From NCBI RefSeq assembly GCF_003751265.1, contig NZ_RJKN01000003.1, positions 124,001 to 188,000 on the forward strand: a stretch of 64,000 nt of DNA, read 5' to 3'. The position numbers and the translations under genes were made by a program. The stretch comes from Pseudokineococcus lusitanus. GTDB lineage: Bacteria > Actinomycetota > Actinomycetes > Actinomycetales > Quadrisphaeraceae. Below the pieces are notes generated by a model that was not told where the DNA came from, searched no databases, and saw only the letters and a list, made by a program, of their open reading frames with translations. This document shows, piece by piece, positions 1 through 64,000 of this stretch. Positions within the stretch are counted from its first letter, which is position 1; every line of letters begins with the position of its first letter.

Positions 1-427
1 CGGTGAGCAGGAGGTCGGAGATCTCGACGTCGTCGGCCTCGACCCGGAAGGAGGACCGCTCCTCGTCGGTCGCGCGCAGCTCGCCCCCGCCGGTGACGTG
101 CACGTCCGGCACGGTGAGGACGAGGACGTCGGCGTGGGTGTACGTCGAGCCCTCGGCCAGCTCGAGGCGCTGGCCCGGCTCGAGGGCGTCGAGCGTCGTC
201 TGCAGCGCCGCGGTGTCGTCGGCCACGCCGTCGCCGACGGCGCCGAAGTCCTCGGGACGGACGGTCTCGGGCCGCGTGAGCAGCCAGACGACGAGCCCTA
301 CGACGAGCGCGAGCAGCACGACGCCGGCCACGACGACCGGCGCACGACGACGGGCGGGCCGCCGGGGCCCCTGCGTCCCCGCGGTCGCCGCCGCCCCGTC
401 CGTCGTCGTCGGCCCGGGGGCCGTCAC
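1..427 (-). CDS. Pectate-lyase-superfamily (parallel beta-helix) protein, 3' end beyond window
   Basis: Reading leftwards from a GTG at 427 there is an open frame of 142 codons that runs off the window edge. After a basic Pro/Arg/Ala-rich N-terminus there is one membrane anchor (about residues 32-49, VVVAGVVLLALVVG), then the motif EDFGAVGDGVADDTAALQ. That motif marks the start of the Pectate_lyase_3 / GH28-like beta-helix domain found in polysaccharide-processing and phage tailspike-like enzymes. The start overlaps the stop of the upstream sugar transferase by four bases (GTGA), so the two are probably translationally coupled. A role in trimming or modifying an exopolysaccharide is inferred from this context. 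The catalytic part lies outside the window, so the reaction cannot be stated. Confidence 0.8.
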   Translation of the reverse strand, partial: MTAPGPTTTDGAAATAGTQGPRRPARRRAPVVVAGVVLLALVVGLVVWLLTRPETVRPEDFGAVGDGVADDTAALQTTLDALEPGQRLELAEGSTYTHADVLVLTVPDVHVTGGGELRATDEERSSFRVEADDVEISDLLLT

Positions 428-1989
428 GCCCCACCGCCGCGCAGGACCTCGCGCAGGGTGAGGAGGACGATCTTGATGTCGAGCCAGAGCGACCAGTTGG
501 CGATGTAGTAGTTGTCGTACCGGGCGCGGTCCTGGATGGACGTGTCGCCGCGGAGGCCGTTCACCTGCGACCAGCCGGTGAGGCCGACGGGCACGCGGTG
601 CCGGGCCCAGTAGCGCTCGTGGTCGCGCGAGAACTGCTCGACGAAGGTGGGCCGCTCCGGGCGGGGGCCGACGACCGACATGTCGCCGCGGAGGATGTTG
701 AAGAGCTGCGGCAGCTCGTCGAGCGAGGTCTTGCGCAGGAACTTGCCGATGGGGCTGACCCTCGAGTCGTTGGCGATGTTCCAGTTGGTGCGGCTCTCCT
801 CCTCGTTGGCGGGCCGCATCGAGCGGAACTTCAGCACCGTGATGGGCCGCGACCAGACGCCGACCCGCTCCTGGCGGAAGAGGACCGGGAAGCCCGAGTC
901 GATGACGACGGCGGCGGCCACCGCGAGCATGACCGGGGCCAGCAGCAGGAGGGCGACGGCGGCGACGGCGCGGTCGACGACCGTCTTGACGAGCCACGTC
1001 GGCGAGGAGCGGACGTCGGTGCGCAGGCGCACCAGCGGGAGGCCGCGGAGGCTCTCCACGTCGGGGCCGTCGTGCTGCAGCTCGAACAGGCGCGGCACGA
1101 CGAGCACCTCGCAGCCGTGCGAGGCGGCGACGATGACGCTGTCGACGACCTCCGCCTCCGGGGAGGAGCTGTAGGCCACGACGACGACCTCGACGTCGTG
1201 CTCGACGATCGCCTCGTGGAGGCGGGACTCGTCCTCGAGGAGGACGGGGACGTCGGCGACGGCCGAGGCCCGGTTGCCGCTGTGGCCGTCGATGAAGCCG
1301 ACCGGCAGCAGCCCCCGCTCGGGGTGGCGCAGCATCGCCGCGACGAGCTCGGTGCCGACGGAGCCGGCGCCGAGGACGAGCGTGCGGCGGCGCGTCCGCG
1401 GGTCACGGCGGAGCCGGCGGCGCAGCGCGCCGTAGAGGACGACGCGCAGCAGGGTCGAGGCGACGACGAAGAGCGTGAGGAAGACGACCGTCGGCTCGAG
1501 CAGCTGGGCGCTGCCCCACAGCACGACGGAGATGCTCGCGACGCCGAGCGTCGCGACGGCGCTCTGCGCGACCTGCGGCAGCTCGTCGAGGACGCTGAGG
1601 CCGAGGCGGCGGCGGTAGAGCCCGAGGGTCGTCCGCGCGAAGACGAGCAGCAGCGCGGTGAGGACCGTCATGAGGCTGTGGAGCTCGACGGCGAGGGCCG
1701 CGGCGACGACGACGACGACGTCGACCGCGACGACGAGCGCCGTCGTCCGGCTGATGCGCCGGCGGCGGCGGGTGCCCGTGGCGGCCGCCGCGGCGAGGAT
1801 GTTCCCGACGTCGGTGGCCGGGCGGCCGTCCCCGCCACGCTCGGTGACGAGCGCGAGGCGGGTGGCGGCGCGGGTGCGCGGGCCGGGGATGTCCGTGGCA
1901 CGCGGGGCGACGACACGGTCGACGCCCCCGGCGGCGACGGGGCCGCCGTCGCGGTGGTGACCGGGCGTAGGGCTCGCGGGCTCAGCCAT
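424..1989 (-). CDS. Exopolysaccharide polyprenyl-phosphate glycosyl-1-phosphate transferase (WbaP/WcaJ type)
   Basis: This integral membrane enzyme would move a sugar-1-phosphate from an NDP-sugar onto undecaprenyl phosphate, the first step of exopolysaccharide repeat-unit assembly. With the ATG at 1989 it has 521 residues: membrane segments at about 83-125 and 165-190, a Rossmann-like CoA-binding-type domain beginning at LVLGAGSVGTELV (about 204), a membrane hairpin at about 341-363, then the bacterial sugar transferase domain. The latter shows LKFRSMRP, the hallmark SLDELPQLFNILRGDMSVVG and GPRPERP. The open frame extends upstream; the chosen ATG has GGAGG 11 bases before it, and a GTG at 2013 is the alternative. 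It is coupled to the beta-helix gene downstream. The sugar donor cannot be told from sequence. Confidence 0.92.
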   Translation of the reverse strand: MAEPASPTPGHHRDGGPVAAGGVDRVVAPRATDIPGPRTRAATRLALVTERGGDGRPATDVGNILAAAAATGTRRRRRISRTTALVVAVDVVVVVAAALAVELHSLMTVLTALLLVFARTTLGLYRRRLGLSVLDELPQVAQSAVATLGVASISVVLWGSAQLLEPTVVFLTLFVVASTLLRVVLYGALRRRLRRDPRTRRRTLVLGAGSVGTELVAAMLRHPERGLLPVGFIDGHSGNRASAVADVPVLLEDESRLHEAIVEHDVEVVVVAYSSSPEAEVVDSVIVAASHGCEVLVVPRLFELQHDGPDVESLRGLPLVRLRTDVRSSPTWLVKTVVDRAVAAVALLLLAPVMLAVAAAVVIDSGFPVLFRQERVGVWSRPITVLKFRSMRPANEEESRTNWNIANDSRVSPIGKFLRKTSLDELPQLFNILRGDMSVVGPRPERPTFVEQFSRDHERYWARHRVPVGLTGWSQVNGLRGDTSIQDRARYDNYYIANWSLWLDIKIVLLTLREVLRGGGA

Positions 1990-2111
1990 GCGTCTCGGGG
2001 CCTCCGTGGTGACGGTTCGTGCGGGGCAGCGGCTCCCTCGACGCCACGGACAGCACCATGGAAGCACGTCGGGCCCTCCGGCGTCATGCTCCTCGCCGGG
2101 TGCGGGCCCTC

Positions 2112-2133
2112 GCTCCGCCCGTTCGGGCGAAGC
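2112..2133. other. Stable hairpin in the leader of the sugar-transferase gene
   Basis: Ten-base arms (GCTCCGCCCG and CGGGCGAAGC, one G-U pair when transcribed leftwards) with a two-base gap lie between the candidate promoter at 2190-2217 and the sugar-transferase start at 1989. It may be a leader structure or attenuator. No poly-U follows. Confidence 0.4.
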
Positions 2134-2189
2134 GGGCCGATCACTGTCCGTGAGCGCCGAGCAGGGTCACTGTTCGGTCACATCATCAC

Positions 2190-2241
2190 GTTCGGCACCC
2201 TGCCCGCAGCGGTTTGGCGCGACCTGCCACCCGAAGGGGTG
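2190..2241 (-). promoter_or_regulatory. Candidate WhiG/FliA-type promoter with an upstream CACCC-N4-GGGTG dyad
   Basis: On the minus strand, CAAA (2217-2214), 16 bases and GCCGAACG (2197-2190) resemble the sigma-28/WhiG consensus TAAA-N15-GCCGATAA. Just upstream is a perfect dyad, CACCC-N4-GGGTG (2228-2241). It would drive the sugar-transferase operon with a leader of about 190 bases. The window encodes a WhiG-type sigma factor. The match is partial. Confidence 0.35.
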
Positions 2242-2274
2242 AGTGCCCGGGGCACCGGGCGGGGGGCGGCCGCG

Positions 2275-3168
2275 TCAGAAGAGGACGGTGGCCAGGACGC
2301 CGGCCTGGCGGAAGCCGGCACGGCGGTACGCGGCGAGGGCCGCGGTGTTGAAGTCGTTGACGTAGAGGCTGACGACGACGTCGTCGTGCTCGCGCGCCAG
2401 GGCCGCCACCGCCGCCGTGCCGGGGGCGGCGAGCCCCCGGCCGCGCAGCGCGGGGTCGACGAACACGCCCTGCACCTGGACCGCGCGCCGCGAGACCGCC
2501 CCGAGCTCGGCCTTGAAGGCCGTCCGGCGGGCGGCGCGCGGGTCGGAGGTCGGCTCGGGCGTGCCGCCGTCGCCGGCGTCGAGGCGGACGAAGGACCGTC
2601 CCGCCGCCACGAGCTCGGCCACGCGCGCGCGGTACGCGCGGCCGCCGTCCCAGGCCGTCGGCGAGTAGCCGACCTCCTCGGTGAACATGGCCACGCAGGC
2701 GGGGACGAGGAGGTCGAGGTCCGCGGCCGTGGATCGCCGCACCCAGGGGTCGGGCTCCACCGCGGGCGGGCCGTCGAGCACGAGCAGCGGCTGGCGGGGC
2801 CGGACCTCGCGCGCCGCGCCCCACGCCGGGGCCAGCCGCTCCCAGAGGCCGAGGGCGGCGTCGGCCGGGCCCACGACCGACGAGCAGCGCCGGCCCTGGG
2901 TGCGGGCCCGGGCGGCGAAGGCGTCGAGGGCGGCGGGACCGGCCTCGACGGGGACGAGGTTGGCGCCGCTCCAGCACACGGCCTCCAGGGAGCCGCGGGA
3001 GCCGTACCCCCACAGCTCGCCGCCGAGGCGGCGCGGGTCGGCGCCCACGGCCTCGACCCGGCCGGCGACGAAGACGTTGGCGACGGGGTCGCGGTCGCAC
3101 AGCGCCAGGACCTCCGCCCGGTCGCCGTCGTCGAGCACCCTCGCCCCGGTCCGCAGCACGTCCGTCAT
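2275..3168 (-). CDS. DUF4081-type GNAT family N-acetyltransferase
   Basis: A 297-residue two-part protein. The N-terminal part (about 1-115, starting RVLDDGDRAEVLALCDRDP) matches the DUF4081 domain, a degenerate GNAT-like fold. The C-terminal part (about 140-297) is a GNAT acetyltransferase with the acetyl-CoA loop region FVDPALRGRGLAAPGTAAV and the usual helix ending YRRAGFRQAGVLATVLF. Actinobacteria commonly carry this protein beside ispG, as here. The substrate is unknown. GAGGTGG lies 4 bases before the ATG. The 285-base gap upstream of the sugar transferase separates it from the exopolysaccharide genes. Confidence 0.88.
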   Translation of the reverse strand: MTDVLRTGARVLDDGDRAEVLALCDRDPVANVFVAGRVEAVGADPRRLGGELWGYGSRGSLEAVCWSGANLVPVEAGPAALDAFAARARTQGRRCSSVVGPADAALGLWERLAPAWGAAREVRPRQPLLVLDGPPAVEPDPWVRRSTAADLDLLVPACVAMFTEEVGYSPTAWDGGRAYRARVAELVAAGRSFVRLDAGDGGTPEPTSDPRAARRTAFKAELGAVSRRAVQVQGVFVDPALRGRGLAAPGTAAVAALAREHDDVVVSLYVNDFNTAALAAYRRAGFRQAGVLATVLF

Positions 3169-3235
3169 CCCACCACCTCGCGGCGCCGCCCGCCGCGCAC
3201 GACGCCCGGGCGGCCCCGTGCCGCCGCGCGGGGGC

Positions 3236-4618
3236 TCAGCGGAGCGGCCCGCCGCGGTCGGCCACGGAGGCGAGGAGCCGGTCGAGCACCGCTCCCCCGC
3301 TCGTCCGCAGGCCGTCGTGCTGCATCTCGTTCGTCACCCACACGTCCGTCGACCCGACGGCGCGCGCGGTGGCCAGCGAGAGGTCGACGTCGACGTAGAG
3401 GTCGTCGTGGTACGCCAGCGCCGCCACGGGCACCTCGTTCGCCGCGAGCACCTCGGGGTCGTAGAGGGGCGTCCAGTCCTCGACCGCGTGCAGCCGCTCG
3501 GTCGCCCCGCGCAGCGGCCGCAGCGCCGCGACCTCCTCGACCATCCACGGGTAGGTGGCCTCGCCGAGGAGCCCCAGGGGCCGCACCTGCGGGCGCAGGG
3601 CGTCCGGCAGCTGCCGCTCGGCCGCCCAGGCCGTCGGCCCCTGCCCGCGGTCGGGGCCCTGCGCGTAGATCGACTCGTGCAGCACGCCGTAGAGCGGCTC
3701 GCCGGCGAAGCCGGTGCGCTGGTCGACCTCGGCGAGGAAGGACGGCGCGAGCGGGCCGTCGGGCGCCGCGCCCGGGCCGTCGCGGAAGGCCTCGTCGAGC
3801 AGCCAGTGGAGGTCGTCGGAGCCGTCGAGGCGCCCCAGGGCGATGCCGAGGGACTGCAGCCGGCGGGTCGTCAGCCGGTCCCCCGACGGCAGCCGGACGT
3901 CCTCGGCGCCCGTCCGGTCGGCGAGCGCGTCGAGGAGCACCTGGTCGCCGGGGAAGCGGGCCCGGTGGCGCTCCGAGCGCTCGAGCACGCGGGGGGCGAG
4001 CCGCGCGTAGACCTCGTCGGCGTCCGCCGCGAGGCCCGCGAGCCCCCCGGTGACGTAGCAGGCGGCCAGGCCGCGCGCGGCGCGCGAGAGGTAGGTGAGC
4101 GTGACGAAGCCGCCGTAGCTCTGCCCCAGCGTCTCCCACCGCCGGCCGCCGTAGACGACGTGCCGGACGTGCTCGGCGTCGGCGACGACGGCGTCCGCCC
4201 GGTGGTGGCGCAGCCGCTCGGCGAGGACGTCGTCGTCGCCGACCTCCGCCGCGAGCGACGCGTCGACGCGCGTGCTGCGACCGGTGCCGCGCTGGTCGAG
4301 GAGGACGACCCGGTGCGTCCGCGTGGCCTTCGCGAGCCAGCCGCCGCCCGGCACGGGCCGCGGGCTCTTGCCGCCCGGCCCGCCCTGGAGGAAGAGCAGC
4401 AGCGGGAGGTCCTCCCCCTCGCGGCGGACGTCGACGACCTCCCGCGCGAGCACCTGCAGCGTCGGGCCCGGGTCGTCGGCCGCCCGGGGGCCGTCCGCGG
4501 GCAGCTGCCCGAGGCGGCCGCCGACGACGGGCAGGTCCCAGCGGAGCGGGACGTCGACGACGTGGTCGGTGACCGCGAGCCCGCGCAGCAGGACGCGGGT
4601 CGAGGAGCGCAGCGGCAC
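3236..4618 (-). CDS. Prolyl aminopeptidase / S33 alpha-beta hydrolase
   Basis: Probable cytoplasmic proline iminopeptidase (release of N-terminal proline), 460 residues from a GTG at 4618. Landmarks: oxyanion loop LLLFLQGGPGGKSPRP, the S33 feature VVLLDQRGTGRST, nucleophile elbow GQSYGGFVTL with the catalytic Ser, a helical lid, and a C-terminal region with YHDDLYVDVDL and NEMQHDGLR that supplies Asp and His. At about 460 residues it resembles the longer actinobacterial aminopeptidases rather than the 310-residue form. It begins 11 bases after the ispG stop, so it probably reads from the ispG transcript. No clear Shine-Dalgarno is visible and no other in-frame ATG or GTG is close by, so the start is moderately secure. 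Confidence 0.85.
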   Translation of the reverse strand: MPLRSSTRVLLRGLAVTDHVVDVPLRWDLPVVGGRLGQLPADGPRAADDPGPTLQVLAREVVDVRREGEDLPLLLFLQGGPGGKSPRPVPGGGWLAKATRTHRVVLLDQRGTGRSTRVDASLAAEVGDDDVLAERLRHHRADAVVADAEHVRHVVYGGRRWETLGQSYGGFVTLTYLSRAARGLAACYVTGGLAGLAADADEVYARLAPRVLERSERHRARFPGDQVLLDALADRTGAEDVRLPSGDRLTTRRLQSLGIALGRLDGSDDLHWLLDEAFRDGPGAAPDGPLAPSFLAEVDQRTGFAGEPLYGVLHESIYAQGPDRGQGPTAWAAERQLPDALRPQVRPLGLLGEATYPWMVEEVAALRPLRGATERLHAVEDWTPLYDPEVLAANEVPVAALAYHDDLYVDVDLSLATARAVGSTDVWVTNEMQHDGLRTSGGAVLDRLLASVADRGGPLR

Positions 4619-4629
4619 GGCGGGCCGGC

Positions 4630-5808
<1,179 letters not shown>

Positions 5809-5814
5809 GGGCGC

Positions 5815-5820
5815 AGTATC
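5815..5820 (-). promoter_or_regulatory. -10 element for a probable leaderless ispG transcript
   Basis: GATACT on the minus strand, then six bases, then ATG: transcription would start at or beside the A of the start codon. No good -35 is visible; the region at that distance lies in the terminator hairpin at 5828-5873. Confidence 0.5.
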
Positions 5821-5827
5821 CCCCTGC

Positions 5828-5873
5828 CCGCCCCGGCGGCCGGGCAGGTGGTCCCGCCCGGCCGCCGGGGCGG
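5828..5873. terminator. Strong GC hairpin between the lipoprotein gene and ispG
   Basis: Perfect 18-base arms (5828-5845 and 5856-5873) with a 10-base loop lie just after the lipoprotein gene on the minus strand. It is probably a terminator that separates that gene from ispG. No U-tract is obvious, as is common in GC-rich genomes. Confidence 0.65.
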
Positions 5874-5888
5874 CCGGCCCCCCCCCCG

Positions 5889-6473
5889 TCAGGGGCAGTC
5901 GCCCCAGTCGAGGCCCAGCGCCCGCAGCTGGCGGTGCCGCTCCTCTGGGGTGGCGCCCGGCACGACGCCGCGCACGCGGAGGCACTCCTGCTCCCACTCC
6001 GGCTGGCCGGAGAGGGCGTACACCTCCTCGCGGGTCTGCCACAGCCCGTCGACGTGGTGGAACTCGGTCTCGTAGCAGGCGTCGTCGGTGCCGTCCTGCA
6101 CCGCGGCGTCGGAGACGACGAAGCGGTACACGAGGTCGTGGTGCAGCACGCTGCCGAGCTCGTGCCCGGCGTCCGCCATGCAGCCGCGGTAGCGCTCGAA
6201 GGCGGCGGCGTACTCCTCCGCCGTGACCACGCGGTCCTCGATCTCGGCGGCCTGCTCCGGGCCGACCCGGGACAGGTCGGAGCCGGCCAGCGGGTCCTCC
6301 TCCTCCGCGGCGGTCACGGGCGCGGGCGCGGGCCCGCCCGTCGGTGCGCCCGCCGCGAGCGGCTCGACGTCCGTCGTCGTGGCGCAGGCGCCCAGGAGGA
6401 GGCCCAGCGCCACCGCGCCCACCACCGCCCCCGTGACCCTGCGCGTCCCTGCTCGTGCTCTCGTCGTCGTCAT
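5889..6473 (-). CDS. Putative lipoprotein of unknown function
   Basis: The 194-residue product starts with basic residues ([12 protein letters not shown]) and a hydrophobic stretch that ends in the lipobox LLLGAC (Cys at about 29), so it should be lipid-anchored outside the membrane. The mature part is Ala/Pro-rich at first, then acidic, with four further cysteines ([21 protein letters not shown], and CP at the end) that could form disulfides. No family was recognised. It sits between rseP and ispG with a strong hairpin behind it. GGGGGG lies a few bases before the ATG. Confidence 0.75.
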
Positions 6474-6559
6474 GGCCGGACCCCCCGTGGACCGTCGTCG
6501 TCGTCGGTCGGCCCGACGCTACCGGCGCAGGTCCGGTTCGGGGGCGCGGTGGGCGGCGC

Positions 6560-7921
6560 TCACCCGAGCAGCGTCACGGGCCGGACGATGTCCGCGTAGA
6601 CGAGCAGCACCGACATCGCCACGAGGAGGCCGCCGACGACGTAGGCCACGGGCATGAGCCGGGCGACGTCGAAGGGCCCCGGGTCGGGGCGGCGGCGGAG
6701 CGCGGCGACGCGCCGCCGCGCCCCCTCGTAGAGCGCACCGGCCACGTGGCCGCCGTCGAGCGGCAGCAGCGGCAGGAGGTTGAAGACGAAGAGCGCCATG
6801 TTGAGCCCGCCCATCGTGCCGAGCAGGAGCGAGACCTTGTCGCCGGCGGAGAACTGGTCGATCGCCGCGATCTCCCCCGACAGCCGGCCCACGCCGACGA
6901 TGCCCACGGGTCCCTCCGGGTCGCGCGGCTCGGAGCCGAAGGCGGCCTGGGCGACGTCGACCATCCGCACCGGCAGGCTGACGACGACGGTGACGGTCCG
7001 CACAAAGGCGTCGGCGACGAGGCCCGGGACGTCGGACACGGGCTGCGCGCGGCGCTCCTGCGTGGGCGAGAAGCCGACGAAGCCGGCCTCCTCGGTGAGC
7101 GGGACGCCGGCGTCGTCGAGGACGGGGTCGCCGTCGTCGTCGAGGCGCACGACCTCGTTCGGGATCGGCGCGATGGTGAGGTCCACCCGCTCGCCGGCCC
7201 GCTCGACGACGAGCGGCACCCGGCGGCCCGCGGCGTCGCGGATGTCGGCGCGCAGCTGCTGCCAGTCCTCGACCGGCCGGCCGTCGAAGGAGACGACGAC
7301 GTCGCCCGCCTCGAGGCCCGCGGCGGCGGCCGGCGTGGGCGGCGCGTCGGCGGGGCACTCCGTCGCCGTCGAGCCCGCGGGCAGCACGCACTCCTGCACC
7401 AGGCCGACCGTCGTCGTCGTCTGCGGCGCGACGCCGAGCGTCACGGCCGTGCCGCCGAGCAGCAGGACAGCGAGCAGCGCGTTCATCGCCGGGCCGCCGA
7501 GCATGACGACGACCCGGCGCGGGACGGACAGCTGCCAGAACTGCCGGTGGGCGTCGTCGGGGCCGACCTCCTCGGCGGACAGCCGCCGGGCGTCGTCGGC
7601 CATCGTCTGGAAGATGCCCGTCGAGGACTCCCGGACGACGGACGGGTCCTGCCCCGGCCGCGGCGGGAACATGCCGATCATCCGGATGTAGCCGCCGAGC
7701 GGGACCGCCTTGACGCCGTACTCGGTCTCGCCCCGCTGCCGGGACCAGACGGTCGACCCGAAGCCGACCATGTACTGCGTCACCTTGACGCCGAAGCGCT
7801 TGGCGGGCAGCAGGTGCCCGACCTCGTGCAGCGCGATGGACGCGGCCAGGCCCACGACGAAGAAGAGCACCGCCCCGACGACCCACAGGACGGTCGCGAG
7901 CGACCACGTGACGGTCAGCAC
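6560..7921 (-). CDS. rseP: Site-2 intramembrane metalloprotease, RseP/RIP1-like (M50)
   Basis: Membrane zinc protease that cuts transmembrane segments of anti-sigma factors and remnant signal peptides. In 453 residues it shows the first membrane helix with [15 protein letters not shown] (HExxH, His32 and His36), the conserved YMVGFG and [15 protein letters not shown] blocks, one PDZ domain (about 195-270), and the C-terminal [15 protein letters not shown] that gives the third zinc ligand (LDG motif). A conserved position beside dxr and ispG is usual. The GTG start is 13 bases after the dxr stop, so the two are probably cotranscribed. Confidence 0.95.
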
Positions 7922-7934
7922 CTCGGCACCCGCC

Positions 7935-9212
7935 TCACGCCCGGCCTGCGGCGGGCACTCCGAGGACCTCGCGGGCGCGCGCCCGGGCCCACCGCTCGGC
8001 GCCGAGGACGTCGTCGAGGGAGAGGTCGTCGGCCGTGCGGCCCGCCGCGACGTCGGGGGCCGAGGCGGCCTCCTCGACGACCCGGGCCACGGTGTCGACG
8101 ATGCTGACGAAGGACGTGAGGCCGGCGAGGAACGCGTCGACGCACTCCTCGTTGGCGGCGTTGAGGACGGCCGGGGAGGTGCCGCCCGCCGTCCCCACCT
8201 GACGGGCGAGGCGGACGGCCGGGAAGGCGTCGTCGTCGAGCGGGAGGAACTCCCACGTCTGCGCCGTCGTCCAGTCGCAGGCGGGGCCGGCGTCGGGGAC
8301 GCGGTCCGGCCAGCCGAGGCCGAGCGCGATGGGGATGCGCATGCTCGGCGGCGAGGCCTGCGCGAGCGTGGCGCCGTCGACGAACTCGACCATCGAGTGG
8401 ACGACGGACTGCGGGTGGACGACGACGTCGACGCGGTCCATCGGCAGGTCGAAGAGCAGGTGGGCCTCGATCACCTCGAGGCCCTTGTTGACGAGGGTCG
8501 CCGAGTTGGTCGTGATGACCGGCCCCATCGCCCACGTCGGGTGGGCGAGCGCCTGCTCGGGGGTCACGTCCGCGAGCCGCTCGCGCGACCAGCCGCGGAA
8601 GGGGCCGCCGCTGGCGGTCAGCACGAGCCGGCGGACCTCGTCGGCGCGCCCGCCCCGCAGGCACTGGGCGAGCGCGGAGTGCTCGCTGTCGACGGGCGCC
8701 ACGGCGCGCGCCATGCCCCCGGCGCGCCCGGCCGCGGCGAGGACCAGCGGCCCGCCGACGACGAGCGACTCCTTGTTGGCGAGGGCCAGCACCGCGCCCT
8801 CGGCGGCCCCGCCGGGCGCGGCCGCGGCGAGGGCGGCGAGGGTCGGAGCCAGGCCGACCGAGCCGGTGATGCCGTTGAGGACCACGTCGGCGGGCAGGCC
8901 GGCCAGCGTCGTCGCGGCGTCGGGCCCGGCGTGCAGCTCCGGGAGGGGGCGGCCGGCCAGGGCGGCCGCCAGGTGCTCGCGGAGGGCCGGCAGGGCCCGC
9001 TCGTCGGCGACGGCGACGTGCTCGGCCCCCGTGGCGACGGCCTGGCGCGCGAGCAGGGCGGGGTCCGAGCCGCCGGCCGCGAGGGCCGTGACGCGGAAGC
9101 GGTCGGGCGCCGCGGCGACGACCTCGAGGGCCTGGACGCCGATCGAGCCGGTCGAGCCGAGGACGACGACGCGGCGGGGTCCGTCGCGCCGGGGCGACGT
9201 CGCAGGGGTCAC
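7935..9212 (-). CDS. dxr: 1-deoxy-D-xylulose-5-phosphate reductoisomerase
   Basis: Dxr makes MEP from DXP with NADPH, the committed step of the MEP pathway. The 425-residue product has the NADPH loop [27 protein letters not shown], the metal and substrate blocks [44 protein letters not shown], and the [12 protein letters not shown] signature. The GTG at 9212 lacks a Shine-Dalgarno and is preceded at six bases by CACCAT, which suggests leaderless transcription. The frame stays open further upstream, but family length supports this start. Confidence 0.96.
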
Positions 9213-9218
9213 GTCGCG

Positions 9219-9224
9219 ATGGTG
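9219..9224 (-). promoter_or_regulatory. -10-like element for leaderless dxr
   Basis: CACCAT lies six bases before the dxr GTG, in the 75-base divergent gap with the GNAT gene. It has the essential A at position 2 and T at position 6 of a TANNNT hexamer. No -35 is visible. Confidence 0.35.
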
Positions 9225-9275
9225 CCACCGCTGCCTGCGCGGCTCCTGCGTGGCGCCGCCACGGCCGCCGGGCGG

Positions 9276-9281
9276 CAGGCT
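9276..9281 (+). promoter_or_regulatory. -10-like element for a leaderless GNAT gene
   Basis: CAGGCT lies six bases before the GTG at 9288. The same hexamer at the same spacing precedes the PPOX gene at 15865. Confidence 0.4.
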
Positions 9282-9287
9282 CGGGGC

Positions 9288-9860
9288 GTGACGACGCCCC
9301 CGCGCCCGCTCCCCCCGACGGACCTGCGCGTCCGCGACGCCACGGCGGCCGACGCCGTCGCCTGCGCCGCGGTCTACGCGCCGTACGTGACCGGCTCCGT
9401 GGCGACCTTCGAGACCGAGCCGCCCGACGCCGCCACGACGGCCCGGCGGATCGCCGCCGCGCAGGAGCACCACGCCTGGCTCGTGCTCGAGGACGCCTCG
9501 GGCGTCGTCGGTCTCGCGCACGGCGGCCCCTTCCGCCCGCGTCCGGCGTACCGCTGGACGTGCGAGACGACGGTCTACCTCGCCCCGGCTGCCACGGGGC
9601 GCGGTGCCGGTCGCCTGCTCTACGGCGCCCTGCTGCAGCGGCTCGCGGAGCGGGGGCTCCGGACGGCCACCGCGGTGGTGGCGCTGCCGAACGCCGCGAG
9701 CGAGGGGCTGCACGCCGCGCTGGGCTTCGAGCCCGTGGGCACCTTCCCGCGGGTGGGGTGGAAGCTCGGCGCCTGGCGCGACGTCGCCTGGTACCGGCGC
9801 GACCTCGGCGACGGCCCCGTCGACGAGGCGGCCGGGGCCGCGCCGCCCGAGCCGCGCTGA
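9288..9860 (+). CDS. Phosphinothricin/methionine-sulfoximine-type GNAT N-acetyltransferase
   Basis: The 190-residue product opens with [22 protein letters not shown] and [10 protein letters not shown], the usual start of the PAT/MnaT/YncA group. It continues with [23 protein letters not shown] (acetyl-CoA loop, GRGAGR) and [28 protein letters not shown], a typical C-terminal signature. These enzymes acetylate phosphinothricin, methionine sulfoximine or sulfone, and similar amino-acid analogues; which one cannot be decided here. It is the first gene of the accessory stretch and is divergent from dxr. The GTG start rests on the -10-like hexamer, as no Shine-Dalgarno is present. Confidence 0.88.
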
Positions 9861-9917
9861 CCGCGTCGCCGCGCGGCGCCCGCGGACGTCGCCGGGACCG
9901 CCCGCCCCGACGCGGCA

Positions 9918-9923
9918 TACTGC
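9918..9923 (+). promoter_or_regulatory. Candidate -10 (CATACT) for the LacI-family gene
   Basis: CATACT lies 41 bases before the GTG of the regulator gene and fits an actinobacterial -10. A matching -35 is not convincing. Confidence 0.35.
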
Positions 9924-9964
9924 GCGCCGCCCGGCACCGCGCCGCGGCACCGGGAGGGGGACGC

Positions 9965-11071
9965 GTGGTCGACCGCCTCGACCCCCACCCCGACGCCGAG
10001 GGAGGCGTCGCCCCCGTGCGCGGGGCGGCCGGCGTGCCGACGCTCGAGTCCGTGGCGGCCGCGGCCGGCGTGTCGCGGGCCACCGCGAGCCGCGTGCTCA
10101 ACGGCTCCCCGCGCGTGAGCGAGGCGGCGCGCGCCGGCGTCCTCGCCGCCGCGGAGCAGCTGTCCTACGTGCCCAACGGCGCCGCCCGCATGCTCGTCAC
10201 CCGGCGCAGCGACGCCGTGGCCTTCGTCGTCTGCGAGCAGGAGGAGGTCTTCTTCTCCGACCCCTTCTTCGCGACCGTCCTCAAGGGCGCGCACCGCGTC
10301 GTGGTCCGCAGCGGGCGGCAGGTCCTCTTCGTCGTCGTCGCGGACGAGGGCGACCGGCGCCGCCTCGAGCGCTTCGCCGCCGGGGGCCACCTCGACGCCG
10401 CGATGTTCCTGTCCGTGCACCGCGGCGAGCACTCCCCCGCCCGGCTCGCGGAGCTCGGGATGCCGGTCGTCGTCGCCGGCCGACCGCCCGCGGGCGTCGG
10501 GGCCCAGCCGCACGTCGACACCGACAACGTCGGCGGCGGCCGCCTCGCCGCCGGGCACCTCCTGGCGGTGGGGCGGCGGCGCCCCGTCGTCCTCACCGGT
10601 CCCCCGGACATGCCGAGCAGCGCCGACCGCGTGCGCGGCCTCCGCGAGGTGCTCGCCGCGGGCGGTGTCCACCTCCCCGACGCCGCCGCCGAGCCCGGGC
10701 ACTACTCGGTGGAGGGCGGCCGGACGGCGATGGCCCTGCTGCTGGACCGCTTCCCGGACCTCGACGGCGTCTTCGCCGCCAACGACCTCATGGCCGTCGG
10801 CGCCCTTGGCGTCCTGCGCGAGCGGGGCCGGCGGGTGCCCGAGGACGTCGCCGTCGTCGGCTACGACGACATCCCGCTGGCCTCGGCCACCTCTCCGCCG
10901 CTGACGACGGTGCACCAGCCGCTCGAGGAGCTGGGCCGGCGGATGGCGACGGCGCTCGTCCGCGCGCTCGACGGACCGCCCGGCGGCGACCCCGCCGGGA
11001 CGGCCGAGGTGGTCCAGGCGGCGCTCGGCGAGCCGCTCCAGACCCGGCTCGTGGTGCGCGGCAGCGCCTGA
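9965..11071 (+). CDS. LacI-family transcriptional regulator
   Basis: A sugar-responsive repressor of 368 residues. The N-terminal helix-turn-helix plus hinge reads [20 protein letters not shown] and continues with [15 protein letters not shown]. The rest is a periplasmic-binding-protein-like sensor domain with the typical [39 protein letters not shown] and [15 protein letters not shown] blocks. GGGAGGGGG precedes the GTG by four bases. It stands directly upstream of a GH1 beta-glucosidase with a LacI-type palindrome between them (11193-11208). It most likely represses that gene and releases it on a beta-glucoside or derived sugar, by analogy with CebR/BglR regulators. Confidence 0.93.
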
Positions 11072-11149
11072 CGCGCCCTGCCGCCGGCCCGGGGCGGCGT
11101 CGTCGCCCGCGGGGCGGCCGGCACCGCGCCGCCCCGTCCCCGGTGGTGC

Positions 11150-11208
11150 TTGACACGTCCCCGTGCCGGGCAGCACCCTCCGCGCAGACGCTGTGAGAGC
11201 GCTTCCAC
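11150..11208 (+). promoter_or_regulatory. Beta-glucosidase promoter region with LacI-type operator
   Basis: A perfect TTGACA (11150-11155) gives a strong -35; the -10 at 17 bases is poor. Downstream, at 11193-11208, is a 16-base near-palindrome of form GTGNNAGCGCTNNCAC with the central CG of LacI-family operators, close in shape to the CebR box of streptomycetes. It lies 80 bases before the beta-glucosidase GTG. Confidence 0.6.
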
Positions 11209-11288
11209 GTGCGACGTCGACCTCGACGACGAGGGCGGCGCCCCGCCGCGTCCGCCCGCCCCGAGCCGCACCGCCCCGAGGAGCCCCC

Positions 11289-12764
11289 GTGCCCGACGCG
11301 ACGACGACCGCCCCCGACACCGCCGAGACCCCGGGAGCGCCTGCCGGGCGGGCCTTCCCGGACGGGTTCCTGTGGGGGTCGGCGACGGCGAGCTACCAGA
11401 TCGAGGGGGCGGTGGACGAGGGCGGCCGGACGCCGTCGATCTGGGACACGTTCTCCCGCACGCCGGGCAAGGTGCAGGACGGCGACACCGGCGACGTGGC
11501 GTGCGACCACTTCCACCGCTTCCGCGAGGACGTCGCGCTGATGAAGGAGCTGGGGCTGCAGTCGTACCGGTTCTCGGTGGCGTGGCCGCGGATCACCCCG
11601 GGCGTGACGGCCGACGCGCTCGGGCCGGTGGAGCAGCGGGGGCTGGACTTCTACTCCGCGCTGGTCGACGAGCTGCTGGCGGCGGGGATCGCGCCGGCGG
11701 TGACGCTCTACCACTGGGACCTGCCGCAGGCGCTGGAGGACACCGGGGGCTGGGCCGACCGTCGGACCGCGGAGCGCTTCGGGGAGTACGCCGCGGTGGT
11801 GGCGGGGGCGCTGGGCGACCGGGTGCGGACCTTCATCACCCTCAACGAGCCGTGGTGCGCGGCGTACCTGGGCTACGCCTCGGGGGTGCACGCGCCCGGC
11901 CGCACCGAGCCGGCGGCCGCGCTGGCGGCGGTCCACCACCTCAACCTCGCGCACGGGCTCGCGGCGCGGGCCGTCCGCGAGCACGCGCCGTCGGCGGAGG
12001 TCGCCGTGACGCTCAACCTCGGCTGGTTCCGCCCCGAGGACCCCGCCTCCGCGGGCGACGTCGACGCGGCCCGCCGGGTCGACGGCCTGCAGAACCGGGT
12101 CTTCCTCGGCCCGATGCTGCGCGGGGAGTACCCGGCCGACGTCCTCGAGGACACCGCCGGGGTCACCGACTGGTCCTTCGTCCACGACGGGGACCTCGCG
12201 GTCGTCCGGCAGCCGCTCGACGCCGTCGGGCTGAACTACTACTCCCCCAGCGTCGTCCGGCACTGGGACGGCTCCGGCGACCCGGCCGAGAAGGACGGCG
12301 CCGACGGCCACGGCGCCGCGGCGGGCACCCCCTGGATCGCCTGCGACGACGTCCAGTTCGTCAGCCTCCCGGGCCCGCGCACGGAGATGGGCTGGAGCAT
12401 CGACCCCCGCGGCATGACCGCCCTGCTGACCCGCCTGGCCGAGGAGGCCCCGGGCGTCGACCTCTACGTCACCGAGAACGGCATGGCCGCCCCCGACGTC
12501 GTCGGCGACGACGGCGTCGTCCACGACGACGACCGCATCGCCTACCTCCGCGACCACCTCGCCGCCGTCCTCGACGCCGTCGACGCCGGCGCGCCCGTGC
12601 GCGGCTACTTCGTGTGGTCGCTGCTCGACAACTTCGAGTGGGGCTACGGCTACTCCAAGCGCTTCGGCGTCGTCCACGTGGACTACGGCACCCAGGTCCG
12701 CACGCCCAAGGACTCCGCCCGCTGGTACGCCCGGGCGGCGGGGGCGGGCGCGCTCCCGGCCTGA
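11289..12764 (+). CDS. Beta-glucosidase, glycoside hydrolase family 1
   Basis: A cytoplasmic retaining beta-glucosidase of 491 residues, normal for GH1. It begins [20 protein letters not shown], the GH1 N-terminal signature. The acid/base Glu is in TLNEPWC (about 186), the nucleophile Glu in YVTENGMA (about 396). Other GH1 marks are [17 protein letters not shown] and [21 protein letters not shown]. No signal peptide. The open frame extends upstream, but the GTG at 11289 has GAGGAG five bases before it, and the longer N-terminus would cover the operator. It probably hydrolyses cellobiose or other imported beta-glucosides under the adjacent LacI regulator. No sugar transporter is nearby. Confidence 0.95.
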
Positions 12765-12814
12765 CCCGACGCCCTTCCCCGCCCCTCGCCGTCAGATCCC
12801 CCCACCTCGTCCTT

Positions 12815-12878
12815 CCCGACGCGTGACCTCGTCGGGCTCCGTGAGCGCTCACGAGGGCCCACGAGGTCACACGTCGGG
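12815..12878. repeat. Inverted pair of the CGACGTGTGACC intergenic repeat, with nested palindrome
   Basis: Arms 12815-12832 and 12861-12878 (18 bases, one mismatch) enclose a perfect 14-base palindrome, CGTGAGCGCTCACG (12840-12853), which itself resembles a LacI-family operator. It occupies part of the 308-base gap between the beta-glucosidase and the protease. The rest of that gap holds only the presumed protease promoter. The arms belong to a family also found at 14286, 26704 and 35326. It could act as a terminator of the beta-glucosidase gene. Confidence 0.75.
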
Positions 12879-13072
12879 GGACGGGGGGCGGGAGCAGGAC
12901 GGGCGAGGGCCTCTCGGCGTCGCCTCCTCCGGACGGGCGACGCGCGTGACCCTTCCGAGACCGCGCCGTGACCGCATCGTGATGAAGGTCTACCCAGATC
13001 GGGCAGATCGACCTACGGTCGCCGCCTCGCGGGCGTCAGCTGACGCCCGCGTCCCTCGGGAAGGACCCCACC

Positions 13073-14098
13073 ATGACGCGACGCCTCGCCGCCCTCGTCC
13101 TCGGGCCGGGCATCGTCCTCGGGGCCGCGCTCGCCGCGGCCCCCGCGCAGGCCGCCCCGGCGCCCGCGGCCGCCGCGACCGCCACCGGCGCCGACACCGC
13201 CGACGAGCGCTCCGCCGTCGCCGGCTCCTGGACCGCCGAGCGCATGCGGGCGGCCACCCCGGGCTCCGTGCTCGTCGAGGACGCCGCCGCGGAGGCCGAG
13301 CGCGCCCTCGCCGCCGGCACGCCCTCCTCTGCCGTCGCCGGCGGCACCGCGGAGGTCGTCGACGGCGTCCTCGGCGCCGCCGCGGTCCCCGGTGGCCTCC
13401 TGTCCGCCCTGGCCCCCACCGCCGCCGGGGTGCCGTGGGCGGGCGGCGGCCAGGTCGTCGCCACGACCGGCAAGGTCTTCTTCACCCTCGGCGGCGAGGA
13501 CTACGTGTGCTCGGCGTCGTCCGTGGCGTCCGACAACCTCTCGACCGTGCTGACCGCCGGCCACTGCCTCTACGGCGAGGGCGCGTTCGCCTCCGACTTC
13601 GTCTTCGTGCCCGGCTACGACGAGGGGGCCGCCCCCTACGGCCGCTGGACGGCCACCGACCTCGTGACGACGCCGCAGTGGGAGGCGTCGGAGGACCTCA
13701 ACTTCGACGTCGGGTTCGCCGTCGTGGGCCGCAACGGCTCCGGGCAGGCGCTGGCCGACGTCGTGGGCGCCCAGGGCATCGGCTTCAACCAGGCGCGCGG
13801 GCAGCAGACGTCGTCCTTCGGCTACCCCGCCGCCGCGCCGTACGACGGCGAGAGCCTCCAGTACTGCGCCGGCGTCGTCCGCGACGACCTGCTCGGCAGC
13901 ACCGACCAGGGCCTCACCTGCGGCATGACCGGCGGCTCCAGCGGCGGCCCCTGGTACTCGGGCTTCGACGAGGCGACGGGCAGCGGCGTCGCCACCTCGG
14001 TCAACAGCTTCAAGTACACCGCCGACCCGACGACGATGTACGGCCCCTACCTCGGCGACCAGGCGTCGGCGACGTACGCCACGGCGGCGGCGTCCTGA
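13073..14098 (+). CDS. Secreted trypsin-like serine protease (S1/V8-like)
   Basis: A 341-residue exported protease. The signal peptide (RRLAALVLGPGIVLGAALAA, cleavage near AQAA) is followed by an Ala-rich pro-region of roughly 110 residues. The protease domain has all three catalytic residues: His in LTAGHCLYG (about 163), Asp in NFDVGFAVV (about 211) and Ser in GMTGGSSGGPW (about 288). Cysteines around the His (CSAS, GHC) and before the Ser (YCAG, TCGM) can form two disulfides. GGAAGGA precedes the ATG. It is a likely zymogen for nutrient proteolysis outside the cell. A strong hairpin follows the stop. Confidence 0.93.
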   Translation: MTRRLAALVLGPGIVLGAALAAAPAQAAPAPAAAATATGADTADERSAVAGSWTAERMRAATPGSVLVEDAAAEAERALAAGTPSSAVAGGTAEVVDGVLGAAAVPGGLLSALAPTAAGVPWAGGGQVVATTGKVFFTLGGEDYVCSASSVASDNLSTVLTAGHCLYGEGAFASDFVFVPGYDEGAAPYGRWTATDLVTTPQWEASEDLNFDVGFAVVGRNGSGQALADVVGAQGIGFNQARGQQTSSFGYPAAAPYDGESLQYCAGVVRDDLLGSTDQGLTCGMTGGSSGGPWYSGFDEATGSGVATSVNSFKYTADPTTMYGPYLGDQASATYATAAAS

Positions 14099-14123
14099 CC
14101 CGCGCCGCCGAGCCCGGGCCGCC

Positions 14124-14158
14124 GGAGGTGGTGCGCCCCTCCCGGGTGCACCACCTCC
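14124..14158 (+). terminator. Hairpin terminator after the protease gene
   Basis: Perfect 11-base arms (GGAGGTGGTGC and GCACCACCTCC) with a 13-base loop, 26 bases after the protease stop. No U-tract. Confidence 0.65.
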
Positions 14159-14285
14159 CGCCGGGCGCCCCGTGGACGGCGGAGCGCGAGGCGGCCGCCC
14201 GCCCGCGCGAGCTCGTCGTCGACCCGACCGACGGCGACGGCGCCGACGAGGACGACCAGGCGCCGTCCCCGCCCGCCTGACCCCT

Positions 14286-14357
14286 CCCTCGCGACGTGTG
14301 GCCATGACGCCCCTCCCGACGCTCGCGGGGGCGCGTCGTGGTCACACGTCGCGAGGG
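14286..14357. repeat. Inverted pair of the CGACGTGTGGCC intergenic repeat
   Basis: Arms 14286-14310 and 14333-14357 (25 bases, two transition mismatches) around a 22-base loop. Part of the left arm, read in reverse as GCGTCATGGCCACACGTCGC, occurs exactly at 35368. With the hairpin at 14124 it fills most of the 370-base gap 14099-14468; no further gene is supported there. Confidence 0.8.
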
Positions 14358-14468
14358 GGGGGCGGGTCGTCGGGGCCCCCCTCGCGACGACGAGGCGGTC
14401 GTGACCGATGAGGCCGGGTGCTTCTGTCGGTCTGCCCCTGCGACGAGACCCCACCCGACGGAGGACCC

Positions 14469-14765
14469 ATGTCGTACCAGGCGTACCTCGACGCGCTCGA
14501 GGCGCGGACCGGCAGGACCCCGCAGCAGCTCCTCGACCTCGCGGCCGGGCGGGGCTACGGCCCCACGACGAAGGCCGGCGAGGTCGTCGCCTGGTTGAAG
14601 GACGACTTCGGCGTCGGCCGCGGCCACGCCATGGCCTTCTACGGCGTGCTGAAGAACGGCTCGACGATCAGCGAGAAGCACGTCGGCTCGACGGGGAGCC
14701 ACCGGGACACCTCGACCGAGCTGCGGCTCGACGGGGTGGCGGCCCGCGGCGGGCCGGCCGGCTGA
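14469..14765 (+). CDS. DUF4287 domain protein
   Basis: A 98-residue cytoplasmic protein that begins MSYQAYLDALEARTGRTPQQ and contains GRGYGPTTKAGEVVAWLKDD and GVGRGHAMAFYGVLKNG, the hallmarks of DUF4287. The function of this family is unknown; many members are stand-alone or fused to DUF5655. GGAGGA sits four bases before the ATG, which fixes the start. A 51-base perfect palindrome follows the stop. It stands convergent with the TIGR03089-like gene. Confidence 0.9.
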   Translation: MSYQAYLDALEARTGRTPQQLLDLAAGRGYGPTTKAGEVVAWLKDDFGVGRGHAMAFYGVLKNGSTISEKHVGSTGSHRDTSTELRLDGVAARGGPAG

Positions 14766-14777
14766 CTCCCGCAGGGC

Positions 14778-14828
14778 GAGGTGGCTGCACGAGGACGCGG
14801 TCAGACCGCGTCCTCGTGCAGCCACCTC
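14778..14828. terminator. 51-bp perfect palindrome between convergent genes (bidirectional terminator candidate)
   Basis: Arms 14778-14802 and 14804-14828 (25 bases each, perfect, one-base centre) lie between the convergent DUF4287 and TIGR03089-like genes, where a two-way terminator is expected. The core GGCTGCACGAGGACG is clearly related to the palindromes at 58004 and 59016 (GGCTCTGCACGGACG). Confidence 0.75.
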
Positions 14829-14842
14829 CGGCCCGCGGCGTG

Positions 14843-15784
14843 TCAGGCCGGCAGCGCGTCGCCCGCCCGCCACGGCAGCGTCGTTGCGGCGTCCCCGGCG
14901 ACGACCTCGACGGCGTCCCCCGCCGCGCCGCGCACGACGACGTCCGCGCCCGTCGGGGTTTCGTCCCCGGCGAGCACCACGGTCGCGCCCGCGAGCAGCA
15001 GCGCCGGGACGAGCGTCGCCCGCGCGACCGCCCAGCCCGTCGCGGGGGTGACGGCGACGACGTCACCCGCCTCGACACCCAGGCGCCGCGCGAGGAGCAC
15101 GAGGTCCACGAGGTCGCCCGCCACGACGTCGCCGCCCGCCAGCCGCACGAGGGGCGCGTCCTCGTCGACGACGACGCTCTCGGCCGGCGGCGCCGCGCCC
15201 GGCGTGAGCGCGAGCTCCCACGCGACGTCGCGGTCGGCCGCGGGCGCGCCCTCCACCGCGTCGACGACGACGTGCTGCGCCGGCGCGTGCCCGGCGCGAG
15301 CCAGGGCCGCGGCGAGCACCTCTGCCGCCCCGGACCCCGTGACGACGACGGCCGGGCGCGCCCCGTCCAGCAGCGCGGCGAGCTCCTCGGCGGACGCGTC
15401 GACCGCCACCGGGACGGCGACGGCGCCGGTCCGCGCGCAGGCCAGCAGCGTCAGCGCGGCCTCCGGCCGGGCCGAGAGGCGCACGAGCACCCGCTCCCCC
15501 GTCCCCGCCCCGAGCGCGCGCAGCGCCCCGCCGAGCCGGGCCGCGACGTCGAGCAGCTCTGCGCAGGACCACGAGCCCTCCGGCAGCCCGGGCGCGACGA
15601 GCGCGGGGCGGTCGGCCTCCCCCGCGACGACGACGCGGTCGAGCAGCAGGTAGCCCGGCGAGAGGCTGCCCGTCACCCCGGGCCGGGGGCGGCGCACCCA
15701 CGTCAGCGAGCGGGCGGCGGCCTCGCGGTCGGCGTCGCCGGGGGTCTCGGTCGCGGGGCGGGGGACGTCGTCGGGAGCGGGCAC
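14843..15784 (-). CDS. TIGR03089-like truncated AMP-binding-enzyme homologue
   Basis: A 313-residue Ala-rich protein that resembles the N-terminal half of acyl-CoA synthetases ([50 protein letters not shown]). It lacks the P-loop, the A8 region and the catalytic Lys domain of a full adenylating enzyme, so adenylation is unlikely. This shape matches the Actinobacteria-only family TIGR03089, usually near cell-wall or coenzyme genes and of unknown role. The GTG at 15784 follows CAGGAT at six bases (possible leaderless start). It is divergent from the PPOX gene. Confidence 0.75.
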
Positions 15785-15790
15785 GACCCC

Positions 15791-15796
15791 ATCCTG
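15791..15796 (-). promoter_or_regulatory. -10-like element for the TIGR03089-like gene
   Basis: CAGGAT lies six bases before the GTG at 15784; no Shine-Dalgarno is present. Confidence 0.35.
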
Positions 15797-15852
15797 CCGA
15801 CCGGCCGCACGGCTCCCCGAGGCCGCCCGTCGCGCGCCCTCCGCCCGCACGG

Positions 15853-15858
15853 CAGGCT
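15853..15858 (+). promoter_or_regulatory. -10-like element for the PPOX gene
   Basis: CAGGCT lies six bases before the GTG at 15865, as it does before the gene at 9288. Confidence 0.4.
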
Positions 15859-15864
15859 GCGCCC

Positions 15865-16281
15865 GTGGCTGCCTCTCCCTCCGGGCTCGACCCGGCCGCG
15901 CTCCCCCCGCACGTCCTCGCCTTCCTCGCCGAGCGGCACCTCGCGACGCTGACGACGCTGCGCGCCGACGGGAGCCCCCACGTCGTGCCCGTCGGCTTCA
16001 CGTGGGACGACGGGGCCGGCCTCGTCCGCGTCATCACGTCCGGCGCGTCGGTGAAGGCGCGCAACGCCCGCCGCGGGCCGCGCGCGGCGGTGAGCCAGGT
16101 CGAGGGCGGCCGCTGGCTGACGCTCGAGGGACCCGTCACCGTGCTCGACGCGCCGGACGAGGTCCGCGAGGGCGAGACCCGCTACGCCGCCCGCTACCGG
16201 GTGCCGCGCGAGAACCCCGAGCGCGTCGTCGTCGCCATCGCCGTCGACCGGGTCATGGGGCGCGTGCCCCCGCCGGCATGA
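15865..16281 (+). CDS. PPOX-class (probably F420-dependent) flavin/deazaflavin oxidoreductase
   Basis: A 138-residue split-barrel protein with [51 protein letters not shown] and [12 protein letters not shown], the order of the pyridoxamine-oxidase-like FDOR-B group. In Actinobacteria these usually bind F420, FMN or heme; the F420 assignment is by family habit, not by a residue test. The start follows a -10-like hexamer without Shine-Dalgarno. Its stop overlaps the next start (ATGA), so it is coupled with the membrane hydrolase. Confidence 0.85.
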
Positions 16282-17273
16282 GCACACGCACCTCCGTCGA
16301 GGCCGGAGGACGGGGCGGTGCGCGTCCTCCTCGGCCCCGCGCGGTGACCGCCGCGGTCGCGGTGCTCGCCGTCCTCGTCGTCGTCGCGGTCCTCGTGACG
16401 GCGGGCGGCCCCGTCCTCGCCGGGCACCCGGTCTACCCGGCGCTCCTCGCGGTGACCCTGCTCGTCGCCGTCGTGGCCCTCGTCCGCGCGGTCCGGCGTC
16501 GTCGCCCTCCCCCGCGCCGGTCGGCGTGGCGCCGGGCCGCCGGGCTCCTGGTGGTCGTCCTCGCCGTGGCCTGGGTCGCGGCGCTGTGGTGGCTGCGCCC
16601 CTTCGGCGCGCAGGAGCCCGCGCTCGCGGCGCTGGCGTCGGACGACGCCGTCACCGTCACGCAGACGCCGACGACGCTCGTGCTGGCCCCGACCGGGGCG
16701 CCGGAGGGCACGACGGGCACCGCCCTGCTCCTGCAGCCCGGCGCCCGCGTCGACGCCCGGGCCTACGCGGCCGTCGTGCGGCCGCTCGCGGCGGCGGGGC
16801 ACCTCGTCGTCGTCCCGAAGCAGCCGCTGGGCATCGGCTTCCTCTCCCTCGGCGCGCTCGACGCCGCCCGCGACGCCCACCCGGACGTCGAGCGCTGGGT
16901 CGTCGGCGGTCACTCGCTCGGCGGGACGGCCGCGGCGGTGGAGGCCGTGGACGCCGGCGCCGGGGGCACGCCCGTGGCCGGCCTGCTGCTGTGGGCGTCG
17001 TACCCCGCCGACGACGTCAGCTCGACCCTCGACGCACAGGTGCTCTCGGTGTCGGCGTCCGAGGACGGCCTCGCGACGCCGGCGGACATCACCGCCTCCG
17101 TGGCCGACCTGCCACCGGGCGCGGAGCTCGTCGTCGTCGAGGGGGCCGTGCACGCCTTCTTCGGCGACTACGGGCCGCAGCCCGGTGACGGGACGCCGAC
17201 CGTGGACCGGGCGACGGCGCGGGCCGAGATCACCGCGGCGAGCCTCGGTCTCCTCGACGAGGTCTCGGGCTGA
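16278..17273 (+). CDS. Membrane-anchored alpha/beta hydrolase
   Basis: A 331-residue protein with three hydrophobic segments at the N-terminus (about 23-47, 53-68 and 90-108), then an external alpha/beta hydrolase domain. The nucleophile elbow is [12 protein letters not shown], and [10 protein letters not shown] near the end probably gives the catalytic His. It resembles the 'alpha/beta hydrolase, Abhydrolase_5' proteins of Actinobacteria. The substrate is unknown. The four-base overlap with the PPOX gene indicates coexpression. Confidence 0.85.
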
Positions 17274-17312
17274 CCACGGACTGAGCGGGGGACGGGCGGG
17301 GACGGGCGGCCG

Positions 17313-17966
17313 TCAGTCCGGCGCCGTCACCATGACCTCGACGGCCCGGGCGAGCAGGACGTCGACGGACGCCTCGCGGTAGCCGCGACGGCCGCGCCGC
17401 GACCGGAAGAGCGCCCCGCGCACGTCGTCGACCGCCAGCGCCTCGCCCTCCTCGAGGTAGCCCCGCAGCCGCGCGCAGAGCGCGTCGACCTCGGCGGCGT
17501 CGTACCCGCGGTGCAGGCGCGACGCCGACGGGAAGCGCTCGCCGTCGGGGCGCCGCAGCCGCTGCAGCACCTCGGCGGCCCGGGCCGCGACGTCCTCGTG
17601 GTGGGACGTGAGCCCGCGCCGCTGCACCGCGACCTCGCGCTCGTGCCGGGCGACGGCGTCGTGCAGCCGGTCGAGGGCCGCGTCGACCGCCTCGACGTCG
17701 TAGCCGTGGAGGCGCCGCGTGAAGACGACGGTCCGCACGGTGTCGGCGGTCAGGGCGAGCGGCGTGCCCGCGCTGACAGCGGGCAGCTCCCCGGTCGCGG
17801 GCGCGGCGGGCGCCTCGGCGCCGTCCTCCGCCTCGTCGGCCGCCGGGGCCGCGGGCGGCGTCCCGCCGAGCGCCTCGTAGGCGCGCCGTGCCTCGGCGAA
17901 GAAGTCGTCGACCTCGCCGGTGCTGTAGCCGTGTCGGAGCCGGCCGGCCCGGCGGAAGGTGCCCAC
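17313..17966 (-). CDS. DivI1A-repeat family protein (four short DivIVA-type motifs)
   Basis: The 217-residue protein carries four copies of a short motif of form F-x(5-9)-GY-x(4-5)-VD: GYSTGEVDDFF (about 13), GYDVEAVDAAL (88), GYDAAEVDALC (154) and GYREASVDVLL (195). The pattern matches the N-terminal membrane-curvature motif of DivIVA/Wag31, repeated as in the actinobacterial DivI1A repeat family (TIGR03543/TIGR03544). Acidic, Ala-rich linkers separate the first two. A role at curved membranes, cell poles or septum is a family inference. Start uncertain: GTG at 17966 was chosen because it begins just before the first motif and follows TGGCAGAGT; a GTG at 18011 would add 15 residues. A 41-bp repeat array lies upstream. 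Confidence 0.72.
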   Translation of the reverse strand: MGTFRRAGRLRHGYSTGEVDDFFAEARRAYEALGGTPPAAPAADEAEDGAEAPAAPATGELPAVSAGTPLALTADTVRTVVFTRRLHGYDVEAVDAALDRLHDAVARHEREVAVQRRGLTSHHEDVAARAAEVLQRLRRPDGERFPSASRLHRGYDAAEVDALCARLRGYLEEGEALAVDDVRGALFRSRRGRRGYREASVDVLLARAVEVMVTAPD

Positions 17967-18045
17967 GGGCGCGGACTCTGCCAGAGGCGGGGCCCCGCCC
18001 CGGGCAGGCACGACCCGGACGGGCCCCGCCGGGAGGACCGCCGCC

Positions 18046-18291
18046 GGCCGCACCCTGTCGGCACATCGGCGCCGAAGAGCGCCCCCGGCCGCACCCTGAC
18101 GGCACATCGGCGCCGAAGAGCGACCCCGGCCGCACCTCGATGACATCTCGGCGCCGAAGAGCGACCCCGGCCGCACCTCGATGTCATCTCGGCGCCGAAA
18201 AGCGCCCCCGGCCGCACCCTGACGGCACATCGGCGCCGAAGAGCGACCCCGGCCGCACCTCGATGACATCTCGGCGCCGAAGAACGACGCG
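18046..18291. repeat. Six tandem copies of a 41-bp repeat
   Basis: Copies begin at 18046, 18087, 18128, 18169, 18210 and 18251, exactly 41 bases apart. Each starts GGCCGCACC and carries the palindrome TCGGCGCCGA followed by AGAGCG or a close variant. Two subtypes differ in the stretch before the palindrome: type A with CGGCACA, type B with CGATGACATC (order A, A, B, B, A, B). The period is not a multiple of three and there are no unique spacers, so it is neither a coding repeat nor CRISPR. It fills the 298- to 343-base gap between rlmN and the DivI1A-repeat gene, at the promoter side of the latter. Confidence 0.95.
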
Positions 18292-18309
18292 GGCGGCGGG
18301 ACGACCAGG

Positions 18310-19500
18310 TCAGGCGCGGTCGCGCGTCCCGAGCGTCACCGGGGTCGGACCGCCCGCGGGCGCGGCGGCCGCCGGCTGCGCGAGGTCCGCCGCCGCGAGC
18401 TGGCCGCAGGCGCCGTCGATGTCGCGGCCGCGGGTGTCGCGCACGGTCGTGGGGATGCCGTGGGCGCGGAGGCGCTCGACGAAGGTCCGCTCGACCCTCG
18501 GGTCCGAGGCCGTCCAGCGGGAGCCCGGCGTCGGGTTGAGCGGGATGGGGTTGACGTGCACCCAGCCGCGGCCGCGCCGGTTGAGCTCGGTCCCGAGCTT
18601 GTCGGCCCGCCAGGCGTGGTCGTTGACGTCGCGGATGAGGGCGTACTCGATGCTCACCCGGCGCCCCGTGGCGTCGAAGTAGGCGCGGGCGGCGTCGAGG
18701 GCCTGCCCGACCTTCCACCGCGTGTTGATGGGGACGAGCTCGTCGCGCAGCTCGTCGTCCGGCGCGTGGAGGCTCAGGGCGAGGGTCATGGGGATGCCCT
18801 CGGCGGCGAGCTTCTCGACGGCGGGCACGAGCCCGACGGTCGACATCGTGATGCCGCGCGCCGACAGCCCGAGGCCCTCGGGGGCCGGGTCGACCATCCG
18901 ACGCACGGCGGCCAGCGCCGCCTTGTAGTTGGCGAGCGCCTCCCCCATGCCCATGAAGACGACGTTGCTGACGCGCGGGGCGTCCGGGCCGGTGCCGTGG
19001 CGCTCGGCGAGGGAGCGCTGCGCGGCGACGACCTGCTCGACGACCTCGGCCGTCGAGAGGTTGCGGGTCAGGCCCGCCTGGCCCGTCGCGCAGAAGGGGC
19101 AGTTCATGCCGCAGCCCGCCTGGCTCGACAGGCACAGCGTCGTGCGGCCCGAGTACTCCATGAGGACGCTCTCGACGAGGGCGCCGTCGTGCAGGCGCCA
19201 CAGCGTCTTCCGCGTGGCGCCGCCGTCGGCGACCATCTCGCGCACGGGCGTGAGCAGCGTGGGCATCAGCGCCGCGACGAGCTCGTCGCGGCCCTTGGCC
19301 GGCAGGTCCGTCATGAGCGCGGGGTCGCTCGTGTGCCGCTCGAAGTAGTGGCGCGAGAGCTGCTTGGCGCGGAAGGCCGGCAGCCCGAGCTCCGCGACGA
19401 CGGCGGCGCGCTCGTCGGCGGTGAGGTCGGCGAGGTGGCGCGGCGGCTTGCCGCGGCGGGGGGCGGAGAAGGTCAGCTGACCGGGGGCGGGCGCAGTCAT
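18310..19500 (-). CDS. rlmN: Dual-specificity 23S rRNA / tRNA adenine-C2 methyltransferase
   Basis: A radical-SAM enzyme that methylates A2503 of 23S rRNA and A37 of some tRNAs. In 396 residues: N-terminal accessory domain ([15 protein letters not shown]), the radical-SAM cluster motif [15 protein letters not shown] (CxxxCxxC), [13 protein letters not shown], the SAM-binding [10 protein letters not shown] and [18 protein letters not shown], and the catalytic Cys near the end in [18 protein letters not shown] three bases before the ATG at 19500 fixes the start. It is divergent from the ArsR-like gene. Confidence 0.96.
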
Positions 19501-19530
19501 GGCCCCTCCAGGGTCGCACGGCACCGACCC

Positions 19531-19567
19531 CCGACGTGATGCCGTCGACTCGACGGTTTGACGTCGG
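19531..19567. promoter_or_regulatory. 37-bp nested dyad, probable operator of the ArsR-like regulator
   Basis: Two perfect nested inverted repeats share one centre at 19549: CCGACGT/ACGTCGG outside and CCGTCGA/TCGACGG inside, with four-base gaps. The dyad overlaps the -35 of the downstream promoter, where a bound repressor would block transcription. It lies in the 92-base divergent region between rlmN and the regulator. Confidence 0.6.
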
Positions 19568-19586
19568 AGCGTCGGGACGCCACGGT
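19558..19586 (+). promoter_or_regulatory. Promoter TTGACG-N17-CACGGT of the leaderless ArsR-like gene
   Basis: A -35 TTGACG (19558-19563), exactly 17 bases and a -10 CACGGT (19581-19586) lie six bases before the GTG at 19593. It is the only leaderless-type promoter in the window with a clear -35. Confidence 0.6.
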
Positions 19587-19592
19587 GGTCCC

Positions 19593-20117
19593 GTGACCGA
19601 CCGTCTCGACGACCTCGAGCGACGGCTCGCCGCCCTCGAGGCGCGGGCCGCCGCGCCGACCGCCCCCGGGACGTCGCCCGACGACGCCGGCGGACCCGGC
19701 GGCGGCGCGTTCTGGGCGCTCGACCGGCTCCGCGACCTCGCCGGCGGGGACGGCGGCGTCCTCGTCACCGGCACGGTGCCCCTGCCCACGGGCGGGCGCG
19801 CCGAGTGGCAGGAGGGCGTCCCCGCGGCGGGGCTGCTCGACGACGACTGGGAGCCCACCGCGGACGTGCTCGCGGCGCTGGGGTCCCCGGTGCGCCTGCG
19901 GCTGCTGCAGGCGGTCCTCGCGGGCACCGCCACCACCGCCGGCGCCCTCACCGACCTGCCCGGCGTCGGCACGACGGGCCAGACCAACCACCACCTGCGG
20001 CGGCTCGTCGCCGCCGGCTGGCTGCGCCCGGCCGGGGGCGCGGCGCGCGGCGCCTACGAGGTGCCGCTCCCCCGCGTCGTCCCGCTCCTCGCCGTCCTCG
20101 CGATGTGCCGCCGCTGA
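19593..20117 (+). CDS. ArsR-like winged-helix regulator
   Basis: A 174-residue DNA-binding protein. An N-terminal coiled-coil stretch ([17 protein letters not shown]) is followed by a Gly/Pro/Ala linker and a helical winged-helix domain: [20 protein letters not shown], then [20 protein letters not shown] as recognition helix, and a wing [18 protein letters not shown]. This is the ArsR/DUF5937-like order, with no obvious metal-binding cysteines. It probably binds the nested dyad in its own promoter. The serine hydrolase and membrane protein follow within 60 bases and are likely its targets or partners. Confidence 0.82.
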
Positions 20118-20176
20118 CCCGGCGACGACCGACCGGCCCCACCCGCCCCCACCGCCCCCACCGCCCGGGAGACGCC

Positions 20177-21316
20177 GTGCCCCGCACCCGCCGGACCACC
20201 ACCGCGATCGCCGCGCTCGCCGTCGCCGCCGTCCTCGGCGGGGCCGCGACGCTGCTCGTGGGCCCCCGCCCCCCGTCGCTCGACGGCGCGTCCGTCACCG
20301 GGGACGCGGCCCTCGCGGAGGACCTCCTCGCGGCGCTCGGGCCGGACGGCGTCCGCGCGGCGTCGGTCGCCGTCGTGGACCTCGCCGCCCCGGCCGACGA
20401 GCGGGTGCGCACGGCCGCCGTCGGCGTGCTCGACGACGACGGCGCCCCGGTGCGGCCCGGCACGCCCTTCGAGACCGGCTCGGTGGCCAAGGCCCTCGAC
20501 GGCCTGCTGCTCGCCGAGATGCTCGCGGCCGGCGAGGTGCGGCTCGACGAGCCCGTCGCCGACCTCGTCCCCGGGACGGCCCTGGCCGAGGACGGCGGCG
20601 CGACGCTCGGCGAGCTGGCCACCCACCGGTCGGGCCTGCCGCGGCTGCCGGCGTCGATGCTGCTGACGAGCCCGGTGCTGCGCGTGACGGGCGGCGACCC
20701 CTACACCGGCGGCCCCGCCGACGTCCTCGACGCCGCCGGGCGCGCCGGCGCCCCGGGCGGGGCCGGGCCCCGCTACTCCAACCTCGGGGCGGCCGCGCTG
20801 GGCCAAGCCCTCGCCGCCCGCGCCGGCGTCCCGTGGGACGAGCTCCTCGCGGCGCGCGTGCTGGGCCCGGCGGGGCTGACGGCGACGACCGTGGCCACCG
20901 CGCCCGACGAGGTGCCGGCCGACGGCGCCCGCCCCGTCACCGCCGCGGGGCGCGACGTCGCCCCGTGGGTCGCCGAGGGCTGGGCGCCCGCGGGCGTCGG
21001 CACGTGGTCGACGGCCGAGGACCTCGGCCGGCTCGCGCTCGGCCTGCTCGAGGGCACCGCGCCCGGCGCCGCGGCGCTCGACCCCGTGGACGACGACCCC
21101 GCCCGGGCGGACGAGGGCCTCCTCTGGGTCGTCGGCGCGGGCGCGGACCACCCGGAGGTGGTGTGGCACAACGGCGGCACCGGCGGGACCTCGACGTTCG
21201 TGGGCCTCGACCGCGGGGCGGGCCGAGCCGTCGTCGTCCTCGCGACGACCGACCGCACCGTCGACGACGCCGCCCTCGCGGTGCTCGCCGGCACCGGCGA
21301 CGAGGTCACCCGGTGA
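20177..21316 (+). CDS. Serine hydrolase, beta-lactamase class C / PBP-like
   Basis: A 379-residue exported protein: an N-terminal hydrophobic anchor or signal (TTTAIAALAVAAVLGGAATLL), then a class C/DD-peptidase-type domain. Motifs are FETGSVAKALDGLLL (the SxxK, Ser near 101), RYSNLGAAALGQ (YxN) and VWHNGGTGGTSTFVG (HxG-like third motif). The class covers esterases, D-amino-acid peptidases and regulators as well as true beta-lactamases, so the substrate is unknown. GGGAG precedes the GTG. It lies after the ArsR-like gene and overlaps the next gene by four bases. Confidence 0.86.
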   Translation: MPRTRRTTTAIAALAVAAVLGGAATLLVGPRPPSLDGASVTGDAALAEDLLAALGPDGVRAASVAVVDLAAPADERVRTAAVGVLDDDGAPVRPGTPFETGSVAKALDGLLLAEMLAAGEVRLDEPVADLVPGTALAEDGGATLGELATHRSGLPRLPASMLLTSPVLRVTGGDPYTGGPADVLDAAGRAGAPGGAGPRYSNLGAAALGQALAARAGVPWDELLAARVLGPAGLTATTVATAPDEVPADGARPVTAAGRDVAPWVAEGWAPAGVGTWSTAEDLGRLALGLLEGTAPGAAALDPVDDDPARADEGLLWVVGAGADHPEVVWHNGGTGGTSTFVGLDRGAGRAVVVLATTDRTVDDAALAVLAGTGDEVTR

Positions 21317-21717
21317 GCGCGGTCCTGGCGGCCCTGCCCGTCCTCGTCATGCTCGGCCTCACCGTCCCGTCCGGCGTCGCGGCCTGGCGGCTGGTGCAGG
21401 GCGCCGACCCCGCGAGCCGTCCCGCACCGCTCGCCGACCGCGCCGACGCCGTGGAGCGGACCGGCCTCGGCGTCGTCGGCCTGGCCCTCGGCGCCGTCGG
21501 CGCGTGGCAGCAGCTGCCCGTGCCGCTGTGGGGGCTCGCCGCCACGGCGGTCGCCCTCGTCCCCGTGGCCGCCGTCCTGCGGTGGCGTGACCTGCCCGGC
21601 GTCGCGGCGGACGCCCGCGGACGCCGCCGCCCCCGTGCGCGGCTGGCCTCCACCGCCGTCTCCGGGGCGCTCGGCCTCGCCGCGGCGGCGGCCCTCACCG
21701 GCGCGCTCGCGGGCTGA
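21313..21717 (+). CDS. Small integral membrane protein, unknown function
   Basis: A 134-residue protein with four predicted membrane helices (about 2-24, 50-64, 70-88 and 110-132) and a basic loop GRRRPRAR. No family was recognised. It is translationally coupled to the serine hydrolase (GTGA), so a shared function such as anchoring or signalling is likely but unproven. Confidence 0.65.
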   Translation: MSAVLAALPVLVMLGLTVPSGVAAWRLVQGADPASRPAPLADRADAVERTGLGVVGLALGAVGAWQQLPVPLWGLAATAVALVPVAAVLRWRDLPGVAADARGRRRPRARLASTAVSGALGLAAAAALTGALAG

Positions 21718-21794
21718 CGGCACGCCGCGCCCGTCGACGACCGGTGCACCACGATGGCGGCGCCCCGTCGCCCGACCCCCGAGGAGCCCCCGCC

Positions 21795-22439
21795 GTGACC
21801 GACCTCGTCGTCGTCCCCGCCACCGCCACGGACGTCCCCGAGCTGGCCGGCGTGCTGGCGCAGGCCTTCACGGGCGACCCCATGTCCGCGGCGCTCCTCG
21901 GGCGGCCCGCGACCGGGCCCGACGCCGCGGCGCGGCTCCGCCACCTGCACGCCGCCCTCCTGCGCTCGGGGCCGCTGCGGCACGGGGCCGTCGACGTCGT
22001 CCGGCGGGCCGGCGGGGGTCCCGCGCTCGGCGTCGCCGCCTGGCAGGCCCCCGGCGGCGGCGGCTCGCTGCGCGACGAGGTGCGGGAGGCCCGCGCCTTC
22101 GTGCGGGCGCTCGGCGCGCGCCGCCTCCCGGAGGCGCTGCGCCAGCAGGCCGTGCTCGCACGGCACCGCCCCCGCCACCCGCACTGGTACCTGCTCGAGG
22201 TCGGCGTCGCGGACGGCGCCCGCGGGCTCGGCGTCGGCTCGCTCCTGCTCGGCCACCGGCTCGCCGCGCTCGACGCGGAGGGGCAGGCCGCCTACCTCGA
22301 GGCGTCGACGCCGCGCAGCGCCGCGCTCTACGCCCGGCTGGGCTTCGTGCGGCTCGGCCCGGTCCGGGGCCTGCCGACGCCCACGCCGCCGACGTCGATG
22401 TGGCGCCCCGCGGGCGTGCCGCCCCGGAACAGGTCCTAG
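21795..22439 (+). CDS. GNAT family N-acetyltransferase
   Basis: A 214-residue acetyltransferase: LAGVLAQAFTGDPMSAALLG at the start, HWYLLEVGVADGARGLGVGSLLL with the acetyl-CoA loop (ARGLGVG), and YLEASTPRSAALYARLGFVRLG near the end. These features match the GNAT group of puromycin-acetyltransferase-like or unknown-substrate enzymes. GAGGAG nine bases before the GTG supports the start. Its stop codon overlaps that of the convergent phosphatase gene in CTAG (22436-22439). Confidence 0.88.
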   Translation: MTDLVVVPATATDVPELAGVLAQAFTGDPMSAALLGRPATGPDAAARLRHLHAALLRSGPLRHGAVDVVRRAGGGPALGVAAWQAPGGGGSLRDEVREARAFVRALGARRLPEALRQQAVLARHRPRHPHWYLLEVGVADGARGLGVGSLLLGHRLAALDAEGQAAYLEASTPRSAALYARLGFVRLGPVRGLPTPTPPTSMWRPAGVPPRNRS

Positions 22440-23086
22440 ACGTCCCGGGGCTGGGCCCGCCAGGCCCCCCAGCGCCGCACGAGCTCGCCGCCGGCGACGA
22501 CGCACACGTCCGGCAGCGTGAGCCGCTCCCAGGCGTAGAGGTCGACCGGCCGGCCCGTGAGCGCGGCGACGAGCAGGGTCCAGGCCGTGCCGTGCCCGAC
22601 GAGGACGAGGTCGCGGTGGCCGTCGGCCCCCGCCGCGTCGAGGTGCGTCAGGGCGGCGGTGACGACGCGCTCCCGCGTCGACTCCCCCGTCTCCCAGCCG
22701 GGCGCCGAGGGGTGCTCCAGCGCCACGAGGGAGCGGTGGATGCGCACGGCGTAGTCGTCGAGCCACCCCGCGGGACGGGCCTGCTCGCGCAGGTCGGCGT
22801 CGGTGCCGACGGGCTCGTCGGTCAGCAGCGCCGCGGTCTCGCGGGCCTTCGGCTCGGCCGAGCTGACCCAGCGGGCGCCGGGCGGCAGCACGCCGGCGTC
22901 GCGCAGCGCGTGGACCGCGTCGACCTTCGACGGGTCGAGGGACCACGACGACGGCGCCTGCGCCGGGTCGACGAGGGGTGCGCCGTGGCGCACGAGGTGG
23001 AGGGTGACGTGGCGCCCCTCGTCGGCCCGCCGCGGCTCGGTCGTCGGCCCCGGCAGGTCGGCGACCGGGCCCGTGCCGGCGCTCAC
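22436..23086 (-). CDS. Histidine phosphatase family protein
   Basis: A 216-residue phosphoglycerate-mutase-like phosphatase. The catalytic start LHLVRHGAPLVD (RHG) comes after a 30-residue extension; the second catalytic His is in LVLVGHGTAWTLLVAAL. The usual SSAEPKARETAALL (Arg/Glu) block is present. The substrate is unknown; members act on sugar phosphates, phosphoproteins or ribazole phosphate. The GTG overlaps the cdsA stop (GTGA). No other GTG or ATG lies closer to the catalytic motif, so the extension seems real. Confidence 0.87.
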   Translation of the reverse strand: MSAGTGPVADLPGPTTEPRRADEGRHVTLHLVRHGAPLVDPAQAPSSWSLDPSKVDAVHALRDAGVLPPGARWVSSAEPKARETAALLTDEPVGTDADLREQARPAGWLDDYAVRIHRSLVALEHPSAPGWETGESTRERVVTAALTHLDAAGADGHRDLVLVGHGTAWTLLVAALTGRPVDLYAWERLTLPDVCVVAGGELVRRWGAWRAQPRDV

Positions 23087-24123
23087 GCCGGCACCAGGAG
23101 CTGGAGCACGAGCCAGGCGGCCGGCGCGGTGACGAGGAGCGAGTCGAGACGGTCCATCACGCCGCCGTGGCCCGGCAGCGTCGTCCCCATGTCCTTGATG
23201 CCGAGGTCCCGCTTGAGCATCGACTCGGCGAGGTCGCCGAAGGTGGCGGTGAGGCCGACGAGGGCCCCGAGGACCGCACCGGCCCACCACGGCCCGTCGA
23301 GGAGGACGGCGACGAGCGCGGCGCCGACGACGATCGACAGCCCGACCGAGCCCGCCAGCCCCTCCCACGACTTCTTGGGGCTCACCGACGGCGCCAGCGG
23401 GTGCCGTCCCCAGACGACGCCCGCGGCGTACCCGCCGACGTCGCTCGCGACGACCGCCGCGAGGAAGACGAGGACCCGCATCTCGCCGTCCGGCTCGGCG
23501 AGCATGAGTGCCGCGAAGGCCGCGAGGAGCGGGAGCCACGACAGGACGAGGACGCCGGCGGCGACGTCGCGCACCGCGCCGTCGCGGCCCTCGGCGACCC
23601 GCCAGCCGACGACGACGAGCACCGTCAGCCCGTGGACGACGACGGCCGCCTCCGGCCCCACGACGTAGGCGCCGACGACGAGGAGGGACCCGCCGACGAC
23701 GACGGGCACGCGCGGCGCCCGCAGCCCGCGGCCGGCGAGGGCGGCGGACACCTCGAGGCACCCGACGGCGACGGCCACGACGACGAGGGCGAGGAAGACG
23801 TCCTTGACGACGAGCAGCGACCCCAGGGCGAGCACGCCCAGCCCGACGCCGACGCCGATGGCCGCCGGCAGGTCCCGACCGGCGCTGCGCCGGCGGGGTG
23901 CGGCGGGCGGCGTCGGGCCCGGCACGACGTGCGGGACCGGCGTCACGCCGGGCGACGGGTGGACGGCGGTCGTCGGCGCGGCGTGGCGGCCGGGGACGGC
24001 GGAGGGCGCCCCGCCGGTCGGCGGTGCGTCGGGGGCGGGCTCGTCGGGGGCCACGGGTTCTCCTGGGTCGTCAGCCCCGGCCGGCGTCGTCGGCGGCGGG
24101 GACGGGCGGCGGTCGCGGCTCAC
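23083..24123 (-). CDS. cdsA: Phosphatidate cytidylyltransferase
   Basis: CdsA makes CDP-diacylglycerol from phosphatidate and CTP for phospholipid synthesis. The 346-residue protein has a Pro-rich cytoplasmic N-terminus of about 75 residues, at least seven membrane helices, [16 protein letters not shown], the conserved [11 protein letters not shown], and the signature ending [19 protein letters not shown] with MDRLDSLL. Its GTG overlaps the frr stop. The frr–cdsA–rlmN order is the usual actinobacterial one. Confidence 0.95.
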
Positions 24124-24677
24124 ACGTCGAGGAGGTCGGTCTCCTTGCGCTTGAGCAGCTCGTCGATGGCGTCGACGTGGCTCTTCGTGAGGCGCTCGAG
24201 CTCCTTCTCCGCGCGGGCCACCTCGTCCTCGCCCGCCTCGCCGTCCTTGACGATGCGGTCGAGCTCCTCCTTGGCCTTGCGGCGCACGCTCCGGACGGTG
24301 ACCTTGCCGTCCTCGCCCTTCGTGCGGGCGAGCTTGACGTAGTCCCGGCGGCGCTCGGCGGTCAGCTCCGGCATCTGCAGGCGGATGACGTTGCCGTCGT
24401 TGCTCGGGTTGACGCCGAGGTCGGAGTCGCGCAGGGCCCGCTCGACGGCGCCGAGGATGCTGCGGTCGAAGGGGCTGACGAGGACCGTCCGCGCCTCGGG
24501 GGCCTGGACGGAGGCGAGCTGCTGGAGCGGCGTCGCCGCGCCGTAGTACTCGACCATGACCTTGGAGAACATCGCCGGGTTGGCCCGGCCGGTGCGGATG
24601 GCCGCCAGGTCCTCCTTGGCGACGTCCACGGCGCGGTCCATCTTGTCCTCGGCCTCGAGGAGGGTGTCGTCGATCAC
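24120..24677 (-). CDS. frr: Ribosome recycling factor
   Basis: RRF splits post-termination ribosomes with EF-G. At 185 residues it has the normal length and motifs: [73 protein letters not shown] and [27 protein letters not shown] before the GTG at 24677 fixes the start. pyrH lies 118 bases upstream, with cdsA coupled downstream. Confidence 0.97.
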
Positions 24678-24795
24678 TGGTGCTCCTTCGTCCCCGGGCC
24701 TTCCGGTGGTCCGGGCGCCCTCGTCGTCGCTTCGCTGCTCGTGCGGCCGTGCGGCGCCGCACGTCCCGTCGGCGTCCGACGGGGCGGGCGGGCCG

Positions 24796-25557
24796 TCAGC
24801 CGGCCTCGACGAGCGTGCCGATCCTCTCACCCCGCAGCGCCGCCGCCACGTCACCGTCCTCCATGCCGAAGACGACCATCGGCAGGCGGTTGTCCATGCA
24901 GAGGCTGAAGGCCGTGGCGTCGAGGACCTTGAGGCCGCGCGCGAGGGCGTCCGCGTAGGTGAGGTGCTCGATGCGGGTGGCCGTCGGGTCCAGGCGCGGG
25001 TCGGCCGTGTAGACGCCGTCGACGCCGTTCTTCGCCATGAGGACGACGTCGGAGCGCGTCTCGAGCGCCCGCTGCGCGGCCACGGTGTCGGTCGAGAAGA
25101 AGGGCAGGCCGGCGCCGGCGCCGAAGATGACGACGCGCCCCTTCTCGAGGTGGCGGATGGCGCGGCGCGGCACGTAGGGCTCGGCCACCTGCCCCATCGT
25201 GATCGCGCTCTGGACGCGGGTCTCGACGCCGTGCTGCTCGAGGAAGTCCTGGAGCGCCAGGCTGTTCATCACCGTGCCGAGCATGCCCATGTAGTCCGCC
25301 CGCGAGCGGTCCATGCCCCGCTGCGACAGCTCGGCGCCGCGGAAGAAGTTGCCGCCGCCGACGACGACGGACACCTGCACGCCCTCGGCGACGGGCCCGG
25401 CGATCTCCGAGGCCACGCGGTTGACGACGTCGGGGTCGACCCCGGTCGCGCCGCCGCCGAAGGTCTCGCCCGAGAGCTTGAGGAGCACGCGGCGCGGGCG
25501 TGCCTGCGGGGCGCCGTCGGCGGCGGGGGCGAGCGGGGCGGGGGGCTGCTGCGGCAC
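24796..25557 (-). CDS. pyrH: UMP kinase
   Basis: PyrH phosphorylates UMP with ATP in pyrimidine nucleotide synthesis. The 253-residue product carries [81 protein letters not shown] and [13 protein letters not shown], all typical of the hexameric bacterial enzyme. GAGGAGA before the GTG supports the start. The 273-base divergent gap to the hydrolase holds the pyrH promoter, but no element stands out. Confidence 0.97.
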
Positions 25558-25830
25558 GGGTTCTCCTCGCCGGGCGCGCGCGGCGCACGGGGTGCAGGGA
25601 CGACGGTCGGACGGCCCGCGCGGGCGCCGCGGTGGCGGCACGGCAGGGACGGTGCTGGGGTGGCGCGACGGCACCGGGGTGCCTGCGGAGCGGCGGCCCG
25701 CCGGGCCCGACGAGGTCGGTCGGGGCCGCGGGAGCGGGCCCAGTGTGCCCGATCGGCACCACCCCCGGGCACCGCCCGGGCGACCGGGTGGCGCACGGCC
25801 GCCCGGCGACGGCGACGACGGAGGAACGGC

Positions 25831-26700
25831 ATGGCGGACGACGCGCACGGCTCGGGCGACGGTGCGGGGCCCGGCCCCGGGGACGGCGGGGCCGGGCGCC
25901 TGGCGCGGACCACGACGCCCGGACCGGGGCCCGGCGTCCCCGTCGTCGTGCTGCTGCACGCCTTCCCCCTCGACCGGTCGGTGTGGGACGACGTCGTGCC
26001 GCTGCTGGCGGCGCGCTGCCGCGTCGTCGCGCTGGACCTCCCCGGCCTCGGCGCCTCCCCCGTGCCGGCCGACGAGCCGGACCTCGACGTCGCGGTGCAG
26101 GGCGTCGTCGCAGCGCTCGACGAGGAGGACGCGGCGTCGTCCGCCGTCGTCGTCGGCCTCTCGACGGGCGGCTACGTCGCCGCCCGGATGGTCGGCCTCG
26201 CGCCGGAGCGCGTGGCGGGCCTCGGCCTCCTGGGGACGACGACGCGCGTGGGCCCGCCCGACGATCCGGACGAGCGGCGCGCCACGGCCTCGCAGGTCCT
26301 CGGCGCCGAGGGCCTCGACGCCGTCATGGGCTCGGTCGACGAGGGGCTGTCCGAGGCGGCCCGCCGCGAGCGGCCGGACCTCGTGGAGCGGGTGCGCTCG
26401 TCGATCGCCGCGCAGCGCCCCGAGGGCGTCGCGTGGGTGGCCCGCGCGCTGGCCGCCCGGCACGACACGACCGACGCCCTCGTCGGCTTCCCCGGACCGG
26501 TGCTCCTGCTCTTCGGCGAGCACGACGCCGCGACGCCGCCGGAGGTCCGCGGCCGTGAGCTGCACGGGGCCCGCCCCGACGCCCGCGTCGTCGTCGTCCC
26601 CGGCTCGGGGCACCTGACGGCGCTCGAGGCGCCGGAGGCGGTCGCCGCGGCGGTGCTGGAGCTCGTCGACGCCGCCGGCCTGGGCGGCGCGGGCGCCTGA
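25831..26700 (+). CDS. Alpha/beta-fold hydrolase
   Basis: A 289-residue soluble hydrolase. After a Gly-rich N-terminus come [20 protein letters not shown] (oxyanion region), [13 protein letters not shown], the nucleophile elbow [14 protein letters not shown] (Ser), [15 protein letters not shown] (Asp) and [16 protein letters not shown] (His). It looks like the 3-oxoadipate enol-lactonase / esterase group, but no specific substrate can be named. GGAGGAA precedes the ATG. It is divergent from pyrH. Confidence 0.88.
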
Positions 26701-26703
26701 CCT

Positions 26704-26763
26704 CCCCCGACGTGTGACCTCGAAGGGCCTCACCACGCCCGCAGCCCCCGACGGGTGACCTCG
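26704..26763. repeat. Two direct copies of the CGACGTGTGACCTCG repeat, period 41 bp
   Basis: Copies at 26704-26722 and 26745-26763 match over 19 bases with one mismatch. They lie just after the hydrolase stop, before the tsf terminator. They share the CGACGTGTGACC core with the repeats at 12815, 14286 and 35326. Confidence 0.75.
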
Positions 26764-26838
26764 TCGGGCGGTCGCCGCGGCCGTGGCGCCGCCGTCGCGC
26801 GCGCCGCGCCGGCGTCGTCGGCCCAGCGGGCCAGGACG

Positions 26839-26879
26839 CGACGAGGCCCGCCGTCCCCGGGGGACGACGGGCCTCGTCG
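26839..26879 (-). terminator. Terminator hairpin after tsf
   Basis: CGACGAGGCCCG pairs with CGGGCCTCGTCG, and an inner CGTCCCC pairs with GGGGACG, with one mismatch between the stems. It lies 30 bases after the tsf stop, between convergent genes, so it may act in both directions. Confidence 0.8.
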
Positions 26880-26909
26880 GTGGTGCGTGCCGGCGGACCG
26901 GCGGACGTG

Positions 26910-27743
26910 TCAGGCGCCGGCGCCGACGCGGAAGCGCGCGAAGCCGGTGATCTCCACGCCGGCCTCCTTGGCGTAGCCGCCGACGGTCTTCTTGCTCTCC
27001 TTGGCGAACGCCTGCTCGAGCAGGACGTTCTCCTTGAAGTAGCCGTTGACCCGGCCCTCGATGATCTTGGGCATGGCCTGCTCCGGGCGGCCCTCCTCGC
27101 GGGCGGTCTCCTCGGCGAGGCGACGCTCGTTGGCGACGACCTCCTCGGAGACCTCGTCGCGGCTGAGGACCGTGGGGCTCATGGCCGCCGCGTGCATGGC
27201 GACGTCGCGGCCGACCTCGGACGCGCGCTCGCCGCTGGCGGCGACGACGGCGCCGATCTGCGGGGGCAGGTCGGGGCTCGTGCGGTGGAGGTAGGAGACG
27301 ACCGTCTCGCCCTCGACCCGGGCCACGCGACGGACCTCGATCTTCTCGCCGAGGTTGGCGTTGGCCTCGTCGAGGACCTGCTGGACGGTCTGGCCGTCGA
27401 GGTCCGAGGCGAGCAGCGACGCGGCGTCGGTCGCGCCGACGGCCACGGCCTGGTCGAGGACCTTCTGGGCCAGCTCGACGAAGCGGTCGCTCTTGGCGAC
27501 GAAGTCCGTCTCGCAGTTGACCTCGACGAGCGTGCCGACGCCGCCGTCGACGTGCGCGACGACGAGGCCGTTGGAGGCCGTGCGGCCCTCGCGCTTGGTG
27601 ACGCCCTTGAGGCCCTTGACGCGGAGGAACTCCTGCGCCGCGGCGAGGTCGCCGTCGGACTCCTCGAGCGCCTTCTTGCAGTCGAGCATGCCCGCGCCGG
27701 TGGACTCGCGGAGCGCCTTGATGTCAGCGGCGGTGTACGCCAT
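26910..27743 (-). CDS. tsf: Translation elongation factor Ts
   Basis: EF-Ts exchanges GDP for GTP on EF-Tu. The 277-residue product starts [20 protein letters not shown] and has the UBA-like domain, [17 protein letters not shown] (signature TDFVA), [19 protein letters not shown] and a C-terminal coiled module. GGAGAGAG precedes the ATG. It follows rpsB after 128 bases that contain a perfect 15-base-arm hairpin, so tsf may be partly uncoupled from rpsB. Confidence 0.97.
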
Positions 27744-27794
27744 GAGCTCTCTCTCCTGAGGGGTGGGAGGCGGGTGGAGCGGTGACGGCCCGCA

Positions 27795-27829
27795 CGCCGC
27801 GGCCCCCGGGGTCACCGGGGGCCGCGGCG
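27795..27829 (-). terminator. Perfect hairpin between rpsB and tsf
   Basis: Arms 27795-27809 and 27815-27829 (15 bases, perfect) with a five-base loop GGTCA. It stands between two genes that are normally cotranscribed, so it may be an attenuating or partial terminator, or a processing site. Confidence 0.65.
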
Positions 27830-27871
27830 TCGGGCGGGCCGGCCGCGCAGGTGCGCGGACGGCCGGGGGGA

Positions 27872-28846
27872 TCAGGCCTGCGCGGGCTTCTCGTCCGCGC
27901 CGTCGGGCGTGACGGCGGGCTCGGCCGCCGGCTGCTCGGCGTCGGGCGCGTCGGTACCCTCGCCGGCCGCCTCGGCCACGGACTGCGCGTCCGCGTCCTG
28001 GACGCCCTCGACGGAGGACGCCTCGGTGTCGGTGCCGCGGGCCGCGTGGCCCTCGGAGGCGCCGGACTGGTCGGGGCCGCCCTGGAGGAGCTCGCGCTCC
28101 CACTCGGCGAGGGGCTCGGAGGCCGAGCCCTCGCCCTGGCCGGCGCCGCCGCCGGCGCGCTCCACGAGGCCGGCCGCCACGGCGTCGGCGACGACGCGGG
28201 TCAGCAGCGTCACGGAGCGGATGGCGTCGTCGTTGCCCGGGATGCGGAAGTCGACGACGTCGGGGTCGCAGTTGGTGTCGACGACGGCGACGATCGGGAT
28301 GCGCAGCTTGCGCGCCTCGTCGACGGCGAGGTGCTCCTTGTTCGTGTCGACGATCCAGACGGCGCTGGGCGTGCGCGCCATGTCCCGGATGCCGCCGAGC
28401 GTGCGGTCGAGCTTCTCCTTCTCGCGCCGCATCATGAGGAGCTCCTTCTTCGTGCGGCCGCTGGCGGCCACGTCGTCGAAGTCGACGAGGTCGAGCTCCT
28501 TCATGCGCTGCAGGCGCTTGCTCACCGTCTGGAAGTTGGTGAGCATGCCGCCGAGCCAGCGCTGGTTGACGTAGGGCATGCCCACGCGACCGGCCTGCTC
28601 GGCGAGGGGCTCCTGCGCCTGCTTCTTCGTGCCGACGAAGAGGACCGTGCCGCCGTGCGCGACCGTCTCGCGGACGAACTCGTACGCCCGGTCGATGTAG
28701 GTCAGCGACTGCTGCAGGTCGATGATGTAGATGCCGTTGCGCTCCGTGAAGATGAAGCGCTTCATCTTCGGGTTCCAGCGGCGGGTCTGGTGCCCGAAGT
28801 GGACACCGCTCTCCAGCAGCTGGCGCATCGTGACGACTGCGGCCAT
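27872..28846 (-). CDS. rpsB: 30S ribosomal protein S2
   Basis: S2 of the small subunit, 324 residues. The normal S2 core ([58 protein letters not shown]-type [20 protein letters not shown]) ends at about 235. It is followed by an acidic Ala/Glu/Pro tail of about 85 residues that is probably disordered; such tails vary among Actinobacteria. GAGGGAG precedes the ATG. A structured leader lies upstream. Confidence 0.97.
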
Positions 28847-29220
28847 GGGTGTTGCTCCCTCTGCGCCCGCGGCCGCGCTCGCGCGCGGGTGCCCACGGGG
28901 CGCCTGTCCGGTTCCTCGCGACGACCGGTCGGCCGTCGCGCCTGGCGCCACGGGCAGCCGCACCGGGACCCGCGAGGGGGTGTGCCCGGACCGAGCGGCG
29001 GCCCGCACCGACGAGGTCGGTGCTGCGGTGGCGCGCGAAGTCGACCGCCGAGGGCGGTCGCCGAGGTCAGCGTACGCCGTCACGAGGACGACGGCGGCCA
29101 CGCGCCGCGGGGCCCCCGCCGCGACCGGCCGCCGGCGCGCACAGGCACGGCGTCCCGGGCGCCGTCCACCGACCTCCGCTCCCCCGCCGGCCGTGGTGCG
29201 GCGGCCCGGAGCATCGAGCC
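28847..29220 (-). promoter_or_regulatory. rpsB leader and divergent promoter region (374 bp, no gene)
   Basis: No gene is supported here. On the minus strand TACGCT (29074-29069) is a candidate -10 for rpsB, giving a leader of about 215 bases. Two perfect hairpins lie in it: 29042-29060 (CGACCGCC/GGCGGTCG) and 29005-29023 (GCACCGAC/GTCGGTGC). Ribosomal protein S2 leaders are autoregulated in other bacteria; whether this one is, is inference. GAGCAT (29209-29214, plus strand) lies six bases before the M23 gene and may be its -10. Confidence 0.45.
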
Positions 29221-29916
29221 GTGACGTCACGACGCCCCCGCGCCGCCCACCGCCCCGCACCGTCGCGTGCCGCCGGGAGGTGGGGCGTCGGTGCGGCCGT
29301 GGTGGTGGCGCTGCTGCTCCCGGCGCCTCCCGCCGCGGCGACCCCGCTCGGTCCGCCGGTGCCGTCGTCGGTGGTCGGCGCCTCCGCCGGCCCGCTCCCC
29401 GGGCCACCCCCCGGTGCCGCGGGCGCCGCGCCGTCCCGCGCCGCGCCGTCCCGCGCCGCGGGGGCGCGGGCCGTGCCGACCGGTCGATGGTCGTGGCCCC
29501 TCGCGCCGGAGCCCCGCGTCGTCCGCGGCTTCGACCCGCCGGCGCGACGGTGGCTCGCGGGGCACCGCGGCGTCGACCTCGCGGCCACGCCCGGGAGCGC
29601 CGTCGTGTCGCCCGTCGACGGCGAGGTGGTGTGGGCCCGCCGGGTCGTCGACCGCGGGGTCGTCGTCGTCCTCGGGCCGGGGGGACGGCGCGCGACCCTC
29701 GAGCCGGTGGACGCGTCCGTGGCCGTCGGCGACCGGGTCGCCCGCGGTCAGCGCCTCGGCACGCTCGCGGCCGGCCACTGCCCCGGCGGCTGCCTCCACT
29801 GGGGCGTGCGCGAGGGCACCGGCCCACGGGCGGCCTACCTCGACCCGTTGGCGCTGCTGGGCCCGGCGGCCCCGCCGGTGCTCCTGCCGCTGCCGCGCGG
29901 GCCGCGCCTCAGCTGA
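29221..29916 (+). CDS. Secreted M23-family (LytM) peptidase domain protein
   Basis: A 231-residue exported protein: basic start, hydrophobic signal segment (about 21-38, [17 protein letters not shown]), a Pro/Ala-rich linker, then an M23 domain. Zinc-site motifs are HRGVDLAA (HxxxD), LHWGVREG (HxH-type position as HWG) and the hydrophobic strand [18 protein letters not shown]. The domain usually cuts peptidoglycan cross-bridges; the typical first His-Gly pairing is partly altered, so it may be a degenerate LytM factor. The GTG start follows GAGCAT at six bases and GGAG at nine. It is convergent with whiG and overlaps its end by eight bases. Confidence 0.85.
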
Positions 29917-30769
29917 CGTCGGCCAGCTTGGTGCGCAGCTGCAGCACGGCCTTGGAGTGCATCTGGCAGATGCGGGACTCGGTGACGCCGAGGACGCGGC
30001 CGATCTCGGCCAGCGTCATCCCCTCGTAGTAGTAGAGCGTGACGACGATCTTCTCCCGCTCGGACAGCTGGTCGATGGCGCGGGCGAGGAGGAACTTCGT
30101 CTCCTCGCCCTCGAACGCCATGACGGGGTCCTCGGCCGAGGTGTCCTCGAGCGTGTCGCCGAGGGAGAGGCCGCCGCCGCCGTCGCCGCCCTTGTCGCCG
30201 CCGGACATCAGCTCGTCCAGCGCGACGAGGTTGACGTAGGAGACCTGGCTGAAGATGTGGTGGAGGTCCTTGAGCGGGATGCCCATCTTCGCCGCGACCT
30301 CGGGCTCGGTGGGCGTGCGGTGCAGCGTCGCCTCGAGCTCGGCGTAGGTCTTCTCCACCTCGCGGGCCTTGCTCCGCACCGAGCGGGGGATCCAGTCGAG
30401 GGCGCGCAGCTCGTCGATGATGGCGCCGCGGATGCGCTGGATCGCGTAGGTCTCGAACTTGATGGCCCGTTCGAGGTCGTACTTCTCGATGGCGTCGATG
30501 AGGCCGAAGACGCCGTAGCTGACGAGGTCCGCCTGCTCGACGTTGGACGGCAGGCCCACGCCGACGCGGCCGGCGACGAACTTGACGAGCGGCGAGTAGT
30601 GGAGGATCAGCCGCTCGCGGACGCCGGCGTCACCGGTCTCCTTGAAGGTCACCCAGAGCCGGCGGACGGCCTCCTCGGCCTCGGGCGAGGGCGGGGGTCG
30701 CCGGCCGGCGCGGGGCGCGGGCGCGGTGCCCCCGGCACCGTCCGCCGCGGGCGTCGTCCGCTCGGTCAC
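29909..30769 (-). CDS. whiG: RNA polymerase sigma factor, WhiG/FliA family
   Basis: A sigma-70 group 3 factor of 286 residues. It has region 2 ([66 protein letters not shown]), region 3 ([20 protein letters not shown]) and region 4 ([20 protein letters not shown] with [19 protein letters not shown]). This is the flagellar/sporulation subfamily that reads TAAA-N15-GCCGATAA-type promoters. In Streptomyces WhiG starts sporulation; in motile Actinobacteria FliA drives flagellar genes. Which applies here is open. GAGGAGG fixes the GTG start. A candidate target promoter lies at 2190-2217. Confidence 0.96.
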
Positions 30770-30847
30770 GAGACCTCCTCGGGTCCGCCGTCGGGTCCCC
30801 CCGACGGACGGGTCGCTCCTGCACCGCCCGGGCGGCGGCCGTCGCCG

Positions 30848-31867
30848 CTACGCACGGGGGTGCGCCTGGTGGTAGCCGGAGCGGAGCCGCTCGACCGACA
30901 CGTGGGTGTACAGCTGGGTGGTGGACAGGCTGGCGTGGCCCAGCAGCTCTTGGACGGTCCTGAGGTCGGCCCCTCCGTCGAGCAGGTGCGTGGCCGTGCT
31001 GTGACGCAGCGTATGGGGAGTGACCTCTCGTGACACGTTGTTCCCGGAGGTCGCGGCCGTCCGCCCCACGACCCGCCGCGCCGAGCGCTGGTCCCACCGG
31101 CCGCCGCGGGCCCCCAGGAGGAGCGCGGGACCGCTGCCGTCGACGGCGAGCGCCGGGCGCCCGCGGGCCAGCCACGCGTCGAGGGCGTCCTGCGCCGGGC
31201 GGCCGTACGGGACCACGCGCTCCTTCGCGCCCTTGCCGAGCACCCGCACGGTGAGGCGGTGCCGGTCGACGTCGTCGACGTCGAGCCCCACGAGCTCCCC
31301 GACCCGGATCCCCGTGGCGTAGAGCAGCTCCAGCGCGGCGACGTCGCGCAGGGCGGCCGGGTCGCCGCCCTCGGCGGCACGTGCCGCCGTCGTGAGGACG
31401 TCGGCCGCGCCGGCGGCGCTGAGCACGGCGGGCAGCGAGGCCGGGCGCCGCGGCGAGCGCAGGCGCAGCGCGGGGTCGACGGCGACCTCACCCGTCCGGA
31501 GCAGCCACGCGGTGAAGGTGCGGGCCGACGCGGCCCGCCGCGCCGTCGTCGACCGCGCGGGGACCCGGGCGGCCCGCCCGCCGGTCGTCACGTCCGAGGC
31601 CAGCCACGCGCGCAGCCCCGCGAGGTCGAGGCCCCGGGCCAGGCTCCCCCGCTCCTCGCCGCCCCCCGCCGCGGCGACCGCGCCGAGCAGGGACCGCACG
31701 TCGCCGAGGTACGCGCGGACGGTGTGGGCCGAGCGGCCGCGCTCGTGCGTGAGGTGCTCCGCGAAGCGCTCGAGGAGGCGCTCGTCCTCGACCGGGAGCA
31801 CCGAGGAGGACGGGTCCGCGCGCACGGCGGTCTGCGTCGGCTCCCCCACCGCCCCACCGTCGCCCAT
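30848..31867 (-). CDS. xerC: Tyrosine recombinase XerC
   Basis: Chromosome-dimer resolvase subunit, 339 residues from the ATG at 31867. It shows the SAM-like N-terminal core-binding domain ([20 protein letters not shown]) and the catalytic domain with Arg in [17 protein letters not shown], Lys in [12 protein letters not shown], His/Arg in [14 protein letters not shown], and His/Tyr in [17 protein letters not shown]. The dprA–xerC–whiG neighbourhood is the usual place of xerC in Actinobacteria. A TTG at 31885 is a weaker alternative start; neither has a good Shine-Dalgarno. Confidence 0.93.
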
Positions 31868-31990
31868 CGCGACGGTCCGCGGCAACGCGTGACGATCACG
31901 GGACGGTCACGACTCGTGCCCGGGGTCACGACCGGCCGTCCCGCGGGCGGTGGGCGGGTCGTCGGCGCCGGGCGACGGCGGCCCCGCCGC

Positions 31991-33193
31991 TCACGTCCGC
32001 CGCCACAGCGACCCCCGCTCGTCGGCCCCCACCTCCTCGGCGTGCCCGCCCAGGACCAGCCGGCCGAGGGCCGCCGCGGCCGTGCGCTCGTCCACGCCGG
32101 CGGCCCGCGCCACCGCGGCGACCGGCGCGCCCCGCCGCACCGGCAGCGCGTCCGCGACGCGGAGGTCGTCGCCCTCCAGGCCGTCGAGCGGCCGGCGGCG
32201 CCCGGACAGGCGGCGCCGCTCGGGCACGTCGACCGCGGCGCCCGACGGGGCCTCGAGCAGCTCGAGCACCTCCGACGCCTCCGTGACGCACGTGGCCTGC
32301 AGCTCGCGCATGACCCGGTGGCAGCCCGCCGAGGTCGCGGACGTGACGGGGCCGGGCACCGCGCCCAGCGGGCGCAGGAGGCCGGCGGCGCGCGTGGCGG
32401 TGCTCAGCGCGCCGGAGCGCCACGCCGCCTCGACGAGGACGACGGCGCCGGAGGCCGCCGCGATGAGCCGGTTGCGCTCGAGGAAGCGCCACCGCGTCGG
32501 GGCCGCGCCCGGCGCCTGCTCGGTGAGGACGACCCCGTCCTCGGCCACGCGGCCGAGCAGCGCCTCGTGCGCCACCGGGTACGCCCGGTCGACGCCGCAG
32601 GCGAGCACCGCGGCCGTCCGCCCCCCGACCGCGAGGGCGGCCCGGTGGGCGGCGGCGTCGATGCCGAAGGCCCCGCCGGAGAGGACGGCCACGCCCCGCT
32701 CCACGAGGCCGGCGGCCAGCTCGGCCGTGACGTGCTCGCCGTAGGGCGTGGACGCCCGCGCCCCGACGAGCGCGACGGACCGCCGGGCGAGCGCCGCCGC
32801 CGAGCCACCACCGCGGACCCACAGGCACGGCGGGCAGGCCTCGCCGAGGTCCGCGAGCCGCTCCGGCCACTCCTCGTCCCCCGGCACGAGGACGCGGCCG
32901 CCCAGCCGGGCGACGACCTCGGCGTCCCGCCGCGGGTCGAGGCCGTCGAGCCGCGGCCGCCACCGCTGCAGCCCCGTCCGGAGCGCCGCCCGGGCCCGCG
33001 GGGTGCCCAGCCGCTCGGTCTCCGGCCCGTCGGCGTTGCCGCCGAGGACGACGTCGAGCGCCGCGACCGGCCCGAGCGCGGACCGGAGGGCGTCGGCGAC
33101 GGCGTCGCCCGGCTCCGCGAGACGGCTCCACGCCGCCCTGGCCCACCGGTCCTCCCCCGCCCACGCCGCCGCCGGCCGCCCGTCGCCGCTCAC
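31991..33193 (-). CDS. dprA: DNA-processing protein DprA
   Basis: DprA loads RecA on incoming single-stranded DNA in transformation; in Actinobacteria its role is less clear. In 400 residues the Rossmann fold shows SVALVGARASTPYGEHVTAE, VAVLSGGAFGIDAAAHRAAL, AVLACGVDRAYPVAHEALLG, FLERNRLIAAASGAVVLVEA and GALSTATRAAGLLRPLGAVP. A C-terminal winged-helix DprA_WH domain follows (about 330-395). The start overlaps the yifB stop (GTGA), and the neighbouring yraN and yifB also belong to the competence-associated cluster. Confidence 0.95.
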   Translation of the reverse strand: MSGDGRPAAAWAGEDRWARAAWSRLAEPGDAVADALRSALGPVAALDVVLGGNADGPETERLGTPRARAALRTGLQRWRPRLDGLDPRRDAEVVARLGGRVLVPGDEEWPERLADLGEACPPCLWVRGGGSAAALARRSVALVGARASTPYGEHVTAELAAGLVERGVAVLSGGAFGIDAAAHRAALAVGGRTAAVLACGVDRAYPVAHEALLGRVAEDGVVLTEQAPGAAPTRWRFLERNRLIAAASGAVVLVEAAWRSGALSTATRAAGLLRPLGAVPGPVTSATSAGCHRVMRELQATCVTEASEVLELLEAPSGAAVDVPERRRLSGRRRPLDGLEGDDLRVADALPVRRGAPVAAVARAAGVDERTAAAALGRLVLGGHAEEVGADERGSLWRRT

Positions 33194-34740
33194 GCCGCCA
33201 CCGCCCGTCCGCGCAGCCGCAGCAGGAGCGCGGCGCCCACGTGGTCGCGGTCCGGCGCGGCGGCGCCCTCGAGGTCCGCCAGCGTCCACGCCGTCCGCAG
33301 CACGCGGTCGTAGCCGCGGACCGTCAGGCGCCCGCCGTCGAGCGCGACGTCGAGGTCGTGGACGACGTCCGGCGGACGGCGCAGCGCCCCGCGCAGGAGC
33401 GGCCCGGGCGCCTCGCCGTTGCACCGGGCGCCGGTCCCCCGCAGCCGCTCCGCCTGCGCGGCACGGGCGGTGGCGACCCGGGCCGCGACGACGGCGGTCG
33501 TCTCCTCCCCTCCGGCCGTGGCGAGGGCGACGCGGGTGGGCGCCGCCACCTCGACCTGGAGGTCCACCCGGTCGAGCAGCGGGCCGGAGAGCCGGGCGAG
33601 GTACCGGCGGCGCGCCACGGGGGCGCAGCTGCACGCGTCCCCCTTGCCCGACGCCTGCCCGCACGGGCAGGGGTTGGCCGCCATGACGAGCTGGAAGCGC
33701 GCCGGGTACCGCGCCGAGCCGCCGGCACGGGCCACGACGAGGGAGCCCTGCTCCAGCGGCTGGCGCAGGGCCTCGAGGACGTCGGCGCGGAACTCGGGCG
33801 CCTCGTCGAGGAAGAGCACGCCCCGGTGGGCGCGCGAGGCGGCCCCGGGCCGGACGACGCCGCTGCCGCCCCCGATGACGGCCGGGGCCGTGGCCGTGTG
33901 GTGCGGGTCCTCGAAGGGCGGGCGCCGCAGCAGCCCCCCGGTCGCGTCGAAGGTGCCGGCGACGGAGTGGACGGCCGTGACCTCGACGGCCTCGGTGTCG
34001 TCGAGGTCGGGCAGCAGGCCCGGCAGCCGCGCCGCCAGCATCGTCTTGCCGGCGCCCGGGGGTCCGAGCAGGAGCAGGTGGTGCCCGCCGGCGGCCGCCA
34101 CCTCGACGGCCCGCCGGGCCTCCGCCTGGCCGACGACGTCGGCCAGGTCCGGGGCCGGCCGGCCCGCCGCGGGAGCGGCGGCGGCGGACGGCTCGTCGAC
34201 GTCCGGCGGGTCCGCGCCGTCGTCCACCTCGCCGCCGTGGCCGCGGACGACGTCCGCGAGGGAGCGCGCCCCGCGCACGCGCGCCCCCGGCACGAGCTCG
34301 GCCTCGGCCGCGTTCTCGGCCGGGACGACGACGCGCGGCAGCCCGGCGGCGACGGCCGCCACCACGGCGGGCAGGACGCCGCGAACGGGACGCAGCCGTC
34401 CGTCGAGGCCCAGCTCGCCGAGGTGCACCCAGCCGCGCACGACGTCGCGGTCGAGGACGCCCTCCGCGGCGAGGACCGCGACGGCGACGGCCAGGTCGAA
34501 GCCGGAGCCCTGCTTCGGCAGGGACGCGGGCGACAGGCCCACGACGACCCGCCGCGACGGCAGGCCGCAGCCGATGCCGGCCAGGGCGGCCCGCACCCGG
34601 TCGCGCGCCTGGCCGAGCGAGGTGTCCGGCAGCCCCGTGACGACGAAGGCCGGGAGGCCGGGCGTGACGAAGGCCTCGACGTCGACGACCGCACCGGACA
34701 GCCCCACGAGCGAGATGCCGCGCGTCGCCCCGAGCCCCAT
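33190..34740 (-). CDS. YifB/ComM-family Mg-chelatase-like AAA+ ATPase
   Basis: A 516-residue AAA+ protein. The N-terminal Lon-protease-like ChlI domain (GLPAFVVTGLPDTSLGQARD, LPKQGSGFDLAVAVAVLAAEG, GELGLDGRLRPVRGVLP) is followed by the AAA core: Walker A LLLLGPPGAGKTMLAARLP, the DPHHTATAPAVIGGG loop, Walker B HRGVLFLDEAPEF, and the Cys-rich ANPCPCG. ComM works as a branch-migration helicase in natural transformation. The ATG shares one base with the yraN stop, and dprA is coupled downstream. Confidence 0.95.
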   Translation of the reverse strand: MGLGATRGISLVGLSGAVVDVEAFVTPGLPAFVVTGLPDTSLGQARDRVRAALAGIGCGLPSRRVVVGLSPASLPKQGSGFDLAVAVAVLAAEGVLDRDVVRGWVHLGELGLDGRLRPVRGVLPAVVAAVAAGLPRVVVPAENAAEAELVPGARVRGARSLADVVRGHGGEVDDGADPPDVDEPSAAAAPAAGRPAPDLADVVGQAEARRAVEVAAAGGHHLLLLGPPGAGKTMLAARLPGLLPDLDDTEAVEVTAVHSVAGTFDATGGLLRRPPFEDPHHTATAPAVIGGGSGVVRPGAASRAHRGVLFLDEAPEFRADVLEALRQPLEQGSLVVARAGGSARYPARFQLVMAANPCPCGQASGKGDACSCAPVARRRYLARLSGPLLDRVDLQVEVAAPTRVALATAGGEETTAVVAARVATARAAQAERLRGTGARCNGEAPGPLLRGALRRPPDVVHDLDVALDGGRLTVRGYDRVLRTAWTLADLEGAAAPDRDHVGAALLLRLRGRAVAA

Positions 34741-35129
34741 CACGCCACCCCGCGGAGGTGCTCGACGCGGGCGGCGCCGCGCGCGGGGCGCAGCACCGCC
34801 ACGGCGTCGACCCGCAGGGCCGCCGCCCGCTCGCCCGTGGCGTCCGCGAAGGCGACGAGCAGCCGTCGCACCCGGGCCGCCTTGGCCGGCGTCACCGCCT
34901 CGAAGGGGTGCCCCGCCCCGGGCAGCCCGTCGGCGCCGCACCGCCGCGTCTTCACCTCGACGGCGACGAGCGTCCCGCCCTCCCGGGCGACGACGTCGAG
35001 CTCGCCGCGCACCCCGCCGGGCGACGACGGCGCCCGCCAGTTCCGGGCGACCACCTCCATCCCGGCCCGCTCCAGGTGCGCCACGGCCACCTGCTCGCCG
35101 TAGCGCCCCACCGCGTCCTTCGCGCGCAC
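34740..35129 (-). CDS. YraN/UPF0102 nuclease-fold protein
   Basis: The 129-residue protein carries GRYGEQVAVAHLERAGMEVV, RNWRAPSSPGGVRGELDVVA, REGGTLVAVEVKTRR and the C-terminal LRVDAVAV. These are the conserved parts of UPF0102, a PD-(D/E)XK-type fold with ELD and EVK as the likely active-site residues. The biochemical role is unknown; gene order ties it to dprA and yifB. The GTG at 35129 has GGAGG eight bases before it and is preferred over the GTG at 35138. Confidence 0.92.
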   Translation of the reverse strand: MRAKDAVGRYGEQVAVAHLERAGMEVVARNWRAPSSPGGVRGELDVVAREGGTLVAVEVKTRRCGADGLPGAGHPFEAVTPAKAARVRRLLVAFADATGERAAALRVDAVAVLRPARGAARVEHLRGVA

Positions 35130-35325
35130 CCCGACCACCTCCGCGGCGGACGCTGCCGCGGGACGGCCGGCGCCGGGGCGCTCCCGGGGGCGGCGGTGGA
35201 GGGTCGGCGCGCGTCACGGCCCTGTGGACGGCGCAGGGACGCCCGCCGGCGTCGGGCCGCGCGGCGCCACGGTGCTACGGCCCCCGGGCCCCGCCGCCGG
35301 CGCGTCCGGGTCGTGGCACGCGAGC

Positions 35326-35440
35326 GTGTCGTGGCCACACATCGCGGTGCAGAGGCGACGCACGAGCGCGTCATGGCCACACGTCGCGGTCAGGAGGCGA
35401 CGCGGGCACGCGTCATGGCCGCACGTCGCGGTGGGGAGCC
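35326..35440. repeat. Three direct 42-bp repeats with the CCACACGTCGCG core
   Basis: Copies begin at 35326, 35368 and 35410, exactly 42 bases apart. Each reads GYGTCRTGGCC, CACRTCGCGGT (the third with GCAC) and, in the first two, a GGAGGCGACGC-like tail. In reverse orientation they belong to the same family as the repeats at 12815, 14286 and 26704. They stand in the 345-base gap 35130-35474 between yraN and the DUF2469 gene; nothing else was seen in that gap. Confidence 0.85.
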
Positions 35441-35474
35441 ACGGACGGAGGGGGCGGACGCGCGCCCCGGCGGA

Positions 35475-35783
35475 TCAGGTCTCGGGGACCTCGAGGTCGG
35501 CCTTGGCCAGCTCCTCGACGTTGACGTCCTTGAAGGTCACCACGCGGACCTGCTTCACGAAGCGGGCGGAGCGGTAGACGTCCCACACCCAGGCGTCGGT
35601 GAGCGTGAGCTCGAACCAGACCTCGCCGTCGGTGCTGCGCGGCACGAGGTCGACGGAGTTCGCGAGGTAGAAGCGGCGCTCCGTCTCGACGACGTAGGCG
35701 AAGAGGCCGACGACGTCGCGGTACTCGCGGTAGAGCGCGAGCTCCATCTCGGTCTCGTAGTCCTCGAGGTCCTCGGCGCTCAC
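35475..35783 (-). CDS. DUF2469 protein (Rv2901c-like)
   Basis: A 102-residue acidic protein, [20 protein letters not shown] at the start and [20 protein letters not shown] in the middle. The family is nearly restricted to Actinobacteria and is always next to rnhB and lepB. Its function is unknown. The start overlaps the rnhB stop (GTGA). Both rim sequences and length match the family well. Confidence 0.93.
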
Positions 35784-36694
35784 TCGGCCCTCTCCCACGC
35801 GCTCGGCGCCGGCCGGCCGGCCGGCGTGACGGCGCCCATCCTGCCCGACGCCGCGGGGTCGTCCGCGCCGCGCCTGGCGTCCGCGCGGTCGGCGTCCCCC
35901 CGGCCCTGGGCGGGCACCGCCGGGGCCGCGTCGCCGTGGTCCCCGGCCGCCACGTCGACCTCCGCCGAGCCGTCCACGCCGGGCAGCCGCCAGGAGCGGC
36001 GGTGGTGGACGCACGGGCCGTGGCGGCGCAGGGCGGCGGCGTGCTCGGGCGCCGAGTAGCCCTTGTTGACGGCCCACCCGTAGCGGTCCTCGCGGACGGC
36101 GAGGTCGGTCATGAGCCCGTCGCGCTCGACCTTGGCGAGCACGCTCGCGGCGGCGACGGCGGCGCACGACAGGTCGGCCTTGATGCGGGTCCGCACCTGC
36201 CACGGGTCGACGCGCGGCGCCCCGCGCGGCACGGGCGTGGAGAGCCAGTCGTGGTTGCCGTCGAGCAGCAGGAGGGCGGGGCCGTCCCCGCCGGTGACGG
36301 CCGTGACGGCCGGCGCGGCGAGGGCCCGGCGGCCGGCGAGCCGCAGCGCCCGCACGATGCCGAGCGCGTCGACCTCGCCCGCGCTGGCGTGCCCCACGGC
36401 GCCCGCGACGGCCCACCGCCGCAGCCGCGGCACGAGCGCCCGCCGCGCCTCGGGCAGGAGGAGCTTGGAGTCGCGCAGGCCGGTCGGCGCGGTCCGGGTG
36501 GTGGCGTCGACGACGACGACCCCGACCGTCACGGGGCCGGCGAGGGCCCCGCGGCCCACCTCGTCGACGCCCGCGACGAGCAGGTGCCCCTCGCGGAGCA
36601 GGGCGCGCTCCACCCGCAGCGACGGCGCCCGGCCCCGCGCCGCCGCGGCGTCCCCGCGCGGGCGGGCCGGGCGGCCGCCGTCGGTCGGGCTCAC
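35780..36694 (-). CDS. rnhB: Ribonuclease HII with C-terminal extension
   Basis: RNase HII cuts RNA in RNA-DNA hybrids and single ribonucleotides in DNA. The catalytic acids appear in [16 protein letters not shown] (Asp, Glu), [11 protein letters not shown] (Asp) and [20 protein letters not shown] (Asp). GLRDSKLL and [24 protein letters not shown] complete the core, which ends near residue 230. A Pro/Ala/Asp-rich tail of about 70 residues of no known function follows; other actinobacterial members have shorter tails. The GTG overlaps the lepB stop. Confidence 0.94.
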
Positions 36695-37509
36695 GGGCCG
36701 CCGGTGGCGGAGGGCGCGGCCGTCGCCGGCGGCGGGGTGAGCGGCGCGTCGGTGGCCGTGGGCGCCGGGACCCGGCGGAAGGCGTCCTCGCCCTCGCTCA
36801 GCCAGTTCCACCGGTCCAGCGGCCAGACGAGCAGGACGGCCCGGCCGACGACCTCGTCGACGCTCACGGTCCCCTGCCCCTCCAGCTGCTGGTGCGCGCG
36901 GCTGTCGAGGGAGTCCGAGCGGTGGTCGCCCATGACCCACAGGCGCCCCTCGGGCACGACGACGCTGAACTGCTCCGCGCTCGGCAGGTCCCCCGGGTAG
37001 ACGTAGTCCTCGTCGACCGGCTCCCCGTTGACGAGCAGGGGACCGACGCCGTCCGAGGACACCGTGTCCCCGGGCAGACCGACCACGCGCTTGATGAGGT
37101 GGTCGCCGGAGTCCTCCGGGAGGACCCCCACGAAGGACAGGACGTCCGCGACCGCCGCGCCCACGGCCGTCCGCTCCGGCTCCGGCGCGGTGTCGAGCCA
37201 GCCGCCCGGGTCGGTGAAGACGACGACGTCGCCGCGCTCCAGGTCGAACGGGCCGGGCGTCAGCCGGCTGACGAGCACCCGGTCGCCCACCTCGAGCGTC
37301 GGCTGCATCGACTCGGAGGGGATGAAGAACGCCTGCACGAGGAAGGTCTTGATGAGGAGCGACAGCACGAGCGCGGTCGCCACGACGACGACCACCTCGC
37401 GCAGGAACGCGCCGGGACCGCCGCGCCGGGGCTCGTCGTCGAGCTCGTCCTCCGGGTCGACGTCGTCCCGGTCGTCGTGCTCGTCGGGGTAGCGCTCAGC
37501 GCTCGTCAC
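36691..37509 (-). CDS. lepB: Type I signal peptidase
   Basis: Membrane protease that removes signal peptides from exported proteins. In 272 residues: an acidic cytoplasmic tail (Asp/Glu-rich, 1-30), one membrane helix (about 37-62), the catalytic Ser67 in [20 protein letters not shown], the catalytic Lys140 in [15 protein letters not shown], and [15 protein letters not shown] near the end. After that a Pro/Thr/Ala tail follows. It would serve the secreted protease, M23 and other exported proteins seen here. rplS lies 171 bases upstream with a terminator in between. Confidence 0.95.
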
Positions 37510-37612
37510 CCGTCACTCCCCTCCCGGCCCTCGGCCGGACACGTCGCCCCCCGCGCTCCGCGGTCGGGTCCACCTTCGCACCCCGCCCCGCCCGACGGGC
37601 GCGGCGGCACGA

Positions 37613-37672
37613 CGACGCCCCCGGCACCGGCGTCCACGGCAGGGCCGTGGACGTGCGGCGACGGGGGCGTCG
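37613..37672 (-). terminator. Compound terminator after rplS
   Basis: An outer stem CGACGCCCCCG/CGGGGGCGTCG (37613-37623, 37662-37672) encloses an inner perfect hairpin GTCCACGGC/GCCGTGGAC (37632-37640, 37644-37652). It begins eight bases after the rplS stop and separates rplS from lepB. Confidence 0.8.
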
Positions 37673-37680
37673 GGAGGGGC

Positions 37681-38037
37681 TCAGCGCGAGACGGGCTCGC
37701 GGCGCTCCTTGATCTTGGCCGCCTTCCCGCGCAGCTCGCGCAGGTAGTACAGCTTGGCGCGGCGGACGTCGCCGCGGCTGACGACCTCGACGTGGTCGAT
37801 GGCCGGGGTGTGGAGGGGGAAGGTGCGCTCGACGCCGACGCCGAAGCTGACCTTGCGCACGGTGAAGGTCTCGCGGACGCCGCCGCCCTGACGTCGGAGC
37901 ACGACGCCCTGGAAGACCTGCACGCGCGAGCGCGAGCCCTCGACGACCTTGACGTGCACCTTGACGGAGTCGCCGGGCCGGAAGTCGGGGATGTCGTCGC
38001 GCATCGAGGCGGCGTCGAGACCGTCCAGTGTCTGCAT
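37681..38037 (-). CDS. rplS: 50S ribosomal protein L19
   Basis: L19 sits at the 30S-50S interface. The 118-residue protein has [60 protein letters not shown] and [20 protein letters not shown], a complete and normal L19. GGGAGAG precedes the ATG. It has its own promoter and a long leader, and is followed by a strong terminator, so it is probably a single-gene transcript. Confidence 0.97.
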
Positions 38038-38380
38038 CGTCTGCTGCTCTCCCGCGGGCCGCCGCAGGCCGGCCGCGCACTCGCGGGCGGCCGGGCCGCC
38101 CGTGCTGCTGCTGTGGTCACGGGCACCCGGTCGGGGCCCGTCCGCCGGAGGCTGCCCGGGTGCCGCTCGCCCCCTGCGGCAGGGGCGGGACCCGGTGTCC
38201 GGCTCAGCGGGGAAGTCTGCCACAGCGCGGGCGCACCGCCGAACCAGCGAGGTCGGCGGCCCCAGCCCGACGTCGCTGCCGAGGTCGGGGTCAGGCACCT
38301 CTTCCTGCCGACCTCGGCAGCGACGTCGAGGAACGGGCGTCCCGGGCCGCGGTCGACAGCGATGTCGGCGGCCGACGGCC
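38038..38380 (-). promoter_or_regulatory. rplS promoter and leader region (343 bp, no gene)
   Basis: No gene is supported. On the minus strand TGGCAGACT (38222-38214) gives a -10 CAGACT with a leader of about 170 bases to rplS. The first 26 bases match the region upstream of rpsP at 22 positions, and both leaders later carry CAGCAGCAC. The promoter-distal part (38246-38371) is repeat-rich (see the next entry). Confidence 0.5.
38269..38327. repeat. Perfect 20-bp inverted repeat with 19-bp loop between trmD and rplS
   Basis: Arms 38269-38288 and 38308-38327 (starting GACGTCGCTGCC) are perfect. Related AGCGANGTCGGCGG copies stand at 38246-38259 and 38358-38371. It may terminate trmD, but the extra copies suggest a repeat element. 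Confidence 0.8.
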
Positions 38381-39208
38381 TCACCGCCCGGGCGGCGTCC
38401 AGCCCTCGGCGGCGAGGAGGTCGAGCTCGGCGGCGTCCAGGGCCGACGGATCGGCGGCCACGAGCGCGTTGAGGAGGTCCGGCCGACGACGAGCCGTGCG
38501 GCGCAGGCCCTCCTGGCGGCGCCAGCGCGCGACCTCGCCGTGGTGGCCCGACAGGAGCACGTCCGGCACCGCCTGCCCGCGCCACACGGGCGGGCGGGTG
38601 TAGGCGGGGTTCTCGAGGAGCCCGTCCTCGTGCGACTCCTCGACGAGCGAGGTCGGGTTGCCGACGACGCCGGGCAGCAGCCTCCCGACGGCCTCGACGA
38701 CGGCCAGCGCGGCCACCTCCCCGCCGTTGAGCACGTAGTCGCCGAGGCTCAGCGGCAGCACGCGGTAGCGCGCGGCGGCGTCGACGAGGACGCGCTCGTC
38801 CACGCCCTCGTAGCGCCCGCAGGCGACGACGAGCCGCGGCTCCCCGGCGAGCTCCCGCACGAGCCGCTGGTCCAGGCGCCGCCCCGACGGGCTGGGGACG
38901 ACGAGGACGGGGTCGTCGTCGGCCGCGCCGTCCTCGGCACGGGCCGGCACCGCGGAGCCGACGGGCCCCTCGGGCCCCTCCCCCCGCCGGACGGCGTCCA
39001 GCGCGCGCCCCCAGGGCTCGGGGAGCATGACCATGCCCGCGCCGCCGCCGGCCGGGGTGTCGTCCACCGTGCGGTGCCGGTCCTCGGTCCAGCCGCGCAG
39101 GTCGTGCACGTGGACCTCGAGCAGCCCGAGCCGCTGCGCGCGGCCCAGCAGCGACAGGCCCAGCGGCTCGAGGTACGCCGGGAAGATCGAGACGACGTCG
39201 ACGCGCAC
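38381..39208 (-). CDS. trmD: tRNA (guanine-N1-)-methyltransferase
   Basis: TrmD makes m1G37 in tRNA, which prevents frameshifting. The 275-residue protein shows the trefoil-knot SPOUT features: [76 protein letters not shown] and the C-terminal [20 protein letters not shown]. One base separates its start from the rimM stop, so they are cotranscribed. Confidence 0.96.
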
Positions 39209-39209
39209 C

Positions 39210-39791
39210 TCAGCCGCGCCCCGCCCCGTCGTCGGGACCCGCCGAGGGACCCTCCGGCGTCTCGGCGTCGGCGTCGCCGGGCCGTGCCTCGAGCAGCCCG
39301 CCGGGCGGGTCGAGCACGACGCGGCCGCGCGCGACGTCGACCTCGGGGACGATCGCGCGGACGAAGGGCACGAGGGCCCGTGCGCCCGACGGCTGGCGCA
39401 CGACGAGCGCGTCCTGGGCCGGCAGGTGCTCGAGCCCGACGACCTCGCCGACGTCCGTGCCGTCGGCGAGGACGGCCCGCAGGCCCACGAGCTGGTCGCG
39501 GTGCCAGGCGTCGTCCTCGCGCTCCTCGGCGGCGTCCGGGTCGACGTCGACGAGCAGGAGCACGCCGCGCAGCCCCTCGGCGGCGGTCCGGTTGGGCACC
39601 TCGGCGAAGGTCACGAGGAGACGGTCCTGGTGCGACCGCGACGTCTCGACCGTCAGCTCGCCGACGTCGGGGTCGGTGCGCAGGCGGGCGCCGGGGGCCA
39701 GGCGACGGCCGGGGCTGTCGGTGCGCAGCTCCAGCGACACCTCCCCCCGCAGTCCGTGCGCGCGACCGGCACGGGCGACGACGAGCTCCAC
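39210..39791 (-). CDS. rimM: 16S rRNA processing protein RimM
   Basis: RimM binds S19 and aids 30S head maturation. In 193 residues: [20 protein letters not shown] at the start of the N-terminal barrel, the [19 protein letters not shown] link, and the PRC-barrel domain with [20 protein letters not shown] and [21 protein letters not shown] Gly/Asp-rich tail ends it. GGAGG precedes the GTG. A terminator-like hairpin separates it from the KH gene upstream, so it may have its own promoter in 39792-39867. Confidence 0.95.
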
Positions 39792-39867
39792 GGTGACCTC
39801 CAGGGACGGGGGGACGGGCTGGGGACGGGCTGGGTACGGGCCGGGACGGGCGAGGCGCCCGGACGCA

Positions 39868-39904
39868 CCGCAGCCCCGCCCGCACGAGGCGGGCGGGGCT
39901 GCGG
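39868..39904 (-). terminator. Terminator hairpin after the KH-protein gene
   Basis: Perfect 16-base arms (39868-39883 and 39889-39904) with the five-base loop ACGAG, 16 bases after the KH gene. It would end the rpsP–KH transcript before rimM. Confidence 0.8.
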
Positions 39905-39920
39905 CGACGGTGCCGGGCGG

Positions 39921-40166
39921 TCAGCGGGCGCGGTCGACGTCCACGACGTCGACGCGCACGGGGCCGTCCTCGCGGGACAGGGCCGACAGCACGGTCCGCA
40001 GGGACTTCGCCGTGCGGCCCTGGCGGCCGATGACGCGCCCGAGGTCGTCGGGGTTCACCCGGACCTCGAGCACCGCGCCCCGGCGCTGCGTGCGGCTGGT
40101 GACCCGCACGTCGTCGGGGTTGTCGACGATGCCGCGGACCAGGTGCTCGAGCGCGTCGGCCAGCAC
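39921..40166 (-). CDS. khpA: KH-domain RNA-binding protein (KhpA)
   Basis: An 81-residue single KH domain with LEHLVRGIVDNPDDVRV, the GxxG loop in LGRVIGRQGRTAKSLRTVLS and a C-terminal VRVDVVDVD. KhpA homologues work with KhpB on small RNAs and cell envelope growth in Firmicutes; in Actinobacteria the place beside rpsP is conserved but the role is not settled. One base separates it from the rpsP stop, so they are cotranscribed. Confidence 0.94.
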   Translation of the reverse strand: MLADALEHLVRGIVDNPDDVRVTSRTQRRGAVLEVRVNPDDLGRVIGRQGRTAKSLRTVLSALSREDGPVRVDVVDVDRAR

Positions 40167-40167
40167 G

Positions 40168-40611
40168 TCAGGCCTTCGCGGCCGGGGCGTCCTCGGACGG
40201 CGCCGCGTCCGCGGCGGACGGCGCGGACGCCTTCGCCGTGGCGTCGGTCTTGGGGGCGAGCTCGGCGGGGCCGGTCTCGCGGGCGGCGGCCTCGAAGGCC
40301 GCGCGGCGGTCGGCCTTGGGGGCCGCGACGCGCAGGGTGCCCTCGGCGCCCGGGAGGCCCTTGAACTTCTGCCAGTCGCCGGTGACCTTGAGCAGCGCGG
40401 CGACCTGCTCGGTCGGCTGCGCGCCGACGCCGAGCCAGTACTGCGCGCGCTCGGAGTCGATCTCGATGAGCGAGGGCTCCTCGGTCGGGTGGTACTTCCC
40501 GATCTCCTCGATCGCCCGGCCGTCGCGCTTGGTGCGCGAGTCGGCCACGACGACGCGGTAGTACGGGGCCCGGATCTTGCCCAGACGCTTGAGACGGATC
40601 TTGACAGCCAC
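40168..40611 (-). CDS. rpsP: 30S ribosomal protein S16
   Basis: S16 helps 30S assembly. The core ([60 protein letters not shown]) is normal for about 85 residues. A tail of about 60 residues rich in Ala, Lys and Pro extends it to 147, as often in Actinobacteria. AGGAGAA precedes the GTG by ten bases. The promoter at 40744 resembles that of rplS. Confidence 0.97.
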
Positions 40612-40741
40612 GGTGGAGTGGTTCTCCTGAGTCGAGAGGGGTGAGCGCGCCCGCCCGGGCGGTGGGGACTGCGCCGGGCGTCGGTGCTGCTGGACACGGT
40701 CGCGGCGGGTGAGAGGGTCCCTCCGCGTCCGGTACAGCGGG

Positions 40742-41872
40742 TCAGTCTGCCAGACGCCGTCCGTCCCGGACGACCACGCGTCCGCGGAGGACGACGGCCG
40801 ACGGCGCGGCGAGGACGGCGACGTCCTCGCGGGGGTCCGCCGGCAGGACGACGAGGTCGGCGCTCGCGCCGTCCTCGAGGCACGCGGCGCCGAGCCACCG
40901 GCGCGCGGACCAGCAGGCGGCGTCGAGCGCGGCGGGGTGCCCGACCGCGACGGCCATCTCCGCCACCTCGGGCGCGACGATGCCGTGCGGCTGGACGCCG
41001 CCGGCGTCCGTGCCGACGAAGAGCGGCACGCCCGCGTCGTGCAGCGCCGCGACGTTGTCGTACCGCCGGGCGTGCAGGGCGCGCATGTGCGAGGCGTACC
41101 GCGGGAACTTCGGCTCCCCCTGCGCCGCGATGGCGGGGAAGGTGCCGATGTTGACGAGCGTCGGCACGACGGCGACCCCGCGCTCCGCCATGAGCGCGGC
41201 GTCCTCCGGGCCGGCGCCCGTGGCGTGCTCGACGCCGTCGAAGCCCGCGGCGAGGACGTCCGCGAGGGCCTCCTCGCCGAAGACGTGCGCGGTGATGCGG
41301 GCGCCCTCGGCGTGGGCGGACGCGGCGGCGGCCACGAGCGTCTCCCGCGGGAAGGCGGGGGCGAGGTCCGCGGCCGCGCCGGCGGACCGGTCGATCCAGT
41401 CCCCCACGACCTTGACCCAGCCGTCGCCCGCCCGGGCCTGCCGGGCGACCTCGGCGGCGAGGTCCTCCGGCTCGACCTCGACGGCGAAGCCCCGCAGGTA
41501 GCGGCGCGTGCGGGCCACGTGGCGCCCGGCGCGGACGAGCCGCGGCAGGTCGTCCCGGCCCTGCACCCACCGCGTGTCGGCGGGCGAGCCGGCGTCGCGG
41601 ACGAGCAGGACGCCGGAGTCCCGGTCGGTGCGCGCCTGCTCGAGCGCCGTCGCGGCGTCGACGAGGCCGTCGGCGCCGAGGCCGATGTGGCAGTGGGCGT
41701 CGACGAGCCCCGGGACGACCCAGCCCTCGAGCGTCGTGACGTCGTGGTCCCCCGCGGGGCGACGGTGGTGCACCACCCCGTCCAGCACCCACGCCTCCCC
41801 CGCGGCGTCCTCGGCCGCGCCGGTGCCGGGGCCGTGCATCACCCGGCCCCGCAGGTGCAGGAGGTCGCCCAC
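40742..41872 (-). CDS. Metal-dependent amidohydrolase
   Basis: A 376-residue amidohydrolase-superfamily enzyme with the composite beta-sandwich and TIM-barrel plan. The metal ligands lie in [12 protein letters not shown] (HxH), [13 protein letters not shown] (His), [14 protein letters not shown] (His) and [15 protein letters not shown] (Asp). This set matches the imidazolonepropionase-like / prolidase-like subgroup. The substrate is unknown. It begins five bases after the ffh stop, so it should be read from the ffh transcript. Its last bases overlap the rpsP promoter. Confidence 0.9.
40744..40752 (-). promoter_or_regulatory. rpsP promoter motif TGGCAGACT
   Basis: TGGCAGACT on the minus strand has a -10 CAGACT and would give a leader of about 125 bases. 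It overlaps the amidohydrolase stop codon. The same motif and much of the next 17 bases precede rplS. Confidence 0.5.
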
Positions 41873-41877
41873 GCGGG

Positions 41878-43485
41878 TCAGCGCCCGAGGAACTTCTCGA
41901 AGCCGGGGGGGAGCTCGAGGTCCTGGCCGGGGGCCTGGCCGCCGTCGCCCTGCTGCCCCAGCCCGAAGGCCGAGCCGGGGGCGGGCGCGGTGCGGGCGGG
42001 CAGCGCGGCCTGCTCCTGCGCGCGCTTCGCCGGGTTGCCGGACTTCCCCTTGCCCTTCTTGGCCGGGGCGGTGCGCCCGCGCGACTTCTTGCCGCCGGGC
42101 ATGCCCGGCATCCCCGCGCCGGGGCCGCGGCCGGGACCCATGCCCGCCATGCCGCCCATGCCCGGCATCCCCGGCATGCCGCCGCCCTTGCGCATCGAGC
42201 GCATCATCTTCTGCGCGTCGGCGAAGCGGTCGAGGAGCTGGTTGACGTCGGTGACGGTGCGGCCGGAGCCGCGCGCGATCCGCGCCCGGCGGGAGCCGTT
42301 GATGATCTTGGGCTGGCGGCGCTCGGCCGGCGTCATCGAGCGGACGATCGCCTCGACGCGGTCGACCTCCCGCTCGTCGAAGCTCTCCAGCTGCTCGCGC
42401 AGCTCGCCCATGCCGGGGAGCATCCCGAGCATCTTCTTGATCGAGCCCATGTTGCGCAGGCCCTGCATCTGGACGAGGAAGTCGTCGAGCGTGAAGTCCT
42501 CGCCGCTGGAGAACCGCTCGGCGAGACCGGCGGCCTGCTCGGCGTCGAAGGCCTTCTCGGCCTGCTCGATGAGGGTGAGGACGTCACCCATGTCGAGGAT
42601 GCGCGAGGCCATCCGGTCGGGGTGGAAGACCTCGAAGTCGGCGAGGCCCTCGCCGGTCGAGGCGAACATCACCGGGCGTCCCGTGACGGAGGCGACCGAC
42701 AGGGCGGCACCGCCGCGCGCGTCGCCGTCGAGCTTGGACAGGACGACGCCCGTCAGCTCGACGCCGTCGAGGAAGGACTGCGCCGTCGCGACGGCGTCCT
42801 GGCCGATCATCGCGTCGACGACGAAGAGCACCTCGTCGGGCTGGGTGGCCGTCCGGATGTCGGCGGCCTGCTGCATCATCTCGGCGTCGACGCCGAGGCG
42901 GCCCGCCGTGTCGACGACGACGACGTCGTGCTGGCGCTCGCGCGCGGCCTCGACGCCGCGGCGGGCCACGTCCACCGGGTCGCCGACGCCGTTGCCGGGC
43001 TCGGGCGCGAACACCGTGACGCCGGCCCGCTCGCCGACGACCTGCAGCTGCGTGACGGCGTTGGGGCGCTGGAGGTCCGCGGCCACGAGGAGCGGCGTGT
43101 GCCCCTGCTCGCGCAGCCAGCGGCCGAGCTTGCCGGCGAGCGTCGTCTTCCCGGCGCCCTGGAGGCCCGCGAGCATGATGACCGTCGGGCCCGTCTTGGC
43201 GAACCGCAGGCGGCGGGTCTGCCCGCCGAGCACCTCGACGAGCTCGGAGTGGACGATCTTGACGACCTGCTGCGCCGGGTTGAGCGCCGCCGACACCTCG
43301 TCCGACAGCGCCCGCTCGCGCACGGCGGCGGTGAACTGCCGGACGACGGGCAGCGCCACGTCGGCGTCGAGCAGCGCGCGACGGATCTCGCGCACCGTCG
43401 CGTCGACGTCCGCCTCGGACAGACGGCCCTTGCCGCGCAGGCCCTTGAAGGTCGCCGCGAGGCGGTCGGAGAGGTTGGAGAACAC
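41878..43485 (-). CDS. ffh: Signal recognition particle protein Ffh (SRP54)
   Basis: Ffh binds signal sequences and, with FtsY, targets nascent membrane proteins. The 535-residue protein has the N domain, the GTPase G domain (G1 MLAGLQGAGKTTLAGKL near 107, G3 VVVVDTAGRLGVD, TKLDG-type LSKLDGDARGGAALS), and the Met-rich M domain with GSGRTVTDVNQLLDRFADAQ and MMRSMRKGGG. The C-terminus is Gly/Met/Pro-rich. The GTG at 43485 has no Shine-Dalgarno; TAGCCT lies six bases before it. glnD ends just upstream. Confidence 0.97.
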   Translation of the reverse strand: MFSNLSDRLAATFKGLRGKGRLSEADVDATVREIRRALLDADVALPVVRQFTAAVRERALSDEVSAALNPAQQVVKIVHSELVEVLGGQTRRLRFAKTGPTVIMLAGLQGAGKTTLAGKLGRWLREQGHTPLLVAADLQRPNAVTQLQVVGERAGVTVFAPEPGNGVGDPVDVARRGVEAARERQHDVVVVDTAGRLGVDAEMMQQAADIRTATQPDEVLFVVDAMIGQDAVATAQSFLDGVELTGVVLSKLDGDARGGAALSVASVTGRPVMFASTGEGLADFEVFHPDRMASRILDMGDVLTLIEQAEKAFDAEQAAGLAERFSSGEDFTLDDFLVQMQGLRNMGSIKKMLGMLPGMGELREQLESFDEREVDRVEAIVRSMTPAERRQPKIINGSRRARIARGSGRTVTDVNQLLDRFADAQKMMRSMRKGGGMPGMPGMGGMAGMGPGRGPGAGMPGMPGGKKSRGRTAPAKKGKGKSGNPAKRAQEQAALPARTAPAPGSAFGLGQQGDGGQAPGQDLELPPGFEKFLGR

Positions 43486-43491
43486 GTCGCG

Positions 43492-43497
43492 AGGCTA
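43492..43497 (-). promoter_or_regulatory. -10 element (TAGCCT) for leaderless ffh, overlapping the glnD stop
   Basis: TAGCCT fits TANNNT fully, with six bases to the GTG. Its first three bases are the TAG stop of glnD. Confidence 0.45.
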
Positions 43498-45972
43498 CCC
43501 GCCGGGACGCCGCCGACCGGCGCCCCCCGCGCCCGCCGGCGACGGGGCGCCCGGGGCGTCGTCCGGCGCGTCGGCGGAGCCCGACGCCGCGTCGGTGAGG
43601 ACGCCGACCACCCGGGCCGTGCGCGCGGGGCTCAGCGGCCCGCCGCCCGGCTCGCAGAGGTAGAGGACGTCGACGGCCCGCGCCGAGTGCGTCGCCACGT
43701 GGGCGCTGCGGACGTCGACCCCCTCGTCGCGCAGCGCGCTGCCGAGACGGTGCAGCAGCCGGGGCCGGTCCGGCGCCCTCACCTCGACGACCGTGGCCTC
43801 CCCCGAGGCGCCCGGGACGAGGAGGACACGCGGCGCCGCGTCCGCGGCGAGCCGGGGCGGGCGCCACCCCGCGTCCCGGCGCCGCAGCCGGTCGAGCACG
43901 CCCGCGTCGCCCGCCTGGAGGCGCAGCAGGTCGGTGCGCAGCACCGCCGGGTCCGGCACGCCGCGGCTGCCGTGCACCCACCACGTGTCGACGGCGACGC
44001 CGTCGACGGTGCGCACGAGCGCCGAGCGGACGGCGAGGCCGTGCGCGGCCAGCAGGCCCGCCACGTCGCCGAAGAGGCCCGGGCGGTCGGGCGCCACGAC
44101 GGTGACGCCGTGCAGCCCGAGCAGCGGGCTGGTCTCGACGCGGGGGCTGCCGTCGGCGAGGACGGCGGCGACGAGGCCGCGCTCCGCCGGGGTGAGCGGC
44201 GCGGGCCCGGGCGCCTCGCGGCCCTGCAGCGCCGAGCGGGCCCGGGCCACGAGGTCGTCGACGAGCCGCCGCCGCCACGCCGTCCACGCCGCCGGCCCCG
44301 CCGCACGCGCGTCCGCCTCGGTGAGCGCGCGCAGGAGGTCGAGCACCTCCTCGCGGCCGTCGACGACCTCGACGAGCTCGGCCACCGTGCGCGGGTCGTC
44401 CGGGTCGCGCCGGGTGGCGAGGTCGACGAGGGCGAGGTGGTGGCGCACGAGGCGCCGGACGACGGCGACGTCCTCCTCCGGCAGCCCGGTCCGGCGCGCG
44501 ACCGCCTCGGCGAGCGGGGCGCCGACCTCGCTGTGGTCGCGCGCGCCCGCCACCTTGCCGAGGTCGTGCACGAGGCAGGTGAGCAGCAGGAGGTCCGGGC
44601 GGGCGACGTCGCCGAGCAGCGGCCCGGCCTGGACGCACGTCTCGACGAGGTGCCGGTCGACGGTGTGCCGGTGGACGACCGTGCGCTGCGGGCGGTTGCG
44701 GACGGCCTGCCACTCCGGCAGCCAGGCCGTCACGAGGCCGACCTGGTCGAGCGTCTCCCAGACGGCCACCTGCCGCTCCCCCGTCCCGAGCAGCTCGAGC
44801 AGCGCGGCCCGCGCCGTCGCCGGCCACGGGTCGGGCAGCGGCGCGCAGCCCGTGGCGAGGTGCCCCGCGGTGACGGGCGACAGCGGCAGCCCCTCGCGCG
44901 CCGCGGCCGCGGCGGCGCGCAGGGCCAGCGCCGGGTCCGCCGACGGGCGCGCCTGCGCCCCCAGGCACAGCTCGCCCTCGTGCTCGACGAGGTCGGCCTC
45001 GACGGCGCGCAGCACCGGGGGGCGTCGTCGCCAGCCGCGCCGGGTCGTCGCCGCGCCGGTGGCCCGGCGGGCGGTGAGGTCGAGCGCCCACGCGACGGCG
45101 CGGGCGGCGAGCGCGACGTCGGCGAGGAGGGCGTCGGCGTCGTCCAGCCCCATGGCCACGGCGACGGCGTCCTGCTCGTGGAGGAGCAGCCGCTCCCCCG
45201 GGCGGCCCGTGACGGCGTGCAGCGCGTCGCGGACGTCGAGCAGCCGCAGGGTGGCCTCGCCGGCCAGGCCGTGCGGGGCGTCGGCGAGCCAGCTCGCGAC
45301 GAGCGAGCGCAGGACGACGGCGTCGCGCAGGCCGCCGCGCGCCTCCTTGAGGTCGCCCTCGAGGAGGTAGGCCAGCTCGCCGGCGCCCGCGGCCCGCTCG
45401 GCCGTCGCGGCCAGCAGCTGCGGCAGGCGCTTGCGCGCGCCGCGGCGCCAGTCCTCGCGCAGGACCTCGCGGGCGTGCAGCGCCATGGCGGCGTCCCCGG
45501 CGACGGGCCGCAGGTCGAGCAGTCCCACCGCGGCGGCGACGTCGTCCGCGGCGACCTGGCGGCACTCGGCGACCGAGCGCACGGAGTGGTCCAGCCGGAG
45601 GCCCGCGTCCCAGACGGGGTACCAGACCCGGTCGGCGAGCTGCGGGACGACGTCGGCCCCGGCCGCGCGGCCGTCGTGGAGCAGGACGAGGTCGAGGTCG
45701 CTGGCCGGGCCCGCCTCCCGGCGGGCGTGGCTGCCCACGGCGACGAGCGCGACGCCGGCGTGCTCGCCCGCCTCCCCCGCGGCCGCGCCGTCGACGGCGT
45801 CGGTCGCGTCGGCCCACACGTCGCCGAGCCAGTCGTCGACGAGCCCCGCCAGGCGCTCTCGGCGGGCCGGGCCCGCCGCCCTGTCGTCGAGCCCCGAGCG
45901 CACCGCCAGGGTCAGCCGCTCGCTGCGCAGGTCCCGCCGGCGCACCGGCGACCCGTCGACCACGTCTCCCAC
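43495..45972 (-). CDS. glnD: [Protein-PII] uridylyltransferase / uridylyl-removing enzyme
   Basis: GlnD senses glutamine and modifies PII on its T-loop (adenylyl- rather than uridylyl-transfer in some Actinobacteria). In 825 residues: nucleotidyltransferase motif [20 protein letters not shown] (about 77-96), the linking helical domain, an HD domain with [19 protein letters not shown] (about 465), and two ACT domains ([20 protein letters not shown] near 625, [20 protein letters not shown] near 730). GGAGGAG directly before the GTG fixes the start. It lies downstream of amtB–glnB behind a hairpin. Confidence 0.95.
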
Positions 45973-46081
45973 GGCTCCTCCTCCCGGCCGGGCGCCTCGG
46001 CCCGGCCCTGCTCGTCGTCCGTCCTGCCGCCACGGACGGTGACCTGCGCTCGCCGTCCGTGCCCGACCCTCGACGTGCCGA

Positions 46082-46131
46082 CGGCGCGGCACCCTCCTCC
46101 CCCGCCGTGCCGGGGAGGTGGCGCCGCGCCG
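46082..46131 (-). terminator. Large hairpin between glnB and glnD
   Basis: An outer stem CGGCGCGGC/GCCGCGCCG (46082-46090, 46123-46131) and an inner stem CCTCCCC/GGGGAGG begin 16 bases after the glnB stop. It may reduce read-through into glnD. A second, smaller hairpin (CACGGACGG/CCGTCCGTG) lies at 46031-46061. Confidence 0.65.
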
Positions 46132-46146
46132 CCGTCGTGCTGACCG

Positions 46147-47922
<1,776 letters not shown>

Positions 47923-48040
47923 GTGGTGGGCCCGCACGTAAGACCTGCGTGAACGCCGCGACGCCCCCGGGTCGCCGCGGGGCGGTCCGGGGGCGTCGCA
48001 AGGGCGTCGCAGGGGCGGCCGTGCGGCGGCCGGGGGGCCG

Positions 48041-49282
48041 TCAGCCCTGCTCGCGCAGCAGCTCCCGCACCGACGAGCGGCGGTCCGTGCGCAGCAGCGA
48101 GCGCTCGTAGAGGCGCGCGCCCACCCGCACGAGGACGACGGCGGCCAGCAGCACGAGCCCCGCGGACAGCAGGGGCTCCCACCACGCCGCCTCGCCGGCG
48201 ACGAGGCGCGTCGGCATCGCCACGGTCGAGGCGATCGGCACGTAGGACGCCACGACGAGGACCCACCCGCTGCCGAAGATCCCGGCGTAGAAGGCGGCGA
48301 GCAGCGCGACGAGCAGCGGCGTCGTCGTGGCCTGGAGGTCCTCCGTGCGGGTGGCGACCGAGCCGGCGACGGCCCAGACGCAGGCGAGCGCCACGAACCC
48401 GAGGACGAAGAAGAGGACGAACCACAGCACCGGGGCCCCCACCGCGGCGAGCAGCGCGCCGTTGCCCGTGACGGCGAGGCCCACCAGCACGACGCCGGCG
48501 AGCACGGCCACCTGCGCCAGCGCCAGCGCCCCGTTGGCGACGACCTTCCCGAGCAGGAGCGCCCGCAGCGGCACGACCGCCGCGAGGATCTCGACGACCC
48601 GGCTCTGCTTCTCCTCGACGACGCTCTGGGCGATGGCCATGCCGAACTGGATGGCCACGAGGTAGAAGAGGAAGCCGAAGACGAGCGGGGCCAGCGTCGT
48701 CGCGACGGGGTCGGCCTCGGACGGGTCGAGCAGCCGCTCGGTGACGTCGGCCCCCGCGAGGAGGGCCTCGGGCGTCGTCCCGGCCGCGGCCGCGCCGCGC
48801 TCGAGGGCGTCGCGCTCGGCGGCGACGGGCACGAGCGAGGAGAGCGCCCCGCCCACCTCCTCGTCGCCGACGAGCTCCAGCCCCTCGCCCGTGGCCGCCG
48901 GCAGCAGCGCGGCGTCGACGTCGCCCGCCGCGACGGCGGCCTCGGCGGCCGCCTCGTCCGGCACCTCGACGACCCGGAGCTCCTCGTCGGGGCCGAGGAG
49001 CGCCCCGGTCGTCGTCGCCACGGCCGCGGCGCGGTCGTCGCCCGCGACGACGGCCAGCTCGGTGGTGGACGTCCGCCCGCCGAGCACGGCGCCGGCCACG
49101 ACGCCCGCGACCGAGAGCACGAGGAGGACGACGAAGGAGCCGACGAAGACCTTGTCGCGCAGCTTGACGAGCAGCTCGCGCTGCGCGACGACGCGCCAGG
49201 CGCCCCTCGCGGACGTGCCCTGCGCCGACGGGCGCCCGGCGGGCGGGCGGGCCCCGGTGGCGGTGGTGGTGGGCGTGCTCAT
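48041..49282 (-). CDS. ABC-2 type transporter permease (NatB-like)
   Basis: A 413-residue permease: one helix near residues 50-70, a large external domain of about 140 residues, then five or six helices (from LVFGFLFYLVAIQFGMAIA). The motif SVVEEKQSRVVEILAAVVPL after the second helix is the mark of ABC-2 exporters of the NatB/DrrB kind. Substrates of this class include Na+, drugs and lipids. The ATG overlaps the stop of the ATPase gene (ATGA). Confidence 0.9.
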   Translation of the reverse strand: MSTPTTTATGARPPAGRPSAQGTSARGAWRVVAQRELLVKLRDKVFVGSFVVLLVLSVAGVVAGAVLGGRTSTTELAVVAGDDRAAAVATTTGALLGPDEELRVVEVPDEAAAEAAVAAGDVDAALLPAATGEGLELVGDEEVGGALSSLVPVAAERDALERGAAAAGTTPEALLAGADVTERLLDPSEADPVATTLAPLVFGFLFYLVAIQFGMAIAQSVVEEKQSRVVEILAAVVPLRALLLGKVVANGALALAQVAVLAGVVLVGLAVTGNGALLAAVGAPVLWFVLFFVLGFVALACVWAVAGSVATRTEDLQATTTPLLVALLAAFYAGIFGSGWVLVVASYVPIASTVAMPTRLVAGEAAWWEPLLSAGLVLLAAVVLVRVGARLYERSLLRTDRRSSVRELLREQG

Positions 49283-50190
49283 CGGACGACCTCCCGGAAG
49301 ACCTCGGACAGGGGCGGCACGTCGGGCGCGAAGGCCCGGACGGGGCCGCGGCGCAGCGCCTCGGCGAGGACGTGCTGCTCGGCGCCCGGCTCGTCGACGC
49401 CGAAGAGCGCCCGGGGGCCGTCGACGTCGAGGACGCGGACGCCCGGGACGGCGCGGAGCCAGCCCAGGTCGCCGCCGTCGGCGGACGAGCCGGGGTCCAC
49501 CTCGAGGCGGACGCGCTCGCCGCCGCGGGCGCGGAGCTCCGCGACCGTCCCGGCGGCGACGCGACGGCCCTGCGCGAGGACGACGACGTCGTCGCACAAC
49601 CGCTCGACGAGGTCGAGCTGGTGGGAGGAGAAGAGGACGGGCACCCCGCGGGCGACCTCCTCGCGCAGGAGCCCGGCCATGGCGTCGACCGCGAGCGGGT
49701 CGAGGCCGCTGAAGGGCTCGTCGAGCACGAGCGCCGTCGGGCCGTGGACGAGCGCGGCCGCGACCTGCACCCGCTGCTGGTTGCCGAGCGAGAGGCTCTC
49801 GAGCTTGTCGTCGGCCCGCCCGGCCAGGTCGAGCCGCCCCAGCAGCTGCTCCACGGACGTCCGGGCGGCCGCGGCCGCCATGCCGTGCAGCCGCCCGAGG
49901 TGGACGAGCTGCTCGGCCACCCGCTGCTTCGGGTAGAGCCCTCGCTCCTCCGGCATGTAGCCGACGTCGCGCCGGTCGGCCGCCGTCATGGGACGCCCGT
50001 CCCACAGCACCTCGCCGGCGCTCGGCGCCAGCACGCCGAGGAGGATCCGCATCGTCGTCGTCTTGCCCGCGCCGTTCGCGCCGACGAAACCGGTCATGCG
50101 CCCGGCGCGTACGTCGAGGTCCACCCCGTCGAGCACGGTCGCGTCGCCGAACCGCCGGGTCAGGCCCCTGGCCTGGAGCACCGCCTGCAC
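49279..50190 (-). CDS. ABC transporter ATP-binding protein
   Basis: A 303-residue ATPase with Walker A GFVGANGAGKTTTMRIL, Q-loop region VGYMPEERGLYPKQ, signature SLSLGNQQRVQVAAAL (LSxGxxQ form), Walker B TALVLDEPFSGLDPLA, and the switch His in LFSSHQLDLVERLCD. The C-terminal DUF4162-type tail is usual for drug or Na+ exporters. GAGGAGG precedes the GTG. It forms an exporter with the permease downstream; the two-component genes lie 150 bases upstream on the same strand and may control it. Confidence 0.95.
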   Translation of the reverse strand: MQAVLQARGLTRRFGDATVLDGVDLDVRAGRMTGFVGANGAGKTTTMRILLGVLAPSAGEVLWDGRPMTAADRRDVGYMPEERGLYPKQRVAEQLVHLGRLHGMAAAAARTSVEQLLGRLDLAGRADDKLESLSLGNQQRVQVAAALVHGPTALVLDEPFSGLDPLAVDAMAGLLREEVARGVPVLFSSHQLDLVERLCDDVVVLAQGRRVAAGTVAELRARGGERVRLEVDPGSSADGGDLGWLRAVPGVRVLDVDGPRALFGVDEPGAEQHVLAEALRRGPVRAFAPDVPPLSEVFREVVR

Positions 50191-50342
50191 GCGTGCCTCC
50201 TCCTCGTCGCCCTCCGCGGGGCCCGGACCGGCCCGCTCCCCGGGACGCTAGGAGCAGCAGCGCCCCCCGCGCGTCCGCCACGACGCCGACAGGCTTCTCC
50301 GCCGTGCGGCGGACGGGGCCGCCCCGGGGGTCGGACGGGGGG

Positions 50343-51020
50343 TCAGCCGCCGTCGTCGCCGGGGCGGACGAGGCCGCTCTCGTAGGCGAGGACGACGGCC
50401 TGCACCCGGTCCCGGACGCCGAGCTTGAGCAGCACCCGCGAGACGTGCGTCTTGACGGTCGCCTCGCCGAGGAAGAGCTCCGCGGCGATCTCGGCGTTCG
50501 ACAGGCCCCGCGCCAGGAGGACGAGGACGCCCCGCTCGCGCTCGGTGAGGTCGGCCAGCAGCTCGGGCCGGAAGGCCGCGCCGGACGGCGCCGCGAAGCG
50601 CTCCACGACCCGGCGCGTCACCTCCGGCGCGAGGAGCGCGTGCCCGCGGGCCACCGCCCGGACGGCGGCCACGAGGTCGTCGGGGTCGGCGTTCTTGAGG
50701 AGGAAGCCGGAGGCGCCGGCGCGCAGGGCGGCGAACAGGTGCTCGTCGCTGTCGAAGGTCGTGAGGACGACGACCCGGCCGGTGCCCGCGGCGACGACCC
50801 GGGCCGTCGCGGCGATGCCGTCGAGGCCGGGCATCTGGACGTCCATGAGGACGACATCGGGCCGCAGCCGCGCCGCCTCGGCGACGCCGTGGGCCCCGTC
50901 GGCGGCCTCGCCGACGACCTCGAGGTCGGGCTCCACCTCGAGGATCATCCGGAAGCCGCCGCGCACGAGCGCCTGGTCGTCGACGAGCAGGACGCGGGTG
51001 GTCCCGGCGTCGGCGCTCAC
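50343..51020 (-). CDS. NarL/LuxR-family response regulator
   Basis: A 225-residue regulator. The receiver domain has TRVLLVDDQALVRGGFRMIL (acidic pair), phosphoacceptor Asp in PDVVLMDVQMPGLDGIAATA, Thr in VVVLTTFDSDEHLF, and Lys in GASGFLLKNADPDDL. The LuxR helix-turn-helix (LTERERGVLVLLARGLSNAE, LFLGEATVKTHVSRVLLKLG) is at the end. The start overlaps the kinase stop (GTGA). Confidence 0.95.
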   Translation of the reverse strand: MSADAGTTRVLLVDDQALVRGGFRMILEVEPDLEVVGEAADGAHGVAEAARLRPDVVLMDVQMPGLDGIAATARVVAAGTGRVVVLTTFDSDEHLFAALRAGASGFLLKNADPDDLVAAVRAVARGHALLAPEVTRRVVERFAAPSGAAFRPELLADLTERERGVLVLLARGLSNAEIAAELFLGEATVKTHVSRVLLKLGVRDRVQAVVLAYESGLVRPGDDGG

Positions 51021-52417
51021 GCGGGCACCCCGGGACGGGCGGCGGCGTCGCCGACGGCCCGGTCGACCGGACCGGCGGCGCGGACGAGCGGGTAGCGCGC
51101 GAGCACCCGGTAGCCGCCGCCGGGCCGTCGCCCGGTCTCCACGGCGCCGCCGACGAGCGCCGCCCGCTCGGCCATGCCGCGGTGCCCGAGCCCCGAGCCG
51201 GAGGTGCCGGTGCGGGCGGGGCCGTCGTCGACGACCTCCACCTCCACGTGCCCGGGCGTGGCGCCGTCGGCGGCCACCCACCGCACGACCACGCGGGCGC
51301 CGGCCGCGGCGGAGTGCCGGACGACGTTGGCGAGCGCCTCCTGGACGAGCCGGTGCACGGTCGTCCCGGTCGTCGCCGGCAGCGTCGCCGGCGTCCCGAC
51401 CACCGCGAGCCGGACGTCGAGGCCGCGGGCGCGCACCTCCTCGACGAGGGCCGGGAGGTCCTGCGCCGACGGCTGCGGCCGCTCCGGGGCCGGGGCCGGC
51501 CCGTCGCCCGCCCGGGCGCCCTCGCCGGGGTCGCGCAGGACCCCCAGCAGGTCGCGCATCTCGGCGACGGCGTCCCGGCTGGACCCCTCGACCTGCCGCA
51601 GGGCGCCCGTCGCCCGGGCCAGCGCCGCCTCGTCGGCCGGCCCGCGCTCGAGGACACGTCGGGCCGCGGCGGCCTGCACGCCCGTCGTGCTGACGTGGTG
51701 GGCGACGACGTCGTGCAGCTCGCGGGCGATGCGCAGGCGCTCGGCCACGACGGCGGCCCGGGCGGTGCGCCCCTGCTCCCGGCGCAGCTCCGCGGCGGTG
51801 CGGGCGAGAGCGTCGCGGTCCCGCGCCGCGCGCCACAGCGCCCGCCCGCCGAGGAGCGCCCCGGCGAAGTAGAGGACGTTGATGAGCGCGGTGAGCCCGA
51901 CGAGCGCGGACGACGTCGCGGGCACGTCGGCGGGCAGGAGCACCACGCGCAGGAGGTACCAGCCCGCCATCGCGACGAGCACGACGACCCACACGCCCGC
52001 GAGCCGCCGCCGGTCGCGGGCCCACGCCGTCCCCGAGAGGAGGACGAGGAAGAGCGTGAGGTTGAGGGTGAAGGTCGAGGCCGAGGCGGGGTACCGCTCC
52101 CCCAGGCCGATGAAGGCGCCGGCCGAGACGACCATCGCCGTGAGGGGCAGGCGTCGCCGCACGGCCAGCGGCAGCGCGACGAGGACGGTCCACGCGACGT
52201 CCTCGACGCGGCCGGGCACCTCCTGGGGCAGCTGCGCCGCCATCCCCGCCACGGCCCGGGTCAGCTCGAGGCCGAGGACGCAGGCGAGGACGGCGACGGC
52301 CGCGTACCCGGCGTCGACGAGGAGCCCGCGGCGGCCGGGGGCGGGGCGCACCCATGCGGCGGCCGCGGGCGCCCCCGGGGGGACGTCCGCGGCCGGTGCC
52401 GCCGCGGGCCGCGCCAC
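51017..52417 (-). CDS. NarL-type sensor histidine kinase (HisKA_3)
   Basis: A 466-residue membrane kinase. Four or five N-terminal membrane helices (about 30-200, DUF7134-like) form the sensor. A coiled linker (DALARTAAELRREQGRTARA) leads to the phospho-His in AERLRIARELHDVVAHHVST, then the HATPase domain with HRLVQEALANVVRHSAAAGA, VEVVDDGPA and GSGLGHRGMAERAALVGG. No ligand can be inferred. The GTG at 52417 has TGAGG six bases before it. It pairs with the response regulator and perhaps the ABC exporter. Confidence 0.92.
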   Translation of the reverse strand: MARPAAAPAADVPPGAPAAAAWVRPAPGRRGLLVDAGYAAVAVLACVLGLELTRAVAGMAAQLPQEVPGRVEDVAWTVLVALPLAVRRRLPLTAMVVSAGAFIGLGERYPASASTFTLNLTLFLVLLSGTAWARDRRRLAGVWVVVLVAMAGWYLLRVVLLPADVPATSSALVGLTALINVLYFAGALLGGRALWRAARDRDALARTAAELRREQGRTARAAVVAERLRIARELHDVVAHHVSTTGVQAAAARRVLERGPADEAALARATGALRQVEGSSRDAVAEMRDLLGVLRDPGEGARAGDGPAPAPERPQPSAQDLPALVEEVRARGLDVRLAVVGTPATLPATTGTTVHRLVQEALANVVRHSAAAGARVVVRWVAADGATPGHVEVEVVDDGPARTGTSGSGLGHRGMAERAALVGGAVETGRRPGGGYRVLARYPLVRAAGPVDRAVGDAAARPGVPA

Positions 52418-52425
52418 GCCGGGCC

Positions 52426-53661
52426 TCAGGCGAGCAGCGCGTCGACGAAGGCGCGGGGCTCGAAGGGCGCCAGGTCGTCGGCGCCCTCCCCGAGCCCGAC
52501 GAGCTTGACCGGCACGCCGAGCTGGCGCTGCACGGCGACGACGATCCCGCCCTTGGCGGTGCCGTCGAGCTTGGTGAGGACGATGCCCGTCACCTGCACG
52601 ACCTCGGAGAAGACCTTGGCCTGCTGCAGGCCGTTCTGGCCGGTCGTCGCGTCGAGGACGAGGAGGACCTCGTCGACGCCCCCGGCGCCGTCGAGCGCCT
52701 TCTCCGCGACGCGCTTGACCTTGCCGAGCTCGTCCATGAGCCCGGCCTTGTTCTGCAGCCGGCCCGCCGTGTCGAGGAGGACGACGTCGACCTCGCCCTC
52801 GCGGCCCGCGCGGACGGCGTCGAAGGCCACCGAGGCCGGGTCGGCGGAGTCCCCGGGGGCGCGGACGGTCGGGACGCCGACGCGCTCGCCCCACGTCTGC
52901 AGCTGGTCGGCCGCGGCGGCGCGGAAGGTGTCGGCCGCGCCGAGCAGCACGTCCTTGTCCTCGGCGACCAGCACGCGGGCGAGCTTGCCGACGGTCGTCG
53001 TCTTGCCCGTCCCGTTGACGCCGACGACGAGGACGACCGCGGGACGGCCGTCGTGCGGGGTCACCGCGAGGGAGCGGTCGACGTCCTCGCCGACGACGGC
53101 GAGCAGCTCCTCGGCGAGGAGCTCGCGGACGGCGTCGGCGTCGCGGGTGCCGAGGACGCGGACGCGCTCCCGGAGGCGCTCGACGAGCTCCTCGGTGGGG
53201 CCGGCGCCGAGGTCGGCGAGCAGGAGGGTGTCCTCGACCTCCTCCCACGTCGCCTCGTCGACGCGCTCGCGCGAGAGCAGGGCGAGCAGGCCCTGGCCGA
53301 GGGCGGTGTTGGAGCGGGAGAGCCGCTCGCGGAGGCGGACGAGGCGGCCGGCCGCGGGGGCCGGGCGGTCGAGGTCGGGGCCCGAGGCCTCCGCCACGAC
53401 GTCGGCCGGCGGCAGCGGCGTCTCGGAGGCGTCGACGGCGTCGAGCGGGGGGAGCTGCTCGACGGTGCGGGTGGCGCTGTCGCGCGGGTCCTGGGCGTCG
53501 TCGCCGACGCCGGGCGCGTAGTCCAGGCCCGGCCGCGGCCGCGGGGGCGGCAGCTCCTCGACGTCCTTGCCGCGCGCCCGGCGCACGAGGGCGAGGGCGC
53601 CGCCGCCGATGACGACCAGCGCGGCGACCGCGATCCCGATGATCAGCTCGATGGCTTCCAC
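52426..53661 (-). CDS. ftsY: Signal recognition particle receptor FtsY
   Basis: FtsY receives Ffh-ribosome complexes at the membrane. The 411-residue protein starts with a membrane helix (about 5-27), an unusual but common actinobacterial feature, then an acidic Pro-rich linker, the N domain (from about 110) and the G domain: VVLVVGVNGTGKTTTVGKLA, AADTFRAAAADQL, VVLLDTAGRLQNKAGLMDEL, VLDATTGQNGLQQAK, LTKLDGTAKGGIVV and LVGLGEGADDLAPF. GGAGGATC precedes the GTG. It is nine bases upstream of the kinase gene. Confidence 0.97.
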   Translation of the reverse strand: MEAIELIIGIAVAALVVIGGGALALVRRARGKDVEELPPPRPRPGLDYAPGVGDDAQDPRDSATRTVEQLPPLDAVDASETPLPPADVVAEASGPDLDRPAPAAGRLVRLRERLSRSNTALGQGLLALLSRERVDEATWEEVEDTLLLADLGAGPTEELVERLRERVRVLGTRDADAVRELLAEELLAVVGEDVDRSLAVTPHDGRPAVVLVVGVNGTGKTTTVGKLARVLVAEDKDVLLGAADTFRAAAADQLQTWGERVGVPTVRAPGDSADPASVAFDAVRAGREGEVDVVLLDTAGRLQNKAGLMDELGKVKRVAEKALDGAGGVDEVLLVLDATTGQNGLQQAKVFSEVVQVTGIVLTKLDGTAKGGIVVAVQRQLGVPVKLVGLGEGADDLAPFEPRAFVDALLA

Positions 53662-53700
53662 GGGCCGATCCTCCCAGACGGGCGCCGCCCGTCCCGCGCC

Positions 53701-54072
53701 TCAGCCGGCGAGGCGGTCGCCCTCCCCGGCGGCGTCCCCGCCGCCCGCCGGCGGACGTCCCGACGCCGCCCGGCGGGCCGCCGCCCGCCGACGCGCCTCG
53801 GCCGCCAGCCGGCCCGAGCGCTCGGCGGCGCGGTCGAGGACGGGCGCCGCGACGTCGAGCGCCCGGTCGGCGGCGGAGGTCGCCGAGCGCCGGGCCCGCT
53901 CCCCCGCGGCCTCGACCCGGGTCATGCCGGCGTCGACCGCCCGGCCCGTCCGGTCGTCGTCCCGGCGCCGCTGCGACATCGGCCCCCACGCCGCCACGGC
54001 GACGACGACGAGCCCCACGACGACGGCGAAGAGCATGTACGCGAGCACCACGGCCAACCCACCCCACGTCAT
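53701..54072 (-). CDS. Small single-helix membrane protein, unknown function
   Basis: A 123-residue protein with one membrane helix (AVVLAYMLFAVVVGLVVVAV, about 7-27) and a long basic, Ala/Arg-rich cytoplasmic helix (ERARRSATSAADRALDVAAP and more) likely to form a coiled coil. No family was recognised. The ATG at 54072 was taken because GACGCT lies six bases before it; ATGs at 54090 and further upstream are alternatives. It stands between smc and ftsY. Confidence 0.55.
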   Translation of the reverse strand: MTWGGLAVVLAYMLFAVVVGLVVVAVAAWGPMSQRRRDDDRTGRAVDAGMTRVEAAGERARRSATSAADRALDVAAPVLDRAAERSGRLAAEARRRAAARRAASGRPPAGGGDAAGEGDRLAG

Positions 54073-54198
54073 GCACGAAGCGTCACCCATGGACGACGTT
54101 CCGTCATGGCGGCGGGGCCCGTCCCGGCGTGTCGTCATCGAGTCGAGACGTCCCCGACACCTCGCGGCCACGTGCCCGCCGGGGCGGGGGCGCCGGGG

Positions 54199-57100
54199 TC
54201 AGGCGGGCGCGACCTCGCGGAGGCGCTGGCTGACGACGGTCGTCACGCCGTCGCCGCGCATCGTCACGCCGTAGAGGGCGTCCGCGACCTCCATCGTCCG
54301 CTTCTGGTGGGTGATGACGAGGAGCTGGCTCGAGGCCCGCAGCTCCTCCAGCACGCCGAGGAGGCGGCCGAGGTTCGTGTCGTCGAGCGCGGCCTCGACC
54401 TCGTCGAGGACGTAGAAGGGGCTCGGGCGCGCGGTGAAGATGGCCACGAGGAAGGCGACGGCGGCCAACGAGCGCTCGCCGCCCGACAGCAGCTGCAGGC
54501 GCTTGACGCGCTTCCCGGCGGGACGGGCCTCGACGTCGATGCCCGTCGTCAGCATGTCGTCCGGGTCGGTGAGCACGAGCCGCCCCTCGCCGCCGGGGAA
54601 GAGCCGGGAGAAGACGTGCTCGAACGCGGCCGCCACGTCGGCGTAGGCCTCGGCGAAGACCCGCTGCACGCGGGCGTCCACCTCGGCGACGATCGCGAGG
54701 AGGTCCTGCCGCGAGCGCGTGAGGTCGTCGAGCTGCTCGACGAGGAAGGCGTGACGCTCCTCGAGCGCCGCGAACTCCTCCAGGGCCAGCGGGTTGACCC
54801 GTCCGAGCCGGGCGAGCGCCCGCTCGGCCTTGCGGAGGCGGTCCTCCTGCTCGGCGCGGACGTACGGACGCGTCTCGACCGGGGGCTCGTCGGCCTCGTC
54901 GGTCCCGTCCGTCGTGGCGGGGGGCTCCCCGTCCGCGGCCTCCCCGCCGTCCGTCACGGCACGGGCGGGCGGCGCGGTGTCGGGCACGACGACGGGCACG
55001 GGCACGTGGGGGCCCATCTCGTCGACGAGCGTCGTCGCGTCGGTGCCGAGCTCGGCGAGCGAGCGCTCCTCGAGCTGCTCCAGGCGCAGCCGCTGCTGGG
55101 CCCGGGCCACCTCGTCGCGGTGCACCTCGTCGGTGAGCTGCGCCAGCTCGGCGGCCAGCTCCTCCCGGCGGCGGCGGGCGTCCGCGGAGGTGGCCGCCCG
55201 CTCCTCGCGGGCCGCACGGGCCGCGGCGCGCGCGTCCGTGGCGACGGCGAGCGCCGTCGCGCAGCGCTCGAGGGCCGCGCGGGCGACCTCCTCGACGGCC
55301 GCGGCCACGGCGGCGTCACGGCGCCGCACCTGCTCGCGCTCGGCCGTGCGGCGGCGGGCCTCCTCCTCGCGACGCCGGGTGCGCTCGGCGGCCTCGACGC
55401 GGCCGGCGACGCCCCGCGCGCGCTCCTCGCCCGTGCGCAGGGCGAGCCGCGCCTCGGTCTCGGCGGCCCGGGCGGCGCGCGCGGCGGCGGCCAGCTCCTC
55501 GCGGCGCGCCTGGGCGGCCTCGGCGGTGGCCCCCTCGTCCCCGTCGTCCTCGCCCCCGGCGCCGGACGCGACGGCCGCCTCGGCCTCCGCGTGGCGGGCG
55601 GTCAGCTCGGCGAGCTGGGTCTCGTCGCGGTCGACGCCCTCGCGGGCCGCGGCCAGCGAGCGCTCGAGCCGCTCGGCCTCGGCCGTCGCGGAGCGCGCGG
55701 CGGCGCCGAGGGCGCCCAGCCGCTCGGCCACGGCCGCGAGGCGGGCGTCGGACTCGTGGAGGCGCTCGAGCGTCGCGGCGACGGCGTCGGCCGCCTCCTC
55801 GCGCCGTCCCGCCGCGGCCTGCCGGGCGAAGCGCGCCCGCTCGCCGCGGGCCACGGCGTCCTCGAGCGCCGCCCGGGCCTCGTCCGCCGCGGCCTGCACC
55901 TGGAGCAGCCCCGCGCCGTCGGACGACCCGCCGCGGGCGCCGGTGCGCGAGAGCCGGTCCCCGTCGGCGGTGACGACGACGAGGTCGCGGGCGGCCGGGT
56001 CGTCCGCGGTGCGCGCGAGCACCGCCCGCGCGGCGCCGAGGCCGTCGACGACGACGACGTCCGCCAGCAGCACGGCCACGGCCGCCCGGACCGACGGCTG
56101 CGCGGTGACGACGTCGAGCGCGGCGACCGGGGCGGTCCCCTCGGTGCCGGCCGCGAGGGCCGCGGCGACGGCGGGCGAGCGCGCGCCGTCGACCTCCTCC
56201 CCGGCGACGAGCAGGGACGCCGTGCCGGCGTCGTCCTCGCGCAGCAGCCGCAGCGCGTCGACGGCGACGCCGAGGCTCTCGACGGCCACGCCCTCGGCGG
56301 CCCCGCGCAGGGCCGCGGCGACGGCGGCCTCGTGCCCGGGCCGGACGGCGAGCAGCTCGGTCACCGGGCCGAGGACGCCCGGCAGCCGCCCCCCCGCCTC
56401 GAGGAGCGCGCCGGAGCCGTCCTTGCGGGCGAGGCCCAGCTCCAGCGCCTCGACGCGGGCGGCGGCGCTGCTGCGGTCGCGCTCGGCGGAGCGCTCGTCC
56501 TCGCGGGCCTCCTCGAGGGCGGCGTCGACGGCGGCCAGCGCCTCGGCGGCCTGCTCGTGGGCGTCGTCGAGGCCCTCCTCGCCCTCCTCGACGTCGGCGA
56601 CCTGCGTCTCGAGGTGCGCGTGCTCGCGCTCGGCGTCCCGGCCACGGGCGCGGGCCCCGTCGAGGGAGTGCTGCAGGCGACCCACCTCGGCGAGCCCGGC
56701 GTCGCGGCGGCTGCGGCGTGCGGCGACGGAGCCGGCGAGGCGGGCCAGCTCCTCGCGGCGGTCCGCGGCGGCCCGGGCGAGGTCGGCGACGCGGCGCTCG
56801 GCCGCGAGCAGCGCCTCCTCGGCACCCGCCCGCTCGGCCTCCGCGGCGCGCAGGGCGGCGCGCGCGTCGGCCACCTCGGCGTCGAGGCCCGCGGCCTGCG
56901 CCCGCAGGCGCTCGACCTGGGCGCCGAGCTCGGCCGGGTCGGGCCCGGACGGCGCCTCCGCGGGCGCGCCGAGCAGGCGGCGTCGCTCGGCGGCGAGGTC
57001 GGCCGTGCCGCGCAGCTGCTCGCGCACCGACTGGAGCCGGGGCAGCACCTCCTCGGCGGCGGCGAGCGCCGGGGCGGCCGCGGCGTCGGCGGCCTCGACC

Positions 57101-57930
57101 TCGGCCAGCTCCTGCCGGGCCGCGGCGAGCGCGGCCTCGACCTGGGCGCGCCGCTCCCGCAGGGCGGTGTCGTCGACGGCGCCCGAGTCGAGGACCGCCC
57201 GGACCTGCGCGAGGTCGTCGGCGAGCAGTCGCGCCCGCGCGTCCCGCGCCTCGAGCTGGACGGTGCGCGCGGTCCGCGCGGCCTGGGCCTGCCGGCCGAG
57301 GGGTCCGAGCTGGCGGCGCACCTCGGCGGTGAGGTCCTGCAGCCGCGCGAGGTTGGCCTGCATCGCGTCGATCTTGCGGAGGGCCTTCTCCTTGCGGCGC
57401 CGGTGCTTGAGGACGCCGGCCGCCTCCTCGACGAAGCCGCGCCGGTCCTCCGGCGTGGCCTGCAGGACGGCGTCGAGCTGCCCCTGCCCGACGATGACGT
57501 GCATCTCCCGGCCGATCCCGCTGTCGGACAGCAGCTCCTGGACGTCGAGCAGCCGGGCAGGAGTCCCGTTGACGGCGTACTCGCTGCCGCCGCTGCGGAA
57601 CATCGTCCGCGAGATGGTGACCTCGGTGTAGTCCAGCGGCAGCGCGCCGTCGGTGTTGTCGATGGTGAGCTGGACCTCGGCCCGCCCCAGCGGCGGCCGC
57701 CCGGGGGCGCCGTCCTTGCCGGCCGTGCCCGCGAAGATGACGTCCTGCATCGAGCCGCCGCGCAGCGTCTTCGCGCCCTGCTCGCCCATGACCCAGGCGA
57801 GGGCGTCGACGACGTTGCTCTTGCCGGACCCGTTGGGCCCGACGACGCACGTGATGCCCGGCTCCAGGCGCAGCGTCGTCGTCGACGCGAAGGACTTGAA
57901 GCCCTTCATGACGAGCGTCTTGAGGTGCAC
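54199..57930 (-). CDS. smc: Chromosome segregation protein SMC
   Basis: SMC forms the condensin ring with ScpA and ScpB. The 1243-residue protein has the N-terminal ATPase half (LVMKGFKSFASTTTLRLEPG, Walker A GPNGSGKSNVVDALAWVMG near 31), a coiled coil rich in Glu, Ala and Arg (about 170-510), the hinge (about 515-670, PGVLGPVTELLAV), the return coiled coil, and the C-terminal half with signature LLSGGERSLAAVAFLVAIF (about 1148) and Walker B PFYVLDEVEAALDD. GGGAGGA precedes the GTG. Length and plan are normal. scpA and scpB are not in the window. Confidence 0.97.
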   Translation of the reverse strand: MHLKTLVMKGFKSFASTTTLRLEPGITCVVGPNGSGKSNVVDALAWVMGEQGAKTLRGGSMQDVIFAGTAGKDGAPGRPPLGRAEVQLTIDNTDGALPLDYTEVTISRTMFRSGGSEYAVNGTPARLLDVQELLSDSGIGREMHVIVGQGQLDAVLQATPEDRRGFVEEAAGVLKHRRRKEKALRKIDAMQANLARLQDLTAEVRRQLGPLGRQAQAARTARTVQLEARDARARLLADDLAQVRAVLDSGAVDDTALRERRAQVEAALAAARQELAEVEAADAAAAPALAAAEEVLPRLQSVREQLRGTADLAAERRRLLGAPAEAPSGPDPAELGAQVERLRAQAAGLDAEVADARAALRAAEAERAGAEEALLAAERRVADLARAAADRREELARLAGSVAARRSRRDAGLAEVGRLQHSLDGARARGRDAEREHAHLETQVADVEEGEEGLDDAHEQAAEALAAVDAALEEAREDERSAERDRSSAAARVEALELGLARKDGSGALLEAGGRLPGVLGPVTELLAVRPGHEAAVAAALRGAAEGVAVESLGVAVDALRLLREDDAGTASLLVAGEEVDGARSPAVAAALAAGTEGTAPVAALDVVTAQPSVRAAVAVLLADVVVVDGLGAARAVLARTADDPAARDLVVVTADGDRLSRTGARGGSSDGAGLLQVQAAADEARAALEDAVARGERARFARQAAAGRREEAADAVAATLERLHESDARLAAVAERLGALGAAARSATAEAERLERSLAAAREGVDRDETQLAELTARHAEAEAAVASGAGGEDDGDEGATAEAAQARREELAAAARAARAAETEARLALRTGEERARGVAGRVEAAERTRRREEEARRRTAEREQVRRRDAAVAAAVEEVARAALERCATALAVATDARAAARAAREERAATSADARRRREELAAELAQLTDEVHRDEVARAQQRLRLEQLEERSLAELGTDATTLVDEMGPHVPVPVVVPDTAPPARAVTDGGEAADGEPPATTDGTDEADEPPVETRPYVRAEQEDRLRKAERALARLGRVNPLALEEFAALEERHAFLVEQLDDLTRSRQDLLAIVAEVDARVQRVFAEAYADVAAAFEHVFSRLFPGGEGRLVLTDPDDMLTTGIDVEARPAGKRVKRLQLLSGGERSLAAVAFLVAIFTARPSPFYVLDEVEAALDDTNLGRLLGVLEELRASSQLLVITHQKRTMEVADALYGVTMRGDGVTTVVSQRLREVAPA

Positions 57931-58003
57931 CGCCGTCCTCCCTCTCGCCGCCCGTGCGCCGCGGACCCTACCCGCCGCCCCCTGCCCGGCCGTGGCACCG
58001 AGC

Positions 58004-58045
58004 CTCTGCACGGGCGGCGGGATGCATCCCGCCGCCCGTGCAGAG
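58004..58045. repeat. 42-bp perfect palindrome (left copy), upstream of the DUF559-type gene
   Basis: Two 21-base arms with no loop, starting CTCTGCACGGGCGGCGGGAT. It lies in the divergent gap between smc and the DUF559-type gene, so neither neighbour needs a terminator here. The copy at 59016 differs at few positions. Confidence 0.9.
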
Positions 58046-58104
58046 CCTTCCGTCGTCCACAGGGGCACCGGCACGGGCTGCCGCGGCCGGGCACGCTCGG
58101 CGCC

Positions 58105-59013
58105 GTGCGACGGCGTCCTCTCCCCGCGACGCTCGTGCGGCGTGCGCGGGACCAGGCGGGGTGCCTCTCGAGGCCGCAGCTGCGGGCCCACGGCGTCGAC
58201 GCGGACGCCGAGCGCCTGCGCGTGGAGAGCGGCAGGTGGCAGCGCGTCGGCCCGTGCGTGGTCGTCCTGCACGGGGGGCCGCTCGGACGCGAGGCACGGC
58301 TGTGGGCGGCCGTGCTGACGACGCCGGCGGCGGCCCTCGGCGCGTGGACGGCCCTGGAGGTCCACGGCCTCCGGGGGTGGGAGCGGGACCTCGTCCACCT
58401 CGTCGCCGACGCGGGACGGGGACGACGCCGGGCGCCCGGCACCCGCCTGTCCACGACCACCCGCCCCGCGGTCGTCCGGCTCCGCCGGGGGCTGCCCGTC
58501 CACGACGTCCCCCGGGCCGCCGTCGACGCCGCCGGCTCCTGCTCCACGGTGCGGGCCGCCGGAGGGCTCGTCGCCGCCGTCGTGCAGCAGCGGCTCACGA
58601 CGACGGACCGGCTGCGGGCCGAGCTCTCCGCCGCGGGGCCGGTCCGGCACCGCGCCGCGCTCCGCTCGGTCCTCGAGGACGTCGCCGGCGGGGCGGGGTC
58701 GCTCGCCGAGGTCGACCTGGCCGTGCTCTGCCGTCGGGCGGGCCTGCCCGTGCCCCTGCGGCAGGCGGTGCGGGAGGACGCCACCGGCCGCCGTCGCTAC
58801 CTCGACGCGGAGTGGCGGCGACCGGACGGCCGGCGTGTGCTGCTCGAGGTCGACGGCGTCGGTCACCTCGAGCAGTCGCAGTGGTACGACGACCTCCTCC
58901 GCGCCGCCGAGGTGTCGGTGCCCGGCGAGGTGGTGCTGCGGCTCCCCGCCCGCGCCCTCCGCGCCGAGCCGGCGCGGGTCGTCGCGCTGCTCCGTCGCCA
59001 CCTCGTGCCGTGA
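58105..59013 (+). CDS. DUF559-type (PD-(D/E)XK-like) protein with AbiEi-like N-terminus
   Basis: The 302-residue protein begins with a winged-helix-like part (ATLVRRARDQAGCLSRPQLR), as in AbiEi-type antitoxin domains, and a middle region ALGAWTALEVHGLRGWERDL. The C-terminal domain, RRRYLDAEWRRPDGRRVLLE followed by VDGVGHLEQSQW, matches DUF559: Asp in LDAEW, then Glu-Val-Asp-Gly and His, the PD-(D/E)XK nuclease pattern related to Vsr. Such proteins are frequent, patchily spread, and uncharacterised in Actinobacteria. The GTG start follows CACGCT at seven bases; there is no Shine-Dalgarno. It is bracketed by two near-identical palindromes, a strong sign of a mobile or exchangeable unit. Confidence 0.78.
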   Translation: MRRRPLPATLVRRARDQAGCLSRPQLRAHGVDADAERLRVESGRWQRVGPCVVVLHGGPLGREARLWAAVLTTPAAALGAWTALEVHGLRGWERDLVHLVADAGRGRRRAPGTRLSTTTRPAVVRLRRGLPVHDVPRAAVDAAGSCSTVRAAGGLVAAVVQQRLTTTDRLRAELSAAGPVRHRAALRSVLEDVAGGAGSLAEVDLAVLCRRAGLPVPLRQAVREDATGRRRYLDAEWRRPDGRRVLLEVDGVGHLEQSQWYDDLLRAAEVSVPGEVVLRLPARALRAEPARVVALLRRHLVP

Positions 59014-59015
59014 GT

Positions 59016-59067
59016 CGAGGCTCTGCACGGACGGCGGGATGTATCCCGCCGTCCGTGCAGAGCCTCG
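59016..59067. repeat. 52-bp palindrome (right copy), after the DUF559-type gene
   Basis: Perfect 25-base arms (59016-59040 and 59043-59067) around GT, starting two bases after the stop of the DUF559-type gene and ending four bases before the stop of the convergent acylphosphatase gene. It could serve as a two-way terminator, but its twin at 58004 could not. Confidence 0.9.
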
Positions 59068-59071
59068 GGCC

Positions 59072-59389
59072 TCAGGCCTCGCGGAACCCCGTGGTGCCCG
59101 GGCGGGCGGGCAGCTCCTGCACCGCGACGCCGGTGACGGAGCCGGGGCGGCGGCCGGCGGCGTCGACGCCGTCGGGCGCGCGGAGCAGGGCGACGAGGGC
59201 GTCGCAGGCGGCGCGGGGGCCCTGGGCGTCGACCTCGACGCGGCCGTCGGGGAGGTTGCGCGCCGTGCCGACGAGGCCGAGCTCGAGGGAGCGGGCGCGC
59301 GTCCACCAGCGGAAGCCGACGCCCTGCACGGTGCCGCGCACGTGGGCCAGCACCCGCACGACGGCCGCGTCACCGGCGTCGGCGCTCAC
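59072..59389 (-). CDS. acyP: Acylphosphatase
   Basis: A 105-residue acylphosphatase (hydrolysis of carboxyl-phosphate bonds). It has [20 protein letters not shown] with the catalytic Arg of GVGFR, and [20 protein letters not shown] with the catalytic Asn of RNLPDG. Its length is normal. The GTG overlaps the mutM stop (GTGA). The smc–acyP–mutM–rnc order is usual in Actinobacteria. Confidence 0.95.
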
Positions 59390-60288
59390 CAGCGCGCCTT
59401 CCGCGGGACGGGCTGGCACCGGGGGCACCGGTGGGACGAGCGGTTCATGAAGGCCTCCCGGACGACGGCGGTGCCGCACCGCGGGCACGGCCGGCCGGCC
59501 TGCCCGTAGACGGCGAGAGAACGGTCGAAGTAGCCGCTGGCCCCGTTGACGTTGACGTACAGCGCGTCGAAGGACGTGCCGCCCTGCGCGAGGGCGTCGC
59601 GCATGACGTCGGCGACGTCGGCGACGAGACGGCGCACCGCCGGACGCGTGAGCGCGTCGGTCGGCCGGGCCCCGTGCAGCCGCGACCGCCACAGCGCCTC
59701 GTCGGCGTAGATGTTGCCGACGCCGGACAGGAGCGTCTGGTCCAGCAGCGCCCGCTTGACCCCGGTGCGGCGTGCGCGGACGCGCTCGACGAGCCGCTCG
59801 AGGTCGAGGTACGGGTCCAGCGGGTCGCGGGCCACGTGCGCCACCTCCGGCGGCAGCAGCGGCGCCGACGGCCCGTCGGCGGACGTCCCCGCGGGGAGGC
59901 CGTCCGGCGTGGGCACGAGCGGGACGACGAGGAGCCCGCCGAACATGCGCTGGTCGACGAAGCGGAGCTGGGTGCCGTCGTCGAGGTCGAGGCGCACCCG
60001 CAGGTGGCGCTCGGCCTCGGCGGCCGGGTCCTGGACGAGCATCTGCCCGCTCATGCCGAGGTGCGCCGAGAGGGCGTCGCCCGTGTCGAGCTGGAGCCAC
60101 AGGTACTTGCCGCGGCGGACGGCGGCGTCCACGCGGGCGCCGGCGAGGCGCCCGGCGAAGTCGAGCGGGCCGGCGAGGTGACGGCGCACCGGCCGCGGGT
60201 GGAGGACGGCGACGTCCGTCACGGTGCGCCCGACGACGTGGGCGTCGAGGCCGCGGCGGACGACCTCGACCTCGGGGAGCTCGGGCAC
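59386..60288 (-). CDS. mutM: Formamidopyrimidine-DNA glycosylase (Fpg)
   Basis: Fpg removes 8-oxoguanine and FaPy lesions. The 300-residue protein has the catalytic N-terminal Pro ([20 protein letters not shown]), [28 protein letters not shown], the H2TH region [20 protein letters not shown], and the zinc finger [20 protein letters not shown] then HRCPRCQ (two CxxC pairs). The start lies three bases from the rnc stop, so no separate Shine-Dalgarno is needed. Confidence 0.97.
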
Positions 60289-60291
60289 GGC

Positions 60292-61065
60292 TCAGGCCCG
60301 GGGGGCCGTCACGCCGGCCGCCTCCGCGAGGGCGTCCTCGCCGGTGCCGCCGAGCGCCCGCCACGCCGCCTCGGCGGCGTGCTGCTCGGCCTCCTTCTTG
60401 CTGCGCCCGGTGCCCGCGCCGCGGGGCTCGTCGGCGAGCACCACCTCGGCGGTGAAGGTGCGGGCGTGGTCGGGGCCCTCGCCGGTCACCCGGTACACGG
60501 GCGCGCCGAGGCCGAGGGTGGCGCCGAGCTCCTGCAGGCTCGTCTTCCAGTCCAGCCCGGCGCCGAGCGTCGCGGACGACGCGAGCAGCGGGTCGACGAG
60601 CCGGTGGACGAGCGCCCGCGCCTCGTCGAGGCCGGCCGACAGGTAGGCCGCGCCGATGACGGCCTCGACGGTGTCGGCGAGGATCGACGTCTTGTCGCGG
60701 CCCCCGGTGGCGGTCTCCCCGCGGCCCAGCAGCACGTGCTCGCCGAGGCCGAGGCCGCGGCCGACGCCGGCGAGGGCGCGGGAGCTGACGACGGACGCCC
60801 GCAGCTTGGCCAGCTGCCCCTCGGGCAGGTCGGGGTGGCGGCGGTAGAGCGCATCGGTGACGACGAGCCCCAGCACCGCGTCGCCGAGGAACTCCAGTCG
60901 CTCGTTGGTGGGCTCCTCGTCGTGCTCGTAGGACCACGAGCGGTGCACGAGGGCACGCAGCAGCAGGCCCGGCTCGACGGAGAGGCCGAGCCGGGCCTGC
61001 AGGCCGGGCGCACCGGGGACGAGGTCCGCGAGCCTCTCGGCCCCGCTGCCCCGCCCCGCGGGCAC
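60292..61065 (-). CDS. rnc: Ribonuclease III
   Basis: RNase III cuts double-stranded RNA in rRNA and mRNA processing. In 257 residues: [20 protein letters not shown] with the signature [40 protein letters not shown] (second acidic motif), and the C-terminal dsRNA-binding domain from [20 protein letters not shown] to [18 protein letters not shown]. The start is uncertain: GTG at 61065 was chosen, but a CTG at 61083 right after the rpmF stop is possible. Confidence 0.94.
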
Positions 61066-61079
61066 GCCCGCGGTGGTGC

Positions 61080-61283
61080 TCAGAGGTCCTTGACCTTGCG
61101 GCCCTTGTACTCGAGGTACAGCGGGGTGCCCGCGGAGTCGGTGACCACGTGCGCGTGGTGGCTGCGCGTGTAGGTGGTGCGGCCGCCGGCGACGGTGGCG
61201 ACCAGCGGCGTCGCCTCGGCCTTCCACTGCGAACGGCGGTGGCGCGTGTTACTGCGGGACATCTTCCGCTTCGGGACTGCCAC
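61080..61283 (-). CDS. rpmF: 50S ribosomal protein L32
   Basis: L32, 67 residues, begins [20 protein letters not shown], the diagnostic start. It has no cysteines, so it is the zinc-free form. It follows the DUF177 gene after two bases, the common bacterial pairing. Confidence 0.96.
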
Positions 61284-61285
61284 GT

Positions 61286-61861
61286 CTAGCCCTCCTGGTT
61301 CTCGGTACGACCCCGGTCGGAGGCCATGCCCTGGAGCGCCGCCCACCGCGGGTCGACGCTGTCGTGATGGTGCCCTGGCTCCGCGTCGGCGAGGCGGGCC
61401 CCGCAGTCGGCGCACAGGCCCGGGCAGTCCGGCGAGCACACCGGCTGGAACGGCAGCGCGAGCACCACCGCGTCCCGGAGCACGGGCTCGACGTCGACGA
61501 GGTCGTCGTCCAGCTCGCGCAGGTCGTCCTGGGTGCCGTCGGGGTCGTCCTCCGGCGCCCGGCCCGGGTAGGTGTACAGCTCCTGGAGGTCCACGACGAG
61601 CTCGCGCTCGATCGGGTCCAGGCACCGCACGCACTCCCCGGTGGAGGTCGCCCGCGCCGTCCCCGACACGAGCACGCCCTCCATCACCGCCTCGAGCCGG
61701 AGGTCCAGCTCGACGGGACTGCCCTCGGCCACGCCGATCACCACCGTGCCGAGGTCGGCCGGCGCCTCCACGGTCCGCCGTACGGTCCGCATGGTCCCGG
61801 GACGACGACCGAGCTCGCGCGTGTCGAGCACGAGCGGCGAGCGGTGGTCCAGCGTCGTCAC
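61286..61861 (-). CDS. DUF177 / YceD-family protein
   Basis: The 191-residue protein holds [20 protein letters not shown], the middle region [20 protein letters not shown] and a C-terminal Cys cluster [18 protein letters not shown], typical of DUF177. Members are linked to 23S rRNA stability in plants and bacteria and nearly always lie before rpmF. GAGGAGAA precedes the GTG. Confidence 0.93.
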
Positions 61862-62024
61862 GGTTCTCCTCCTCCCCCGGGCGGTGCTCGGTGGTGCCGG
61901 GCGGTGCCGGGGTGGTGGTGCGGGACCCTCGCCCCGGCGGTGCCGGGTCGGGGGCGGTACGGGCGGGCGCAGGAGCCCTGGTCGTCCTCGGCCCGCGCGG
62001 TGCACGGCGGACCGACCGGCAAGG

Positions 62025-62603
62025 CTACCGCAGGCCCCGCGGTGCGCCGTCCGCGCGAGGACGCCGCCGGACGGCGAGCACGAGCACCCCCGCGAGGACG
62101 GCGGCGAGCGCCCCGCCGGCGCCGGCCGCCGCGAGGGGGACGACGGGCCCGTGGCCGCCCTCGTCGGCCCCCTCGACGGGCGCCCGGACGTCGGCGGGGC
62201 GGGCGGCGTCGAGCTCCGCCGTCGTCACGTCCCCGCCGTCACCCACGACGAGGACGGAGCACGCGTCGGTCCGCGACCCCCGCAGCGCGACGAGGTACCG
62301 CTCGCCCTCGACCAGCTCGACGTCCCCCGACGACGAGACGTCCGGCGACGTCTCCCCCGTCACGACGCGGGACCTCGGTGCTCGGTCCGGCCCGGACCAC
62401 ACCTCCTCGACGTCGAGGACGGCGCGGTGCCCGTCGACCTCGACCGCGGTGCCGAGCACGACCTCGCCGCCGTCGAGCAGGGACGCGGGCGTCACCTCGG
62501 CGCACGACGCCGCGGCGGGCGCGGCGCCCAGCAGCGCGCCGCCGACGACGACCGGGGCCACGAGGAGCGCCCGTCGACGGCGGGCGGCGCGGCGGTCAAC
62601 CAC
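62025..62603 (-). CDS. Exported NTR/TIMP-like surface protein, copy B
   Basis: A 192-residue protein with signal peptide (RALLVAPVVVGGALLGAAPA, cleavage near AAAS), an external domain, and a C-terminal membrane helix (about 155-178) followed by a basic tail. The external domain starts SCAEVTPASLLDGGEVVLGT and contains VLDVEEVWSGPDRAPRSRVV and LVEGERYLVALRGSRTDACS. A Cys at the start, a middle 'EEVWSGP' strand and a late Cys recall the netrin/TIMP-like (NTR) fold of bacterial surface proteins; this is inference. It is a tandem paralogue of the gene upstream, whose stop it overlaps by eight bases. Confidence 0.75.
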   Translation of the reverse strand: MVDRRAARRRRALLVAPVVVGGALLGAAPAAASCAEVTPASLLDGGEVVLGTAVEVDGHRAVLDVEEVWSGPDRAPRSRVVTGETSPDVSSSGDVELVEGERYLVALRGSRTDACSVLVVGDGGDVTTAELDAARPADVRAPVEGADEGGHGPVVPLAAAGAGGALAAVLAGVLVLAVRRRPRADGAPRGLR

Positions 62604-63198
62604 GGCGGGGCCCGCGCCGACGCCGGAGGACGACGACGCCCGCGCCGACGACGGCCAGCGCGAGCGCCCCGGTCCCCAGCGCCGCGGCGACGGGCGGCCC
62701 GGCGTCGTCGGCGTCGTCGGCGCCGTCGGCGCCGGAGCCGGCGTCCGGGTCGCCCGCGGCGACGACCGCCGCCTCCTCGACCACGGGGTCCCGGGCGTCG
62801 GCGGGACGGACGGCGGCGACGGCCGCCTCGTCGTCCACCGTCATCACGGCGCACGCGTCCGTGCTCGGGGGGTCCCCCGCGAGGTCGACGAGGTAGTGCC
62901 ACCCCTCCCGGAGCCGGATGTCGGCGGACGACGACACCCCGGGCCGCAGCTGGCCGGTGACGACCGTGAGGCGCTCGGGGCGGTCGGGCCCCGACCACAC
63001 CTCCTCGACGAGGAGGTCGGCCCGGTCCTCGTCCGACCGCTCGACCTCCGCGACGACGAGGGAGTCGGCGTCGGCGACGAACTCCTCGAGCGTGACGGCC
63101 GCGCAGAGCGCCGCGGCCGGTGGCGCCACGGCCACCGCCCCGGCACCGAGCACGAGCGTGACCAGCGAGAGCGGCAGGGGCGCGACCGGCGGCGGCAT
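62596..63198 (-). CDS. Exported NTR/TIMP-like surface protein, copy A
   Basis: A 200-residue paralogue of the next gene: signal peptide (SLVTLVLGAGAVAVAPPAAA), first Cys in ALCAAVTLEEFVADADSLVV, the shared strand LLVEEVWSGPDRPERLTVVT, GVSSSADIRLREGWHYLVDL, late Cys in STDACAVMTVDD, an acidic Asp/Ala linker and a C-terminal helix (GTGALALAVVGAGVVVL) with a basic end. No LPxTG is present. The two copies share order and key residues but are well diverged. Function unknown. Confidence 0.75.
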   Translation of the reverse strand: MPPPVAPLPLSLVTLVLGAGAVAVAPPAAALCAAVTLEEFVADADSLVVAEVERSDEDRADLLVEEVWSGPDRPERLTVVTGQLRPGVSSSADIRLREGWHYLVDLAGDPPSTDACAVMTVDDEAAVAAVRPADARDPVVEEAAVVAAGDPDAGSGADGADDADDAGPPVAAALGTGALALAVVGAGVVVLRRRRGPRRG

Positions 63199-63264
63199 GG
63201 CGCTCGGACGCCGCCGCGCGCCGCGCGGTTCCCGCCCCGCCCGGCCCCGCCCTGGGGGCCCGCG

Positions 63265-63762
63265 TCAGCCCTCGGCGAGCGCCGCGCGCACGGCGCGCCC
63301 GACGGCGGGCGGGACCATGTCGTCGACGTCGCCGCCGAGCCGGGCGATCTCCCGCACGAGCGACGAGGCCACGTGCTGCCAGCGCGGGTCGGCGGGCAGG
63401 AGCAGCGTCTCGAGGCCGGACAGGTGCCGGTTCATGAGCGCCATGGGCGTCTCGGCGTCGACGTCGGACCCTCCCCGCACGCCCTTGACCACGCACGCCG
63501 CCCCGACGCGGCGGCAGGCGTCGACGAGGAGCCCGCCGTCGACGAGCTCGACGCGGACCCGGCCCGGCGCGTCGCCGACGGCGTCGGGCAGCACCTCCTC
63601 GAGGAGGGCGGCCCGGCGCGCGGGCGCCAGCAGCCCGCGCTTGGACGGGTTGGGCACGACGAGGACGACGACCTCGTCGAAGAGGCGCGCCGCGCGGGCC
63701 ACCACGTCGAGGTGGCCGTGCGTCACGGGGTCGAAGGAGCCGGGGACGGCCGCGGTGCTCAC
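63265..63762 (-). CDS. coaD: Phosphopantetheine adenylyltransferase
   Basis: CoaD makes dephospho-CoA from 4'-phosphopantetheine and ATP. The 165-residue product has AAVPGSFDPVTHGHLDVVAR (HxGH), VVVLVVPNPSKRGLL, ACVVKGVRGGSDVDAETPMA with the following LMNRHLSGLETLLLPADPRW, and VASSLVREIARLGGDVDDMV (SSxxxR). All are standard. The GTG at 63762 is preceded at six bases by CATCCT. Confidence 0.96.
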   Translation of the reverse strand: MSTAAVPGSFDPVTHGHLDVVARAARLFDEVVVLVVPNPSKRGLLAPARRAALLEEVLPDAVGDAPGRVRVELVDGGLLVDACRRVGAACVVKGVRGGSDVDAETPMALMNRHLSGLETLLLPADPRWQHVASSLVREIARLGGDVDDMVPPAVGRAVRAALAEG

Positions 63763-63768
63763 CGCCCC

Positions 63769-63774
63769 AGGATG
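63769..63774 (-). promoter_or_regulatory. -10-like element for leaderless coaD
   Basis: CATCCT lies six bases before the coaD GTG. The 90-base divergent gap has no other promoter-like element for coaD. Confidence 0.35.
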
Positions 63775-63852
63775 CCCGTCCCCCGTTGCCACCCGCCCCG
63801 CCGCGGACCACGGTGGGCGCGGTCCCACCCCCTGCACCGAGGAGCTCCGCCG

Positions 63853-64000
63853 TGCCGAGCACCACGCCTCCCCCGTCCGCCGTGGGCGACGGCGGCCCCC
63901 TGCCGCCCGACCCCACCTACCTGCGCTCGGTGCAGGCGCAGGTCGACGCCGCCGCCCGGGTCGCGCCGCCGCTGGCCTCGGACGCGGCCGGGGCGCCGGA
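63853..64000 (+). CDS. Unidentified protein, N-terminus only
   Basis: An open frame from a GTG at 63853, with GGAG ten bases before it, runs past the window end. The 49 visible residues are Pro/Ala-rich, PPPSAVGDGGPLPPDPTYLR then SVQAQVDAAARVAPPLASDA. Codons are GC-ended as in neighbouring genes. No family can be recognised from this part. It is divergent from coaD. Confidence 0.5.

Follow-up and report, generated by a model that had tools for sequence, protein, structure and literature searches.

Our analysis did reveal evidence for a chromosomal unit in which the gene of a predicted nuclease fusion protein stands between two matching palindromes, with further copies of the same kind of palindrome scattered in the same genome. 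The unit was found in Pseudokineococcus lusitanus, on a stretch of 64,000 nucleotides that was analysed as a whole and is referred to here as the window. We lean, if only slightly, towards the reading that this AbiEi-nuclease binds and cuts its own palindrome and that repair copies the palindromes around the genome, which would amount to a pairing of the REP/RAYT kind built on an unrelated enzyme. The congeners compared with it are P. marinus and the uncultured Pseudokineococcus isolates 2-287 and 4-144. The features concerned are listed in window coordinates.

57998..58048 (perfect core 58004-58045), no strand: left palindrome of family A, 92% identical to the right copy, with family-A copies elsewhere in the genome
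58105..59013, + strand: AbiEi-like/DUF559-like nuclease fusion gene, GTG start and TGA stop, AlphaFold2 model with pLDDT 91.8 and pTM 0.85
58105..58686, + strand: AbiEi-antitoxin-like part, residues 1-194 (winged-helix N-terminus and AbiEi C-terminal domain), predicted from a PADLOC profile and the fold of 6y8q_A
58699..59010, + strand: Vsr/EDxHD-like (DUF559-like) nuclease domain, residues 199-302, predicted from the folds of 3r3p and 3hrl and from conservation in 36 homologs
59016..59067, no strand: right palindrome of family A, immediately 3′ of the stop codon
14778..14828, no strand: solo palindrome of family E, with the arms found around a related gene in isolate 2-287

As the first-pass annotation had described, the gene is enclosed by a perfect 42-bp palindrome (58004-58045, 21-bp arms without mismatches) and a near-identical 52-bp one (59016-59067, 25-bp arms without mismatches around a 2-nt centre), which share 92% identity over 50 nt. 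The right copy starts 3 nt past the end of the TGA stop codon (59011-59013). The gene itself runs on the + strand from GTG 58105 to TGA 59013 and encodes 302 aa, this GTG being the best start because homologs start there. Since smc starts at 57930 on the minus strand, the left palindrome lies between divergent genes, as had also been noted, and acyP (59072-59389, minus strand) follows 3′ of the right one. When the whole window was searched on both strands with up to three mismatches allowed, the consensus of the pair matched these two palindromes only, and no match was obtained in 100 dinucleotide-preserving shuffles. A promoter scan of the locus found none. Genes were called with a model trained on Pseudokineococcus that overlooked some of them, the nuclease gene of the window included; gene contexts in other genera are therefore approximate. 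Elsewhere in the window, two long imperfect palindromes that are partly alike (12815-12878 and 14281-14362, pair score 27) flank an unrelated ORF of 341 aa (13073-14098) with a signal-peptide-like start.

The protein is predicted to consist of an AbiEi-antitoxin-like half and a Vsr/EDxHD homing-endonuclease-like (DUF559) half. In the AlphaFold2 model, made from 36 aligned sequences (mean pLDDT 91.8, pTM 0.85), residues 2-194 resemble the AbiEi antitoxin 6y8q_A at Z 12.9, with an rmsd of 4.8 across 183 residues, and, more weakly, Rv2827c (1zel, Z 9.0). Two structures lead the matches to residues 199-302: the catalytic domain of the homing endonuclease I-Bth0305I (3r3p) at Z 10.6, with an rmsd of 2.6 across 92 residues, and 3hrl, an endonuclease-like protein, at Z 10.1. 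Other PD-(D/E)XK folds such as TnsA, Hjc and XisH rank below them. A sequence search of solved structures gave a weak hit to 3hrl alone (E 0.032). The PADLOC AbiEi model matched residues 10-177 of the window protein (E 2e-14), and AbiEi profile models matched 34 of the 36 aligned homologs. The gene had been called DUF559-type and nuclease-like; the nuclease fold is supported by the matches to 3r3p and 3hrl, but the DUF559 label did not hold for the window protein, for which the Pfam DUF559 model did not reach E 0.1, and the same model matched 9 of the 36 homologs. E202, E248, H254 and R266 are invariant across the 36 homologs and D234, D250 and D263 almost so; these seven we take, by analogy with the fold, to be the putative catalytic residues. 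With dN/dS values of 0.09-0.35 in six species pairs, the gene is therefore under purifying selection.

Homologs of this protein are widespread, the family being matched by profile at E 1e-10 or better in 177 of 248 genomes of one order, not all of them with palindromes. Among the 110 distinct homolog loci that have both flanks, 54 show a matched palindrome pair (local score of at least 22) and the other 56, by the same criteria, do not; the remaining four of 114 distinct loci are truncated by contig ends and were set aside. The four sources of homologs contributed 15/28, 13/27, 8/15 and 18/40 pairs, the last of these being hand-picked mid-range matches from the list of the 248-genome profile search, and nine of 30 loci from that list were excluded as the same places as loci in the first homolog set. 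The palindromes flanking the relatives' genes are mostly lineage-specific sequences and unlike those of the window. Canonical genes with DUF559 as best Pfam match were considered as carriers of the trait and rejected, the matched pair occurring at 4 of 30 such loci by a looser criterion.

For comparison, a set of 475 genes, each coding for 200-420 aa and drawn from three genomes of one genus, Pseudokineococcus, was inspected at a score of at least 20 (against 22 for the homologs), and a pair was found around five of them, two of which are family genes, leaving three non-family genes. Among pairs of neighbouring palindromes spaced 700-1600 bp apart, the top scores in 400 kb of the P. lusitanus genome belonged to two family units (n=150) and the top score in 400 kb of isolate 4-144 to one (n=89). 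Palindromes as such are common, with 60 whose net arm is at least 14 per 400 kb examined in P. lusitanus, many of which are probably terminators; it is the matched pair, rather than the palindrome as such, that is the unusual feature. Pseudokineococcus genomes carry three to five divergent paralogs of the gene, and no near-identical copies were seen in them. Two family genes stand in tandem, with palindromes of two related types between them, both in isolate 2-287 (contig C11, about 102-105 kb) and in P. marinus (contig C63). The palindrome types of the genus look modular: the sister clades B/E and F/G have the outer ends in common, and C/D the inner core.

Cognate palindromes are not confined to the flanks of the gene but lie scattered in eight of the ten genomes examined. 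A search of the P. lusitanus genome and its relatives detected 10 family-A palindromes in P. lusitanus and four in isolate 4-144, whose A unit occupies the same site; two congeners without the A unit contained none, and a control pattern gave none either. These counts, like those that follow, include the copies beside the gene, and the diverged copies of isolate 4-144 are caught by a looser pattern but missed by one with exact 8-bp ends. Four Gordonia genomes contained 13, 8, 7 and 11 copies, every one of 50 bp, and three Knoellia genomes 14, 11 and 2 copies, which measure 46-47 bp, the two in K. flava both being at the unit. The Knoellia pattern had no copy in K. koreensis, whose own palindrome differs.

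Solo copies lie mostly within 40 bp of the 3′ end of a gene (6 of 8 in P. lusitanus and 9 of 10 in Knoellia, by approximate gene calls), and most of those in P. lusitanus do not adjoin another family gene. The 51-bp solo at 14778-14828 of the window sits between convergent ORFs, and no gene of exactly that palindrome type was seen among the P. lusitanus family genes. In isolate 2-287, D-type solos occur in the stretches read, and a D-flanked gene was not among the matches. Two solos about 300 bp apart on P. lusitanus contig C8 (locus positions 1490 and 1798) have the same outer ends and different cores. At the starts of contigs C6 and C8, family-A palindromes lie near the contig ends beside similar protein ends, probably a single repeated region split by assembly.

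Comparisons between species show that the palindromes and the orientation of the unit turn over, and not its position. In the smc-acyP interval the unit is missing from most relatives: smc was found in 12 of 13 family genomes searched, and the 1.5 kb upstream of it contain the unit in two of these and lack it in ten. In P. marinus and isolate 2-287 the interval is occupied by a different gene of 205-210 aa, whose product looks membrane-bound or secreted. The orthologue of isolate 4-144 at this site shows an apparent frame change near the C-terminus, and this copy may be decaying. Across the family, 19 groups of same-site units were recognised in our own grouping, and units mostly keep their sites within genera. 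A second P. lusitanus site, between convergent genes, holds a unit with G palindromes, while orthologous units with F palindromes occupy it in P. marinus and isolate 2-287, and isolate 4-144 has a solo only, of a third type, D. The first-pass annotation had proposed a small self-moving cassette of about 1.06 kb; this was not borne out, since units mostly stay at fixed sites within genera and the protein was found in none of 72,556 plasmid records. On these two grounds, transposition of the whole unit was rejected as the main mode. Phage records gave one match only, a distant one.

Solos are gained and lost between species. A solo of isolate 4-144 is lacking at the corresponding place in P. lusitanus, and one in K. 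subterranea, immediately 3′ of a stop codon, corresponds to an empty place in Knoellia sp. Soil729. One further solo site is filled in both of these Knoellia genomes, each time with the palindrome type of the genome's own unit (inner-part identity to the own unit of 0.83 versus 0.40 in K. subterranea and of 0.87 versus 0.57 in Soil729). Of the K. subterranea solos sampled, three of five best match the own unit and one matches the Soil729 type. One Gordonia solo is common to all four species, and movement there can therefore be slow. Alignments of solos with empty sites, whose flanks have diverged, gave no clear target-site duplication.

The two flanking palindromes of a unit also change together. 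Within a genome, left and right copies are on average 0.863 alike, against 0.654 between species at the same site, and this held in 20 of 20 pairs, a comparison biased toward within-genome likeness since it includes only units with a qualifying pair and uses the best pair of each (ten loci without one, L082, L086, L088, L126, L128, L135, L298, L308, L314 and L327, were dropped). The gene is inverted in 3 of the 19 same-site groups, and in two of these the changeover falls at the palindromes: between G. aichiensis and G. otitidis, and between K. flava and both Soil729 and K. subterranea, the flanks are collinear and the gene is opposite. In the remaining group, Cellulosimicrobium/Oerskovia versus Cellulomonas fimi/Actinotalea, palindromes at the inverted copies are weak or missing. 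Covariation between the arms, assessed on copies inside the loci retrieved, was strong in Knoellia (41 compensatory cells against a shuffle maximum of 26) and absent in Gordonia (paired 0.807 versus 0.823 shuffled), and conservation of the hairpin as such is therefore not a general result.

The likeness to REP/REPIN-RAYT units that had been pointed out, with a nuclease in place of the transposase, stands as far as anatomy is concerned, including the copies scattered in the same genome. REPtrons combine REP/REPIN palindromes with the gene of TnpA-REP (RAYT), an HUH/tyrosine transposase (PMC8266576, PMC3733652). The two systems have in common a gene flanked by a palindrome kind that is scattered, mostly between genes, in its own genome, a palindrome type that tracks the gene lineage, and few gene copies that are chromosomal and inherited in a housekeeping-like manner, although Pseudokineococcus has several divergent paralogs. 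The unit differs in its protein, which is AbiEi-like with a Vsr/EDxHD-like nuclease and no HUH/tyrosine transposase; in its palindromes, which are nearly symmetric, 42-55 bp long, without a GTAG tag at the foot in the window copies and present in about ten copies rather than the hundreds of REP; and in flanking copies that change jointly around a gene that inverts. The Y1 HUH transposase domain PF01797 was detected in 0 of 4 Pseudokineococcus genomes (a positive control matched 5 of 14 known genomes), by which palindromes driven by a RAYT were rejected as an explanation, and neither GTAG nor CTAC is found at the feet of the two window palindromes. With the HUH transposase missing, and the GTAG tag missing from the window copies, the unit is not a member of the REPtrons. 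TIRtrons/TIRYT (PMC3733652) likewise place a gene between long repeats that form small dispersed families, but encode tyrosine transposases.

The protein itself suggests other relatives. EDxHD homing endonucleases (I-Bth0305I) and the Vsr/DUF559 nuclease group have the same catalytic-domain fold as well as a separate DNA-binding part and a long target suited to a dimer, to which the palindrome would be the candidate counterpart. Unlike EDxHD homing endonucleases, the unit's gene lies outside any intron, intein or phage, its DNA-binding half is AbiEi-like, and its candidate target would be the element's own palindrome. The resemblance to type IV antitoxins (AbiEi of S. agalactiae, Rv2827c) lies in the fold of residues 2-194 and in a paired inverted-repeat geometry of about 23 bp (PMC7319586), from which binding by the window protein may be supposed; the unit departs from AbiEi in its fused nuclease, in the second palindrome on the downstream side and in the further palindrome copies at other places.

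On this basis the preferred reading, cutting of the palindrome by the protein followed by repair, can be laid out in steps. Two protomers would bind the two arms of 21-25 bp through their AbiEi-like halves, in the way in which AbiEi occupies its paired operator repeats of 23 bp. This would place two nuclease domains of the Vsr/EDxHD-like kind on the DNA, where they would cut at or near the palindrome. Two protomers per palindrome and the cutting are inferred from the geometry of AbiEi, whose binding site is a pair of 23-bp inverted repeats separated by 3 bp (PMC7319586) and thus matches these palindromes in size, and from I-Bth0305I, an EDxHD enzyme with a target nearly 60 bp long on which it dimerises (PMC3943268). 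Repair of the cut from another genomic copy would keep both flanking palindromes alike, would convert or add solo palindromes elsewhere, chiefly at gene ends, and would occasionally flip or delete the gene between the palindromes. Against this reading it has to be said that inversions could result from homologous recombination or template switching by themselves, that half of the homologs have no pair by the criteria used, and that Gordonia solos are old. The absence of arm covariation in Gordonia, the lack of solos in K. flava, the mixed types of the K. subterranea solos, the D-type solos of isolate 2-287, the inversion group with weak or missing palindromes, the want of a clear target-site duplication and the frame change in isolate 4-144 also weigh against it.

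Palindromic repeats are prone to recombination, which speaks for an alternative in which the protein is an autoregulated AbiEi-like repressor with the palindromes as its operators, the accessory nuclease does not act on them, and inversion and likeness arise passively when the long palindromes undergo homologous recombination or template switching. The upstream palindrome does lie 52-120 bp ahead of the start in many units, and AbiEi autoregulates via paired upstream inverted repeats (PMC7319586). An operator leaves unexplained, however, why a matched palindrome lies at or after the stop codon, why cognate copies lie mostly at the 3′ ends of unrelated genes and why the type switched at one same-site Knoellia solo, and we regard this alternative as unlikely. 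A defence nuclease of restriction-like type, merely controlled or marked by the palindromes, seems less likely again. It would agree with the matches to PADLOC AbiEi models and with a nuclease fold common to restriction and repair enzymes, but it gives no place to the scattered palindromes, and mobile defence islands would not be expected to show fixed chromosomal sites within genera, no plasmid match and a single, distant phage match. Moreover, no AbiEii (DUF1814) toxin gene stands beside the unit at the window locus, where the neighbours are smc and acyP; this locus is therefore not an AbiE toxin-antitoxin operon, a candidate that was rejected on that ground.

That termination cannot explain both palindromes had been claimed from the position of the left copy between divergent genes, a position that was confirmed. 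Ordinary bidirectional terminators flanking the gene by chance would fit the abundance of palindromes in the genome, the closeness of solos to gene ends and what seems to be a different hairpin in the other species at one Knoellia site. The palindromes lack a T-tract, though, and a scan of 57900-59150 found no terminator-like sites; matched pairs are rare around other genes (the three non-family genes in 475), and both copies change in concert. Simple terminators were accordingly rejected, and as an account of the unit they are very improbable. The solos, however, lie mostly just 3′ of genes, so that a side-role in termination is conceivable, and the refuting condition that the first-pass annotation had set for a mobile unit (the same gene in every relative, and palindromes only after genes) is thereby escaped by half only. 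Still a little less credible is an ordinary insertion sequence whose ends are unusual and which transposes as a whole. Terminal repeats, a size of about 1.06 kb and presence or absence at smc-acyP between species would suit it, but same-site inheritance in 19 groups, divergent paralogs in place of near-identical copies in Pseudokineococcus, low dN/dS and the want of a plasmid match and of a Y1 transposase all argue against it.

Returning to binding, cutting and repair of the palindrome, a further and more tentative step, to which we give somewhat less than even credence, would be to assign the unit to a new class of elements, selfish or domesticated, with "palindrome homing", whose mobile part is the bare palindrome of about 50 bp, serving at once as binding site, cut site and repair template. 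An AbiEi-derived reader with an EDxHD-like nuclease would then replace older palindromes by its own type and impose that type on some sites at gene ends as well; the reader would drift together with its palindrome, giving rise to lineage-specific palindromes, with the gene itself invertible. In an open-access library, searches on DUF559 or AbiEi with palindromes and on REP-like systems in Actinobacteria turned up no description of the unit, subscription papers and bioRxiv preprints being largely outside their scope; a unit with its own palindromes that would copy them around is thus apparently previously unreported.

The spread of REP-like palindromes is a long-standing question that has been studied nearly always via HUH transposases, and the unit looks like an independent solution to it with a different type of enzyme. 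It offers a testable function for a large set of genes now annotated as AbiEi-like or DUF559, and suggests a new class of enzymes reading palindromes of about 50 bp, with a possible use in genome tools. The lineage-specific units would also provide natural pairs of protein and site for studies on the co-evolution of a DNA reader with the site that it reads.
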